Source of the DNA: Apostichopus japonicus
Lineage: Eukaryota; Echinodermata; Holothuroidea; Aspidochirotida; Stichopodidae
NCBI RefSeq assembly: GCF_037975245.1
Contig: NC_092581.1
Location: 7,777,501 to 7,841,500, forward strand
DNA length: 64,000 bases
Direction: 5' to 3'
Of this stretch, positions 1 to 64,000 are shown one piece after another. The translations under genes were made by a program, and so were the position numbers. The first letter of the stretch is position 1. Each line of letters begins with the position of its first letter. The notes under the pieces were generated by a model that saw only the letters and a list, made by a program, of their open reading frames with translations, searched no databases and was not told where the DNA came from.

Positions 1-625
1 ATCTCTCTTCTTCTGTATCTGAAAAAACAAGGACAGAAAAACAGTTAAAACATATCAAATACATAGCCCACCCACTAGCCCAGGGACACCCCTCCCCCCC
101 CCCCTCTTCTTCTAGTGGCATCGTCCAGCGTCTTCATCTTTCTTCTTCTGCATCTGAAAAACAAGGATAGATAAAACAGTTAAAACATATCAAATACATA
201 GCCCACCCACTGACCCAGGGACACCCCTCCCCCCCCCCCTCTTCTTCTAGTGGCATCGTCCAGCGTCTAAATCCATCTTCTTCTGCATCTGCAAAAACAA
301 GGATAGAAAAAAAAGTTAAAACATATAAAATACCCAACCCACCAACTAACCCAGGGACACCCCACCCATCTTCTTCAGGTGGCATCGTCCAACGTCTTAA
401 TCCATCTTCTTCTGCATCTGTAAAAACAAGGACAGAAATACAGTTAAAACATATCAAATACATAACCCACCAACTAACCCAGGGACACCCTCCCCTTTCC
501 CATCTTCTTCTGGTGGCATCGTCCAGCATCTTAATCCATCTTCTTCTGCATCTAAAAAAAGAGAAGAAAAACAGTTAAAACATATCAAATACATAACCTA
601 CCCACTGACCCAGGGACACCCCCCC
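1..625. repeat. Tandem array, about 130-bp units
   Basis: About five divergent copies of one unit. Each copy carries a CTTCTTCTGCATCTG segment, an AACAGTTAAAACATATCAAA segment, an ACCCAGGGACACCCC segment followed by a C-run, and TGGCATCGTCCAGC. Unit starts fall near 1, 140, 277, 405 and 537, giving spacings of about 128-138 bp. The array continues off the left edge. The antisense open frame across it is a by-product. Confidence 0.9.
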
Positions 626-629
626 CCCA

Positions 630-1990
630 CTCACGCCTAGATACCCAACTATGCTTAGATACCCTACTCACTCTTAGATACCCTACTCAGGTTTAGATAC
701 CCTACTACGCTTAAATACCCTACTTACACTTAGATACCCTTCATAGGCTTATATACCAAAGTACTCCGGCCTAGATACCCTACTTCGTTTAGATACCCTA
801 CTCAGGCTTAGATACCCTACCCAGGCTTATATACCCTACTCAGGCTTATATACCCTATTCAAGCTTAAACTCTACTCACGCTTAGATACCCTACTCACCC
901 TTACATACTCTACTCGGGCCTAGATACCCTACGTAGGCTTAGATACCCAGTACTCCGGCTTAGATACCCTGCTCAGGCCTAGATACCCTAATTCGCTTAG
1001 ATACCCTACTTACGCTGAGATACCCTATTCAATCTTAGATACCCTACTCATGCTAAGATACCCTACTCATCCTTAGATACCCTACTAACGCTTAGATACC
1101 CTACTCATGCTTTGATATTGTACCCTACTCAGGCTTAGATACCCTACTAGGGTTAGATACCCTACTCAGGGTTAGATACCCTACTCACGCTAAGATACCT
1201 TGCTCATGCTTAGATACCCTACATAGGCTAAGATACCCAGTACTCTGGCTTAGATACCCTGCTCAGGCCTAGATCCCCGACTTCGCTTAGATACCCTACT
1301 CACGCTTAGATACCCTATTCAAGCTTAGATACCCTACTCACGCTTAGATACCCTACTCACGCTTAGATACCCTACTCAGGCGTAGATACCCTATTCAAGC
1401 TTAGATACCCTACTCACGCTTAGATACCCTACTCAGGCGTAGATACCCTATTCAAGCTTAGATACCCTACTCACGCTTAGATACCCTACTCACCCTTAGA
1501 TACTCTTCTCACACTTAGATACCCTACATAGGCTTAGATAACCAGAACTCTGGCTTAGATACCCTACTTTGCTTAGATACCCTACTCCCGCTTAGATACC
1601 CTATTCAAGCTTAGGTACACTACTCACACTTAGATACCCTACTCACCCTTAGATTCCCTACTTAGGCCTATATACCCTACATAGGCTTATATACCCAGTA
1701 CTCCGGCTTAGATACCCTGCTCATGCCTAAATTCCCTACTTCGCTTAGATACCCTACTCATGCTTAGATACCCTGCTCAGGCTTAGATACCCTACTCAGG
1801 CTTTAATACTGTACCCTACTCAGGCTTAGATACCCTACTTACGCTTTCTACTCATAGATACCCTTCTCACTCATAGATACCCTACTCACGATTGGATACC
1901 CTACTCACGCTTAGATACCCTACTCATGCTTAGATACCCTACTCAGGCTAAGATACCCTACTACGCTTAGATACCCTACTCACACTTAGT
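630..1990. repeat. 19-bp satellite array (TTAGATACCCTACTCACGC-like)
   Basis: Roughly 70 copies of a 19-20-bp unit close to CTTAGATACCCTACTCACG, with substitutions mostly in the last four bases (CACG, CAGG, CATG, TTCG). Several blocks recur in order, suggesting higher-order duplications. It abuts the 130-bp array on the left and a G-rich tract on the right. It is not the canonical TTAGGG telomere repeat. Confidence 0.95.
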
Positions 1991-2003
1991 GGGTGGGTGA
2001 GAG

Positions 2004-2043
2004 GTGAGGGGAGGGGAGGGGAGGGGAGAAGGGTATATAAAAG
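2004..2043 (+). promoter_or_regulatory. G-quadruplex-like tract plus TATA box
   Basis: At about 2007-2033 there are consecutive GGGG runs separated by single A residues, a strong G-quadruplex pattern on the + strand. It runs directly into TATATAAAAG at 2034-2043, a good TATA box. A pyrimidine-rich possible start region lies about 25-30 bp downstream. No protein-coding first exon was recognised after it. Confidence 0.5.
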
Positions 2044-2940
2044 TTTCACAACCTGGTTCCTCTCGTTCTTCCATCGATCTGCCGTCTAGGTCCTCATTCG
2101 CATTGTCATCGTTCTAGAAGGAAACCAGTAGAATTGTAGAAATTTATTTCGAGTATATCCCAAATATGAAACTTGGCAAGTTTTGGCAACCTCCATTTGT
2201 AACATCTTTATGAAAATGTATTGTATTTATTGATAATGTCTGAATTTACATTGCTCCCAAAAACTTTGGATATAGCAGGGAACAACTCAAGAAACAGCAT
2301 AAACAGCAAGAAACAGCATGTTTGGATTTGGGGTTTGACATCTTGACTGAATAGAAATATTACTTTTGAGCTGTTCAAACTTGCTATTAATTTGCAAGAT
2401 TCTGAAGAGTCTATATATAACCTTAAATTGGCACATTTTCTGACTGAAGTACCCCAGTCAGTGTTCGTTTCCAACAATTGTTTTATCTGTGAAGAGTGAT
2501 TAAAATTTATACTACAAATGCTACAAATAACCATTTTGTTATGTGATCAGTTATGTTCCAACATCTAGTTATCACAGTGACAACAACAACTTGTGATTGG
2601 TTTCCATGCAAGTGTTTATCATTTGGAGACAAAGGTATATTTACTTTAAGCATTCATAACATGTAAGTGCTATGATATGATTATCTTCATTAAAATATAA
2701 GCAGTCTTTAGTCTTGCTCATGTGAGACAAGCTTTTGTTCTTTTCTTGTTTAGACCCTTAATAAGTTGTAAGCTGTTAGTTTTCTGTTAAGGTGTTTTCA
2801 GTACAAATGATGTTTAAGTTTCAAGATGAATAAAAATGTGAAACACATTAAAAATGACATCTTCAGTTTTACCCTGTTGTTTATTGCTTATCCCTATCGT
2901 CCACTAGCCCAGACTAAGGCGATACTTTGGAAAGTTAACA
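2044..2940. other. Unassigned sequence downstream of the TATA box
   Basis: AT-rich sequence without a recognised gene. If the TATA box at 2034 is used, this would be the start of a transcript, but no conserved frame or clear donor was found. Confidence 0.3.
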
Positions 2941-2949
2941 TCAATGGGA

Positions 2950-3192
2950 AGATCTAAATAACACCAATTTTGGTGTTAAAAGCAATTCAGTTAGTGTTAG
3001 TTGTACACCAACCAGAGTAAAAAATACCAACACCAAAGATAATTAATTAAACACCATTTTTGGTGTAAAGTAAATGATTATCAACTTGGTGTTAATTTTA
3101 CACCTGGTGTTGGTAAAAAACACACTCCAAAAAGAATACAAATTTAACATCGTGGGTGTAAAACTTAACACCGGAGTTTTGCAGTGTTAATT
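2950..3192. mobile_element. ACACC/GGTGT-rich transposon remnant
   Basis: Many short inverted pairs of ACACC and GGTGTTA. It ends near 3192 in the reverse complement of CACTGCAAAACTCCGGTG, a terminus type seen in nonautonomous DNA transposons (CACTA/EnSpm-like). The left terminus is not found, so the copy is probably truncated. Confidence 0.45.
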
Positions 3193-3409
3193 GAAATCAT
3201 TGACTTCTGTTTGTAGGGTATGGTATGTAGTGTAAGACTTATACTGCATGCTATGCCATCTTATTGGTGTTATTGTTCTGTTCACCTACCCATTATTGCT
3301 ATGTTAATGTTTGTACGGTATGCCTTGCAGTTGGTGCACTGCACTGGTGTATGCAGTGCAGTGTTGCGGGAAATACAGTTAAGTTTTGCACTTACTTCCA
3401 ACCTGTCAA

Positions 3410-3755
3410 CAGTGGCGGAGTGTCCATATCGTCAGGGGGCCGATCATGCCCCCCACCCCCCCCCCCCGACGGACTCAAATAGATTGCTGGCGCCCTTTTC
3501 AGCTTTTTACCACTTTTACTTATTCGCGATTATTGACTTTTTTATTGCGCTCTCATCTACCTATTGACACTTGTCACATTATCTGCAAATTAGCAAGGCC
3601 CGGAAAGGGTCATTTCCGGCGATCTAGGGAGTATCTTTACGCAAAAAATATTCTGTACGCTCCGCGCCAAACTGGTGGCGCTCCGCTTAGATAGTGTCGA
3701 ATGCGCCCCTACAGACCATTCTCGCCCCCGATCAATAACCCTAGCTCCGCCACTG
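3410..3755. mobile_element. hAT-type MITE, copy 1 (346 bp)
   Basis: Begins CAGTGGCGGAG and ends CTCCGCCACTG, perfect 11-bp terminal inverted repeats. It is flanked by near-identical 8-bp direct repeats (CCTGTCAA at 3402-3409, CATGTCAA at 3756-3763), the target duplication size of hAT elements. The interior carries no transposase. It is about 85-90% similar by eye to the copy at 8283-8674, with an internal deletion near 3580. Confidence 0.9.
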
Positions 3756-3949
3756 CATGTCAACATATCTTCTATTGTGCCTTGTAAAGGTAAAAGGTAG
3801 AAGTAGGAGTTTGCTCGAGAAAAACGGCCCTTTTTAGGGCCACTAAATTTTCCAGAAAGAGCTACTTTCCTCTCCTCCAACGTGCAAAATGTACTTTCTC
3901 TCTCTCTACCTCTCTCCTCGTTATCTAAAAAACGCAAATAGTCCGATCA

Positions 3950-5875
3950 GTGAAAGCTAATAAAAGCTCCGAAAAATTCCGCACCACCAACAGGGAGCTA
4001 CAGACTACAAGTAGTCACTCAAAAGCCCAAAATCTTCGAAAAGAAGCAGAAACACTAAAAAAGTTCGTAAAGAACCTATCAGACAGAAACATGTCCAATA
4101 TAGAGTTTATTGCGCTGGGAAAAGGTCTGAAGTTCATAGCAACTCCAGTAAACCTAAACGAAGTGATCTTCTCAAGTCATTAAAAGACCTAAAAAGAAAA
4201 ATGAGAATCCGCTTCATCATTCAGAATAAAATGCAAAAAGGGATTACAAAATTCCGTCTACCCTCTACATGGTCACCAAACATGACTTTTAGTAAAAACC
4301 TAAAGGACTAATTGGAAGCAACACAAACCGAAATGGCACGTGTTACTATCCGAAATGCCAATAGCAACACGCATAAAGCGGAGCGCTTTGCACTAAATGC
4401 AATTACAAACGACCGCTCTATTATTGTCAAACCCTTCGATAAAGGTAGAGGCATTGCTATAATGAATCACTCAGACTATCAAGCCGAAATTGAAAGGCAA
4501 TTAGCTAGTCACCACTACGCAAAGTTAGAAAGTGATATGACGTTTCAAACTAAAAGTTTAGTCCAGGAAACACTAATTGAAATGTTCTCTGCAAAAGAGA
4601 TAAAAGCACCTTCGAGTACTTATCACCATATAGCCATAAGATCTGCACACCGGTCATATATGTGCTACCAAAAATTCATAAAGCACCCCCGGCTAACTCA
4701 AAATTTGCCGGTAGACCGATAATAAGTGGAAACGGATCACCGACCGAAAAAATATCGGAATTTGTGGACTATTTTTTGCTTCCTATTGTAATAAAACAAA
4801 GCACTTATGTGAAAGACACAAATCACATTCTGCAAATTTTGGAAGCCATCCCGTTACCAAAACGGTAGCACTTGCTGTACTCGATGTCGTCGCCATGTAT
4901 ACAGATACTCCCCAAAAGGAGGCATTAGATATATGTCAAGAAGTCTATGAAAAGACGGGAAAAAGCGAATATGGGATAAATAAAATATCTTCCATATCCA
5001 TGCGCAAACTAATTGAACTCATCTTAACAAGAAACTGTTTCGAGTTCAATAACCAATTCTATCTACAAAAGATCGGTTGCGCCATGGGTAGCCAAGCCTC
5101 TCCGGAAATCTGCGATATCGTCATGCATAGACTTGAAAACCAGATTTTACCGACAGATAATAAAATCTCAAAATGGCTCCGCTATAGTGATGACATTCTA
5201 TTGCTCTGCGACGGTACACATCAGGAACTTGAACACATAGTAAAAAGGTTGAATGAAATTCACCGCTTCTTAAAGTTTACGGTAGAAATATCACAAACCG
5301 AGGTAACATACCTAGATTTGAAAATCTTCAAAGGTCCAAGGTTCGAAACCAATGGGTTATTAGACACTAAAGTCCACACCAAACCCACGGAAACCTTCCA
5401 ATACCTCGACAGAAACTCTGCACACCCACTTGCCACTTTTAAAGGCTTCATTAAAGGGGAAATATTACGATACGCACGTCTCTGTAACAACAGAAAAAGA
5501 ACGCGTTCACAGAGAAACTGTTACTCAGTAGCTATAAGAAAGAGGAAATTGCCACAGCCACTAAAGGCATAAAATTTGAAAACCGTAGGCATTACCTCAC
5601 TACCAAACCTAAACAAAAGGAACCACCACTGGTGTTCAAGCTTACCGTGACCCCATATCAAAACCACGCATTTGAAAGAAAAAGGACTTTTGAAACATTG
5701 GCACTTAATTTCGCAACACGCGGAATTATTAAAACTGTTTCCAAAAGAACCGATTCTTGCCTACAAAAGGGCCCAAAATCTCAAAGATTTACTTGTTAAC
5801 TCAAGGTTTCGTACTAACGAAGACTCAGCTGACTCTCAAGGTTCACACGAAGCTCTTTTAGATGCTCTTATATAG
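3950..5875 (+). pseudogene. Penelope-like element reverse transcriptase, frameshifted
   Basis: Conceptual fragments across at least four frame changes match the Penelope-like (PLE) reverse transcriptase in order: N-terminal LGKGLKFIATP (about 4115), KPFDKGRGIAIM (about 4430), LPKIHKAPP and GRPIISGNGSP (4665-4740), YTDTP (4898), CAMGSQASPE (about 5080), the catalytic RYSDDILLL (5183-5194 for YSDD), KFTVEISQTEVTYLDLKIF (about 5275) and the C-terminal LKHWHLI ... LFPKEPILAYKRAQNLKDLL (5690-5800). Stops at 4181-4183 and 4866-4868 and several shifts make it nonfunctional. The usual zinc-finger plus GIY-YIG endonuclease tail is not seen after the last motif, so it is an endonuclease-minus type or 3'-decayed. 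Confidence 0.92.
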
Positions 5876-5960
5876 ATGCACTATGAGTCCATAAAAACTC
5901 GTGCACAGAAAATAGATGCATTTTGAGAACGAGACGCTCATGCCGAATATAAAATATTCA

Positions 5961-6033
5961 AAGGCTTACTACTGATGAAGCTCCTCCTATAAAAGTTGAG
6001 AGCAGAAACCGGTGTAGTTGGTCATAAGAACCT
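5961..6033 (+). ncRNA. Candidate hammerhead ribozyme of the Penelope-like element
   Basis: The core boxes occur in order and spacing: CTGATGA (5972-5978), a stem II with an 11-nt loop (GCT/AGC plus CTC/GAG around one bulged C), GAAA (6005-6008), a minimal stem III (ACC/GGT, 9-nt loop) and the cleavage triplet GTC (6021-6023). Stem I can form from AGGCTTA and TAAG-AA-CCT. PLEs are known to carry type I hammerheads with short stem III. Deviations: an A-A pair at the base of stem II and unpaired CTA/A at the stem I junction, so this copy may be inactive or a chance match. Confidence 0.5.
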
Positions 6034-6040
6034 ACACTAG

Positions 6041-7100
6041 TCTTTCCTACTTTTAAAAGTACACTCAATTCACCTAATAGGTGCAATTATATTTCATTAT
6101 GAGGGCATGCTATAAGTTCATGTTCCTCGGGCCCTCCCTTAAAAATGATTCAGGTTCTTGGCCACTACGTTGCGTTAGATAGTGTAAAACCGCCTACACC
6201 CCCATTCCATACATCCCTTTAAGTTGTAGTGTACTCTACATGCATATGTTCTATGTTATAATTGTTGTACAGTTACGCACATTATTAGCGCTCACTTTAA
6301 AATGTTTTGTATTCCTCAGCCAATCAAAGGAAAGGTAACTTAAGATATTCTATTTAGATTCCTTTACTTACCTTCACTGCCAAGCAGCCCGCTGTATGAA
6401 ATGTTGCACAACATTCGTTCCTTTCCTTCCTATCCTTCCTATCGTCAAAAATGAATTTCCCGCGAAGCGCGTCTGTCGCGTGCCTGACCTCATTAGTATG
6501 GATGTTTTCTTGTCTGAGCATTCATCGAAGTCAGTCAACCATACATACTGAGCTGTTGGAAGCTAGACCAATTATCCTCCTTTTCATACTGCGCCACTTC
6601 TTGTGGAAACTTCATCTATGAGTATATTTAGGAATGCATGCACTCCACGGCAGTGCTAGATCGAACAGCTGGATCATTTCTATTAGCGGCAATATGAATT
6701 TAAGGCAATCAAGTGATAATTTTTTTCCGCTTCAGATAGTAATCAGCCTAATTTTATAACCATAACAATAATAATACATTTTAGGTGAAATTTTTTCCTC
6801 ATCAATTTCCGATGAGATATACCACGGTACCAGGGCGGCCAGTAGCGTCGTGACAGAGGCTTGTAACGTCGGGAACCAGTGCGGCCTGATGGGTTGGAGC
6901 AATATAGGCCATAGAATTTTGATGAACTATTCGAAATTTTCAGATAAACAGTTTTTCGACAACGTAGTAAATGCAGAATTTTAAGTTATTATTAACTTCT
7001 TTTTTTGCTCCCGACAGTTTTTATAACTAAATACAAAATGATAAGTTGTGGAGTGTTACACAAAATATGTTACACAAAGTTATACAAAATGATAATTTAG
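6041..7100. other. Unassigned sequence after the Penelope-like element
   Basis: The part nearest the element may be its 3' region. Beyond that no gene, terminal repeat or tandem structure was recognised. Confidence 0.3.
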
Positions 7101-7345
7101 TGGAGTGTTAGCTCAGTGGTTAACGCCGGAGCCTTTCAATCATAAGGTCCCCGGTTCGAGTCACTCCCAGATTAATGTATGTCGTCCAGTTACAGAGTTG
7201 TTGACAAATAACAATTCATAATCATGGACGTTAAATATGAATGTAAGAGACTGACTTCGGTCAGCTTGCGGCTTTGATAAGCCAATGAGGCTCTTCGCGA
7301 GTTCCTGCTTGCAGGAGGATCTAATATACATACATACATAATATG
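7101..7345 (+). mobile_element. tRNA-derived SINE, copy 1
   Basis: The tRNA-like head has an A box (TTAGCTCAGTGG, about 7109-7120) and a B box (GGTTCGAGTC), followed by an unrelated body ending in CTTGCAGGAGGATCTAA and a TACA-type tail. The body matches the reverse complement of 56302-56490, so the family is dispersed. It is not a functional tRNA: the acceptor stem does not close. Confidence 0.85.
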
Positions 7346-7379
7346 TAAATAGATTCGCATTAATTTCTCCGTCAGTTGA

Positions 7380-7394
7380 TAAGTGAAAAGGTCA

Positions 7395-7457
<63 letters not shown>

Positions 7458-8270
7458 AGGGTGTGTGTGTCTGTGTGTCTGTGTGCGTCGTATAGGCGTG
7501 TGCGTCCTATGTGTGCGTCCTACATCTGCAAATTTTGTGTCAAAACCGGTCGATTTCCCTCAAACTTGGTAGAAAGGTGCCCCTAAAGGGAATTCTTTTC
7601 TTTTCTTTCAGAACGCAATGTCAGAGGGCAGTCGGGAATTTTTGGGCTATAACTTCAAAGGGAAGCCGTGAACTCACGTACAATCTACAGAGGTACAAAT
7701 TATGTAAGTGCCAAGTTCTAAGAAAATGAGGTTAACATGGTTACTGAGGTGAAAGGTTAAACTGTATACTTTCAATGTAATTTTGTGTCAAAAACGCCTC
7801 CTTAAAGGCTAAGCCGATTTTGTCCAATATTGGTATGATGAGAACTTGCATCTCACATACTGCAGAATGAAAAGTCAGGGGCCCAATGTCCAATAAAGCA
7901 GTGAATGTGTATTTTTCTACAACCCCAAGGGGACTATATACAATTCACTTGCAACGTTCACCTATTGAATTGGAAGTCAAATATCAATGAAATCTGCTCA
8001 TGCTGTCAAATGTGGAGTTATGGAGAAAACAACTTAAAGGGGTTGAATTTACTCAATGGGTGTAACAGGTAAATAACGTAATCACACTTTGTGGTATCCA
8101 TGGTAACTTAAGAGGTAAAATTTATAACTTCAGTGGAATTCGTGTAAGAAATCCACCCCAACTGCTCGGCCGGGTTTCTCCAAACTCGGTACGAAGGTTC
8201 GCCATGATGGGAACTTGTATTAAGCAGATTTTGAGCAAAATGTGAGAGGTCAATGGGTAAATAAAGCAAA
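7380..8270. repeat. AT/TG simple repeat and degenerate ~300-bp tandem array
   Basis: An (AT)n run at about 7396-7442 passes into a TG-rich run. Three divergent units follow near 7530, 7785 and 8145, each with a TGTGTCAAAA- or GTAAGAAATCC-type start, a phrase like TTTCTCCAAACTCGGTA, and a later phrase like GGGAACTTG. No coding function; the second MITE follows it. Confidence 0.65.
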
Positions 8271-8282
8271 AGGCGAGGGGAA

Positions 8283-8674
8283 CAGTGGCGGAGCGTCCAT
8301 ATAGTCAGGGGCGAATGCCCCCCCCCCCCTGACGGCTCAATTAGACTGCTGGCGCCCTTTTCAGCTTTTTACCACTTTTTACTTATTCGCGATTATTTAC
8401 TTTTTTATTGCGCTCTCATCTACCTATTGACATTTGTCACATTTTGTTGGTGTAATTTTCTGTCAAAATGCTCTCACGGCTATTTATTCTTAGTTTATCT
8501 GCAAATTAGAAAGGCCTGGTAAAGGGTCATTTCCGGCGATCTAGGGAGTATCTTTACTCAAAACAATCTGTACGCTCCGCGCCAGCCTGTGTTGGCGCTC
8601 CGCTTAGATAATGTCAAAAGCGCCCTACAGACCATTCTCGCCCTCTCTGACCGATACCCCTAGCTCCGCCACTG
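8283..8674. mobile_element. hAT-type MITE, copy 2 (392 bp)
   Basis: Same family and orientation as the copy at 3410. It has CAGTGGCGGAGC / GCTCCGCCACTG termini and a perfect 8-bp target duplication GAGGGGAA (8275-8282 and 8675-8682). It keeps about 50 bp (around 8452-8502) that the first copy lacks. No coding capacity. Confidence 0.93.
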
Positions 8675-8921
8675 GAGGGGAAGCATTATATTGACTTCCA
8701 AACTTCACAGGTTTGTGAAAGGTCAACGAAAGGTGAAAGATCTGAAATCAAATCAAGCAAAATTTGTTTATTTTTTTTTTAGTCTGGCAACCTTCACAAC
8801 TAAATGGTCTGTCAGTATAAGAAGAAAAAATGACGAAAGAGAATTGTTCGTACCCGTGATCGGGATTTCTTTTGAAATCTGTCGACTTATCCGACGTATA
8901 CCTATGGGCACACCGCATATT

Positions 8922-9265
8922 ATAATACTACTACTACCTTACTACTACTACTAATAATAATATTAATAATAATCAGCAGTTAGTTTACGACGCTTAAGCG
9001 ACTACAAATGTCGCCGGGGAGGAACCGCAAGGGCTCGTGGATTACAACTTACACGTCGGGTGGCTTACAATTCAACATTTTAACTCAAATTTGGAATTAT
9101 TTAAATTGAGAAAGTCATTTCAGATGGGACCACCGTAAGTTGCTTTTGTATGAAAGACCCATCTTACTATGACCCGACCGGGAATTGAACCCCGAACCTC
9201 CCGACTGCTAACCCCTCATTGCTTCAAATGCCGCCGCCTTTATCCACTCGGACACAGCACCGGTA
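8922..9265 (-). mobile_element. tRNA-Leu/Ser-like SINE
   Basis: On the - strand the head, starting near 9262, reads CCGGTGCTGTGTCCGAGTGG (A box) and later GGTTCGGGGTTCAATTCCCG (B box), with a long variable region as in type II tRNAs. A unique body follows. The 3' end is a TAGTAG/TTATTA simple tail at 8922-8975. It lies 370 bp upstream of the macoilin start codon. Confidence 0.8.
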
Positions 9266-9631
9266 TTTAAAATAGAAAACAATGAAGACAAAAAAGACAG
9301 TTGATATGCAACCAGAACTGTCTCCTGTCTCCTGGTTGTCATCACATTTCGCCGACTTGTATCAATATGTCTTGCACATTAAATAGCTGTCATAAAATTT
9401 AGTACGTCAAAATATTTACTATGACCCCACCCGACCTAAAAGATGTGTCCCGTAAGGACATCCTTTGTGAATTGCGCCATCTATTGTGCACAAAGCGATT
9501 TGTACAGGTATCATATCAGGGAAATTGTGGTTTTAGGATTATGTAGGAAGAACTTGACAGCAGGTCTTCTAAGGTAGTATCTAACCAACAAACAGGCGAA
9601 AATTTTACATATGGTGGCCAATTTTTCGAAT
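9266..9631 (+). promoter_or_regulatory. Presumed 5' flank and 5' UTR of macoilin
   Basis: Sequence between a tRNA-derived SINE and the macoilin start codon. No TATA box is evident, so the promoter is probably TATA-less. An in-frame ATG at 9611 sits seven codons upstream of the family start, with an in-frame stop at 9575. The transcription start cannot be placed from sequence. Confidence 0.35.
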
Positions 9632-9711
9632 ATGAAGAGGCGAAATGCCGACTGTGGCAGACCTAGAAGACCTCTAAAACGAACAAAGATCGCTGAAGGG
9701 TTTTACAGCAG
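9632..9711 (+). CDS. MACO1: Macoilin coding exon 1
   Basis: Encodes residues 1-26 plus two bases: MKRRNADCGRPRRPLKR and onward, the basic cytosolic N terminus. The donor GTAAAA follows at 9712. It is too short to stand out as an ORF and was found by matching the conserved macoilin start. Confidence 0.93.
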
Positions 9712-12700
9712 GTAAAATTAGATATTATATCGTTACCCGAGTAAGACACATATGCTATACTTTCTACAATAACAACATAGCCTAGCCTAACACTAGTAAC
9801 AGTTAACCATAGGACCTAGGCTAGGTCCAACCCAGACTAGGAGCATAGGTTATAATTACATGTAATTGAGATAACTAGTAGTAGCCTAAGCTAGGAGCAG
9901 GTGTGACAATAATAGGTCTGGCAATTATAACCAAGCCTTAGCCCATCAGGTAGGTGTAGTCTGATTTATTATAAGTTTTGACTAATGCTAAGTTATGGAT
10001 AGGCTAGTAGCAGTAGGCCTAGTACTAGTATAGTCAGTATTGCGAAGTTCGGCATACTGCGAAGTTGGGACACCCTAAGAAATACACGATTTCACCATGA
10101 AAACCTACAGGAAGAGCCAAATTTCACCAAAAAGTATGAAGCTACAGTTATTTTCTCTCCAAAATGACCCGTGTGCAAGAAATTACTTACATATTTGTCA
10201 ATAAAATGACGAAGATCTATGAAGTCTGTTATAATTACTGAAAGAGCAACTGCGCCACCAATTTTATCACCAGCGCCACACTGTGGGTTGCGTGTCCGAA
10301 CTTCGCAATACTCTAGCAAAGAAATACCAGTTCCACAATCACGAAGAATCTTCTTAGAAAACAACGTGAAAACAGTTTGCAGGAAAGAAGTTTTGCCGTG
10401 TATCGTACTATAACACAATTCTCCCACCATATGAAGTATATTTTCTGGTGATTTAGACCAGAAGATTTAGTTTTGGGGTGTTTTAAGTCTTAAGTGCCCA
10501 AACTTCGAAGTCACCATGCTACTACAAGTAGTAGGGGGCCATGTCATTCCGCCATCAGTACATTCCACCATAGAAAATATGCTCTTTCCGCTAAAGAAAA
10601 AGTTCTGTTCCGCCATGTTACCCCGATGGCGGTAAAGAACTATTGTATGGCGGAAAGAGCACATTTATTGTAGGTGCACTGTAGGCCTATATGCACTGTA
10701 TTGCTTTGCTTCACACTACCTATAGGCCCGCAAAACACAAAATCGGGTCATTTAAATCAAAAATCAGAATCTGTCTTTTTTAATAAACAATCAACCTAAT
10801 TTAACTTGATTTATCCAACCAACTTTCATATATTTGAAGACAGTGTATCGACTCAAGATTACAAACTTACAACAAAAACTATTCAATCAACATGTACGAT
10901 AAAGGCTGTGTATGTATTCCCCTATCTTGTCTTAACTATAATTCAGTCTATCCAGTGAACCGTCACATTTGAAGAAGGTGTACCTATAGATCCTTCCACG
11001 TGAATCAAAGAAAGTTTCATCGGTACATTCCTGTGTAAAAAAGTCTAACACTAGCCGTCAGTGTCGTTACTGTTAAAGTAAGCCTAACGTGGGCTAGATC
11101 GTGTGATTGAGCTCTAGGTCTAATTCAAGTAATGCTTTGTCATGCAAAATTTAATATGCCTATAGGCTCTTCACAAATTTATTGTAAAATTAGAGACAAT
11201 TATAAGTTGACAAACCTATAGGAACTTGTTAGGCTGTCAATTTTAATGAATATGAATAGACAACACAAACATGTATGAAAATTGATTTGACATCGATTAA
11301 TTGTAACCTGGTACTACTACTTGTGTGTTAGATTGTGGTCATTTCTTGAGTACATCTAAGCTAGACTTGATGTACACAGACACATGTTGCATTAATGCTA
11401 CGTTTACCTTGTTGCTGTTCTTTTTTTGTCACTATTTGAGCGAGCAACATGAATGGGAAACAGTATACTGGGAAATTTTTACATTGTACTTTTTGGCAAA
11501 AGTTGCAGATTTATTCCTCAGTTTGGTAATAGCAAAGCCACAAGCTTTTAATCATTAAGGTCTCAGGGCCACCAGTTTTCATTGGTATTGGGCATGTGAT
11601 TAAGCAATGTCCAAACAAACTCAGCAAAGATGGCAAAGTGTGGTTACGATGATAGCTTGGTTTCTGTCATATTGCCGTACAAACATACAGTAAGGCCTTA
11701 TACTTGTAGCAAATATCTCCACTGCAACTCTGAGCGGACTCCATGTTCTATTTTCAAGTCATGTATTGCTGTCTTCCTACTGCAAAATGATTCATCAACA
11801 TTTAGCTGCTACTGCCCTACATATATCAAGGTCATAATTTGTCAAAACTTTCATTATTTGTAATAATTTCCTATGCAGGGGATTTCCACATGTTCAAAGT
11901 AATCTAGATTACTAGTGCCACAAGCACTACGTTTGACACTAAGTTGACTGAGCTTATATGCAGGTTCATCATGGGATCGTTGATCAACAAACTTTTCAAT
12001 TAGAAAAATGAATAAATGAGCACCACATGTTGATGAAAAAATGTTAATTCCCCACATGTCTCCAGCCTCAACCCATTCCAGCAAATGCCGTGGGAAATTT
12101 GTGAACAAGCACTGCACATGAAAAACTCACATATATACGTACAGTCAGAGTACCATTTCACACAGTTAATTCCCATTGAGATTGGTCATTGACAAAAATC
12201 AGCTTTACCGTTTAAACTCACTTCAAGTGTGCTAAGGTTAATTTTTATCATAAATAATACTATGCTCTGAAATATTGTTAAACATAGTCTTGGTATTATT
12301 TTGTAGGTATATAAGGTACTGATGAACTGTAGTCGGAGATCAGCAAAAAATTCTGTGTTTAATAAGTAAGGCATATGTAGGAATACTTACAAACAATTTG
12401 TAACCGTCTATAAACTTACCAAATCACTAGAAAAGCTATGTTGACTATTGTTTACCCAGAAAATTGCTGTAGTAGAAATTTATGTATTTAGCTCTCACAA
12501 TATTTTGTAGCTATTTAGTACCTTCTTTTCTATTTTAGGGGTGGGGGAGAGGGGAGCAGTTGCCTCTAGCAAAATGTGAGAAGATGAATAGGTTGTTTGG
12601 AGATTGAAAATGTTATGCTACAGTAGCAGGGTATAATTAATTTGGTATCATAAAATAAAAGCTATGCAAAATAGGCAGATTGCTATACAGTTGTAAGGAT

Positions 12701-15700
12701 GTAGAGCAGTCTTGTACACAAGCACCATAGCATTTCATACCTGTAAGTGGCAAAAATGAAGACTACACAAAATTTGAAAACTGAATTATTATTCCCTGAT
12801 TAAGTTTCATACAGTACTTGTTTGTTTTGACATGCTTTTACTTACAGTGGGTGTGTGTTTTTTTTTTCTTCAAACAAATGTTCTTTGGACACAAGCAGTA
12901 TAGAGACTTTCAAGACTAAAATATAGCGTTTGGGACATATAGGATCCCGGATTCATTAATGCAGATCACCGAACTATGAAAGTTTTATTAGTCTGATAAC
13001 TTTTTCACTTGTGGCAGAATTTGAGTCTTTCAGTTATCAAATGAAATATGAAATTAAATGTCTTTAGGAAGATACAAAATGCTGATTGGTATACATTTTT
13101 GTCTCTACTTATAGTACCTTCTTGTACCTGAAGTTCTTGGGAATATGGGCTACTGTCTTGCTCTTTGACTTCTTACTGGAGTTCCGTTTTGAATACCTTT
13201 GGCCTGTGTGGCTCCTGCTACGCAGTATTTACGACTCTTACAAGTACCAAGGCCTGGTAAGCTTAAGTTATCTCTGGTAGCTTCCTGAGGAGCATTTATC
13301 ACCTTTTCATAGTTTGTTTACAGTATGTTATTGATTGTGCATGTTTGTATTTGCTTATTTACCAACAGTATCTACAGTAGGTATTAACCAGTTCTGGCAC
13401 AAATGCGCCTCCCTGTGTTGTAGATTAGCTTTATCTTTTATCAGCAAGATGTGACTTGGCTATGATGTTTCTGTTGTGAGAACAAAGTTTAATTGTAATG
13501 AACATGAAAGTGTATGTCATTGCTATCTTTACAAAAAAGTTAATCCATTGCCTACAGTAGTAGTATCGATTATTTGCAATATCATCATATTACTCACCAG
13601 ATCTCTTGTTACCTTGTCAGGAGAATTTTTCTCTGCTCTTAAAATATTCTTGCTCTTGAAATTTGGTCAAAGCAACAAGGCAAACAGTGTCTTCAACTAA
13701 TATGTTACACTGTAGTTTGTTTAAAGTCAGAAAAATACAAAGGTGTTTTGATTTCATATTTTCACTGCTAGTTGTAAATTGGTTGTTTGTGTGGTAGAAA
13801 AGTATTGCTTGACAAATTTTCTAAACATGTCACGTCATAAGCGATGCATGAAATCTACTAATATTCCGTATTAACTAAACTCCTATTTGGATTATCAAGT
13901 ATGAAATGTTGTTACCCAAGGACCAAGGTAATGGAAAGCTGGCATCCTAGTATGTACTCTGTGTTAAATACACTCCTTATTGTGTTTGTAAAGAATGACA
14001 CATATTATTTATTTGAAAATTGGAATTTTTCATATATTCTGTATATTAACTCCTATTGGTCTGTAAGAGTTTGAACATGTTATTTCAGGGCAACAGAAGC
14101 CTGGCATGTACTTACGTATGTATTCTCTACATAAACTTCTATGGGGGCTCGAAATTCTAATTGTGTTTCTCAGATACTTGTGACTACAGTGGTTAAGTAT
14201 ATCAGTGAATAAGCTTTCATTTGGGACTTTCAACTTGGAATATTTACAAGATATTTAAGCAAGCCCCTGATTACCACACTTTATGGAAGATTGTTGAAGA
14301 TGCAATGTAACATTTGATTTTTCTTAATGAATTAAATCAGATAATTCTACCATTGAAGATATGCAGTCATGTTTGATTGGTGCTACCCTAGTTTCCTAAT
14401 TCTTACATTATTGTCCCATAAATTTAATAATTCAGACGATGTCCATTTTATCATGTGTTTGTTTTTTGCCACCCGCAGGCCTTTTCCATCTTCTTCGTAT
14501 TTATAGTCGCCACTTCGGACATGGTCTGCCTACTCTTCATCCCTGTTCATTGGCTGTTTTTTGTGGCCAGTACATATGTTTGGGTGCAGTTAGTATGGCA
14601 TACAGGTAAATTGTCAACTTTTGTTTACATTTGTTAGTAACTGCAAAATTTAACACTTTTACCTGATCACACAGTTAATTATAATTATTTCCAGAATGGT
14701 TTTAATGAATGATTACAGTAGGCACTTTCTGTTGTCACTCAAGCTGTAAACAACTGGACAAGACTTGGAGCATTTTGCCTAGATGGTAGGGAATTAATGA
14801 TGATGAGGAACAGGTGCCTGGCAAGATAAACCTTGCCATACCTCATCATATATGCTACAGTAAATAAAACTTCTCATAAATTGGCTTTAAAGAGATAAAG
14901 AAAGCTAACAGCTTGTCTACTGGGATAGTCAGTGGTTGTAAATATATACATGTAAATATCTTTATAATTGTTTCGAAGCCAGCAGCAACAAGCTACTTTT
15001 TAATCACTTGGATAGATCTTGCACTTGATATGTGGATGCTCCATGTCATGTTCAAATGTCAGATTATCAAATGATTCAGCAATGACTTCATCAATGTTGT
15101 GCTGTGAGCCATTTCTTTTTTCTTCTTCCCTAAATATTTGTATATTTTTGTCACCAATTGATTATGTTGTATAGAATCTTTACTCTTCAGCATTAACAGA
15201 TTTGTACATGATTGGAGATGTATACCATCATACTGTATCTTTTATGTCACCTTGACTCTGCAGTATTTCTTGCTTCCTTAGTTCTGTATACAGTCAGAAA
15301 AATAGTATTTCAAAATTTCTCTACCTATTTGCACATACACATCTACACATACACAATGGCATATTAATCATCTTACATATTAAGGCACACCCAACAACCC
15401 ACTGGTCTGACAATATGAAATCCTAATACACACATACTTGCAAGAAAAATTCTGAAATATCAAGACTTACCTTACAAGAGATATTTAAGAGCTTATTTCA
15501 TTTTAAAATAATCATGTTTTTTTTGTGATATTACTTGATGAAGTGAACCTTAATGACTAGTCCTTGGTTGTTTATCAAACTCAACTGTAAACATGGTTTC
15601 GTGGGTGTGTTCCTTCTTGAGTTTAATCCATTGATTGTGAGTTTTGATCTTAATTAAGCAACAGCCAATCTCAGTAGGGAAAATCGGAACTTATGATCTG

Positions 15701-18700
15701 AGTCACCTGGAGAAGGTTAATAAACAGCTACAGTATTTCTGCAGAAGAGACTGGATATTAAGTGATGAGGTTGATTAAAAGCTCTGTGTGCATTAATATT
15801 GGAAGAGGTGAAAATGCAAACTTTATGACACTAAATAATATAGGCAACTATATAGAACACATAAATTGCCATTCTAATTTTGCAATTTAAAAAGTGTATC
15901 AGAAGCAATTGTCAAATTTTGTATTCAAACAATTATGCAAGTATAGGTAAATATAATAATTGTAATTACAGCATGAAATTTCAAGGTTTTAACATATTTA
16001 TTGATTTTTTTTTATGTTGTACAGAGTTAAAGGTTTCACATTTTCAAATGTTTTTTTTTTAATCTAATTTAATTCCTAGGATTACTATGGTTGTCAAAAT
16101 AGTGATATGCCTTAAAGGTTGATTTTGGTTGACTTTGTCACAATGTGTTGGTAACACACTCAATTGTTAGAAGAAACCAAGGTATCAAGAAGTATAAATG
16201 TTTCTTTAGTTCACCAAACTTGCACATGTGTGTTCAAGGATAACATAAGTCACAAAATTATTATCGTTTTTTTTATATGTTGTAGAGTGTTTAATAACAA
16301 TGCTATCAATCTAGGTTATATTTCTATTTTTTACACCACATATAATTTGTGAGGAACCCTTTGCTTGCTGTAGTCTACCATTATTAACATTGACATATAG
16401 ACCTTCACTTAGGAGCATCATCAATTAGCCTTAAGGGAGCTTTACAGAGACTTAGCATATTTTTAAAGTGGAATATCGTGAAAACCAGATTAGCATTAAA
16501 AAAATTAGTAGCTGTCAAATTTTTCTTCTGTCATGTACAATAACATATAAAGTATGAATTCTGTATAAAGTAATCCTTCAAAAACAGGCATAAACATCAA
16601 AGACATGTTTGCAAATGCAACAGTAAAGTTTGTCATTCTCGACTTTTAAAAACGTTTGCTTGCATAACCAGGATAGTTTTATGTAGGCACATTGCTCAAT
16701 TGCCAGCTTGTTATGAGTAAAACTTTGAAAATTTATCAGTTTCCTGAAACATCTTACCAAATGCCAGAAACATGCTATATAGCAACGGCCAGAGATACAT
16801 AAAGGAAAGTCATGTATATATCTAGATTCTATGCCAATATCATAACCTCATTCATTTATAGTGAAGGTCAAAAGTCACTTGAGGTAAACCTGCTGCAAAG
16901 TCATAACACTTCATATCAGTTCACAATATCTCCAGTTGGACAGTTTGTGAATCCACACACCTGATATATTATGTATATATTATATAAAGAGGCCAAAGAT
17001 CAGTAAGGTCAAAGATTGATAACTTGTTAACACATTTGAAGCTTTAACCTTGTCCTTGTCTTTATTACTGAAAAAATGATAACTAACTTGAGGTCAAGGA
17101 CATCAAATGTAATTTGTATATTTGCTGCTCTTGTTTGATATTTGAAACCAATTTGTAATGAACCGTTTATGAGCCTTAATTACATAGATTAAGCACTGGC
17201 CATATATTCCACATAATACATGTTTTCTTTCAATACTACAGTAGTACATGACAATATGCTGATGACACAATGTAGTTTAAGCAAGTATAGGTTCATAAGT
17301 GAAATGATAGTGTGTTCATTCCTGTAGAGATTCTGTTTCTGGGTTGTTAGTCTTTCAGTTATGAAACAGAAAGACCTCAGTTTGTGGGTGGTTGTGTTTT
17401 AAGGAAAAGTTACAAAAATAAAGTGAAAGAAAGTGTATCTGTGGTAATTGCAGAAGCTTTCTGTTACTGATTCAGTCACTCAGTGTGATTATAGCCTACA
17501 GTAAACTTGGTTGGATTCATCTTCCACAGAGAATTGGGATATTTGTTGCTCTAGCCACTTACCTTCCCATTACACTTATGGATGTATTCTTCAGCTGTTA
17601 CTTTTCCAGAAGACCCTTTTTGGTTCTTTCCTGGAAGCAAAGCAACCTATGGTTGGCGTGTGTATCGTCTGTGACACTTGAATAGGGCTGCGAAAACTCA
17701 ACAACAAAGTGATGGATATATGTCATACTTGCTATGTAGATGTAGTGAGAAGGTGTGCCCTATAATTTGTTGGCGCTAACTTTATAATGAGGTTGTGAGG
17801 TCAAATGTAAAATCTTTACATTGAAATGACTCCACAACCTTTGGATTGTAGCCAAACTTGGTATACAGTTGTTGGTTAATAGCTAACTAGTACATGTAGC
17901 AATTCTTGGCACACTTTTGGGCTGAGTGGGCCCAAATTTTATTTCCACCTTAAATGCATTTTGGGACACATTCTTTGGGCCCAAATTTGTGGGGTCCAAT
18001 ATTTTTGGGATCACTTGGGCCCACAATTTCTTTACATTATTGCTGCAATAAATCCACAATGGTAAGTCCTATTGTAGCCAAACTTTGTATAATAGCTTGG
18101 TTAATAGCTTAGGCCTAAATTTGTTATGACCATCTGGGCCCATATTTGTGATAGGTGATCCCATATTTTATTTCAACCCCAAAGTACATTTGGGACACAT
18201 TCTTTGGGCCTGAATTTGTGGGGCCCAATATGTTTGGTACCATTTGAGCCCATATATTCTTTACATTGTTATAACTTTGCAACCTTTAAAGTCAGATTGT
18301 AGCCAAACTTGGTATACTGTTGTTGGTTTATAGGTGGTACATGAAGGCCATCTGGGCCCCCAAAATGCTGGCCCTTTTCTGGGAACATGTGGGCCCACAT
18401 TTTTGGGGTTCAATTTTTTGTGGCAAATATATTTTTGAGGCACATTGTTTGAGCCAAATACTGTTGGGACTATTAAGGAGCAAAATGATCTTGCCCACTT
18501 TGTGGGGAGGGGCCAAAATTTTAAATTTGCAATAACTCCACAATCTTAAATCAGATTTAATCCAAACTTGGAATACAGTTGTTGGTTAATAGCTGATACA
18601 TGTGGGCATAAATATTATGATATTAGGGTGATGACATGCAACACTTAAATATTCCATTAAGCTAGATACCATAGTGCCCGTTGGGCTCTCGTTAGTTTCT

Positions 18701-20609
18701 CCATCTGCTTTACCGAATGGCAAGGATTTTACCATATTATATCGGTAACAAGTATTCTGCACATTTTTACCCATTATATAGGACAGCAGCATTACACCCA
18801 GTGTCCCACTTCTCACCAATATGCAGCTGCACTTAAATCCCAATAAAACCTGTTAAATTCTTACTGTAGTACAGTACATTATGCCAACTTGTCAGCCCTT
18901 ACTGGCTAAATTTTGTTTTGGTGTGTTTTCTGTTAGTGTTAGTGACCTCCAAGTTTAAAGCAAACTTTGCAGTATCTATAGGCAAACTTAACCTTACAGC
19001 CTATTGATACGATATATATTTCTATGGCAAAGTTAACAGTCTGTGGCGGTTTTCTTGCTTATTTGTCATTGAAACTTCCAATCAGTGGTGGGATTACAGG
19101 AGGACAAGACTTTCCCAGACTTTGAATTGGCTTTTTCATCTGATTCAGTTGGTAATTTGGTTGGTTATGTCGTAGCAATTATGACAACTCTGCGATACTT
19201 TTATACTTATTCATAATGTCATTAAACAGGCTATAAATAAGGACCCATTGTGACGATTCTTAATCTTAAAAATCTGTCAATACTTTTATGCAGATAGCAT
19301 AATTACATTATCAAATACACAACTAGTACTGGGAAATAGCCTGTAAATATTGTACCATATTACATCTACTTATCTTAGATGGTTCCTTGTCCCTTCGAGG
19401 CTCTGGATGCCATGGTTCACCACTTCGTTCTATCCTCCGCTGTTCGTGCCAGATCGTGTAGGCTTTTTCCTGTCTAATTCCGGATGTCTGCCAACCACGT
19501 GTTCCTTGGTCTCCCTCTTTTCCTTTTGCTCCCCACCTTCCCTTCAAGGAGTTGTTTCTGAAGCCCATTCGATCGCAAGATGTGGCTCATGTACTGCATC
19601 TTTCTGTTTTTCAGCTCTGATAGTAGCTTCCTCTCATCGCTCACCCTGTTAAGTACCTCCTCATTGCTCATCCTGTCTTTGTAGGGCACTTTCAGCATCT
19701 TTCTATACAGCCACTTCTCGAAGGCTTCAATCTTATTTTCTGTCTCTTTAGAGAGTGTCCATGTCTCTGAAGCATACAGCAGGGTTGAAAGGACATAGCA
19801 CACATCTACTATAAGGGGTTTATAAAATCCAAAAATTTCTCAAAGGGAAGGGTGATACCCCTCCTCTTAAATCTTCCCCCTGGTTTTCCCCACTTTCAGA
19901 CATCAAATCTCTCCCCTCCCCACTTCCAATTGCTTGGCCTCATTTTATATTCCTTTTCTGAATGTATTCACTTGTATGAAATTTTTTAATGTTTCAATGT
20001 TCTAAAAGAAAAGGCAAACCAGGTTTGGTGTAAGGAAAAAAAAGCCATTTTAATGAGCAGGTGTTTGGGTTACTTCCAGAGTTACAAACTTAGAAGTTTT
20101 ACAGTCTTATTGCAGTTATAAATTCAGACATGGTTTTAACCTATTCACAATATGGAACCACAGCCCAGTGTGTGGCAGATTTTCCTACAATATATACATT
20201 CTTCTTGATGGACATCAATAACATTGTGGAATTTCTCAGGGTTAAATCTCATTAGGCATTAAATTTAAACCCTGTTCAGAATTCTATTCTCAAAATTTCA
20301 AAACTTTGGTAATTTGCTGAAAACCATCAACAATACAGCTTTGTAAATTAAATCTTTTGGCAGGAGACTACAACTACCAAGCTTGTATTATTGTGAGGAT
20401 ATTTCATTTTTCCTTGCTAGTAAATAACTTTGGAAGTTGGAACACATTTTTTCCTCTTTGGTGTCCTCTCTCTTGAGAAAATTGTAGATAATTTAGAAAT
20501 ATTAAGAGCTCATTACCCACAAGATATGTATATTTTTGTGACATTTTTACAATGATTCAGATTGCTATGTACTTTATTATGTTCCTCATCCCTAATGGAT
20601 GTGTGGGTG

Positions 20610-20649
<40 letters not shown>

Positions 20650-23600
20650 CTGTTTCATGAATAACTCCCAAAGGAGTAAGTAATATGATCTAAAAATCAA
20701 TGTACTTGAAATTATCATCCAATTTTTAAGACATCTTGTACAGCTTATCTGTGTGTGTCTTTCCAAATGACATGTAACCTCACTAGATATAGTTAGACAC
20801 TAGTGTATTATATTTGGATTCTTTACTTTCCACCTAGATTTAGAACTGATAAGACCAGTTGCCTAGATACACACTGTATATATAGAGAATTTGATATTAC
20901 ATTAACTTCCATTATCATATAATAGTATTAAAAATTATGTTTGCATTCCAATTGAACAGTCAATAGATACAAAGGTGGTAGGACAATATATCAATGATTG
21001 GACATACTGATGTAAGAATATTGAAGTGCTTTTGGACCTTCTGGTCATTCCTACCCACCCCCCCCCCCCAAGAAAAAGAAGACAAAGAATTTGTTAGCCC
21101 AATTTAACCACAAACTACTGTATGAGATGCAACACTAGATAAGTGAAGAGACTGTTAATTGATTGTGTTGCAGTGGAAAATTTCAGTCATCTCTATTAAC
21201 GAACCATTGTTTATTTCTTGCTTTTTCTGTACAGATCGTGGTGTTTGCCTTCCAACGGCGTCGCTTTGGTTGCTTTTTGTATACATTGAAGCGTCAGTAC
21301 GGCTACGGGAGTTAAGAACAGCGCTCCCATTCCATTTGGATTTATGTAGGCCATTTGCTGCTCATTGGTAAGGAAAATAATGCTGCTTGAACCAAGCCAT
21401 AATTTATGTAAAGATTTTTTGCAGCACCCCAAATTCTATCATGTCGAATTCTTAAAAGTTTCTGAAAAGTATGTTCTGCAATCTCTACAAACTTATTCCC
21501 AGACAAGAATAACAAAATATAGAGGGGCTTTCCATTAGCAATTAAGGATTGATTAATCAGAAAGGATGGCTTTAGCTTCTGCTTTTGAAAGTCCATTGTC
21601 TCACTGCTGGTGTTTCTGAGAAATCAAAGAAGTCACAAATTCTCAGACGGAGGTCAGAGATAAAATAAACTAGGAAAGATTGTTAAAATGGAAATATTGT
21701 TAAAAATGGACAATTGGAAACATGGTCGAAGCACTGTGAATGTGATACAACATTACTAACTGATCAGAGGCAAAATGTGGTCTGGTCATGGAAGAAAAAA
21801 AGAGACCGTACTTTACATTAGGTTTACAAAACTCAAGACCTTTAGAGGAAAAAGAACTCTATAAACATAGTGACTTTCTGTATTATACGAGCAAAAGAGA
21901 ATGTGTAGCATAACAGAGAAACACATGATAGCTTAACCATAATTATCAGCTACACATGCTATTGAACAATTCATAAGCATTTCATATGCATATTGAAAGT
22001 AAAGTAATACATAATGAAATCAAAATAATATATGAAACTACTACAGTAGCATCACCCTGAAAAGGAAAGACATTTTATGTGTGTAATTTCATTCATCTTA
22101 CTGGGTGAAAATGCCACATGTGATCTTCTAGAAATGAAGACTACTGTAACTCATTTGCATACTATCTGATTCTTTTGTTTTTACTTTCCAGTATTGGTTA
22201 TCCAGTGGTGACACTGGGATTTGGTTTCAAAAGTTATGTCAGCTATAGACTGAGACTTCGAAAACAGAGAGAGGTCCAGAAAGAAAATGATTTTTATATG
22301 CAGTTGCTTCAGCAGGCATTACCACAAGAAGTGCTGACAAATTCATTGAATACTGTTCCTGATAAAAGTAAAGGTAAGAATTCACAAGGAAGAATTTGTC
22401 ATTGAAATAATATTAAAGAGTTTCAAGGCAATGAATATGATATTACCTTCACTAGCATGGAAACACAAGTTGCCTAGTGCTGCCTGTAGCATGAAAGCTT
22501 TTGATTTTTTTCAGATTTATACTAAATGATTACTTAAATAATATGAAAGGTAGATTTCAAGAAATTGCATTTACAAACGTCACTGCAAACAGCATAAAGG
22601 AACTTGTCTCCGATGGTATCCCAACCCAGTTTACTGCACTGGATAATTCCTGTTAGCAGGAAGGAAGGTATTTGATACCATTTCAAAGTTGGGTTGGGTT
22701 TGGGGGAATACAGTTCTTGGAAGTTAAGTGTAAGGTATCATTTAATTGATTAAGTTCACAGACATCATAATTGTTAATGGCATATACGAATATATCCTTA
22801 TGAGATGGTTGTAAGTTTGGGTATATTTTGTTTTGAATAAGTAGGATGTAATTTTATGAACTCTTTGAATTTTCATGTAAGGGAAATCAAGTACTGAGGG
22901 TTCTTGTTAGTTTCTTACTAACGTTTTGGTCATTAGGAATCCTAATGCTCAGGACGTATGAGGACGTCCGAGCATTATCTCGGAGACACAGAGACAAAAT
23001 AAATAACACTGGACAACAAGAGTGCTGCGGACTAAAGTAAGCTAGATATATTCAATACTTCAGCCACTCAGTCAATCATAATAATTCACATAATTTGGAT
23101 TTAACTTACTATTAAAGGTCTTCGATAACAGATAAAACTTAAAATAATTGCCTTACTGTTGGGGTGCCTCCAACGAACAACTTTAAATATAACAATACAT
23201 AGTTCATGTAAATAATAAGCTGAATATTTTTTTGGTTATCTGTTTCATTGCGGATGGTGGTTGTTGGTGCTGGCTGTGGGTACCGTCTCCGCACAGTATA
23301 GTATTAAGTATTTATGTTGAATGGCAAATAATTAAACAGTTTGGCGACAGTTCCTTAAATTAGAATCACAAATCAAACACTTTTGACTTCCTCTAAATAT
23401 TACGAAGGATGGCAGGAGAAAGTTTCTTCAAAGGTTGTATGAATATTAATAATGGTGAAGCTGGCGTCCAGACAAAGTTATATCCTTATTTAATAGTTTA
23501 CTATAGCCAAGAGCTAGACTAATGATTAAACAGGATTCTGCTGTCTACCATACACACATAAACATTCTACACAGTAATAAGTGAGAACCTACAAAAAAAT

Positions 23601-26600
23601 AGGTCTTCGCTGCTTGGCAGGTAGAAGTGCTCTGCTGATATAATTGGCTAACAGTCAGAACCTTCACTACCACGGAGGACTAAACAGAGGTATAGGGAAC
23701 TAATCGCTCAATCGGGAGATGGCAACATCCTGCCTTATCTTTAACTATTGGCTTTGGTCAACGGCACTACTATAACATAATGTTTTGGTCCCTTTGCATA
23801 TTCAGTGGTTAAGTGAACTTGTTGCCAGGGCTGGTGACTACTGTTACTAATACAACAAGAAACAATGGAAGGCTTGTTTTAGTACCAGAGTAAAGATGAC
23901 ACAAACGGTGTCTTATTCAGCACTTCTGCAATGGAAGATAACGTTAATTGAAAACAGTGTCTATTTACATTCAGGGAAAAGAGAATTCACAATCAACCTC
24001 AAGGCGGGTCCTTTGTAAGTTAAAGGTTTGACTGAGAAAAGTTAACAAAATTTGTAAAAATTCTCTAAGTTGTATGTGCCTTCACATAATACCCAAATCT
24101 CTGAACGGTACTCCCCACATCATGTCATGAATGGCTTTCCACCAACGAATTGTCAAATTTGGCTTAACTTTACAACTAGAATTTAATTATTTACTAGTAG
24201 AAGTAATCCATACCTTACAGTATACAGAGAACATAACATAAATAAATAACATAATAAAAATAACCTAAAACAGAATCCCATGTTTTCAAATTAGCTTTAG
24301 GTGCAACACCTAAGGAACAGGTTTTCAGGCAAATGTTGCACATTATAATGCAGTCAAATCCTCCGAAATAGTTGTTCACTTTTATGAAAGAAAGTCTCTG
24401 CAAAAGGAGTACAAGAAGTCCAGTGAGCTCTTACTCTTATGTAATGATGTGATGAGGTGATTGTTGGTTAGCTCAACTGGCATAGCCAGTGGAGCTTGTG
24501 GTAAAGCAATGAGGTGATTGGTGGTTAGCTCAACTGGCATAGCCAGTGGAGCTTGTGGTAAAGCATTTATCTATCTACCTGTCTGTCATCAGGTCAGAGG
24601 TCATTGCTTGAGGTCATTTGCTGCAAACGTTGTTGCCCATGTCAATTACTAAATTAATATTTAAGTCAGGACTGATTTGAGTTTACTCTAAATCATTCTG
24701 CTAGTGACAACGGTTGGAATTTTTTTCTTTTTTCTTGTTGAATATGGGGCAAATGGTCGTCATGTTCGGAGTAATATGAAAATAGTAAGTGTGGCTGTCG
24801 CATTCATTTCAAACTAGAGCAAAACCCAAAATCTTTGATGATGTGTCTCTTACAAAGGAATGGGATGGAAGTTGCTGATATGCTTTAATTATTTTGATGA
24901 GGACAGTGCTGTGAAGAGAAGCAGTGTTTCCACGTGTGTCAATATCTGTTTAATCTTTAAGATAGTATATACTGACTGTACTCAGTATTAATATTTGTTA
25001 TGTTCCAAACAAAAGATCATGTCAACAGTTTGTGTAGTAATAGATGCTATTTTGCAAGCATAACAAGCTTATTTAAGGATAATTAAGCAATCCTAATTTG
25101 CTAAAAAGGCTATGCGTTTCACACCTTTTTTTTCCCCTCTTCCAGCTCTAACACACAAAAGCGATGAACCAGTTACAAATGGTACAGTTAAAAAAGGCTC
25201 ACCGAATGGCCACGTCCATCACAAAGGTTCTTCAGATAGTAATTCAGACAGGGTGCATAGTAAAGATTCCAAGGAGAATAAACATTGCAAACACAATGGA
25301 ACTAATAATGTGAGCTCAGCGACTAAGAGTGATAATCCAAACCTCTTAGACACCAAGCTTACACAGAGGATTGTGAATTATCATGACAGTACACGTGAGA
25401 ATCTAGCCAATGAGCAGACACAAGCCAAACATCTACGACATAACTCATCCGGAGGCTCAGTGCCTAAGTCTAAAAATTCTTACTCAAGCTCGAAAGATAG
25501 TAGTAGTAGTGGTAGCAGCTCTTCTTCATCTTCCAACAATCGTAAGGGTAACAAAACATTACCTTCCAAGGTAGAGAACAAAGACAAAGATACTAACATA
25601 ACAGCAGATGTACTTCTCCAAAATGGTCCGCCAGCAACAACCAGTCAGCCATTTATCAAAGATGACTTTATTATCAGGTAGGTCCTGCCACACCCTCTAA
25701 CTTGTCAGTGAATTCATTATCATGTCAATAAGCTTTACATCTAAGCATAGCTGTATGGGTTCAAGTTTAGCAGAAATTTTGTTTAGTTACAGCCTGTAGC
25801 ACAATTGGCTTTTCAAGGTTATTGATGCCCAAAAGTAAGAATGATTCAAACTTTTACATTGTGAGCAATTGAAGTTATGAAGAGACACAATTAGCAGAAC
25901 ATAATAGAAGGTCAGAGGTCATCTTGAGCATAATCTTAACGTTACATAGATACAACTCTGTTAGCATTGTTTTTCTGTCCTCAACCATATTTGACAAATG
26001 GATGTAATCAGTTTTCAGGTAATTTTAATAACTGTTAAAGAATTTCTCTGATGGCAGCATTGATTTTAAACATCAATTGAGATATTATGAACTTAATACT
26101 GGAGCAATGCACCTTGATGTGTCTGTCATTGATATCCAGTTGAATAACTTTACCTTGTTTATATGAGAAAAATATGTCAACATTGTTCAAATGTTCAATT
26201 ATGTCCCTTGACCAAAGTAGTGTATAACTATCTGCGACTAGGTGTAGTTTCGCTGCAAATATTAGTTAAGTATTGTACATGGTAGTCAAAAGTAGTGAGA
26301 AATTCTGTTAATTGTTCAGTAAGGTGCATATCTCAAACAGTGAATGTTGCCTTAAGCTTTGGTAGGTAGTGGCATTGATTAGACAGTGGAGTTCATAAAT
26401 ACCATGTCTAGTTGGTCACTTACTGATTTGTATCTTAACTTCATAAGGTTAAGAGTATTTCACCATTCAGTGCTTTGTTTCTTTAATAAAGTAGATTAGA
26501 ATCAGATATAAAGAAGCTAAAGGCAGATCTGCAAAGCAGTCGACAGACAGAATCAGACCTCAGAACGGATATCAGTCGCTATGCGGCAGAAGAAAAGAAG

Positions 26601-29600
26601 GCTAAATGTGACTGGGAACAACTGCAGAAAGAAAATGAATCCTTGCAGACAAGGTAAGTGTCATGAAAGATGTCAGGTATTCAGGTCTGTCTTATGAACA
26701 TTAATACCCCCTTCCATCAGCCAACCCCCCCCAGTGCCAATACCAACGTAACACGGTGGTGACGTGTTTGAATTGAAATGACTGGTTCATAAACTTTTCC
26801 TAATCTAATGTTTCTTGTATCTGACTGAAATGATACTGTAAACTATGAGAGGTGCACTCATTTTGCACAGTTTTTTCCTCAGTCATTAAATTATTTGAAG
26901 TTTGCAATAAGGGTAAGTCAAAATTGATGTCTTCAAAGGAAGCATTTAGAGTACTTTCCATGTGGCTCTGCATATATAAATATATTTGTAGTCCTGGTAG
27001 TGAAGTAAATTTCTGAATCAGTTTAGCAGTTTTGCAGCTTGTACTGTCTGCCTTTGGCAACCAGTACTTATGCAGTAAGGTGGAACACGAAATGCCTCAA
27101 TATCTCGACTCTGATTGATGTCTTACTATAATTTTACAAAGATTGTTTCTCATGGGATCTTTAAATTTTTGTTAATAAGGACAGGTTTGGTAGGGACTGT
27201 TCACACTTTGTATCTATTTAATTTTCATCCTGTTCATGATATCTGTTCGTAGCATTTGACATTAGTTTGAGGATAAAACGTGGTGTTTCACTGCTTGTTT
27301 GTTTTATATAATCTTACTTTGGTTTTCTTGTAAGGTGATGTGGGGGTTGTTCCCAATGCTTTAAATGATCTTGTGTATTATATAGTTTCTTCAGTTCAGG
27401 ATTTCTTCCCTACAGCAAATTCAAAAAGTTGATCCCATTATTTTTAGTTCTATGAGTTTTCTGACTAGAATCTAGGAATCTCTGATGTAGTGTTGAACCA
27501 TTCCGCTAAATGTTAAATGTCAATTAATGCACACCCAATCACTGTAAACAATTATGATCCAAGTTGAACCAGTTGTTTTAAAGCTGTACCAACCATCTCA
27601 ACAAATATTCATGAGAATAAGTCACAAGAATATTGAGTAAAGGGTTTATGTTCTAAAATGGTCCATATTTAAGAAAAGTTTACAGAGGTTTTGTAACAGA
27701 ACATGTGTAAGTGAGCACTCAAGATTAATTTACTTGTCTGTTGTGACTAACAAGCTTCAAAGTAAGTGTTCTATTCAAAGCCTAATTGTTCTTTGTTTTG
27801 CAGACTTCATAATTTAGTTACACAAAAGCAACAGGACAAACAAAACTTGGTGAAAATGGAACAAAAAGTTAAACAAGAAAGGGAGACCCGTTCATCAACT
27901 GAAAACCAACTACGAGAAGAAAGAAAAAATCGTAAGATGGAAGAGGCTGCTGCACGTGCTATGATCATGGCAGCAGCGAATCCTTCAAGGTATGTGTCAA
28001 TATTGTGATTTCAAAGAAGTCTGTGTTCATAGTTAAATCAGGCATTGGTAGGAGCTAAGATAATATCTGTTAAGTCTACTTGACTGTCAGATCTATCTCG
28101 TTAAAGATAACACAAGCCCTAATACAAAAAAATGAAAAAAAGAACAAGCAGCTGTGAATTTGATTTTTTCTTTCCCTATGTTTGAGTAATCTGTAGCATA
28201 TTTAGCAACTTTAGAGAGTTAAATAGCAAGTTTTAAGAGAACATTCATGATCTTGCCATTAAGATAGTGTTTCAGATATTTTGCTTGCTGTGTAGGTAAA
28301 GATCATAAAATTTAATGTAGAAACGTGGCATCTACTTGGGGACTACCTCGTATCATACTACCTCGTATCGTCCTACCTCGTATCGTCCTACCTCGTATCG
28401 TCCTACCCCGTATCGTCCTACCTCGTATCGTCCTACCTCGTATCGTCCTACCTCGTATCGTCCTACCTCGTATCGTCCTACCTCGTATCGTCCGACCTCG
28501 TATCGTCCGACCTCGTATTCTCCTACCTCGTATCGTCCTACCTCGTATCGTCCTACTTCGTATCGTCCTACCTTGTATCGTCCTTCCTGTTTAACTGTTT
28601 TTTGATACTTTTCCCACTTTTGCAGGGTTATAGAATGTTCAGAGTCATGTCGCACAAAGCAAAAAGACCAAGAAAATGAAATATGCAGATTGACACAGGA
28701 AGGACGTGATAAACAAGAGAAATTATGGGACCTGGAAAGAAAAGTTGGGGTAAGTTTCTGACAAGTGAGAAGGTGTAATATGTGCCAAACAAGTTTGTTT
28801 GTTTGTTTGCATGTTCTTCCTTTTCAATTGCAACAAGTGGGTTATAGGTCAAATGTCAACAGAGGTCAAACTCTGAAACGTAAGTATGATACCCCAAGAT
28901 GGGGAGCATTGACAGCTGTCTTTATACGTGACATGTGGCCCTTAATGAAACATATTTGACTTGTAGCTCACAAAGTCAAAATTGCTCAAAGGGGTCAGAG
29001 GTCAGCAGCAGTCAAGGTGTGAAAGTCTTTATATCTGCATAACCGAAGAATCATAACCAGGGCACAGGTTGTACATGCATGATAGAGATTTATCTGTCAA
29101 CTTGCATGGACTCTTTAGGGCTGAAATGTCATTTGAAGTCAACAAAGGTCAAAATGTGTAATGGTCTTTGTCTCAAAGAATCTTAGCATTCACATACTTG
29201 GGATTGCATGGTAGAATACTTTGATGATGTTGAACAAGTTGACAGTTTGCTAATAAAGAGTGTAGTAAAGTACATTGATAGGAAAGGTTAATATTCACTC
29301 TTCTTGGCACTTAACCAAATCTATGCCAAAAGCTGTAGTAATTCAGCTTGTGCTATTTTGCAATATTTAATATGTTTAGAACAGTTCAGAGGATTTCTTG
29401 TGCATCATATATGATGTTAATCTACTTACTGTACTTAATTGAGGGTCTTTCCTTCAGAGACATCCATTCCTTTAGAACAGCATTTTTCACACTCCTTGAA
29501 GGATATTTGCTGATGGCGGCAAATGGCAGGCATTAAGTTAGTTCATCAGCTGTCAGGATTTAACATCCTCGACAATAGGTCAACAGGTTATCACTTCAGA

Positions 29601-31269
29601 GTTCTGTTGAAACCTCATAGAGGTAATCTGTCATAGCAATGCTTAAAACATAGTTGTGATGACTTTCATGACCATCAGGTGTCTGGCAGTATATGATTTT
29701 TAAATTGGCTACTTCTAACCACTGGATTTGTTGGCACTCTTGTTATAGCAATTTGATTCAATTACTTATATGCTTTTATACAGTTGCTTGTTATCTGTAG
29801 ATAAGAAAAGGGCAGGTAAGTTACTGACCTCCAGTCAGATTCATGCATGGTCCTTTTACTGTAAAAAAAAACACCAATGTAGGGAATGGCTCTTTTAAGA
29901 TGTCAAAAATAAAACTAATAAAGAAAAGAATTAGAAGCAGAACACTGTAACTCTGGGAACTTGTAGACTATTTCTTCTTCCATTAATATCCTTGTCTGTC
30001 TCTGCTCTGACTAATCTTACCTCATCTTACAGCAATTACAAGACAGACAGGAGACACAAAGTCACAACGAGAGACTAATGTCCAATCTGATGGTCCTCCA
30101 GGAAAAGACCACCAAATTAGAAACAAGCTTGAGTGCAGAGACAAGACTTAAGATGGATCTTTTCTCTGCTCTAGGTGATGCACGTAGACAGCTGGAAATA
30201 TCAGAAGGTGAGATTCAGATCAAATACAAATGTAGAATCAAAAAGCATCTGTTTCTCAGTCCATCTCCCTGTCTACAATTTACAACCTGTTTCTTTTAGT
30301 TTAGAGAAACATTCACACAGTGATTCTTGATTGCAGGCCATGTGATACATTCAGAATGTTCAAGGTTTAAGATAATTGTTTGAAATTTACAAACTATATC
30401 AGAAGTTTGAGGCCAAATGTTACTTGGGTTTGTTAGGGACATTTCTTGCCAGTGATTCATCCACATAAGTTAATGTTCAATTTTGGTTATTTAGGAGATT
30501 TGATCATAGAGGTGTTCTTTTGGGGTCATTGTTCTACCCTGTGTTAATGTGGAATTGTGAGCTCCTCATCAGATCACAATCTGTGAATGAGGCCGCAATA
30601 TCTTTAAGTTAGCGGACCGGGGGTCATGATCAGGTATGGGAAATGATCAAGATTGTTATTATATATAACCTTTATATTGTAATGTTAGGTTTTGGTAAAG
30701 GAATTTTAATTGTTGTTGTGTTACATTGTAACACATGAGAGAAGTTTATCAATTAATTTCTGCTAAATTTTGCTTTGTTGTAAAAGAATTGCTATCACTG
30801 ATGGACGGCGATTTAGTATTCGTTTGTGCTTTATACATTTTTGGAGAATTGTTTCAGTAAATTATAGTTCACATATCTTGATGTAAATGCACAATTTTCT
30901 AACTAGCGAGTCAGGATTAATACAAAATACTCTTGTTATATCATTACAGGTCAACTTATGAAAAAAGAGCAGGAAATTCACGATCTCAAGTCCAAGATAG
31001 CTGATATCATGTCTGTCATGCCTCATCCGTACCAAACCCCACCAATAACCCCTCTCCCACCAAACTTGGTACAAAACCTTAGCGTGCAGCGGTATTTCTG
31101 TGTACCTCCTCCTCCCACAGACATACCCTCTTCTCAAGTGCCAGCATCTTCCCCGCCCACAGCTTCACCACACGAGATGCAGGTGGAAGCTCAGTCTTCC
31201 CCTGGTATGGCGCAGAACAGATCATGTTTAGATCCAAATGCAGCAATCTATAGGCCTAAAAGCAACTAA
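9632..31269 (+). CDS. MACO1: Macoilin (transmembrane protein 57), 11 coding exons
   Basis: Macoilin is a conserved ER and neuronal membrane protein; in worms it is needed for normal neuronal excitability and sensory behaviour. Coding exons: 9632-9711, 13115-13256, 14479-14605, 21235-21367, 22192-22373, 25146-25677, 26495-26653, 27804-27989, 28626-28749, 30033-30207, 30950-31269. Every junction is GT-AG, phases match, and the sum is 2160 nt (719 residues plus stop); human macoilin is about 664. The N terminus MKRRNADC, the hydrophobic segments at about residues 29-48, 53-68, 75-95, 96-114 and 123-140, the block LCRPFAAHCIGYPVVTLGFG and the C-terminal LDPNAAIYRP are family hallmarks. Residues 222-398 are a variable Ser/Lys/Asn-rich linker and about 400-640 are predicted coiled coil. 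The start at 9632 follows the family; an in-frame ATG at 9611 would add seven residues, and an in-frame stop at 9575 precedes both. No frameshift or premature stop is seen. Confidence 0.97.
10038..10510. mobile_element. Possible inverted-repeat element in macoilin intron 1
   Basis: About 20 bp at 10059-10080 (GCGAAGTTGGGACACCCTAA) is repeated inverted, with a few mismatches, at 10488-10507. Between them a 112-codon - strand open frame (10092-10430) has no recognisable domain. No clear target duplication was found, so the call is tentative. Confidence 0.4.
13115..13256 (+). CDS. MACO1: Macoilin coding exon 2
   Basis: Encodes about residues 27-74, including TFLYLKFLGIWATVLLFDFL and EFRFEYLWPVW, the first two hydrophobic segments. 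The acceptor is TTATAG and the donor GTAAGC. It joins exon 1 in frame through a split AGT codon and ends at phase 0. Confidence 0.96.
14479..14605 (+). CDS. MACO1: Macoilin coding exon 3
   Basis: Encodes about residues 75-116, including VCLLFIPVHWLFFVASTYVW, two membrane spans. The acceptor is CCGCAG and the donor GTAAAT. It ends at phase 1; the split codon is completed by the first two bases of exon 4 to give Asp. Confidence 0.96.
17805..18620. repeat. Divergent ~230-bp tandem array in macoilin intron 3
   Basis: The phrase GTAGCCAAACTTGGTATAC plus GTTGTTGGTTAATAGCT recurs near 17850, 18075, 18300 and 18560. GGGCCCA-type phrases (TTGGGCCCAAATTTGTGGGG) lie between them. Four degenerate units with spacing about 225-260 bp. 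Open frames over it on both strands are by-products. Confidence 0.8.
19370..19805 (-). mobile_element. Non-LTR retrotransposon (LINE) C-terminal fragment
   Basis: The - strand frame at 19474-19803 encodes YASETWTLSKETENKIEAFE, then LYRKMLKVPYKDRMSNEEVL, LLSELKNRKMQYMSHILRS and KRKRGRPRNTWLADI. These are hallmarks of the region after the reverse transcriptase in widespread LINE polyproteins. A shift then continues the match to about 19370. It is 5'-truncated near 19805 and lies in macoilin intron 3. Confidence 0.88.
20614..20643. repeat. Poly(T) run of about 30 bases
   Basis: Uninterrupted T run in macoilin intron 3; possibly the poly(A) tail of a - strand retroposed sequence, though no body was recognised next to it. 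Confidence 0.7.
21235..21367 (+). CDS. MACO1: Macoilin coding exon 4
   Basis: Encodes RGVCLPTASLWLLFVYIEAS and continues to LDLCRPFAAH, among the most conserved parts of the family. The acceptor is TGTACAG and the donor GTAAGG. It ends in TG, completed to TGT (Cys) by exon 5. Confidence 0.96.
22192..22373 (+). CDS. MACO1: Macoilin coding exon 5
   Basis: Encodes IGYPVVTLGFGFKSYVSYRL, then a basic stretch and FYMQLLQQALPQE, the end of the membrane half. The acceptor is TTTCCAG and the donor GTAAGA. It ends at phase 1. Confidence 0.96.
22880..24030. other. Unassigned part of macoilin intron 5
   Basis: Sequence of more even base composition than its surroundings, with phrases such as AGGACGTATGAGGACGTCCG near 22955. 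It has the look of an old inserted element, but no termini, target duplication or coding motif could be defined. Confidence 0.3.
24452..24565. repeat. 57-bp exact-type tandem duplication with tRNA-like phrase
   Basis: Two head-to-tail copies (24452-24508, 24509-24565) differ at about one base. Each contains GGTTAGCTCAACTGGCATAG, which resembles a tRNA A-box half. A degenerate B-box-like GGTCAGAGGTCATTGC follows downstream, so this may be the head of another decayed tRNA-derived SINE. Confidence 0.85.
25146..25677 (+). CDS. MACO1: Macoilin coding exon 6 (variable linker)
   Basis: A 532-nt exon encoding about residues 222-398, rich in Ser, Lys and Asn, with a serine tract (SSSSGSSSSSSSNN) near the end. 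It finishes in FIKDDFIIR, which resembles the conserved entry to the coiled-coil half. The acceptor is TCTTCCAG and the donor GTAGGT. Most of the extra length relative to the human protein probably lies here. Confidence 0.94.
26495..26653 (+). CDS. MACO1: Macoilin coding exon 7
   Basis: Encodes LESDIKKLKADLQSSRQTES and onward, charged heptad-like coiled coil. The acceptor is AAAGTAG, chosen because it restores the Arg codon split from exon 6; the donor is GTAAGT. A 52-residue exon that keeps frame with exon 8. Confidence 0.95.
27804..27989 (+). CDS. MACO1: Macoilin coding exon 8
   Basis: Encodes LHNLVTQKQQDKQNLVKMEQ and onward to RAMIMAAANPS, conserved coiled coil. The acceptor is TTTTGCAG and the donor GTATGT. 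Confidence 0.96.
28344..28586. repeat. 15-bp minisatellite in macoilin intron 8
   Basis: About 16 near-perfect copies of TACCTCGTATCGTCC. Because 15 is a multiple of three and the unit has no stop, long repetitive frames (for example PRIVL repeats) appear on both strands. They are artefacts of the repeat. The array sits 40 bp upstream of the exon 9 acceptor. Confidence 0.97.
28626..28749 (+). CDS. MACO1: Macoilin coding exon 9
   Basis: Encodes VIECSESCRTKQKDQENEIC and onward to WDLERKVG, coiled coil. The acceptor TTTTGCAG lies about 40 bp after the 15-bp minisatellite in the preceding intron. The donor is GTAAGT; it ends at phase 0. Confidence 0.95.
30033..30207 (+). CDS. MACO1: Macoilin coding exon 10
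   Basis: Encodes NERLMSNLMVLQEKTTKLET and onward to LFSALGDARRQLEIS, the conserved distal coiled coil. The acceptor is CTTACAG and the donor GTGAGA; it ends at phase 1. Confidence 0.96.
30950..31269 (+). CDS. MACO1: Macoilin last coding exon (11) with stop
   Basis: Encodes MKKEQEIHDLKSKIADIMSV, then a Pro/Ser-rich tail and the conserved end LDPNAAIYRPKSN, followed by TAA at 31267-31269. The acceptor is TCATTACAG. Confidence 0.96.
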
Positions 31270-34200
31270 CTTCATGAAAGAGCAGTGGTCTTTGCATGGA
31301 AACATTTGAAATAAGGTGATAAAATTGTCAGACAAATAGTCCAGGCAAATAGTGAAGAGATTCAGTTTACAAGTTTAGTCTTGAGGACTTCCACACTTTT
31401 GCTACAGTTCACTTACTCCCTTTTAAATCTAAAACCAAGAGTTAAAATAATTAAGACAACAAGAGGCTTATTCTTCCCTTATTGAACAACAACAACAACC
31501 CCCTTTTCTCATTCAGTTCAAAGAAAACAGTACAGCTAATACTCTATAACTCTGTTTGTGTGTAACATGATAGTCTTGTTCTATATGTTTAGGAACCATC
31601 ATTTCTTCCCGGAGACCAAGGAGAAGATTCATTTAAGAATATTTTATGTCAAATGAAATTGTCTCCCAAAGAAAAGATTTAATTTATTTTCTTGATTCAA
31701 TTTGATGATATCAGAGAACTTGACCATTTTGGACACAACAAAAACCAGCATTGCTTCCAAGTTTTGCTTTTCATTTTTAAACCGTGCCCCTTTTCTTAAA
31801 ACTTACACAGTTTCAATAAGGAATATGTATCAAATTGGTACTTTGTTGAATTTGACAAGTTTTGCTAAGTTTGTGGACAATTAGGCAAAAACAAAACCTT
31901 ATTTCAAATAGTTTGCATTTTGTTTGTAATGTGTTTCAGAGGGTTGGGATCCTTGCATTTGTTAATTGTACTGCTATTTGGATTTGCCTTCTACAGTTCT
32001 TGTGCTGCACCCTGGAGTGTAGTATTTTTTTCTCCCTGTTCTTCATGGTGTTTGTGTCGTTTTCAAGAATGTTTCAATGTTTATCACTTACATGAAGACG
32101 AATATTCGTACTTGACTATTTTTTTTTTTTTTGTCATTTGTGGGTTTTTAAGCCCCACTCTTCTTTGTCCATTGTGAAGTTATTACTCTCACCTTATTGA
32201 CAAGATAGATTAGAATATATCTGTTGGAATAGCTAGCACTGTTTAAAGGGACTGTAAAAAGAGATGTAAACAAGCTGGTGTTCAGGTTATGAACAACCTG
32301 CATTCATAATCACATGTGGTGTAAGATTGGAGTCAGATAAACTGATGTGGTACTGTCTGGTTGTATTCTGTTCAAACTAAGACCTTTCATCATCAGAGAT
32401 GGTGTTAGCTTTGAGTCAGATACACTGATGTTCTACATGCTGGTGTGGGGTATGTATATTTGCTGTGTCTATAGAGGAGGTTTTGTGATGGGGTCAAGAA
32501 TAGGTTGCCAGTTTATAATGATCATAATCAGGATGGACAGTGTATAGGGTTTATCTCACATTGAATTGAAGAGAACCATTATGATAGGTTTTGCATTATG
32601 TTATGAATGGTTAATGTTGTTATGTAAGATCATTAAGTTATCCTACATTGAATGGGTCATATCGTCATGACGATTGCTGATACTGACTGTCTGATGGCAT
32701 TATAGTGTTAGAACAAAGACCGCTCAGTTGCATTGGTTAGATCAAGTTAGTGTGTACTGGTTACGTTGAGGATCTGTAATGGTAATACAAGAAATGAAAC
32801 TACTTGATATAATTAACACATTTTTCGAATGTATGAATTCTGTCTGGTAACTGTTGCTATATCACATGATTGATTGGCAGCGTGTGGTTGGCTGATATCA
32901 GATCACAGATCTTTGTATTGTAAGATTAACTGTTACACATCTTATCATGTTACAGTAGCATACAAAACTATATTTAATGCAGCTGGTTCCTTTTCATAAC
33001 GATATTTTGCCTTCCAAAATGATCCACTTCATATACTATCGCATTGGTCCTACATGAGCACTGTAATTTGTTTCTAGTAATCAAAAAGTTAACTGTTAAT
33101 TATCATCAACTGTTGATGAAACATAATCCAAATTCTCAAACAAGAAGTTGCCTAGGCTAGATACATCTGTCATGAGATTGTGGTTGATAGGCTCTAGTGT
33201 AGGGAAAGGTGTGTAAACCTTATGACACAAGTGGGTGGTGGGTCATGGAGGACATTGGTGAAGGGGTAAAGTATCCACATATAGAGTGCTAGTGGATGTC
33301 ATGATGGTTATGGAGCAAACCTGATAAGTAGCTAGGTGAAGGTGCCAAAGGAAGGGTGTGGTAGCTGGTGTTTAATATAAAAGTAAAGGTGTCACAAGAA
33401 GAATTTCATAGGAAAATTGAAATAGCTTTACTCCTTGGATTGACATGTTTTGAAACATAAGACCAAACTTGGTGTTTTACAGTAAGCACGTAGAAATTTT
33501 GGTGGAAGTATTTGCCAATTTATAGTTCAGCAGGTTGGTTCACAAGAGATTGTAATGTGTTTTAGTTATGTCATTATTAACTTAAGGGGGAGAGATGAGG
33601 TATATGATGTTAGGAAAATTAAGCAATTAATTTGGTACAAGGTACAAAAAACATGCTGATTTATAGATAGATAGATTTATTTCGTCCATAAGAATATGGA
33701 AATTTTCATTCTAAAATTGATCTGACAAACTTATAATGTCATCTCACAAGCTGTCCATAATCTATGGACAAAAGTAATATTTGATCTAAATGAAAAACAA
33801 TATAATAATATCTCTGCATAGATTATATTAAAGAGGACAAACCGAAAGGCTAGGGGTACCAAAAATCTTTGGCCTATAGACTATCTTCCTTTAACAATTA
33901 TACCAGGCAAATGTTCCTCAGTCAAGAGTTGATGTTCTGTAGGAAGTAGTGTACCTATTGTTGCACATAAACTTGTTAGGTCTTTCCCTTCCTGCTATGC
34001 AGTATCTCACTTTCTTCCTTTTTCAGAGAGCTGTGTAATATGTAAGATGGACAAAATTGTATGCCAGTTATAAGCCTTTGATAGAATACTACATGTTGCA
34101 GATACAAATAACATGTATACTTACCTATATACATATACACAAACATACATACATACACCCAAAGAAGCATATATATGAAACGGCCAGTTATTTATTTTTG

Positions 34201-36068
34201 TTCCATGGTAGTTATATGGCCAGTAATGAAGCACATGATACAACCATGCTGGGGTTGGAAGTAAAAATAAACCATTTTTACCACCACATAACCCAAATGG
34301 TATCACAAGATGTTAGGTAAATCAAATCAAACACAACGTTTCCATTTCTCTCTTCAAAACAGTCCTGCTGTATACCCTCCCCCTGCCCCCATTTTCATCA
34401 TCCATCTCAGAAGAAGTTCAAGCTCAATTAAATTCTTCTCTGATTCTATTCTCCTGCCTCTCTCATTTGCATCATCTTTTCTGATTTTGAATAATGAATG
34501 TTCAGTAACTTTGCACTCACAAGCCTAAGAATCAGACATTAAAGCAATCACAAATTCTAAAATTAGTAGGGTGTGTATAAAACATGAAGTGTGAAACTTG
34601 TTTAAAGGGAAGTTGGAATTTTGTCAGTCAATTTTAGCTGTGAGGAAACAGAGCCCCCTCCCCATCCCTGTTTTCAATCAATGCTCTTGGTATATATTAA
34701 ACTACTTTACATCACTCAATGACATTTCATTGTTCATGTTTGCCTATGGTTTCAATAACTGGTATGAAGCCAGTTACCAAGTTCAAGTTCTATGTTGGCA
34801 ACTTGGTACACAAATCACTTCCAGCATTTACATTCAATATCATCATATGACAGAATATCTCCTCACATTTATAACATAAATCAGTTGGTATTAGAAACAG
34901 AAAGTGCCCCCATGTTTATACATACAGCACATTGACAACATGTAATGCTTTTGTTATGATTGATCTTGGAATCTTCTCATTCTCACATCTTCTCTTTTCC
35001 TCCTAGAGATTTTGTTTTCCACATCTTCAAAGATGCTTCAGTAGTTTTTGAAATGTTCTGGTTCCATGAGAACAAGTTAGGAAGGGAAACATGGAAGGGC
35101 AGGGGAAGGGGCTGGGGGAGGAGGGATGGAATAGCTTGGTCTGTTAACCCTGCTGTAACTTTTTCGGTCTTGTCTTGTGCTTTTGTCTCCTTTGCCTTTA
35201 TCTTGCTGCAGGACTGCTCTCTTTTTGAATTATGAGAAAAGGGACTTTTAAGTCGGTTGTTACTATTTTGTAGTTTTTTTGGGGCGCTTTGAAAGAAATA
35301 GACTTGCTGTAAGTTCAGAAAGATAAAAAAATAAGAAATGCAAGTTGGAAAATAAAAATGTTTTATGTTGCAAGCGACAAATTCTGTGTCTTACTGATTT
35401 ATGTTATCCTTTTTTCAACATGGGAAAAACCATTGCTGTACATACCAGAACCTGGTCTGGGAGTGTGCAGATATTCATAACAGCATACATGCCCTGGGTA
35501 AAGGCATGTACTACTACTAATACTAGATGTGTCCAAATGAAACAAGTTCAGATGCTACCATTCTTACTACTTCAAACATTACTTACTTTGGTGTCATCAT
35601 CAGTAAATATAGGCCGGACATGGCAAGAATTGGATTGAACCTGGATTTCTAAAATCCCTATTTGCTATTACAACAGCACTGAATCTGAGTTGATCTTTGC
35701 TGTCTCAGTAATATAACCATACAGCCCTGAAAGGAAATTAATGGAAGTAGTTATATTAAAAGACTATTAACACTTGTGGCGTCTCGGAATAAGATTGCGA
35801 CATACAGTTGGTCTATGATTTTTCACTGAACAGTTAACTTGCCACACAATGTGACACCTGATCTAACTCTGGCTATTTGTGTATTTTTCCACAAGTCATG
35901 GTTTCCGAAACGGCCAGGATTTGTCCATGGATTGTTTAGTCACGTACCAACCGGTTACTGGACCCTTAAATTCCCTTTTGTAGTTACTATCCTTATACAT
36001 ACTGTACTTTCTTGCTACTTCCCTTCTAATTTAAAACACATGTACAGTACTACCTTAATTGTTGACAC
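31270..36068 (+). other. Macoilin 3' UTR and downstream intergenic sequence
   Basis: No further coding exon is recognised here. The proximal part is presumably 3' UTR, but no single polyadenylation signal stands out (AATAAA-like or ATTAAA hexamers occur near 34266, 34540 and 35351). A GATA-type simple tract followed by TTTATTTCGTCC at about 33663 looks like a decayed retroelement end. Short open frames around 34.0-35.2 kb have no recognisable domains. Confidence 0.4.
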
Positions 36069-36443
36069 CTTGGCCAAATGTCTACTAGGATTATTTCCAA
36101 CATTCGGCATCTCCCTTATGAAATTTGTTTAAGTGCTCTTGGGCTAACTACACTTGAATTGAGGCGATACCATGGTGACATGATATACGTTTATAAGTTC
36201 CTTACAATTAATGATTCTTTAGGTGCTTGTGATTGTTTGAAGGTTTCAACTATTTCTCGAACTTGTAGTCATAGTCTCAAATTAATTAAAGAGTTTTCTC
36301 GTCAGGATATTAGAAAATTTAGCTTCTCTCAAAGGGTTGTGAATGAATGGAATGACTTGCAAGAATGGGTTGTTAGTTATGACTCTGTGCTGTCATATAA
36401 GAAAAACATTGATACTTTCTTTACTTCGAGTTGTCATATGTAA
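36069..36443 (+). mobile_element. LINE reverse transcriptase C-terminal fragment
   Basis: The frame from 36078 encodes IISNIRHLPYEICLSALGLT, then TLELRRYHGDMIYVYKFL, a gap and DIRKFSFSQRVVNEWNDLQE, ending at TAA 36441-36443. This order (LPYE, ALGLTTLE RR GD, FSQRVVNEWN L) is typical of the tail of endonuclease-reverse transcriptase proteins of non-LTR elements. The upstream RT domain is absent, so the insertion is 5'-truncated. Confidence 0.88.
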
Positions 36444-37803
36444 TGGGGTGAAGGGTGCATTTTTTAATTTATTTTTCTTTCTTTATTTCTCTTTTTAATT
36501 TTTTTATTTTATAAAAAAGTTTATTTTTTATAAATAAATATGCTTGTGTGTGTATTCCTGTGCTGGGGTTTTCTAAAGTTGGGCTTTCCATGGGAAAATG
36601 TGGCCTACTTGGCCCTTTAACCTGTGATGTTACGTGATGTCTGTGAAAGGCCAGTTGTGAATTTTTGTCAGTGGATGGAAACAATTACACCCGCTTTGTT
36701 CCACACCTCTTCATGCTAGCCTAAAAATTTATTATTTGTATACTATTCTTGCCTCATCCCAACTCCTGTTCTATTTCATCTCTAATGGTTATTATTACCC
36801 AGGAACCCCCATAACCAATGCAACCCATATTTCAACTGTCATGGCACTAGCATCTTCTTTTTTCCTTAATTTCCTGCCTTACTGATGGCTCTTCCAATAT
36901 CATGTAAGCCCAACCTCCTGACCAGCGAGGCCTTGAGGGTAGGCAATTCAGGCCGGCAAGTAGCCAGGCATTGAGTGGGGAGAGGGGGCAGAGGAGGAGG
37001 GAAGGGAGTGGCACCAATAATTTAAGGAGGTGGACAATACTTGTGTCCAGACACTTCTATAGTTTTTGTACACATCATGCTGGCACAAAAGAGGCAGTCT
37101 GCATAGGGGCAGTCCCCTCTCCCTTGGCCCAAGCCTGAGCAATTCCATTAGGGAAACCAACACCCTCTGTTCTGACATGGGTTTAATAATCATAAATAAT
37201 TGATGAATGACAAATTAAATTGTTTACAGGTAGCAAATAATTTTGATGTATCCAATCAATGATTACTTTCAAAATATGAATTTTATGGCATTAAACTTCC
37301 GTTCCACTGAGGCTGCAAAATGTTGCTGCAGAAATGGGTTGGATCCTCGTGCTAGGTGAATATTATTGTGCTGCCAATATAGCATACTTATTATGAAGTT
37401 AATACAGAGGAGTGTCTGATCATTGTTGTTCTGTGCCAGCCACCATCCTCAGAAGTTTTTGTTCTTTATTCAACCTGAAAGAAACATTGACAAATGATTT
37501 TGAAGCCCGACATCCCATACGTTTAACACACAAATATAGGCGTTCCGTATTAATTTGTAAACCGGTACTACGCCCTCGTATTGTACTTCCGTTCAAGTGT
37601 CTATGTATGATATTGTGTTTGACGTACATTCAATATGCCACACATTGTCTACTGCCATATTGAACGTGTCAACCATCTACTCAACGACCCACTAAGCACT
37701 ACCTTAAAATAATATCGGCATTTGGTGACTACTAGTCTTTTCTCACAAGTTTCTTTCGATCGTATTCAAAACAGTCAAGATTTTTCTCGGAGTGTACTCA
37801 AAA

Positions 37804-37863
37804 ATGCCGCTACGCGAGTTAGCGGACCCGTGGAAGAAGATCCAAGTGAGGCAGGAGATAGAG
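37804..37863 (+). CDS. Putative first coding exon of an unidentified gene
   Basis: An ATG in an A-rich start context (CAAAAATG) opens 20 codons, MPLRELADPWKKIQVRQEIE, that end exactly at a GAG|GTAATG donor (phase 0). The composition looks protein-like rather than random. I do not recognise the family. The 45-nt phase-0 exon candidate at 58622 would be frame compatible. It could instead be a chance open stretch. Confidence 0.4.
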
Positions 37864-38545
37864 GTAATGTAATCTTAGGCACTCTGTGTTAGGACGTGTA
37901 GCCTAACTTCCATTAACGTTAGGCTACAGTTGGACAACCTGAAATTAGTCAGCCAGGCTAGCTTAACCACAAGGTAACACTTAACTGTTAGCCTTTCTGT
38001 TCTAACTGTTAGTGCACTACTAGCCTAGAGCTGATAAGAAATCTTGTTTAAGAATCATTTCAAACCAATGATAGGGCCCTAAGTAGCCTAGCCTAAGCCA
38101 GCACTGTCACTAGTCGAAAGTAGTTAGTCTAGTAGTAGGAGTCGTACTAGGTAGGACAGACAAGTTAACAACTAATAACTAACCCTTTAGAAATTAAATC
38201 CTATCTTAACTGTGTTAGGTACAACCTTAGCAAAATGTTATAAGCCTGACATTAGGCTAATGTTACACAAATTTGCTAGGTGTAACTGATGTAGGGACTA
38301 GGGTTTTTGGTGATATGGGTAGTAGGTATTATGGGGAAAATAATAATACTTAGGAAAGTCATTAAACTGCAACTCACCAAATTACAATTTAGACAGTCTC
38401 TTGTCTATTAACAGCAGATCCTCCGAAGTCCAAACTAAAAAGGGGTCTTGAATGAAATATATTTATATGAAGGATATTAATGATGAAAACAATGAAGGTC
38501 ACTTTTCGGTAAAGAAAAGATCAGTGGCGAGTGGAAGCTCCAAGA

Positions 38546-39030
38546 AAATAATAATAATAATAACAAATGAGACTTATATAGCGCCAAATCAGTATATAAA
38601 AGTCACTGCTCGAGGCGCTTTACAAAGAAAGTAAATTCATTTCCAAAAGAACAAGTGAAAAATGGTTCTTAAGTAGACTTTTGAAAGTAGAAAGTTTATA
38701 GCATGTTTGAATGTGATCTGGTAACTTGTTCCAGAGATAAGAGCCAGAGTATTTGAAGCTTCTGTAACCATATGTCTTCAAGCGTGGTTTAGGAACAGCA
38801 TTAAATACAGTTTGTTGGAGGAGCGAAGTGTGCGAAAGCACCAATTTCCAGTAGAATTTGTATAACAAAGATGAGAGGATGTTAAATAAACCTCTATATC
38901 TTGCGGAGCGACATGGGGAAAATGGTCATAAATTCCTTTTTCCAAAATCCTAAAACAAAGGCCTGGTCCTTTCATGACTGAAGGGGAACATCGAGTTTCA
39001 GTCCACCTGGACAAAGCAATTTGAAGATTT
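38546..39030 (-). mobile_element. LINE 3' end with trinucleotide tail
   Basis: The - strand frame (38620-38868) encodes VPKPRLKTYGYRSFKYSGSY, then LWNKLPDHIQ and FKSLLKNHF, the conserved C terminus of another LINE group. A shift near 38860 joins it to LRSSNK in a second frame. The 3' UTR contains AAAGCGCCTCG and GGCGCTATATAAG and finishes in a TTATTA tail at about 38549-38565 on the + strand. It is degraded and 5'-truncated. Confidence 0.85.
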
Positions 39031-39031
39031 T

Positions 39032-39240
39032 GCGTCCCTGGCCAAAACATTGAGTTCCGGACGCAGAATCCTGCGTTCGTAGCAATGCTGGTACCAATGA
39101 TTTAGTTAGTTGGAATGGAAAATTTATTATTGCGTTGTTCGTGTTGTGTGTTTGCGTCCCTGGCCAAAACATTGCGTCCCAGGCGCAGAATCCTGCGTTC
39201 GTAACAATGCTGGTACCAATGATTTAGTTGGTTGGAATCA
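39032..39240. repeat. 122-bp tandem duplication
   Basis: GCGTCCCTGGCCAAAACATT, then CGCAGAATCCTGCGTTCGTA, then AATGCTGGTACCAATGATTT occurs at 39032 and again at 39154, with a few substitutions. It lies just beyond the upstream end of the LINE fragment. Confidence 0.85.
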
Positions 39241-40844
39241 ACGATTTATTGTTACAAATACCTCTGGGGTGATCAAGGGAGCTGGTAATCTTGGTTCTGG
39301 CTGTGAGTTGGGACTTAATTCTTGGACAATTAACTTAAATGAGAGCCTGGGAAACTAAATATGACTACCAGGTTCCAAACTGTGATTACCCTTTCCAGAA
39401 ATTTGTAATAACTGGCAAAATGTACTAACATCATTTCCATTTTCAGTTACATTTAATATCCAGTAAATGCAACTGAAAAAGCAGTTCACATCTGTTGTTC
39501 TTGTCATCATTTGGTGTTCAACGTTTCCTTCCTCTTTGATGCAGTATTGTTACTACAATTTAAAAACCTACCTCCCAAGGCACTCCATAACTAAAGTATG
39601 TTTGCATCTGCTCAGAAAATCATACATCTTGCAGTTTCCCATGAAACCATGGTTTAAATTTCCAAGACAAGAATGCACAATGCTTGGTCATAATGTCCCC
39701 TACTAACACATTGGCTTACCCCAGAAACAGTAATGTCAGAATGACTGTGAGAATGAGAGAACTATCATTGGAATGTAGTAACCAAACATTCACACCTGTA
39801 CAACACTCAATAGGACTACCTGACATGACCTGTGCCAATGTTAAAGGCATATTGTAAGTCCTGACTGGAAATTTGAAACTCATAACCTCAAAAGTAAAAT
39901 GAAGATGAACTTCATACTTGGCATGTTGATCCACCTTAATAAGTACAACAAACTTGTTTTCTGTTAAGTTCCAAGGTCATTTGAGGTCACCAGAGGTCAT
40001 GTCTGTAAACTGTACTTTGTTAACAAAGTTTAGATGACCTTTCATGTAGCATGTGAATCCAACTTAGTAAGCACAAATCCTCCATAAGTGAACTTGAAAA
40101 TATTTTGTGCAGTGTTTTGTATAAACCAGGAAAGGAATCAATGAACCTCTAGTATGCTATGTGTTTTCTGGTTTAAAAAATGCCCTACTTTTCCAACCAT
40201 TCATAAAATTAGAGCCTCGTAAATCTTGAGTCTCTACACTGCATTGACTGCAACAGCAAAAAACTAGGCTCACAATGCACTTTATGATCTTATATCCATG
40301 TATAAAATTTTGTGTCCAAAATGGCAATCCTGCATTTCTAACCATGCTGTTGATGCTGATATTAATTTAGAATCAGTAATTTCCAAAATCCTGCTGTTGG
40401 TGAGCTGTAAATCCATTCATGTTTGTAGAGTAGATAGGACAATGGCAAATATGGTGCATCGGTATATATACCGGTATACCCATTGACGAATAATGGTATT
40501 ACCCGATATACCGGAAATTTTCATGGAACCACTATTTCCAGCGTTAACTGTACTTTCAAACACTAGCATGAACCTATGGACACTAGCCTAGCCTACAAAT
40601 GTATTTGCTCGTTTATGACGACTTTCCCATCTCTCTCTTTTCTTTTGCAGCAACTTATTTAAAGATTTGATTAAAAAGAAAATAAAATACGAAAAAATCA
40701 GTGTTGTTTACATGTCTTTCATTTTAACGCGGACGTACACTCCACTACGGGGCCCAGTCCAAACAGTACAGTAGCATATAATCGGTATGGGAATTACCAG
40801 GAAATTGAGTATTTGGAAAGTAATGCATAGACTTAGTATGATAC
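39241..40844. other. Unassigned intergenic sequence
   Basis: No gene recognised. AGGTCA-rich phrases occur around 39970-40040, similar in flavour to the larger array at 52-54 kb. A palindromic GGTATATATACCGGTATACC lies near 40461. Confidence 0.35.
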
Positions 40845-41523
40845 TAGGGATGCACCGGATCCAAATTTTTGGATCCGGCCAGAACCGGATTTTGCCGGAT
40901 AGTACATGAAATGGAAGACCCCATTTATGAGATTAAATATGACTTGAAGTGGTGTTATCTACATTCTTTAATAAAATAACTACAATATAATTGTTGACAA
41001 ACTTGATACAGTATGTTAATTTGTTTGCTGGAAAAATACTGCATACTACCTATGAAGTTTGTTTTAAAACGGGAAGCTACATTTCACAAATCTCATACTT
41101 TATACTGAATAAAAAGATTATTTAATTGTTGTAATAACACTACTATCTGGATTTAGAATTGTCTTTTATTATTCATTATTTGGTAACAAATTTTTACACT
41201 GCAATATTATCTGTAAAAAAAAAATTTTAAAAAAGAGCTTCATATTATTACAGTAGCTGTATTTTTTAGTTGATCTTTAGAAACAGTGGGTCAGACCATT
41301 GAGAAAATTAAATTAAACATGTTAAACCTAATTTTTCCTTACTTTGAATGTTTTTATTAATTTTTGGAAATAGTTTACATTGATTTAAGTTAATACCAAC
41401 ACCTTTTTAAGGAATAATTCAGGCTAGATTTTGAAAAAGATCCGGCCGGATTTTGAAAAATATCCAACCGGAACCGGATAACTGCTCACTATCCGGCCAG
41501 ACCGGATATCTGGTGCATCCCTA
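40845..41523. mobile_element. hAT-like element, 679 bp
   Basis: Terminal inverted repeats TAGGGATGCACC / GGTGCATCCCTA with subterminal CCGGAT repeats at both ends. An imperfect 8-bp flanking duplication (ATGATACT / ATGACAGT) is possible if the terminus begins at AGGG. The AT-rich interior has no transposase, so this is a nonautonomous copy. Confidence 0.75.
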
Positions 41524-42739
41524 TGACAGTATCAGGCTGAGAACATGAATATATACGTATTGCGCAGAATCTGTTTCTTCCCAAAACAACTTGTTAGAGC
41601 ATATGACCATGGACCTATTAACGAAATAATTTTGTTAATAGCTCCATGATTTGACATACTACGTGCTCCAAATGGAACTATTAGCTCCATGATTAGTCGT
41701 AGGAAAGTGTGGGTATTATTATACAACGTGACTGGAGAATAACTTTTATTTGTCAAGTAGCAGTCGGTAGAAAAGAACTTTGGGAGAGTCCTTTTCTCAA
41801 ATGTAAAGAGAGTGACATCTTAGAACCGCAATAGCTCCGTAACATTGTGAAAGTAGTGAGATAGAGACCAGATTATCCCATCAATTAGTTTACTATGGAT
41901 TGTTTTAAAACTTTGATAAAACTTTGCCGATCTTTCTGACAGTAGGTACAGAAAGCTTGGCATGCACAAATGTCTGTATTTTACTTTCGTGTCTTTATAG
42001 ACCTGCTTCAAGCACATTTTACCAGCTCAGGTTTCTCTTAGACCGCATTGCATCGCTAACAGCAACTGCAGATTCCTTGCTACCAAAAAATGCATACATG
42101 TATTGTTATTAATGTACACACACAATGTGAAGGGCAGCACCTGAACTCCCTAGTTGAGAAAATAAAAATCAGTTCATCGCGCAACCCTTTTGGAACACCT
42201 GTGATCTGTATTCTTTTTCCACCCGGCTACACTGTATATAGAATTTTTAATGCATCTTTTAATCGTTAATCTCTTGCCTTTGTCTTTCCTTCTTTCATTG
42301 GGTTCTTATCATATTTACCGTTTGTGATTTGTTTATACTTTTTATTCCTTGCCATTCTGTGAGCTTTGGCGCATCTGTTCCCGTTCCTTGTTATTAGCAT
42401 TTCTTATGCATTTATTGTCCTACTGTTTGTTCTCTTATTGTTGTATAGCATCGTTTTTATATCTTACTGTTTTTTCTGCAAGCATGTAATTTCCCTATCG
42501 GATGCAATAAGTTTATCTTATCTATGTACCTACCTCTCTCTGGAATAATAATATTGGCTTAATAGCGTGGATTGAGGATAGAGCAATTATCATATTTTCT
42601 CTGGAGGGGGTTTTACAATAACATCTACACTTCAGGAAGATTCTCCACCTGGCACAAAAAGTTTTTTGTGTTAACAAAAAAATGCTATGCTGGGGCCGGG
42701 GTATGAACATGAATTATGGTGGGAAGTAATTATATAGCA
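41524..42739. other. Unassigned intergenic sequence
   Basis: Nothing recognisable; short open frames only. A hydrophobic frame at 42366-42548 is T-rich sequence rather than a conserved protein. Confidence 0.3.
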
Positions 42740-42743
42740 TTAA

Positions 42744-43996
42744 AGGAATTGTCTGGTGGAAGATTTTGATACATTGTCCTTGTAGTTATTATTTTTCTCT
42801 TTCTAACCATGTAAAAATTGTCCCCATTCGACATTTTCTTCTTGTAGAAATCTGGTTTTCAAATTCACCAGTTTCTCACCAAAAGTACCGTTTGTTCGAA
42901 CGCTTCAATATGGTGTTTGACGTAGTGCTTGCAGATAGGCAAAACAGGCGACTTGAAGTTAGCACTCCCAATTCCGCAGCAAATTAACTCACGTGTAAGC
43001 ACATTGAATTGCCTCATATATATAACGTACATACTCGCGAACGTATATACTACGATGCTCAGTTGGTGTACTTGTATAGCGTTACACATAGTACACTCAC
43101 ACTCAAACCACAGTTCATTAACTGTTCTTCGAACTCGCGGAAATAAAATTCACAGATCAAATTAACAGTAAAAGGAAACTTATAAAGTATTCGTTAAACC
43201 GAAAGATGAAACTTGGCGGGATCGATGTCATCGCAGAACTGTCCGATTGTAAACGTTACAGTAGCCTATACACGCGAACATTCTTCGCGCTGGAGCTGGA
43301 TACCGCGATGTATAAACAACGAAGAGCCTGCTGTTAAAACTTATCTTGTGTTACACAAAGACCACGAAACCACCGATCTACTAAATATATTGCGGCTTAA
43401 GGAGTTTTTTATATCATATCTAATTTATAAGAAATTTCACCGGAAATTATTGAAGAAATTGATCGAATCGTTGTCAGAGCAGAATATAGCGCTGAAAAGC
43501 TTAGGCTTCTCAGAACTGTCCGATTGTCAACGTTTGAGTACAGCCTACATGCGAACATTTTTCGCGTTGGAGCTGGATAGCGCGATGTATAGCCTGAACA
43601 ACTCAGAGTCTGCTGTTAAAATTTACCTTGTGTTACACAAAGACCACGGAACCACCGCTCAAGTACATGGTGGCTTAAGGAGTTTTTGAAAACATAACTA
43701 ATTTTTAAGAAATTTCACCGGAAATTAAGGAAGAAATTTATCTGTATACACACGCTGGTTTTGTTGTGATTACCGTATAGGTACTGTGCGGAGGGTGGGT
43801 TATGACGCAATCTGCTATGGCAGAGCTGACGTCACGTATTGTACTGTTCAAATCATATTTGAAGTGTCTATCCATAACGATTAAAAAATCGTTTCTCTGT
43901 CAAACGCAACATTAGCGTTCTCATACTTTGACAACATGTTTGGAAAATTATTTACTATTTTTTAAGGTAACTTCTTTGGGCCACCAGACAATCCTT
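42744..43996 (+). mobile_element. TTAA-flanked element, copy A (1253 bp)
   Basis: Flanked by TTAA on both sides (42740-42743, 43997-44000). Termini AGGAATTGTCTGGTGG and CCACCAGACAATCCTT form 16-bp inverted repeats with two mismatches. A TTAA target duplication is typical of piggyBac and Kolobok transposons. Inside, a roughly 280-bp block beginning CAGAACTGTCCGATTGT is duplicated in tandem (from 43231 and 43510). No transposase. Orientation is assigned arbitrarily as +. Confidence 0.88.
43230..43730. repeat. Internal ~280-bp tandem duplication of copy A
   Basis: The block with ACTGTCCGATTGT, CGCGCTGGAGCTGGAT-like, TTGTGTTACACAAAGACCAC and GAAATTTCACCGGAAATTA phrases occurs twice. The same duplication is present in copy B, so it predates the spread of this subfamily. 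Confidence 0.8.
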
Positions 43997-44000
43997 TTAA

Positions 44001-46156
44001 GTGAGGGAGAAAATTACTGCATGATGTGAAGGGGTGAAAATACTTTTCTTTTGTGCATTTTCAACTTCAATCAAGGTAAAATTGGATTGTTGACCCTATA
44101 TTTCAGGTACTGTAGCTCCATTTTTATGGAAGTCGAGGTCAAACTGTCACATTTAAACTTTTAAACAAACGAAACTGGTCGTTTAAACATTTAGATCATT
44201 AAACGTAAATGCACAGCCTTAACACATGCCATCCAATCCCTTTTTCCTGGTGTGACGAAGCACGTGTTTCAAATCCTCCAACAGGTGCTGTGCTGTATTC
44301 TGTACCTCCCCCCCCATCCGTACGTAGACTGTTCCATATTATCGTGTGTAAATGCAACCCATCTGTGCTCGTGCGTGGCCGAATAGGCTTAAACCATGTT
44401 TGAAGGTGAAAACGCAAGAAACATATCAGTGTGTCCCTTCAGTGATCTTTGGTCTGGTACAGTACAAGCAAACAAGGGCTAAGATTGTGCAGCAACAATG
44501 TTTACAGTTAACTTGGGATGGTAAGTTTTACACTATAAAGGTTAGCAGCCAGAGGTTCCTCAAGTTTGCATGTATTATCTGGGTCGGAATTTTTTATTGG
44601 GTATTATTTTTTGAAGGGTATTTAAGATTTGTTTTGGATAGACCTGGTATTTTTGTATATTTGTTGATGACAGCTTTGAATACCGTCAGTATGGGTATGA
44701 AGGAAATACCCGGTACTGTATATCGACCCACCCGAATCACAACTCTCATGGCATTTTAAGACCCATGACTCTTTACCAGCTTTTTACCAGAAATTCTCAT
44801 GTATGAATCTTTATTTTCATTGTTACTGCTAATTACCTTTAATACTTTACAGTTTACTGTATGCAATATATTTTCCACTCCAAACTCCTTTCTTTACATC
44901 ATCTGTCCTGAAACATCTTGAAGCTGGTTTTATGAAGATTAAGTTAGGGGAATTCTATATGAGATTTCCTTGGGGTTTTCAATGCATCAATTCGAGCAGG
45001 AAAGATGAATCTAATGAGCCTTAAGTTTCAGGCATCCTGCAGGGAAATCATTGAAAAGTAATGAAACAACTTGAAGCAATCTAATTGAAGGTAACTAGAC
45101 CATCATAGGAGTAAATTATTATCTCATGACCCTACATGTAATGTATAGGGATAAGAGATATTGTACTTCACCCCACATCAGAAATGTGAGGTAGTAGTTG
45201 GTGAGTGTGGGTAGGTGCGTTTGTTTTGTATTCTGAACGAGGACTTGAACAAAAGAATTTCAGGTCCTCGGTTGTGATTTCTAAAGAATCACCACGTCCT
45301 TGGAAGAATTCTATTGTATGGGATATTGTTATCTTCTTGTCCAGAAACCTAAAAAAAAGATATTTTTGGATAGCATGCAACACTTTGAGAATGTAGGCGT
45401 TTGGCAAAGGTATATTGATGACGTGCGCCCAGTGGATGGTGATCTGAAAATGGTTGAGAGGACACAGTTTTTAACCTGTTATAACTATGAATACATTAGT
45501 GCTTTGGATAATCGTATTGATCTATAGATTAAATATGTCTAGCATTTTGTAGAGTTGTGATGTTATACAGTCATTCCGCCACAAGTGGTGCAATTTTTAA
45601 GTTATGTTGTAATTATAGATCAACTGTATACACTATACACACATTCAACTTAAAGTATTTTCATGATTTTATGTCAAATGTAGTTTACTGTATGCAATAT
45701 TGAAAATTAACTTTGCAAACTTGATCAGTCATACATCATGGCAGTGATGCCTACAGTAGATAGAGTTTATCATTGCCATACACATACATTAGCTTTCTTG
45801 CATTCTTGATGCTCAAGAACTAAGTGCCTTGTGCACTCTGAGCAGAGGTGTTACTTTCACACCAAATTGATATCTTTATTGGTATACACTACTGTGTCAA
45901 TTGGAGGATATCTCCTGTATACTTTAACATAGATTTGGAGGCAAGAGACTGAGATAAGATCTTAAAGCAACTTGTGTAGAAGATGTGACCAGAAGGTTTA
46001 TCTACCTTTCAAGATATATTTACAACAGTAGGTTTCTTTCTTAATTGACCATACCTTGACAAAACCACTACTTTTCTGGATGCATGTGCCATGTACTTTG
46101 TTGAAATATTCATGATGGTATTCCCTTATCACCTACTGTATTGTTTGTGAAGAATC
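44001..46156. other. Spacer between inverted TTAA elements
   Basis: 2.2 kb without a recognised gene. Frames at 44199-44759 and 45168-45527 have no conserved motif and are taken as chance. Confidence 0.35.
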
Positions 46157-46160
46157 TTAA

Positions 46161-47422
46161 AAGGATTGTCTGGTGGCCCAAAGAAGTTACCTTAAAAAAT
46201 AGTAAATAAATTTCCAAACATGTTGTCAAAGTATGAGAATGCTAATGTTGTGTTTGACAGAGAAACGACTTTTTAATCGTTATGGATAGACATTTCAAAA
46301 TGATTTGAACAGTACAATACGTGACGTCAGCTCTGCCATAGCAGATTGCGTCATAACCCACCCTCCGCACAGTACCTATACGGTAATCACAACAAAAACC
46401 GCGTTTGTATACAGATAAATTTCTTCCTTAATTTCCGGTGAAATTTCTTAGAAATTAGATATGTTTTCAAAAACTCCTTAAGCCACCATGTACTAGATCG
46501 GTGGTTCGGTGGTCTTTGTGTAACACAAGGTAAATTTTAACAGCAGACTCTTCGTTGTTTAGGCTTTACATCGCGCTATCCAGCTCCAATGCGAAGAATG
46601 TTCACATGTAGGCTATACTCAAACGTTGACAATCGGACAGTTCTGCGAAGCCTAAGCTTCTCAGTGCTACATTCTGCTCTTACAATGATTCCGATAAATT
46701 TCTTCCAAAATTTCCGGTGAAATTTCTTATAAATTAGATATGATTTCAAAAACTCCTTAAGCTGCCATATATGTAGTAGATCGGTGGTTTCGTGGTCTTT
46801 GTGTAACACAAGATAAGTTTTAACAGCAGACTCTTCGTTGTTTATGCATCGCGATATCCAGCTCCAGCGCGAAGAATGTTCGCGTGTATAGGCTACTTTA
46901 ACGTTTACAATCGGACAGTTCTGCGAAGCCTAAGCTTCTCAGTGCTACATTCTGCTCTTTCGGTGTAACTAATACTTTTCAAGTTTCATTTTACTGTTTA
47001 TTTGATCCGTGAATTTTATTTCAGCAATTTCGATGAACAGTTTATGAACTGTGGTTTGAGTGTGAGGTTACTATGTGCAACGCTATACAAGTACACCAAC
47101 TGGGCATCGTAGGATATACGTTCGCGAGTATGTACGTTATATATATTAGGCAATCCAATGTGTTTACACGTGAGTTTATTTGCTGCGGAAATGGGAGTGC
47201 TAACTTCAAGTCGTCTGTTTTGCCTATTTGCAAGCACTACGTCAATCACCATATTGAAGCGTTCGAACAAACGGTACTTTTGGTGAGAAACCAGTTGGTG
47301 AATTTGAAAACCAGATTTCTACAAGAAGAAAATGTCGAATGGCGACAATTTTTACATGGTTTGAAAGAGAAAAATAGTAACTACAAGGACAATGTATCAA
47401 ATTCTTCCACCAGACAATTCCT
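46161..47422 (-). mobile_element. TTAA-flanked element, copy B (1262 bp), inverted
   Basis: Reverse-complement copy of the element at 42744-43996, with the same termini, the same tandemly duplicated interior block (ACAATCGGACAGTTCTGCG near 46630 and 46908) and flanking TTAA (46157-46160, 47423-47426). The right-hand TTAA is shared with the next element. No transposase; the conserved short frame RQNRRLEVSTP in both copies reflects shared ancestry only. Confidence 0.88.
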
Positions 47423-47783
47423 TTAAAGAGGCCATGACACGAAAAATCCAACTCATCGAAAGTAACTTCCTCTGAATCTATGAGAAAATCTATGTTCAAA
47501 ACTATCCTCAACACCTTGAAAACCTCAAGGACTAATTAGTAATTAACGTTTTAATATTCGCATCCGAAAATAGATATCTGAGAATGCGATTTCACAACAA
47601 GACAATGATGACGTCATGTTAGGAACACACGTGCAAAGCTCAGGCATGTATCGGATGCGCGACGATCATACCGTTCCATATACAGTACACGCACATTTAC
47701 ACTGAGAGAACAACCACTGTATTACGCTATATCGTTAGAAATTTCAAGTTTGTTTTACGACTGTTGTAAAATATCCGAGAGAA

Positions 47784-47992
47784 ATGCCGGTCCGTTGTGT
47801 TGTTGGGGCTGCATAAATATCATTACCCATGCAATTAGCCTTCATCCATGGCTGAAGGACGAAAAAAAACACGGCGATTATGACCAAGTTAGTGCACAAC
47901 ACCAGCGCCGATTTCACTGGGCCTAGCCAGTATGCAGCTCCGAATGAAGCGAACACTTCACGGAAGCATACTACGATCCCTCCTTTTTGTTA
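47784..47992 (+). pseudogene. THAP zinc-finger domain remnant
   Basis: Starts MPVRCVVGA, then in shifted frames HPWLKDEKK, MTKLVHNTSADFTGPSQYAA and SEHFTEAYYDP. These are successive pieces of a THAP C2CH DNA-binding domain (N-terminal Cys, the HPW motif, SEHF and YDP). At least three frame changes and a stop make it nonfunctional. It sits 360 bp inside the left terminus of the TTAA element, where a transposase N terminus would be expected. What follows is not recognisable. Confidence 0.78.
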
Positions 47993-49360
47993 TGAAATAA
48001 AACAAATGGACTTTAACGGTTCGACATAAAAGAGTCATTCTTCTGTCAAGTAATCCACAAAAAACTACTCTGAAGACCAGATCGGGGAACAGGAAACCTC
48101 CAATGGGGCAAGTGGCGATCCTTAGGAGGTAGCGCGCCGAGCACTAGTAGTACTATAGTATTAGCGTTACTACACTGAAGTCGCAATAGACGAAGAGATT
48201 TTACTGTATCATCAAAATTAACACCCCCTTCATTGCTCTATTGTATACTAATAAGCTATGAGGTTAGCTTCAGAAGCGATGGGTTACATCTTCTTGTGAA
48301 CAAATCTCAGTGCCCCAATTTATTTCTGGAATATGCTGGATCAGTTAATTATAGCAATAATTTCTTATTCCTATTCCAGGAAAACCATTTATTATGTTGT
48401 GGAGGGAGTGGGGATGGGTCAAAATAGGTAGGTAAAAAGATTTTATTCCAAAGGTTGTTTAATTAAATCTCAAAGCGATTTATTTTAAAGTCACAGAGCC
48501 AAAAATTCACACAACATAGTTCAAGTGTTAAATCATTGAACAAAATTTATTCAATATCAGTTCTAGACAGTCATTCTGGACAATCTGAACTAACATTAAC
48601 AACAATCATTGTATTATATGACATAAAAGTAAAACTGTACTTTCCATAAACATTATCATTCTTAAATTACACTAATGTAATTTGTGACATCAAAGGAGGT
48701 TAAAAGAAAACAACTTACATGAATTTTTTTGCTTTAAGCCTACAAAGCAGTTGCATGTCCATCGCTATCAATCGTTGTTGTGACAAATTAATTAGAATAA
48801 TCCAGAAGCAAATACAATACAGGGTTATTTAAACCAAGAAACACTGCACGACGCAACTCATATGCAAAAATGTTACCCACGCAGGACGACATGTACAACA
48901 CTGATGGGCAATGTGAAACACAGCATCACACGCATTAAAACAATCGAAGACCATTAACAGGGTGTACTGCTGAGTTTTTGAAGAAAGACTACAAAACAAA
49001 CCAACTGCTGCTGAAGAAACAGTCTAAACATTCAAGAGTTCTGCTGCCTCCATTGGTCTTTATTATGACTTTTCTGTCAAATATCATTGGTGATATGGAT
49101 ATTTTGGCTTCCAGATTAAAGGTACGAATCAACAAGGTAAATGCCCCTAAAAAGATCAATGCCCGTTCCCTTATGCACATATTATATGACATCACGGTCA
49201 CACCAATACTTGTGTCTAAATGCTTCAAATCATGCCTTTTCTTTTATTGTTGATGTTGGGTCTGGAAAATAACCTTTTCATCCTGAATTAAAAGTCTTGA
49301 ATTTCAATATATCAACACTGAGGGAACCCTGACGGATTGATAATCCAACACAATCGTAGT

Positions 49361-49544
49361 TTAGAAAGGCTTCCTATACAATGAGTTTTCTCCTGGCAAC
49401 TTGAATCCAGTGTAATGACCATTGGCTGGAAAATCACTTCTGATCCTTTGGACTGCACATGATGGTAGCACAACCCTGACGTGTCTTGCTAGGAACCCCA
49501 AGTATCATTGAACCTGTTGACCGTAGGCTATGTATCTGTACTGC
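49361..49544 (-). pseudogene. P2X7 cytoplasmic (ballast) domain, C-terminal exon remnant
   Basis: Following an acceptor TTTTTTCCCAG, the - strand reads YRYIAYGQQVQ, stop, YLGFLARHVRVVLPSCAVQ, then RIRSDFPANGHYTGFKLPGE, ending at TAA (49361-49363). The block LPSCAV-RIR-FP-GxYTGFK matches the end of the P2X7 intracellular domain family. The internal TGA replaces a position that is usually Trp. No P2X channel sequence is present: only the cytoplasmic domain family, as in stand-alone invertebrate proteins. Confidence 0.78.
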
Positions 49545-49970
49545 CTGGGAAAAAATTTATGAAAGTTCAAAATGTATTAATGTTGGCCATGATGTCCACA
49601 ATAACAAGCAGGCACACAATGTACAGTTATGGTTACATTTGTTGTGATTTTACACCTTCCATGTATCATGAAACATTCTTTTGTTTCAGAAAATTGATTT
49701 GCAAAACTCCAGGCCAAAGTACTAGCCAAGTAATAATGAGTATGAAATAACACATATGCCTACCTAGCATGGCTGCATAATGCAACTTACATCCCCGAGC
49801 CAAACTTTCAGTATGCAACCAACCCTACTAGTACTACACACTCTACATATGGGTTGTAAGTTACCGTAACACAACGCACAATACGGTTTAGGGTGTTCCG
49901 CGAATTCCAACAACACATGCACAAAATGGACTGGATTTTGTTTTTAAATGCTTCGTTAATAAATTCTTAC

Positions 49971-50245
49971 CACGTTGTATGTTCCTTGCAATGGTTTCGA
50001 ACGGATTTCTTCTTCGATATGTTGTGGAGCTTCAATTTCGGCTCGTTTAACAGGCTCGAACTGATACGGTTCTAACACCTCCGCTCCACCCTCAGCGTTC
50101 GGTTCAATATTGGAATGATCATCGCCTTCACTCTCTGCTTCGAATATGAGAAAGGGCACTCTAATTATAGCCCAATTTCACTGCCTAGTGAAGAACCATT
50201 ATCACTTTGAACTTCGGTTGCCGCATTTGGCTCTGGATCCGCCAT
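49971..50245 (-). pseudogene. P2X7 cytoplasmic-domain-like protein, N-terminal exon remnant
   Basis: On the - strand ATG at 50245 opens MADPEPNAATEVQSDNGSS and runs to a stop. After a one-base-type shift, the frame GDDHSNIEPNAEGGAEVLEP continues into PYQFEPVKR and ends at a good donor, GTG|GTAAGA (49971/49970). Acidic N termini with a PYQFEP motif are typical of invertebrate proteins carrying the P2X7 receptor cytoplasmic domain. The Cys-rich core expected next was not found in the following 430 bp. Confidence 0.65.
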
Positions 50246-50582
50246 TTCACAGGAAATTTTGATTTGATATCGCACTTGTGATCGGTGTTTTGTTTAGTAA
50301 CTACTAGTGGTATGTGTACTTGTCTACTGTGTACGTGAATGGTACCGTAGCAGCGACAACAAATATGTGTTCAAAACGTGACGTCACATGACGTCATGCG
50401 AATCGGAAAATTTTCGAGTAAACAAAGTTTCAAACGCCGAAAAGGGTAAATTCATTCTCAATTTTCGACTTGAAAAATCAAGTTTTAAACTGGCAGATTG
50501 GTTGATACATGTTTTAGAGAACATTCTTTAATGGATCCCAAAAATATAGGACTTTGAAATTTTCGTGTCATGGCCACTTTAA

Positions 50583-51935
50583 ACACCTCCAAGCCCATTT
50601 AACACATGATTCCTTGCCTACCATAAGAGGAAGTTATGGGATGGTGATAGCATTTGTGTGAGGGTGTTTAAGCGTACTCTGTGTGTATCTGTCACTATGC
50701 GATGCATTGATTTTTGTAAATACTGTAACTACAAAAAGGAAACGTTGGATTAATTTAAAGAAAACTGTAGGATCATGAACTTAATACTATATGTGGTACG
50801 CACATCCACCTTATTGAGTACAACAAATTTAGAATGTTCATCTGCTTCTTAAAATTATAAAATGTCTTCAGTTCTCTTTGTTTTAGAAAACACATTTTAA
50901 AAGATACAAAATCTACATGGAGGTTGACATTAAATGATCGCTGTACATCATTCACCTAATTGGACCTTATAGTTCTATGGATCGCAAGATCACTTGTGTC
51001 ATTAATAAAATTTCTTTTTAATGTTTGTGCAAACACAGGCTTTGGTCAGTAGTTTGATATTTCACAGTATGTTCCATTTTGCTCACATCATGATTCTAAT
51101 CAATGTAATATGAATTATGAAGTATGGAATACTTAACTAGTTTCTGCAATGTTCTTTTATGATTGGAAGTGGAATATACTTAGGTAAGTTTGTGCATTGC
51201 TCTGTACCTGCATATCAGTATTACAGTGAAACAAATTGCACAGTAGAGGTTCAGCTTTGTGCAAGTTTTTTTTCACTGTAATATTGATATACAGGTACAG
51301 ACTCCATAGCAAAACCTTCTTTCAGCAACTTTCACTCAAACCAGATTGGTTAAAGAGATTATTTACACTTATTTGATTTACCTCTTAAGATTTAATTTTC
51401 TATCTCCTTGATTGGTTTATTAAAGCTTTGCAGCAAACTTTCCTTCAAAACTAGGACAGGACACAGAAACCACTTACTTGAAATGAATAGCTACTTTTCT
51501 AGTGAGTTTATGTACACAGGGACAAATAACTTAATTGACAATACAGTGCACTTAAGTACAGTGTTAAATACAGTGCTTATAGTACGCTATTGAGTAGGAT
51601 GTGGCCAAAATTGACAATGAGTCTGTTTATGCTTCAGAAAGTCTTTAAAGTGACTAATTGAGTTTACTACTAAAGCACTGCTTCTGAGCACAGTAGCATG
51701 TTTTAATAGTACTTTTGTTGAATTTGCAGTACAGCAGTATAGTAGTATGAATTAATTGGTTCATATTTGTTTTGTAGTGTAAGGTTTTGCCACACAGCTA
51801 AGATTAGCAATATTCAACAAGAGGCCAATTCATCTCATTACCAGCAAACACTGATATCAAATTATTATTTGTTTTTGAAGTTTTTACATGACTGCATGTA
51901 TTTGTGAACCCTACACTGAACAATTTTTCCTTTTT
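50583..51935. other. Unassigned intergenic sequence
   Basis: No gene recognised. Near 51205-51300 there is an inverted pair of roughly 25 bp (GTACCTGCATATCAGTATTA and TAATATTGATATACAGGTAC) that could be the end pair of a very small inserted element. Confidence 0.35.
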
Positions 51936-51980
51936 GGTTCCTTGCTTTTTGCAAAGCAAGGAACCTATGCGTTCAACTTG

Positions 51981-52045
<65 letters not shown>

Positions 52046-54617
52046 ACGCTTGGCTTGTGTACACGATATCTCAATAAGGAAATGATGTATCATGATCAAA
52101 CTTGGTGAGTGGATGGCCCATAGTAAGAGGAAGATCCCTATTGTTTTTGGTGCCCGCAAAGGTCACCAAAGGTCAGTTAGATGCCAAAAACCAATATATT
52201 AAAAACAGCAATAACTCCCATTGACAGGGTCCGACATGGTTGATATTTTGGGAGTAGTTGTGAATGGGGTAAGGCATCGTTTCCAAACATAACGGTAATG
52301 TGATCCGAGGTCAACAAAGGTCAATTAATGATAAAAAACTAGTATTTTTGCGATAACTTGAGAACGAAATGTCCGTTAGGGTTGGGAGTTGCTTCAATGT
52401 AATCCAATTGTCGACCCGCACCTCGGTGACCCTTGACCTCAATTTGACCTTTGGTGACCTTTACGTGTTTTTGGGGATTTTTACAGTTTTGATGCTATTT
52501 TCAGATGTCAAAGGTACCTTCTGAACATAAATGTCAATAGGTTGACCCCGTGTGACCTTTATGTGCGAAGTTATATGGGGTCAAAGTTTTTCGGTCGGAG
52601 TTAGGATGGTTGTACAGACTTGTCGTTTTGTTTTTTGGAATCAGGAGATTGAACTACATCTGAAACCAAGGTCAAAAGGTCAAAGGTCACATTAGAAAAA
52701 ATGTGCTTATTTTGGGAGGAAACGAGCAAAAAAGAAAATGTTTGGTTTTGATGCTAGATTTGGATACCAAAGGTACCTTCCGATCAAAAATGTCAATGGG
52801 TTGACACCTGTGTGACCTTCGTGTGCGAAGTTATACAAGGTCAAAGTTAATTTTCAGACATTTAATGCAATAACTCCCAGTTCCAAGGTGTGACGTGGTT
52901 GATATTTTTGGACAAGTTGCAAATGGTATAGGGGAATATTTTCAAACTTAACGGTCATGTGATCCGAGGTCACCAAAGGTCAATTAATGTCAAAAAATTA
53001 GTATTTTGGGGGTAGAAAATGGGCAAAGAAAAGAATGTTTGATTTTGTATAGTTTGATGCTCTAATTTAGTTCTCATCAATCAAAAATGTCAATAAGTTG
53101 ACCCAAGGTGACCTTTGTCTGTTAAGTTATATGAGGTCAAAGTTAATTTTCAGACATTTAGTGTAATAACTCCCAGTGCCAAGGTGTTACACAGTTGATA
53201 TTTTGAGACAAGTTGCAAATGGTATAGGGGAATATCTTCAAACTTAACGGTCACGTGATCCGAGGTCACCAAAGGTCAATTAATGATAAAAAACTAGTAT
53301 TTTTGGGATAACTTGAGAACAAATTGTCCGTTAGGGTTGGGAGTTGCTTCAATGTAATCCAATTGTCGACCCGCATCTGGGTGACCCTTGACCTCAATTT
53401 GACCTCTGGTGACCTCTGGTGACCTTTTTAGTGTTTTAGGGATTTTTACAGTTTTGATGCTATTTTCAGATGTCAAAGGTACCTTCTGATCATAAATGTC
53501 AATGGGTTGACCCCCGTGTGACCTTCGTGTGCGAAGTTATATGAGGTCAAAGTTAATTTTCAGACATTTAATGCAATAAATCCCAGTTCCAAGGTGTGAC
53601 AAGGTTGATATTTTTGGAGTAGTTGCAAATGGTATAGGGGAATATTTTCAAACATAACAGTCATGTGATCCGAGGTCACCAAAGGTCAATTAATGGTAAA
53701 AAACTAGTATTTTTGCGACAACTTGAGAACAAATTGTCCGTTAGGGTTGGGAGTTGCTTCAATGTAATCCAATTGTCGACCCGCATCTGGTTGACCCTTG
53801 ACCTCAATTTGACCTCTGGTGACCTTTTCGTGTTTTGTGGATTTTTACAGTTTCGATGCTATTTTCAGTTTTTAAATGTACCTTCTGATCATAAATGTCA
53901 ATGGGTTGACCCCCATTTGACCTTGGTGTGCGAAGTTATTGGAGGTCAAAGTTAATTTTCACACATTTAATGCAATAACTCCCAGTGCCAAGGTGTGACA
54001 AGGTTGATTTTTTTGGACAAGTTGCAAATGGTATAGGGGAATATTTTCAAACTTAACGGTCATGTGATCCAAGGTCACCAAAGGTCAGCTAATGTTAAAA
54101 AAGTAGTATTATGGGGGTGAAAATGGGCAAAGAAAAAATGTTTGAATTTTTACAGTCATGCTCTATTTAGGTCTCACCGATCAAAAATTTCAATTGGTTG
54201 ACCTCCGGGTGACCTTTGTGTGTGAAGTTACATACAAGTTCAAAGTTAATTTTTTGACATTTCATGTAATTAAATCTCAATGCCAAGGTGTGACATGGTT
54301 GATATTTTGGGACAAGTTGTGAATGGGGTGGTGGAACATTTTGAAACTTAAAGGTCATGTCATCTGAGGTCACCATTGTTATCATATCTGTTGACACGCT
54401 TGTAGGTCTCTTATATTTCTTACATTTGCGACGCCATATTTAGATCTCAAAAGTGCCTTTTGATAAAAAATCCGATCACATTTTGTGATCACAAAAGTGT
54501 TGGCTATAGTGTTGGTTACTTTATGGGAACATGTAGGACCACAATTACTTGGACTATTTCAGCCCAATCTTGCTTGATAATATTATGTGTATTGTCATAT
54601 ACCCCAAGCAAGGAACC
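51936..54617. repeat. Composite tandem array rich in AGGTCA half-sites
   Basis: Opens with a palindrome (GGTTCCTTGC ... GCAAGGAACC, 51936-51965) and a (TG)n run (51982-52040), and closes with CAAGCAAGGAACC near 54605-54617. Between them two related units alternate. The phrase CAAAGTTAATTTTCAGACAT recurs near 52841, 53137, 53547, 53945 and 54241, spaced about 296, 410, 398 and 296 bp. The longer unit adds GTCCGTTAGGGTTGGGAGTT (52371, 53326, 53736). AGGTCA and its complement occur many times in every unit. No coding function. Confidence 0.9.
51982..52040. repeat. (TG)n microsatellite
   Basis: Uninterrupted GT dinucleotide run at the left edge of the composite array. Confidence 0.97.
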
Positions 54618-56301
54618 ACAGTGCCCTTGGGTTCTTGTTCTTGTTCAATTTATACTTACTTTTCACACTATGAAGATTACCAATCATTGTCAGTCAGTGT
54701 AATTCAATAACTAGGCGGACTTTGTCCTCTTGTCCGCACCTAGACGCAGGAAATAAACCTATAGTAGGCTACGCATCTAGGCACAATGCAGTATATGCAT
54801 TGCACATATTTACAAGTTAAAGCCTAGGTATTAAGCGATATTATTTTGTTCGTATCCATCTGACATGCTGAAAAAAAACGTTCCTTGCTAGCTGCAAGTT
54901 CCAAGATAGTAAATGATAGTAGTAAACATTGCTGCATGGGTATTGTCAGTGAAATCCTTACAGACTATTGTTTTTTTTTAACTTGAAGCTCAGAGGGTAC
55001 CAGACAGTTCTGGACATTGTCAGACCTTTTCGGACATGTACTTTAAAATCGGACAACTGTATGGAACACCACTGTATGCACAACTGGGTCATTATATGTA
55101 CCAAAAGGAAGGAAAAATCAGTTATGGTATGCAGGCACAGCACACATATGCAGGATTTTCTTGCTGGTGAGGTGGAATCGTTATAATCTGATCTTAGCTG
55201 GTCAGCACCACACAACAGGCAGTTAAATATGACACCTTAGAGGGCATTTTGGTATAAAAATGCCCAGACAAAGCTCTACTTCGCCCAGTGAAAAGGCAGT
55301 GGTTGTCACTCGGACACCACGATGAGGTCAGCTTTGAGGGACTTTTGGTCAGAGAACTTTCTTTTTTAAGAATGACTACACATTTTTTTTGGTCCCTTTA
55401 TTTATTTCTCATTCATTATACTAAAACTTTTGAGAAGTAAAACTGTCAGAAAATAGTAACAAGACAACAAAACATAGCTGCCAATGATGGCACAACCACT
55501 TCATAAACAAGCTATCAAACACTATGAAAAGACTTGAGGTAAAGTAGTAGAAGGTAATGTTACTTAAATGAAAGGCAAGACCAGGAATGGCAAGAAAGTT
55601 TGGTGGAACAGTTATAAAGTACATGATACAATAATATGTCACCCTATATAAGATATAAGAATAAAATATATATATGCTCCCAGCAAAAAAAATGTACCCT
55701 AAACTTACAGGGGTAAACTATGGTTGAAATTAATTAGGATAAAACATGGTAAAGTTACCACAGTAGCCCTCTACAGAATAAAAGTATGGTACTGTACACA
55801 CTTAATTTACTTGACATAAACTGTACCATACACTGTAAAACTGTTTAACCTTTATATTGTTGTCATCAGACCTCGACAAATAAGGTCGTCAACTCACCAT
55901 TGTAGAATTTTAGCTTTGACCATTAGAAAATGCACCACGCTCAACAGTTTGGGGAGTGACTCGTGGGCTGGTCAAACCCCAATATTAGCAAGGTTACCAT
56001 GTTACAAACATTTCACAGAATGATGAAAGCAGTACTGTACCTTGGCAAACTTGAAGCAAGTTCAAATTGTAAACTAATTTTTGTCAATGACCAATATCAA
56101 TGGCAATTAACTGTGTAAAATGGTTTGCTATCTGCACCTGCATTATTTTGAGAATTTCGTATCACTGGAGGTTGTTCATGAACTTCACAGAGCATTTATA
56201 AACATACCGCAAAAACAATTAAAATCTAATATACAATTTACTACAGGGAAAGATTTGAGCTTAAGAAGTACAGTACGTAATGTGTTTTGAGGGCATTCAT
56301 A
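54618..56301. other. Unassigned intergenic sequence
   Basis: No gene recognised. Around 55690-55850 the phrases GTACCCTAAACTTACAGGGG and ACCACAGTAGCC show loose inverted similarity to 57440-57500; too weak to define an element. Confidence 0.3.
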
Positions 56302-56495
56302 AATATGTATGTATTATATGTATTTTAGATCCCCCTGCAAGCAGGAACTCGCGAAGAAGCCGCAAGCTGACCGAAGTCAGTCTCTAAGATTCATATTTAA
56401 TGTCCATGATTATGAATTGTCAATCGTCAACAACTCCGTAACTGGACAACATACATTAATCTTGGAGTGACTTGAACTCAGGACATCGTGACTCG
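56302..56495 (-). mobile_element. tRNA-derived SINE, copy 2 (5'-decayed)
   Basis: Reverse-complement match to the SINE at 7101-7345: the tail with TACAT repeats lies at the low-coordinate end, then CCTGCAAGCAGGAACTCGCG, then the body. A decayed B box (GAGTTCAAGTC) lies near 56470. The A-box half is not recognisable, so the copy is truncated or diverged at its 5' end. Confidence 0.82.
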
Positions 56496-58621
56496 GAACA
56501 TCGGGACATATAAGTTGTGTTCATATATTAATTTCTCAACCAATTGAAAAAGTTTATGGAACATAGATATCATGACGGCTTGGTTATGTGCAGGCAACCC
56601 CTAAACAGTGGAGTATAGTACTAGCGACCCAGGTTTAGAGTACTAACAATAAACATTGGTCATCCCCATCTCTAACAACAGTAGGATAATATTAAGTTGG
56701 TTCACAAAATCCTGAAGAAAAAAATGTTTCGTGCCAGGATACCAATGCACTTAAGGTTGCCAAATTGCTCTTAAATTATTTCTTGAGGCATTTTCTACAT
56801 GCCATAGTTCATAATTTGCAAACTTTACAACAATTATCTAGGATTTTTGTCACAAGTTTGCTGTTATCATTGACATGATTTTTGGGCAAACAGTTTCAGA
56901 TTTTCACTCAACATGAGTTTCAAGTGGAAGATAGATGCTTTTTCAGCCTTAGATTTTAATTGCGTAAAAGATCGCTTTGATTTAGGTTGTGTAATGGAGT
57001 ATAAGTGACATTTTTCACGCACCATTCTGCAGCTAAAAGACAGATAAATAACTTTGAAAATGTATGAAGTCGCGCTTACTTAGTAGCCATTCAAAGTTGC
57101 ATTGAGGTACTGTATACGCTGCACACCTAGCTACTGTATATGCCTTGTACTAGAGGAGCCCTAATGTTACATAAGCCACGCTACCATCGTAGGTATTTTT
57201 GCTGATGTTCTTTGGAATTGTTTTAGAATTGTTAGACACTGCAGTGTTCCTGGCTGCTTATTAATTATTCTGCGATATGATATTCTTTGTTCATCATTTC
57301 ATGGAAAAAGTTAAATTTCATTCAGCACAGAAACATAATTTTCCAATCTGTAATTATGTAGCACAAATTATGATACAATCAACCATTGGGTGAAATTTAA
57401 GGTAATTTGTGTTGTACTGATTATAGTTAAGAATAGGGAAAACTGTGGTACACTTAGGGTACAACGCTTGTAAATTTAGGGTAAAACTTACTGTGGTACA
57501 ATTAGGTAAAACCATTGTATAACAATGTTAAGTACAAAGTCTAATCTAGCCAATTTTACCAAAAATGTGCATTTTTCTCATGTAACGAAAATCAAGCAAA
57601 TTTAACGGCACTTTTTGGAGCCATGAAGAAAGGCGCCAAATTCAATGGAGATTTATCAGAAGTACAACAAAAATAGAAATTTTTACTGTTTCATTATGAA
57701 AAATATATGTGAGATTCAACTTTCTGGTCATGGAAGCCAGCGACGCCTTCTTTTGCATGATTCAAACATTTAAACCAGAGGGGTAGGTCTCAAGCAGTTT
57801 GCGAAATTTCATACGTCTGACTGACCAAATTTGGGGGCTCATTACCTCGTTCATTGACAGGAACATTGACAGGAACAGTAGGGAAAGTTTGAACGAGTAC
57901 AATACTAACTGGAGAATCCAGTGAAGAGAATGTGTTATCCAGTGTCTAAGAAATTGTAAAATAGTTTGTGGCAACGTTGTGTAATTTAGTTTGATCTCAT
58001 TTCTCCCCACAAACCCAATAATCTATCCTTTTTTCACAGAATTCAAACTAAGTAATTTGCAATTGGGTCAAAACCCTAATGGCAATGTTCTGCACTGTTC
58101 ATGTGCACACATATTTTCTTCTTAGTTCTGGTTGTAAGCTTCAAATGTTTGAAAGAGTGAAAATAATTAACATACACTGTTGATTGAAGTATAACATACT
58201 AACATAGATCTAATCATGCATTTGTGTATGTTCACTAGTTTATATTTACTTCATAACTAGATAGTCTAATTTGCAATTGGCAGTTCAGATTAATCTAGAT
58301 GATTCCTTACACTGTAGTTATAAAGATCCCTTTGCAGATTATGAGTGGATACCAAATAGTCTTTTGGTATGCCTTGAAGTACAATACTTACCTTGAAATA
58401 TAGTCCTGCATACTGTACCTTCTGGTCAGTATAGTAGAGGTTTGTATGTCCCAGTGGTACTTTGATTTGCCAATGGTGGATTCTCCTTGATGGGGAACAC
58501 TTTTTCAGTAACACTGGTCCTCTCAGGAAGCATTAAGTTAACAAGGTTTATAGAAGGGGTTAAATTGCTTCCGTAAGTCGATCAGTTAATTAATGAATGT
58601 TCTTTTTGATCTGTTTCACAG
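56496..58621. other. Unassigned sequence, possibly intronic
   Basis: No coding motif or repeat structure recognised. If the exon at 58622 belongs with the start at 37804, this stretch would be intron. Confidence 0.3.
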
Positions 58622-58666
58622 GGGAAGAGTCATGAGGACATGCTGGTAGATGACAATGGTCAAGAG
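58622..58666 (+). CDS. Putative internal 45-nt exon, unidentified gene
   Basis: A strong acceptor (CTGTTTCACAG) and strong donor (GAG|GTAAGC) bound 15 open codons, GKSHEDMLVDDNGQE. The size is a multiple of three and the reading is hydrophilic and acidic. It might belong to the gene starting at 37804 (matching phase) or be an exon of another transcript. No family was recognised. Confidence 0.4.
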
Positions 58667-60734
58667 GTAAGCCTAGAAGTGATTACATATTCTAAAGAAG
58701 ACCTGTTCAGGATTAGAAGGGTATTTTGATTACTCAGTCAATAAAGAATGCCACATGTACACAATTCAATTAACAAGTTTGCGAAAGACAGAGTAAATAG
58801 TATGAATGAAACCAAAGAATATATTACATCTATACGATAATGTTAGATCTATGTGATATATTTTAATGAATTCATTTGATGACATCAGAGAGGAAGATAT
58901 GTTGGTTGGCAAGCATGCTACAAAGGTTTGTAATCATTTTGAGTTCTATATTCCCTGTTTGATCTCAGAATAACACTATTCTGAGCTGAAAGCACTGTCT
59001 TTTTGGGTAATCAAACTGTGGGTAACCTTTTATGAAAAAAATCTCAATGTTGGGTTACTACCCCACATTTTCTTAAATTGTGTATTGTGACATGGGATAT
59101 TCCATATAGTAAGTTGGGTCAGGGAGTTGTTGCAGCGGGGTGTGGGGGGGGGGAGGAGGTAATGCTTGGAGATCTTTTGACATATACAGGTGTGCTTCTG
59201 ACCATCTTGAAACAAACATCTGTGATATTAAAACCTGTCTGCTCAGGAGGGATTCTTACAGGAGTCTAAAAGTCTCAAGACGTGTTCACTGAAGAATTTT
59301 GGAAAACAAACTTCCAAAGTAGATTCAATGTTTCTTATTCTAAATGCTCTCATGCTCTGACCAGGTGGGTTTAATGGAGGAAACTGGAAATCTGTTGCAA
59401 TCGAAAAAAAGAATTTAATTTTCTGTTGCCCTTAATGCGCAAAAGATTTACCGTAAAATCACTGCGACTGCCCATGTCAGCATGTTCATTTACACAAATG
59501 TAAACAAAATGTTCTACACATGCTGCTCCAACAAGATTTTAACGCAGTCCTACACTCATATCACCCACTTTTTTACAATTCCACGGAGGAAACGTCTGAA
59601 AACACCAGTTTATTCATTGCAATGAAAGGAAATGACACAATTTCACAAGCTACGTCGTAAAGACCGAGAGAAAGATACAAGAGCAGGGACCTAAGACAGG
59701 ACCTACTGTAGTCACGAAAGCCAAAGTAAGCCTAACCTCGCAAACAAAAAAGAGATTTGATTGGCGCATGATCTGTTGCGTGGGGCTTGCACATTTTGAT
59801 TGAAGTTTGTAGAATATATGGACTCATTAATAAATCTGGTGAATTTTATTCAGCTCTAACATTTTTAACGACAGATATGAATATTGAATATTGATATAAA
59901 AATTGTATGGAACGGTTTCATTTTCACTGAACATATAGTGCAGTAAGCTGGAAAGGTCGAAGTTTAAATTAGACAAACACATACTGAGACTTTAAGATTA
60001 TGTAGTGACTATTGTTTCCTTAGTGTGATGTCTTCAGTACAGCCATGAATATTTGGCACTTACACAAAGTGACCAGACAATTAGTAGAAAAATACTGTAA
60101 TGTATAGATAGGGCACATGTACATGAATTTTCAACAGCAAGTGGACACCACAGAATGCCCTTGGTATAATTTGGTGGAAAAGTGAAGTTATTTTAGTCAA
60201 ATTACTTTGAGTGCTTATTTCCATCCTTATCTTGTTTAAGCTCCCTCTTGCCATCATTCCCACCCCCTTTCAAAGAAGAATCAAGTTCAGCACTTTGAGT
60301 ATCTCAAGCAGTATAAAACCCATGTATATATAGTAGGTACACAAATGTTCAACACTAAATGGAGGTCATGGAGTGCTATGCATAATTAACAAGAAAAGTG
60401 ATTTATTTTTGACAAACCACCAAGATGTTCATAAGAACTTTGCAACCTTTATTTTGTTTTTATACAATAAAATGTCTCTTAGTAAGACCTTACTATCAGT
60501 AAATAGCAATTGAGACCTGACCTGCTGCAGTTCGACATTTTAGTGTGAAGGAAACAACTTCTATATCCTGAAAGTTAAAGTTACACTTGAACACTACTTA
60601 AGGGTTTTAATTATTTGGTGAAACCAAAACACATTATTTCACTAAAAATGCTGTACCGGAATTATTCCTGGAATGAACTTAAAACATGCCTCACTACGCA
60701 ATCAAAGATGACACATTCAAGAATGTTTTCAGGT
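58667..60734. other. Unassigned sequence with one weak exon candidate
   Basis: A 37-nt stretch at 58889-58925 lies between CATCAG and a GTTTGT donor and is open in the phase expected after the 58622 exon (RGRYVGWQACYK). The acceptor has a poor pyrimidine tract, so it is only a possibility. Nothing else was recognised. Confidence 0.25.
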
Positions 60735-60742
60735 ACTGAATG

Positions 60743-61934
60743 CAACCCTTTTTATTCCCCAGTGAATGAGGTTGCCAGGAGGAAAATCCTGTGGCGACTA
60801 GATCTTTATTTTTCTCAAATTCTGGTCGCCCAGAATAAAAATGTGATCGCCACTTTGATATGCTAAATATTAGTACAAAAAACACTAGGCCTAGGCTCAA
60901 CATCGAGTAGCACTACTGTCAGTACTGACTACACTAACGATGAACTATAGTATAATTAAGTTCTAATTCCCGCGCTTTGATAGTCGTGGCAACATAAGGC
61001 CCGTGTGTACACACATGTATGGGACAATACCGAAACGTAAACGATAGCTACAGTACCCCTCACGTATAACTGGACATGTGTACGCGCACAGAATCGTATA
61101 AAGACGTATAAACACGTACAACAATTTAAGAAATGCTTACCGTTAAATACTGGCGTTAAACAATACATTTCGTATTTATTCCAATAAAGATCCACAAAGG
61201 ATAAAAATGCTAAGTAGAGCTTACTTAAAGAGAAATAGAAACTGCATGTACAAGGTCATTTTAAGTATCCAAATACTATACAAAGAGATTCAGTTCACCG
61301 AAACACCCCTTTTCCTTACCACCTGAAGAAAACCGTCCTTTATAAATTATAGTACCTTACAGAACTTTACATTTGATACAAAAGTTACTTCTACAACAGC
61401 TTCCAAAAAATTTTGTGTGTCGCAATAGGTTAAGTTTTAACCGCACAGTACAATAATTTGCATATTACACAAAAATTTACACTCGGCGTCCAGATGGCGG
61501 GAAAATGTTCAATGTTGTTGTTGTGGCGTTCGGTCGTTCCCATGGTACGATGACCTTGGGCAAGTTCGAATGTCGATGACCTACTTATGTTCCGTGACCA
61601 ATGTCAATGGGAATTAGATGCATATTACAACGGTATGGTACGTAGACCGCTACGACATGTGTGTACAGCGGTCTTAGGAAATTATTGCTGCTCTGAACTT
61701 TGCGAAAATTTGGAATGGGAAATCCATTCAATATTAATTTTATAGCAACGTGCGTTTAGTCAGTAAGTACATTTCAGTTTTTTGTAAAGCATTGGTGAAA
61801 TTTTCAGTTGCAAAAACTGATCGCCACAGTATTATAGGGCTGGCGACTAGCATTAATTTTTCCAGAAATTCTCATCGCCAGCCGAGAATTGTGGTCGCCA
61901 ATGCGACCATGGCGACCGTAATTAAAAAGGGTTG
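60743..61934. mobile_element. hAT-type element, 1192 bp, with perfect 8-bp target duplication
   Basis: Termini CAACCCTTTTTATT and AATTAAAAAGGGTTG are inverted repeats, and ACTGAATG lies directly outside both ends (60735-60742 and 61935-61942). Subterminal regions on both sides are dense in GGTCGC/GCGACC-type motifs. The middle has no recognisable transposase, so it is nonautonomous. Confidence 0.92.
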
Positions 61935-61942
61935 ACTGAATG

Positions 61943-64000
61943 ATATGATTATAATACCACTGCAGTACAAATTTTTAATTTCTTGGAAGTAGGATCCTTT
62001 TCAAAACACTTCAATGGAAGATTAGAGGGGAATGTTAAATTATTTCAACAGAATGAAAGTGGTCTAGTTAATGGGAAATACCCTGTTTCAATCAGCTTCA
62101 GAAGTCAGCAAGATTGTGGTGTAATAGTAAACTACAGTGAAATGTTGGTGTGACATTTTCTGCTTAGTTTGGTGTTTGGCTAGGTGCCAGTAGAGTTACC
62201 ATTTGAAGTTTCAGCAAACAGTTGCTAAGATGTTACTCTGATATGTTCCAACTGTGATACTGTGTATTTCTTTTTCTTGGGTATTACTCTATTATGAAGT
62301 CCTATAGTTAGGATATTCCAGTACTGTAATAGGAGTCAATGTATTTACAGAGGTGGATATTTTTGGCTGTGGATTGAACCTCTTCAAGGTGTTTGACAGA
62401 AGTGTCAGATCTGTGGCATACAGCATATGAACTTCAGGTCTCATGACATGAGCATCCAAGCAACGGATGAATGTCTGAAAAATTCAAGATAAGAAAGTTA
62501 ACTGATGTTGTCTTCTGCCCTATACCCGAGTGTCCAGGGACTTTTAAACCTTGCTGACTGAAGATTTAAGATTTTTTACCATGATGTGTCTTAAGTGCTT
62601 CATTTGAATTACATCTCATTCAAATGTGGCTATTACTGTGAAATATCGAGTCACCATACATGTAAATTTTAGAGGAAAGCATGCTTCAGGAGAGCTCTGC
62701 TTATGCATATTCTTGGAATTTTAAGTGTACACGACGGCAACATTGTCCAAGGTAGTGTGAGACATGAAGTACAGGTTGATGGATGTTTCTGGATTACAGA
62801 TGGTGATCTGAATAAAGAGAGGTAGAATACAAAATCTCAATAGGTCAATCTGTAAAGTAGAATTGCAAGGACCATTTCCACAACTCAGGTTCGACTCTAG
62901 TATGTTGATGTTGTTTGGAAAAAACCTTCACAGTCATGTTCATTTGTTTCTTCTTGGAAGTAGAAGTATCAGCACAGGTGATGCAGTAGAATCATACAGT
63001 AACAGAACTTAATAGTCTGACGGATTGGATGTGTACTTTTGTATTTCCTGAAGATTATAATTCAAATGTGTTTAGTTATGAATGATTTGGTTTATAGGAG
63101 ATCTTTGTAGGAAAAAGAATACAAGTGTTCAATTACCTGGAATCTTCAACTTTTGACTACCTTAAAGTCTAAAGGTACTGTCCACTTTGGAAATTTACAC
63201 TGGATAAAACTCACAATTTAGGTCTTAGAATAGATATGAAAATTATTGACTTTCCAAGGGAACATTTCCTCTTAGAACAACATTATAGACCTATGTACTA
63301 TTCAAACATCATTTCATTCCATTATATTATATTCACTAGAACAGTATATGAAATTTGTTCTGAGTGACAGTTGAATTGGAAGACCTCCAAAGAGAAGTGT
63401 TTTCATTGTGAAGACAGAACTTTACGCTCTTTCAATTGTGCCAGTGTATTGCTCACTCTGAAAGCAATATCACTAATACATTTAACTTCTCGATCTCTGT
63501 CATGTACATTTAAACTGCTTCTCCATTGAACATTAACTAAAGTAAACAATGGAGTAATTGGAAAGCGAAAGTTCTATGAGCATTGATGTGCAATCTTTGG
63601 GATTGAGAAATATCGAAACTTGTACAGTGCCGATTACAGCAAGCTAATTTTAAACATTTGCACTGGAGGCTTAAGAAGCTTAAAATAGAACATTGTACAT
63701 AGCACTGGATAGGAAGGAAAATTGGAGTAATACATATATATCCTCAGGAAAGAATGTATTCCATCAAACTACATTGGAATTCTAATTTACTTATCCAGCG
63801 TACTATAAGAAACCAGGAAACTGTGTTCAGTTACTCATTGAATTTGAAGTGGTGTAACAAGATACCTAACTTTCATAGTTTCGTTATAGTACACTGTATT
63901 TAAGGGCATACTGTAGTATGCAGGAAGTACTGTTGTTAATTGGAAAACATATACATCGCATATATGGCATCATTTAGCATGATCATATATAAGTTGGATT
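61943..64000. other. Unassigned sequence to the window end
   Basis: AT-rich sequence without a clear gene or repeat. A frame after an acceptor-like TATTTACAG near 62350 reads VDIFGCGLNLFKVFDRSVRS before a stop, but it lacks other support. Confidence 0.3.

Follow-up and report, generated by a model that had tools for sequence, protein, structure and literature searches.

A transposon-like unit with two gene remnants

The window, i. e. the whole stretch of 64,000 nucleotides analysed here (C21:7777501-7841500 of the host genome), contains a unit with TTAA on both sides in which remnants of two genes face each other. Its features are as follows:

47423-47426, no strand: left target-site duplication TTAA (from the sequence)
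47427-50578: the element, 3,152 bp, with TTAA on both sides
47427-47451, plus strand: left terminal inverted repeat, starting with AGAGGCCATGACACG (arm comparison and sister copies)
47784-48205, plus strand: THAP finger exon, broken, from the N-terminal portion of a transposase gene of Kolobok type (tblastn with the THAP of sister element L011, alignment of sister copies, frames)
48206-49396, no strand: internal region in which a transposase is undetectable (transposase queries)
49397-49552, minus strand: KolX / P2RX7_C (ballast domain), last exon, matching profile positions 143-192, with one in-frame TGA
49956-50177, minus strand: probable first KolX exon, with the PYQFEP motif at 50069-50052 (alignment and motif)
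50554-50578, minus strand: right terminal inverted repeat (arm comparison, genome-wide end matches, sister copies)
50579-50582, no strand: right target-site duplication TTAA (from the sequence)

The original prediction had placed a 3.15-kb TTAA element with matching termini at 47427-50578, and these coordinates are exact. The inverted ends, AGAGGCCATGACACG and AGTGGCCATGACACG, are repeats of each other over the terminal 25 bases with few mismatches; the arms 47422-47451 and 50554-50583 are 90% complementary over 30 nt when the TTAA is counted in. The 4-bp target duplication TTAA of Kolobok transposons is present on both sides, and the termini, AG on the left and CT on the right, have the form 5'-RR / YY-3' that is given for Kolobok ends, unlike those of piggyBac (PMC9587614). 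AG ends together with TTAA are also listed in a study on Xenopus, in which THAP domains are described as usual in Kolobok transposases (PMC6004289).

The TTAA flanks would also suit an element of the piggyBac type, another user of this target, and a KolX-like protein has been reported from a small number of piggyBac families (PMC9587614). However, the window element begins with AG, matching the Kolobok purine pair, it carries a THAP remnant, and relatives that share its layout have a THAP exon and encode a transposase with the motif DVWH. Termini of the piggyBac type start with CCY. As the ends in the window begin with AG instead, a piggyBac identity was rejected and we regard it as highly improbable.

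Other repeats and frames were noted elsewhere in the window. Two arrays of a 278-bp unit (43234-43742 and 46414-46959) lie directly left of the element, about 3 kb apart, and have similar translations on opposite strands. A 19-bp tandem repeat with about 72 copies occupies 625-1989, and at 4715-5572 on the plus strand an open frame of 285 aa contains a reverse-transcriptase domain (39.3 bits).

The THAP and KolX remnants

A broken THAP finger had been predicted on the plus strand, and it was recovered with the THAP exon of L011, a sister element with the same ends whose exon matches Pfam THAP with 51 bits. In tblastn this exon matched 47784-48205 with E-values of 1.7e-12 and 8.8e-7, and it matched all ten sequences tested (its own source L011 and the window included). 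The profile search proposed as a check was less successful: no Pfam match to THAP was obtained in the raw frames of the window element. The THAP of a more distant element on C9, described below, matched five sister copies and gave no match to the window copy at an E-value of 0.05. The window exon contains several frame breaks, some of which are common to sister copies in the alignment. The THAP domain of Kolobok transposases is present here as a broken remnant.

The Kol0 group of Kolobok encodes, besides the transposase, a second protein termed KolX, which resembles region 476-595 of human P2X7 and adopts the cytoplasmic ballast fold (Kojima and Bao 2022, PMC9587614). Two broken exons of the P2X7 domain had been predicted on the minus strand. 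For the last exon this was borne out by the suggested P2RX7_C search of the window frames: the frame 49361-49504 (minus) matched the Pfam profile with 25 bits (E 2e-5, cut-off 23.5), and with the TGA read through, 49397-49552 (minus) covers profile positions 143-192 with 41.6 bits. When aligned with its counterpart in an intact relative, the final exon of KolX, the window exon scored 133, whereas the best of 300 shuffles scored 43. The second gene of Kol0 elements is thus represented by a broken last exon in the window and by an open one in relatives.

The evidence for the other exon came out weaker. The PYQFEP exon (50177-49956, minus) scored 44 against exon 1 of the intact relative, a score that 2 of 300 shuffles equalled, and it had no match to Pfam P2RX7_C. 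A scan for motifs of this type was blank in 12 of 15 sources and positive in three, among them the window. The exon is nevertheless believable because it is colinear and because similar motifs, namely PYMYEP (L032), PYTFQ (L024) and PYMFEP (L035), occur in other KolX first exons; it is probably the first exon of KolX. The middle, cysteine-rich KolX exon, which binds zinc, was not detected in the window element: the scores of the two queries were reached by 101 and 88 of 300 shuffles.

The in-frame TGA of the last exon is common to all eight aligned copies, the window counted. The window copy is unable to encode a working ballast domain, and as the stop is present in all of these copies and the zinc-binding exon is undetectable, it cannot have delivered the domain. 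Since lesions are common to the copies, coding capacity was gone before those copies spread. Diversity in the KolX exon of this dead family is lower than the mean of the element (0.0081 versus 0.0166). However, a value this low occurs in 16% of windows of equal length, which gives no grounds for inferring selection on the exon.

Transposase queries had no match in the window element at E<=0.01, and the exons of the C9 element had none at E<=0.05. A DDD/E transposase with the C/DxxH motif, as expected of Kolobok, was likewise not detected in the window family. The family was therefore filed as a non-autonomous derivative and not as a full member.

Copies of the element in the host genome

A search with the termini, also suggested in the original prediction, covered all 35 contigs (671.6 Mb) of the host genome, with one mismatch allowed. 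Window-type ends were matched at 484 places, 238 forward and 246 reverse; the reversed-pattern control gave none in either orientation. Among the first 100 of the 484 ends, 66 formed 33 convergent pairs, 28 of them spaced by 3.0-3.3 kb. TTAA was present at both ends of all nine two-ended copies fetched, the search pattern itself containing TTAA. Three copies are uninterrupted and identical to the window element to 95.7, 96.8 and 98.7% over the full length, and further copies are interrupted by inserts. The mismatch divergence between eight copies amounts to 0.8-2.5%.

The KolX last exon was found in eight of ten sequences tested (the window counted), the exceptions being L011 and L019. A KolX match was present in at least 17 of the 33 convergent pairs from these first 100 ends. 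This number is a lower bound: it is based on 40 P2RX7_C matches on C1-C8; C1:13936481 (which falls in no pair) and all of C9 were omitted. The match at C9:15626136, within the sole C9 pair, is uncounted, and the pairs L012 and L015 were scored as misses, yet carry the exon; L019 is without it.

These copies bear on another explanation, in which the termini had inserted by chance around a decayed host gene. That the window holds only broken exons would fit this. However, the unit recurs in its entirety, with its exons, elsewhere in the genome, with 95-99% identity and TTAA at both ends. Because the last exon recurs inside such copies on other contigs, an origin of the exons from a host gene, which the original prediction had named as a finding that would overturn it, can be ruled out, and we give chance insertion practically no credit.

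Family members lacking the P2X7 exons had been named as a second finding of this kind, and here the outcome is mixed: L011, L019 and L030 share the ends and have no KolX match. All three fall short of the window element in length and gave no transposase match; for these reasons we read them as deletion derivatives, which leaves descent from an element with two genes standing. L011 and L030 represent a distinct form of about 2.1 kb. It has the window-type ends, its THAP exon is open, and neither KolX nor a transposase was matched in it.

An autonomous element with window-type ends was not found. On C1-C8, the contigs that the first 100 ends appear to cover in full, the closest transposase match lies about 81 kb from such an end (on C7, judged by eye). 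L029 and L030, which are among the best matches to the L011 THAP exon, showed no transposase with the queries used.

Intact relatives with two convergent genes

Elements in which both genes are preserved were found elsewhere in the host genome. Three copies of the L026 type, 99.3-99.8% identical, have uninterrupted frames for a 550-aa transposase and a 169-aa KolX, which face each other. The more distant element at C9:10667453-10678562 comprises 11,102 bp, or 11,110 with both TTAAs. Its AG-terminal ends match in 16 of 16 positions (AGGACATGTGACACGG), and it carries THAP and transposase exons on the plus strand and KolX exons on the minus strand; a second copy, compared over 6 kb, shows 99.6% identity. 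The structure of the KolX gene differs by element type: the KolX domain lies in one open frame in L026 and is split over exons in L031/L032. The KolX protein of L026 aligned with solved P2X7 chains with a best E-value of 4.3e-22, over chain residues 465-592.

The transposases of the two-gene relatives contain the motifs GDGR[CS]DSPGH, TD[AR]H and DVWH, read by eye. In Pfam the L026 transposase was identified as Mutator-like only (33.2 bits), and two transposase exons of the C9 element had no Pfam match. The assignment to Kolobok rests on the TTAA target, the AG ends, THAP, the motif DVWH (DxxH), which like the others was read by eye, and KolX. By the end scan no TTAA ends were found for C17b (L024/L025) and C12 (L020/L021), and a single weak internal pair for C17a.

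At the C12 locus (C12:21119000-21131500, L020 and L021) three features sit between the KolX gene and the Kolobok-type transposase: the frame of a YqaJ-type nuclease (51 bits), a THAP exon and, judged by eye, a transposase-like frame. This insert may be an ISL2EU-like element nested in a Kolobok element.

The P2RX7_C search of the genome yielded 150 scored matches, all above the curated cut-off, of 471 candidates. A Kolobok-type transposase core match lay within 6 kb of 32 of the best 57 of these, and all 32 pairs are convergent. Two null models of random placement were run with 2000 trials each; the mean was about 0.17 pairs and no trial exceeded 2, with 30 Mb assumed for contigs of unstated size. 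The inputs were the 57 strongest of the 150 P2RX7_C matches and 85 of 93 transposase matches, the remaining eight being second pieces of loci already counted.

The pairing decides largely against cargo capture. According to this explanation, a Kolobok-like transposon acquired pieces of a P2X7-like host gene in the manner of Pack elements, and KolX would not be a transposon gene at all. The window copy, with its mere fragments, and the undetected transposase in the copies tested agree with that. Yet KolX repeatedly adjoins transposase genes and is convergent with them in all 32 pairs, and the pairing occurs in at least two element types of unlike gene structure (L026 on the one hand, L031/L032 on the other). 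Furthermore, the P2X channel matches of the host, five exons that all lie at C15:15.10-15.19 Mb, have no P2RX7_C match adjoining them among the 150 scored of 471 candidates. Cargo capture of the Pack type is largely ruled out by the 32 convergent pairs and appears very improbable to us. The original prediction had supposed that the domain may be a second gene of Kolobok-like elements, and for the host genome the convergent pairs and the intact two-gene elements uphold this.

Identity of the window element and its relation to known systems

The window element has the layout of the intact two-gene relatives minus the middle. We are highly confident that it is a gene-dead, non-autonomous DNA transposon of the Kolobok superfamily, similar to Kol0, which was most likely spread in trans after the middle had been lost or had decayed. 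The ancestor would have had short inverted ends at TTAA and, enclosed by them, two convergent genes, one for a transposase with THAP and DDE domains reading from the left end and one for KolX, the ballast-fold protein, from the right end. The middle, including the catalytic core of the transposase and the zinc-binding KolX exon, would then have been lost or have decayed, and the leftover 3.15-kb unit would have spread to a few hundred copies by means of the transposase of a related element that recognises window-type ends. The ends with their TTAA flanks, the copy number, the two gene remnants, the common lesions and the intact relatives of like layout are observed. As no autonomous element with exactly these ends was found, we infer both that the unit moved in trans and which element moved it.

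With the Kol0 lineage (Kolobok-1_XT and relatives, PMC9587614) the element shares the TTAA target, the purine-pair ends and, in the intact relatives found here, the combination of transposase and KolX. It differs in that the window copy is non-autonomous, with the transposase core and the KolX zinc exon undetected and THAP and KolX broken. The T2-MITE of Xenopus, a presumed non-autonomous Kolobok (PMC6004289), is likewise non-autonomous and has the TTAA target, AG-type ends and many copies. In contrast to its end motif AGGRR, that of the window family is AGWGG, and the family, with a length of about 3.2 kb, has kept remnants of genes. The cytoplasmic ballast domain of P2X7 is homologous to the intact KolX of the host genome, as the alignment with the solved chains indicates. 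There it is part of an ion channel, whereas here it is a transposon gene, and in the window a dead fragment.

Implications for the origin of P2X7

Kojima and Bao (2022, PMC9587614) proposed that KolX fused with a P2X4-like gene to give P2X7, and they regard the zebrafish protein Nanor as a likely domesticated KolX. Thus KolX as a second gene and its link to the P2X7 tail, which the original prediction had drawn as a possible route and which is right as a proposal, have been in print since 2022 (PMC9587614). In a word search no mention of THAP was found in the main text of that paper, and none of transposition, THAP or stand-alone forms in Rump et al. 2020 (PMC7016195).

The window element belongs to a known kind of transposon, of which it is a new, dead member; by itself it contributes no more than a further high-copy derivative without working genes. 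The present analysis adds this further non-autonomous family and the genome-wide count of KolX-transposase pairs. The count gives independent, permutation-controlled support on the scale of a genome that the P2X7 ballast domain is the ordinary second gene of Kolobok transposons, and the pairing lends weight to the hypothesis, already published, of how P2X7 came by its tail. In addition, the THAP finger and KolX are placed within one element. The P2X channel of the host shows no sign of a fusion with KolX (150 of 471 P2RX7_C candidates scored).

The last KolX exon, together with its splice-acceptor context, is retained in several non-autonomous families and in subtelomeric units. These exons could form a genome-wide reservoir of ready-made ballast exons for splicing into host genes. 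We consider this unlikely; if true, such a splice-in step would have made P2X7 from a P2X4-like gene.

Copies of the last KolX exon recur near six contig ends at distances of 168-243 kb (among 150 scored of 475 candidates), namely at C19:31.27-32.39 Mb, C20:0.24-1.38 Mb, C4:29.07-29.52 Mb and the starts of C21, C14 and C11, in a single orientation relative to the contig end. This looks like a very large subtelomeric repeat unit. Three stretches of 5-6 kb (L036, L037 and L038), of which C19 contributes two and C20 one, are 99.46% identical; they contain the right portion of an element related to that of the window, with 81% identity. In L036 and L038 the KolX frame is open over 103 aa, in L037 over 63 aa. 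A second KolX-bearing repeat family is represented by L034 (C1:11676000-11682000) and L035 (C5:16492000-16498000), which are 90-93% identical in the pieces common to both and carry KolX exons, L034 with a THAP remnant as well.
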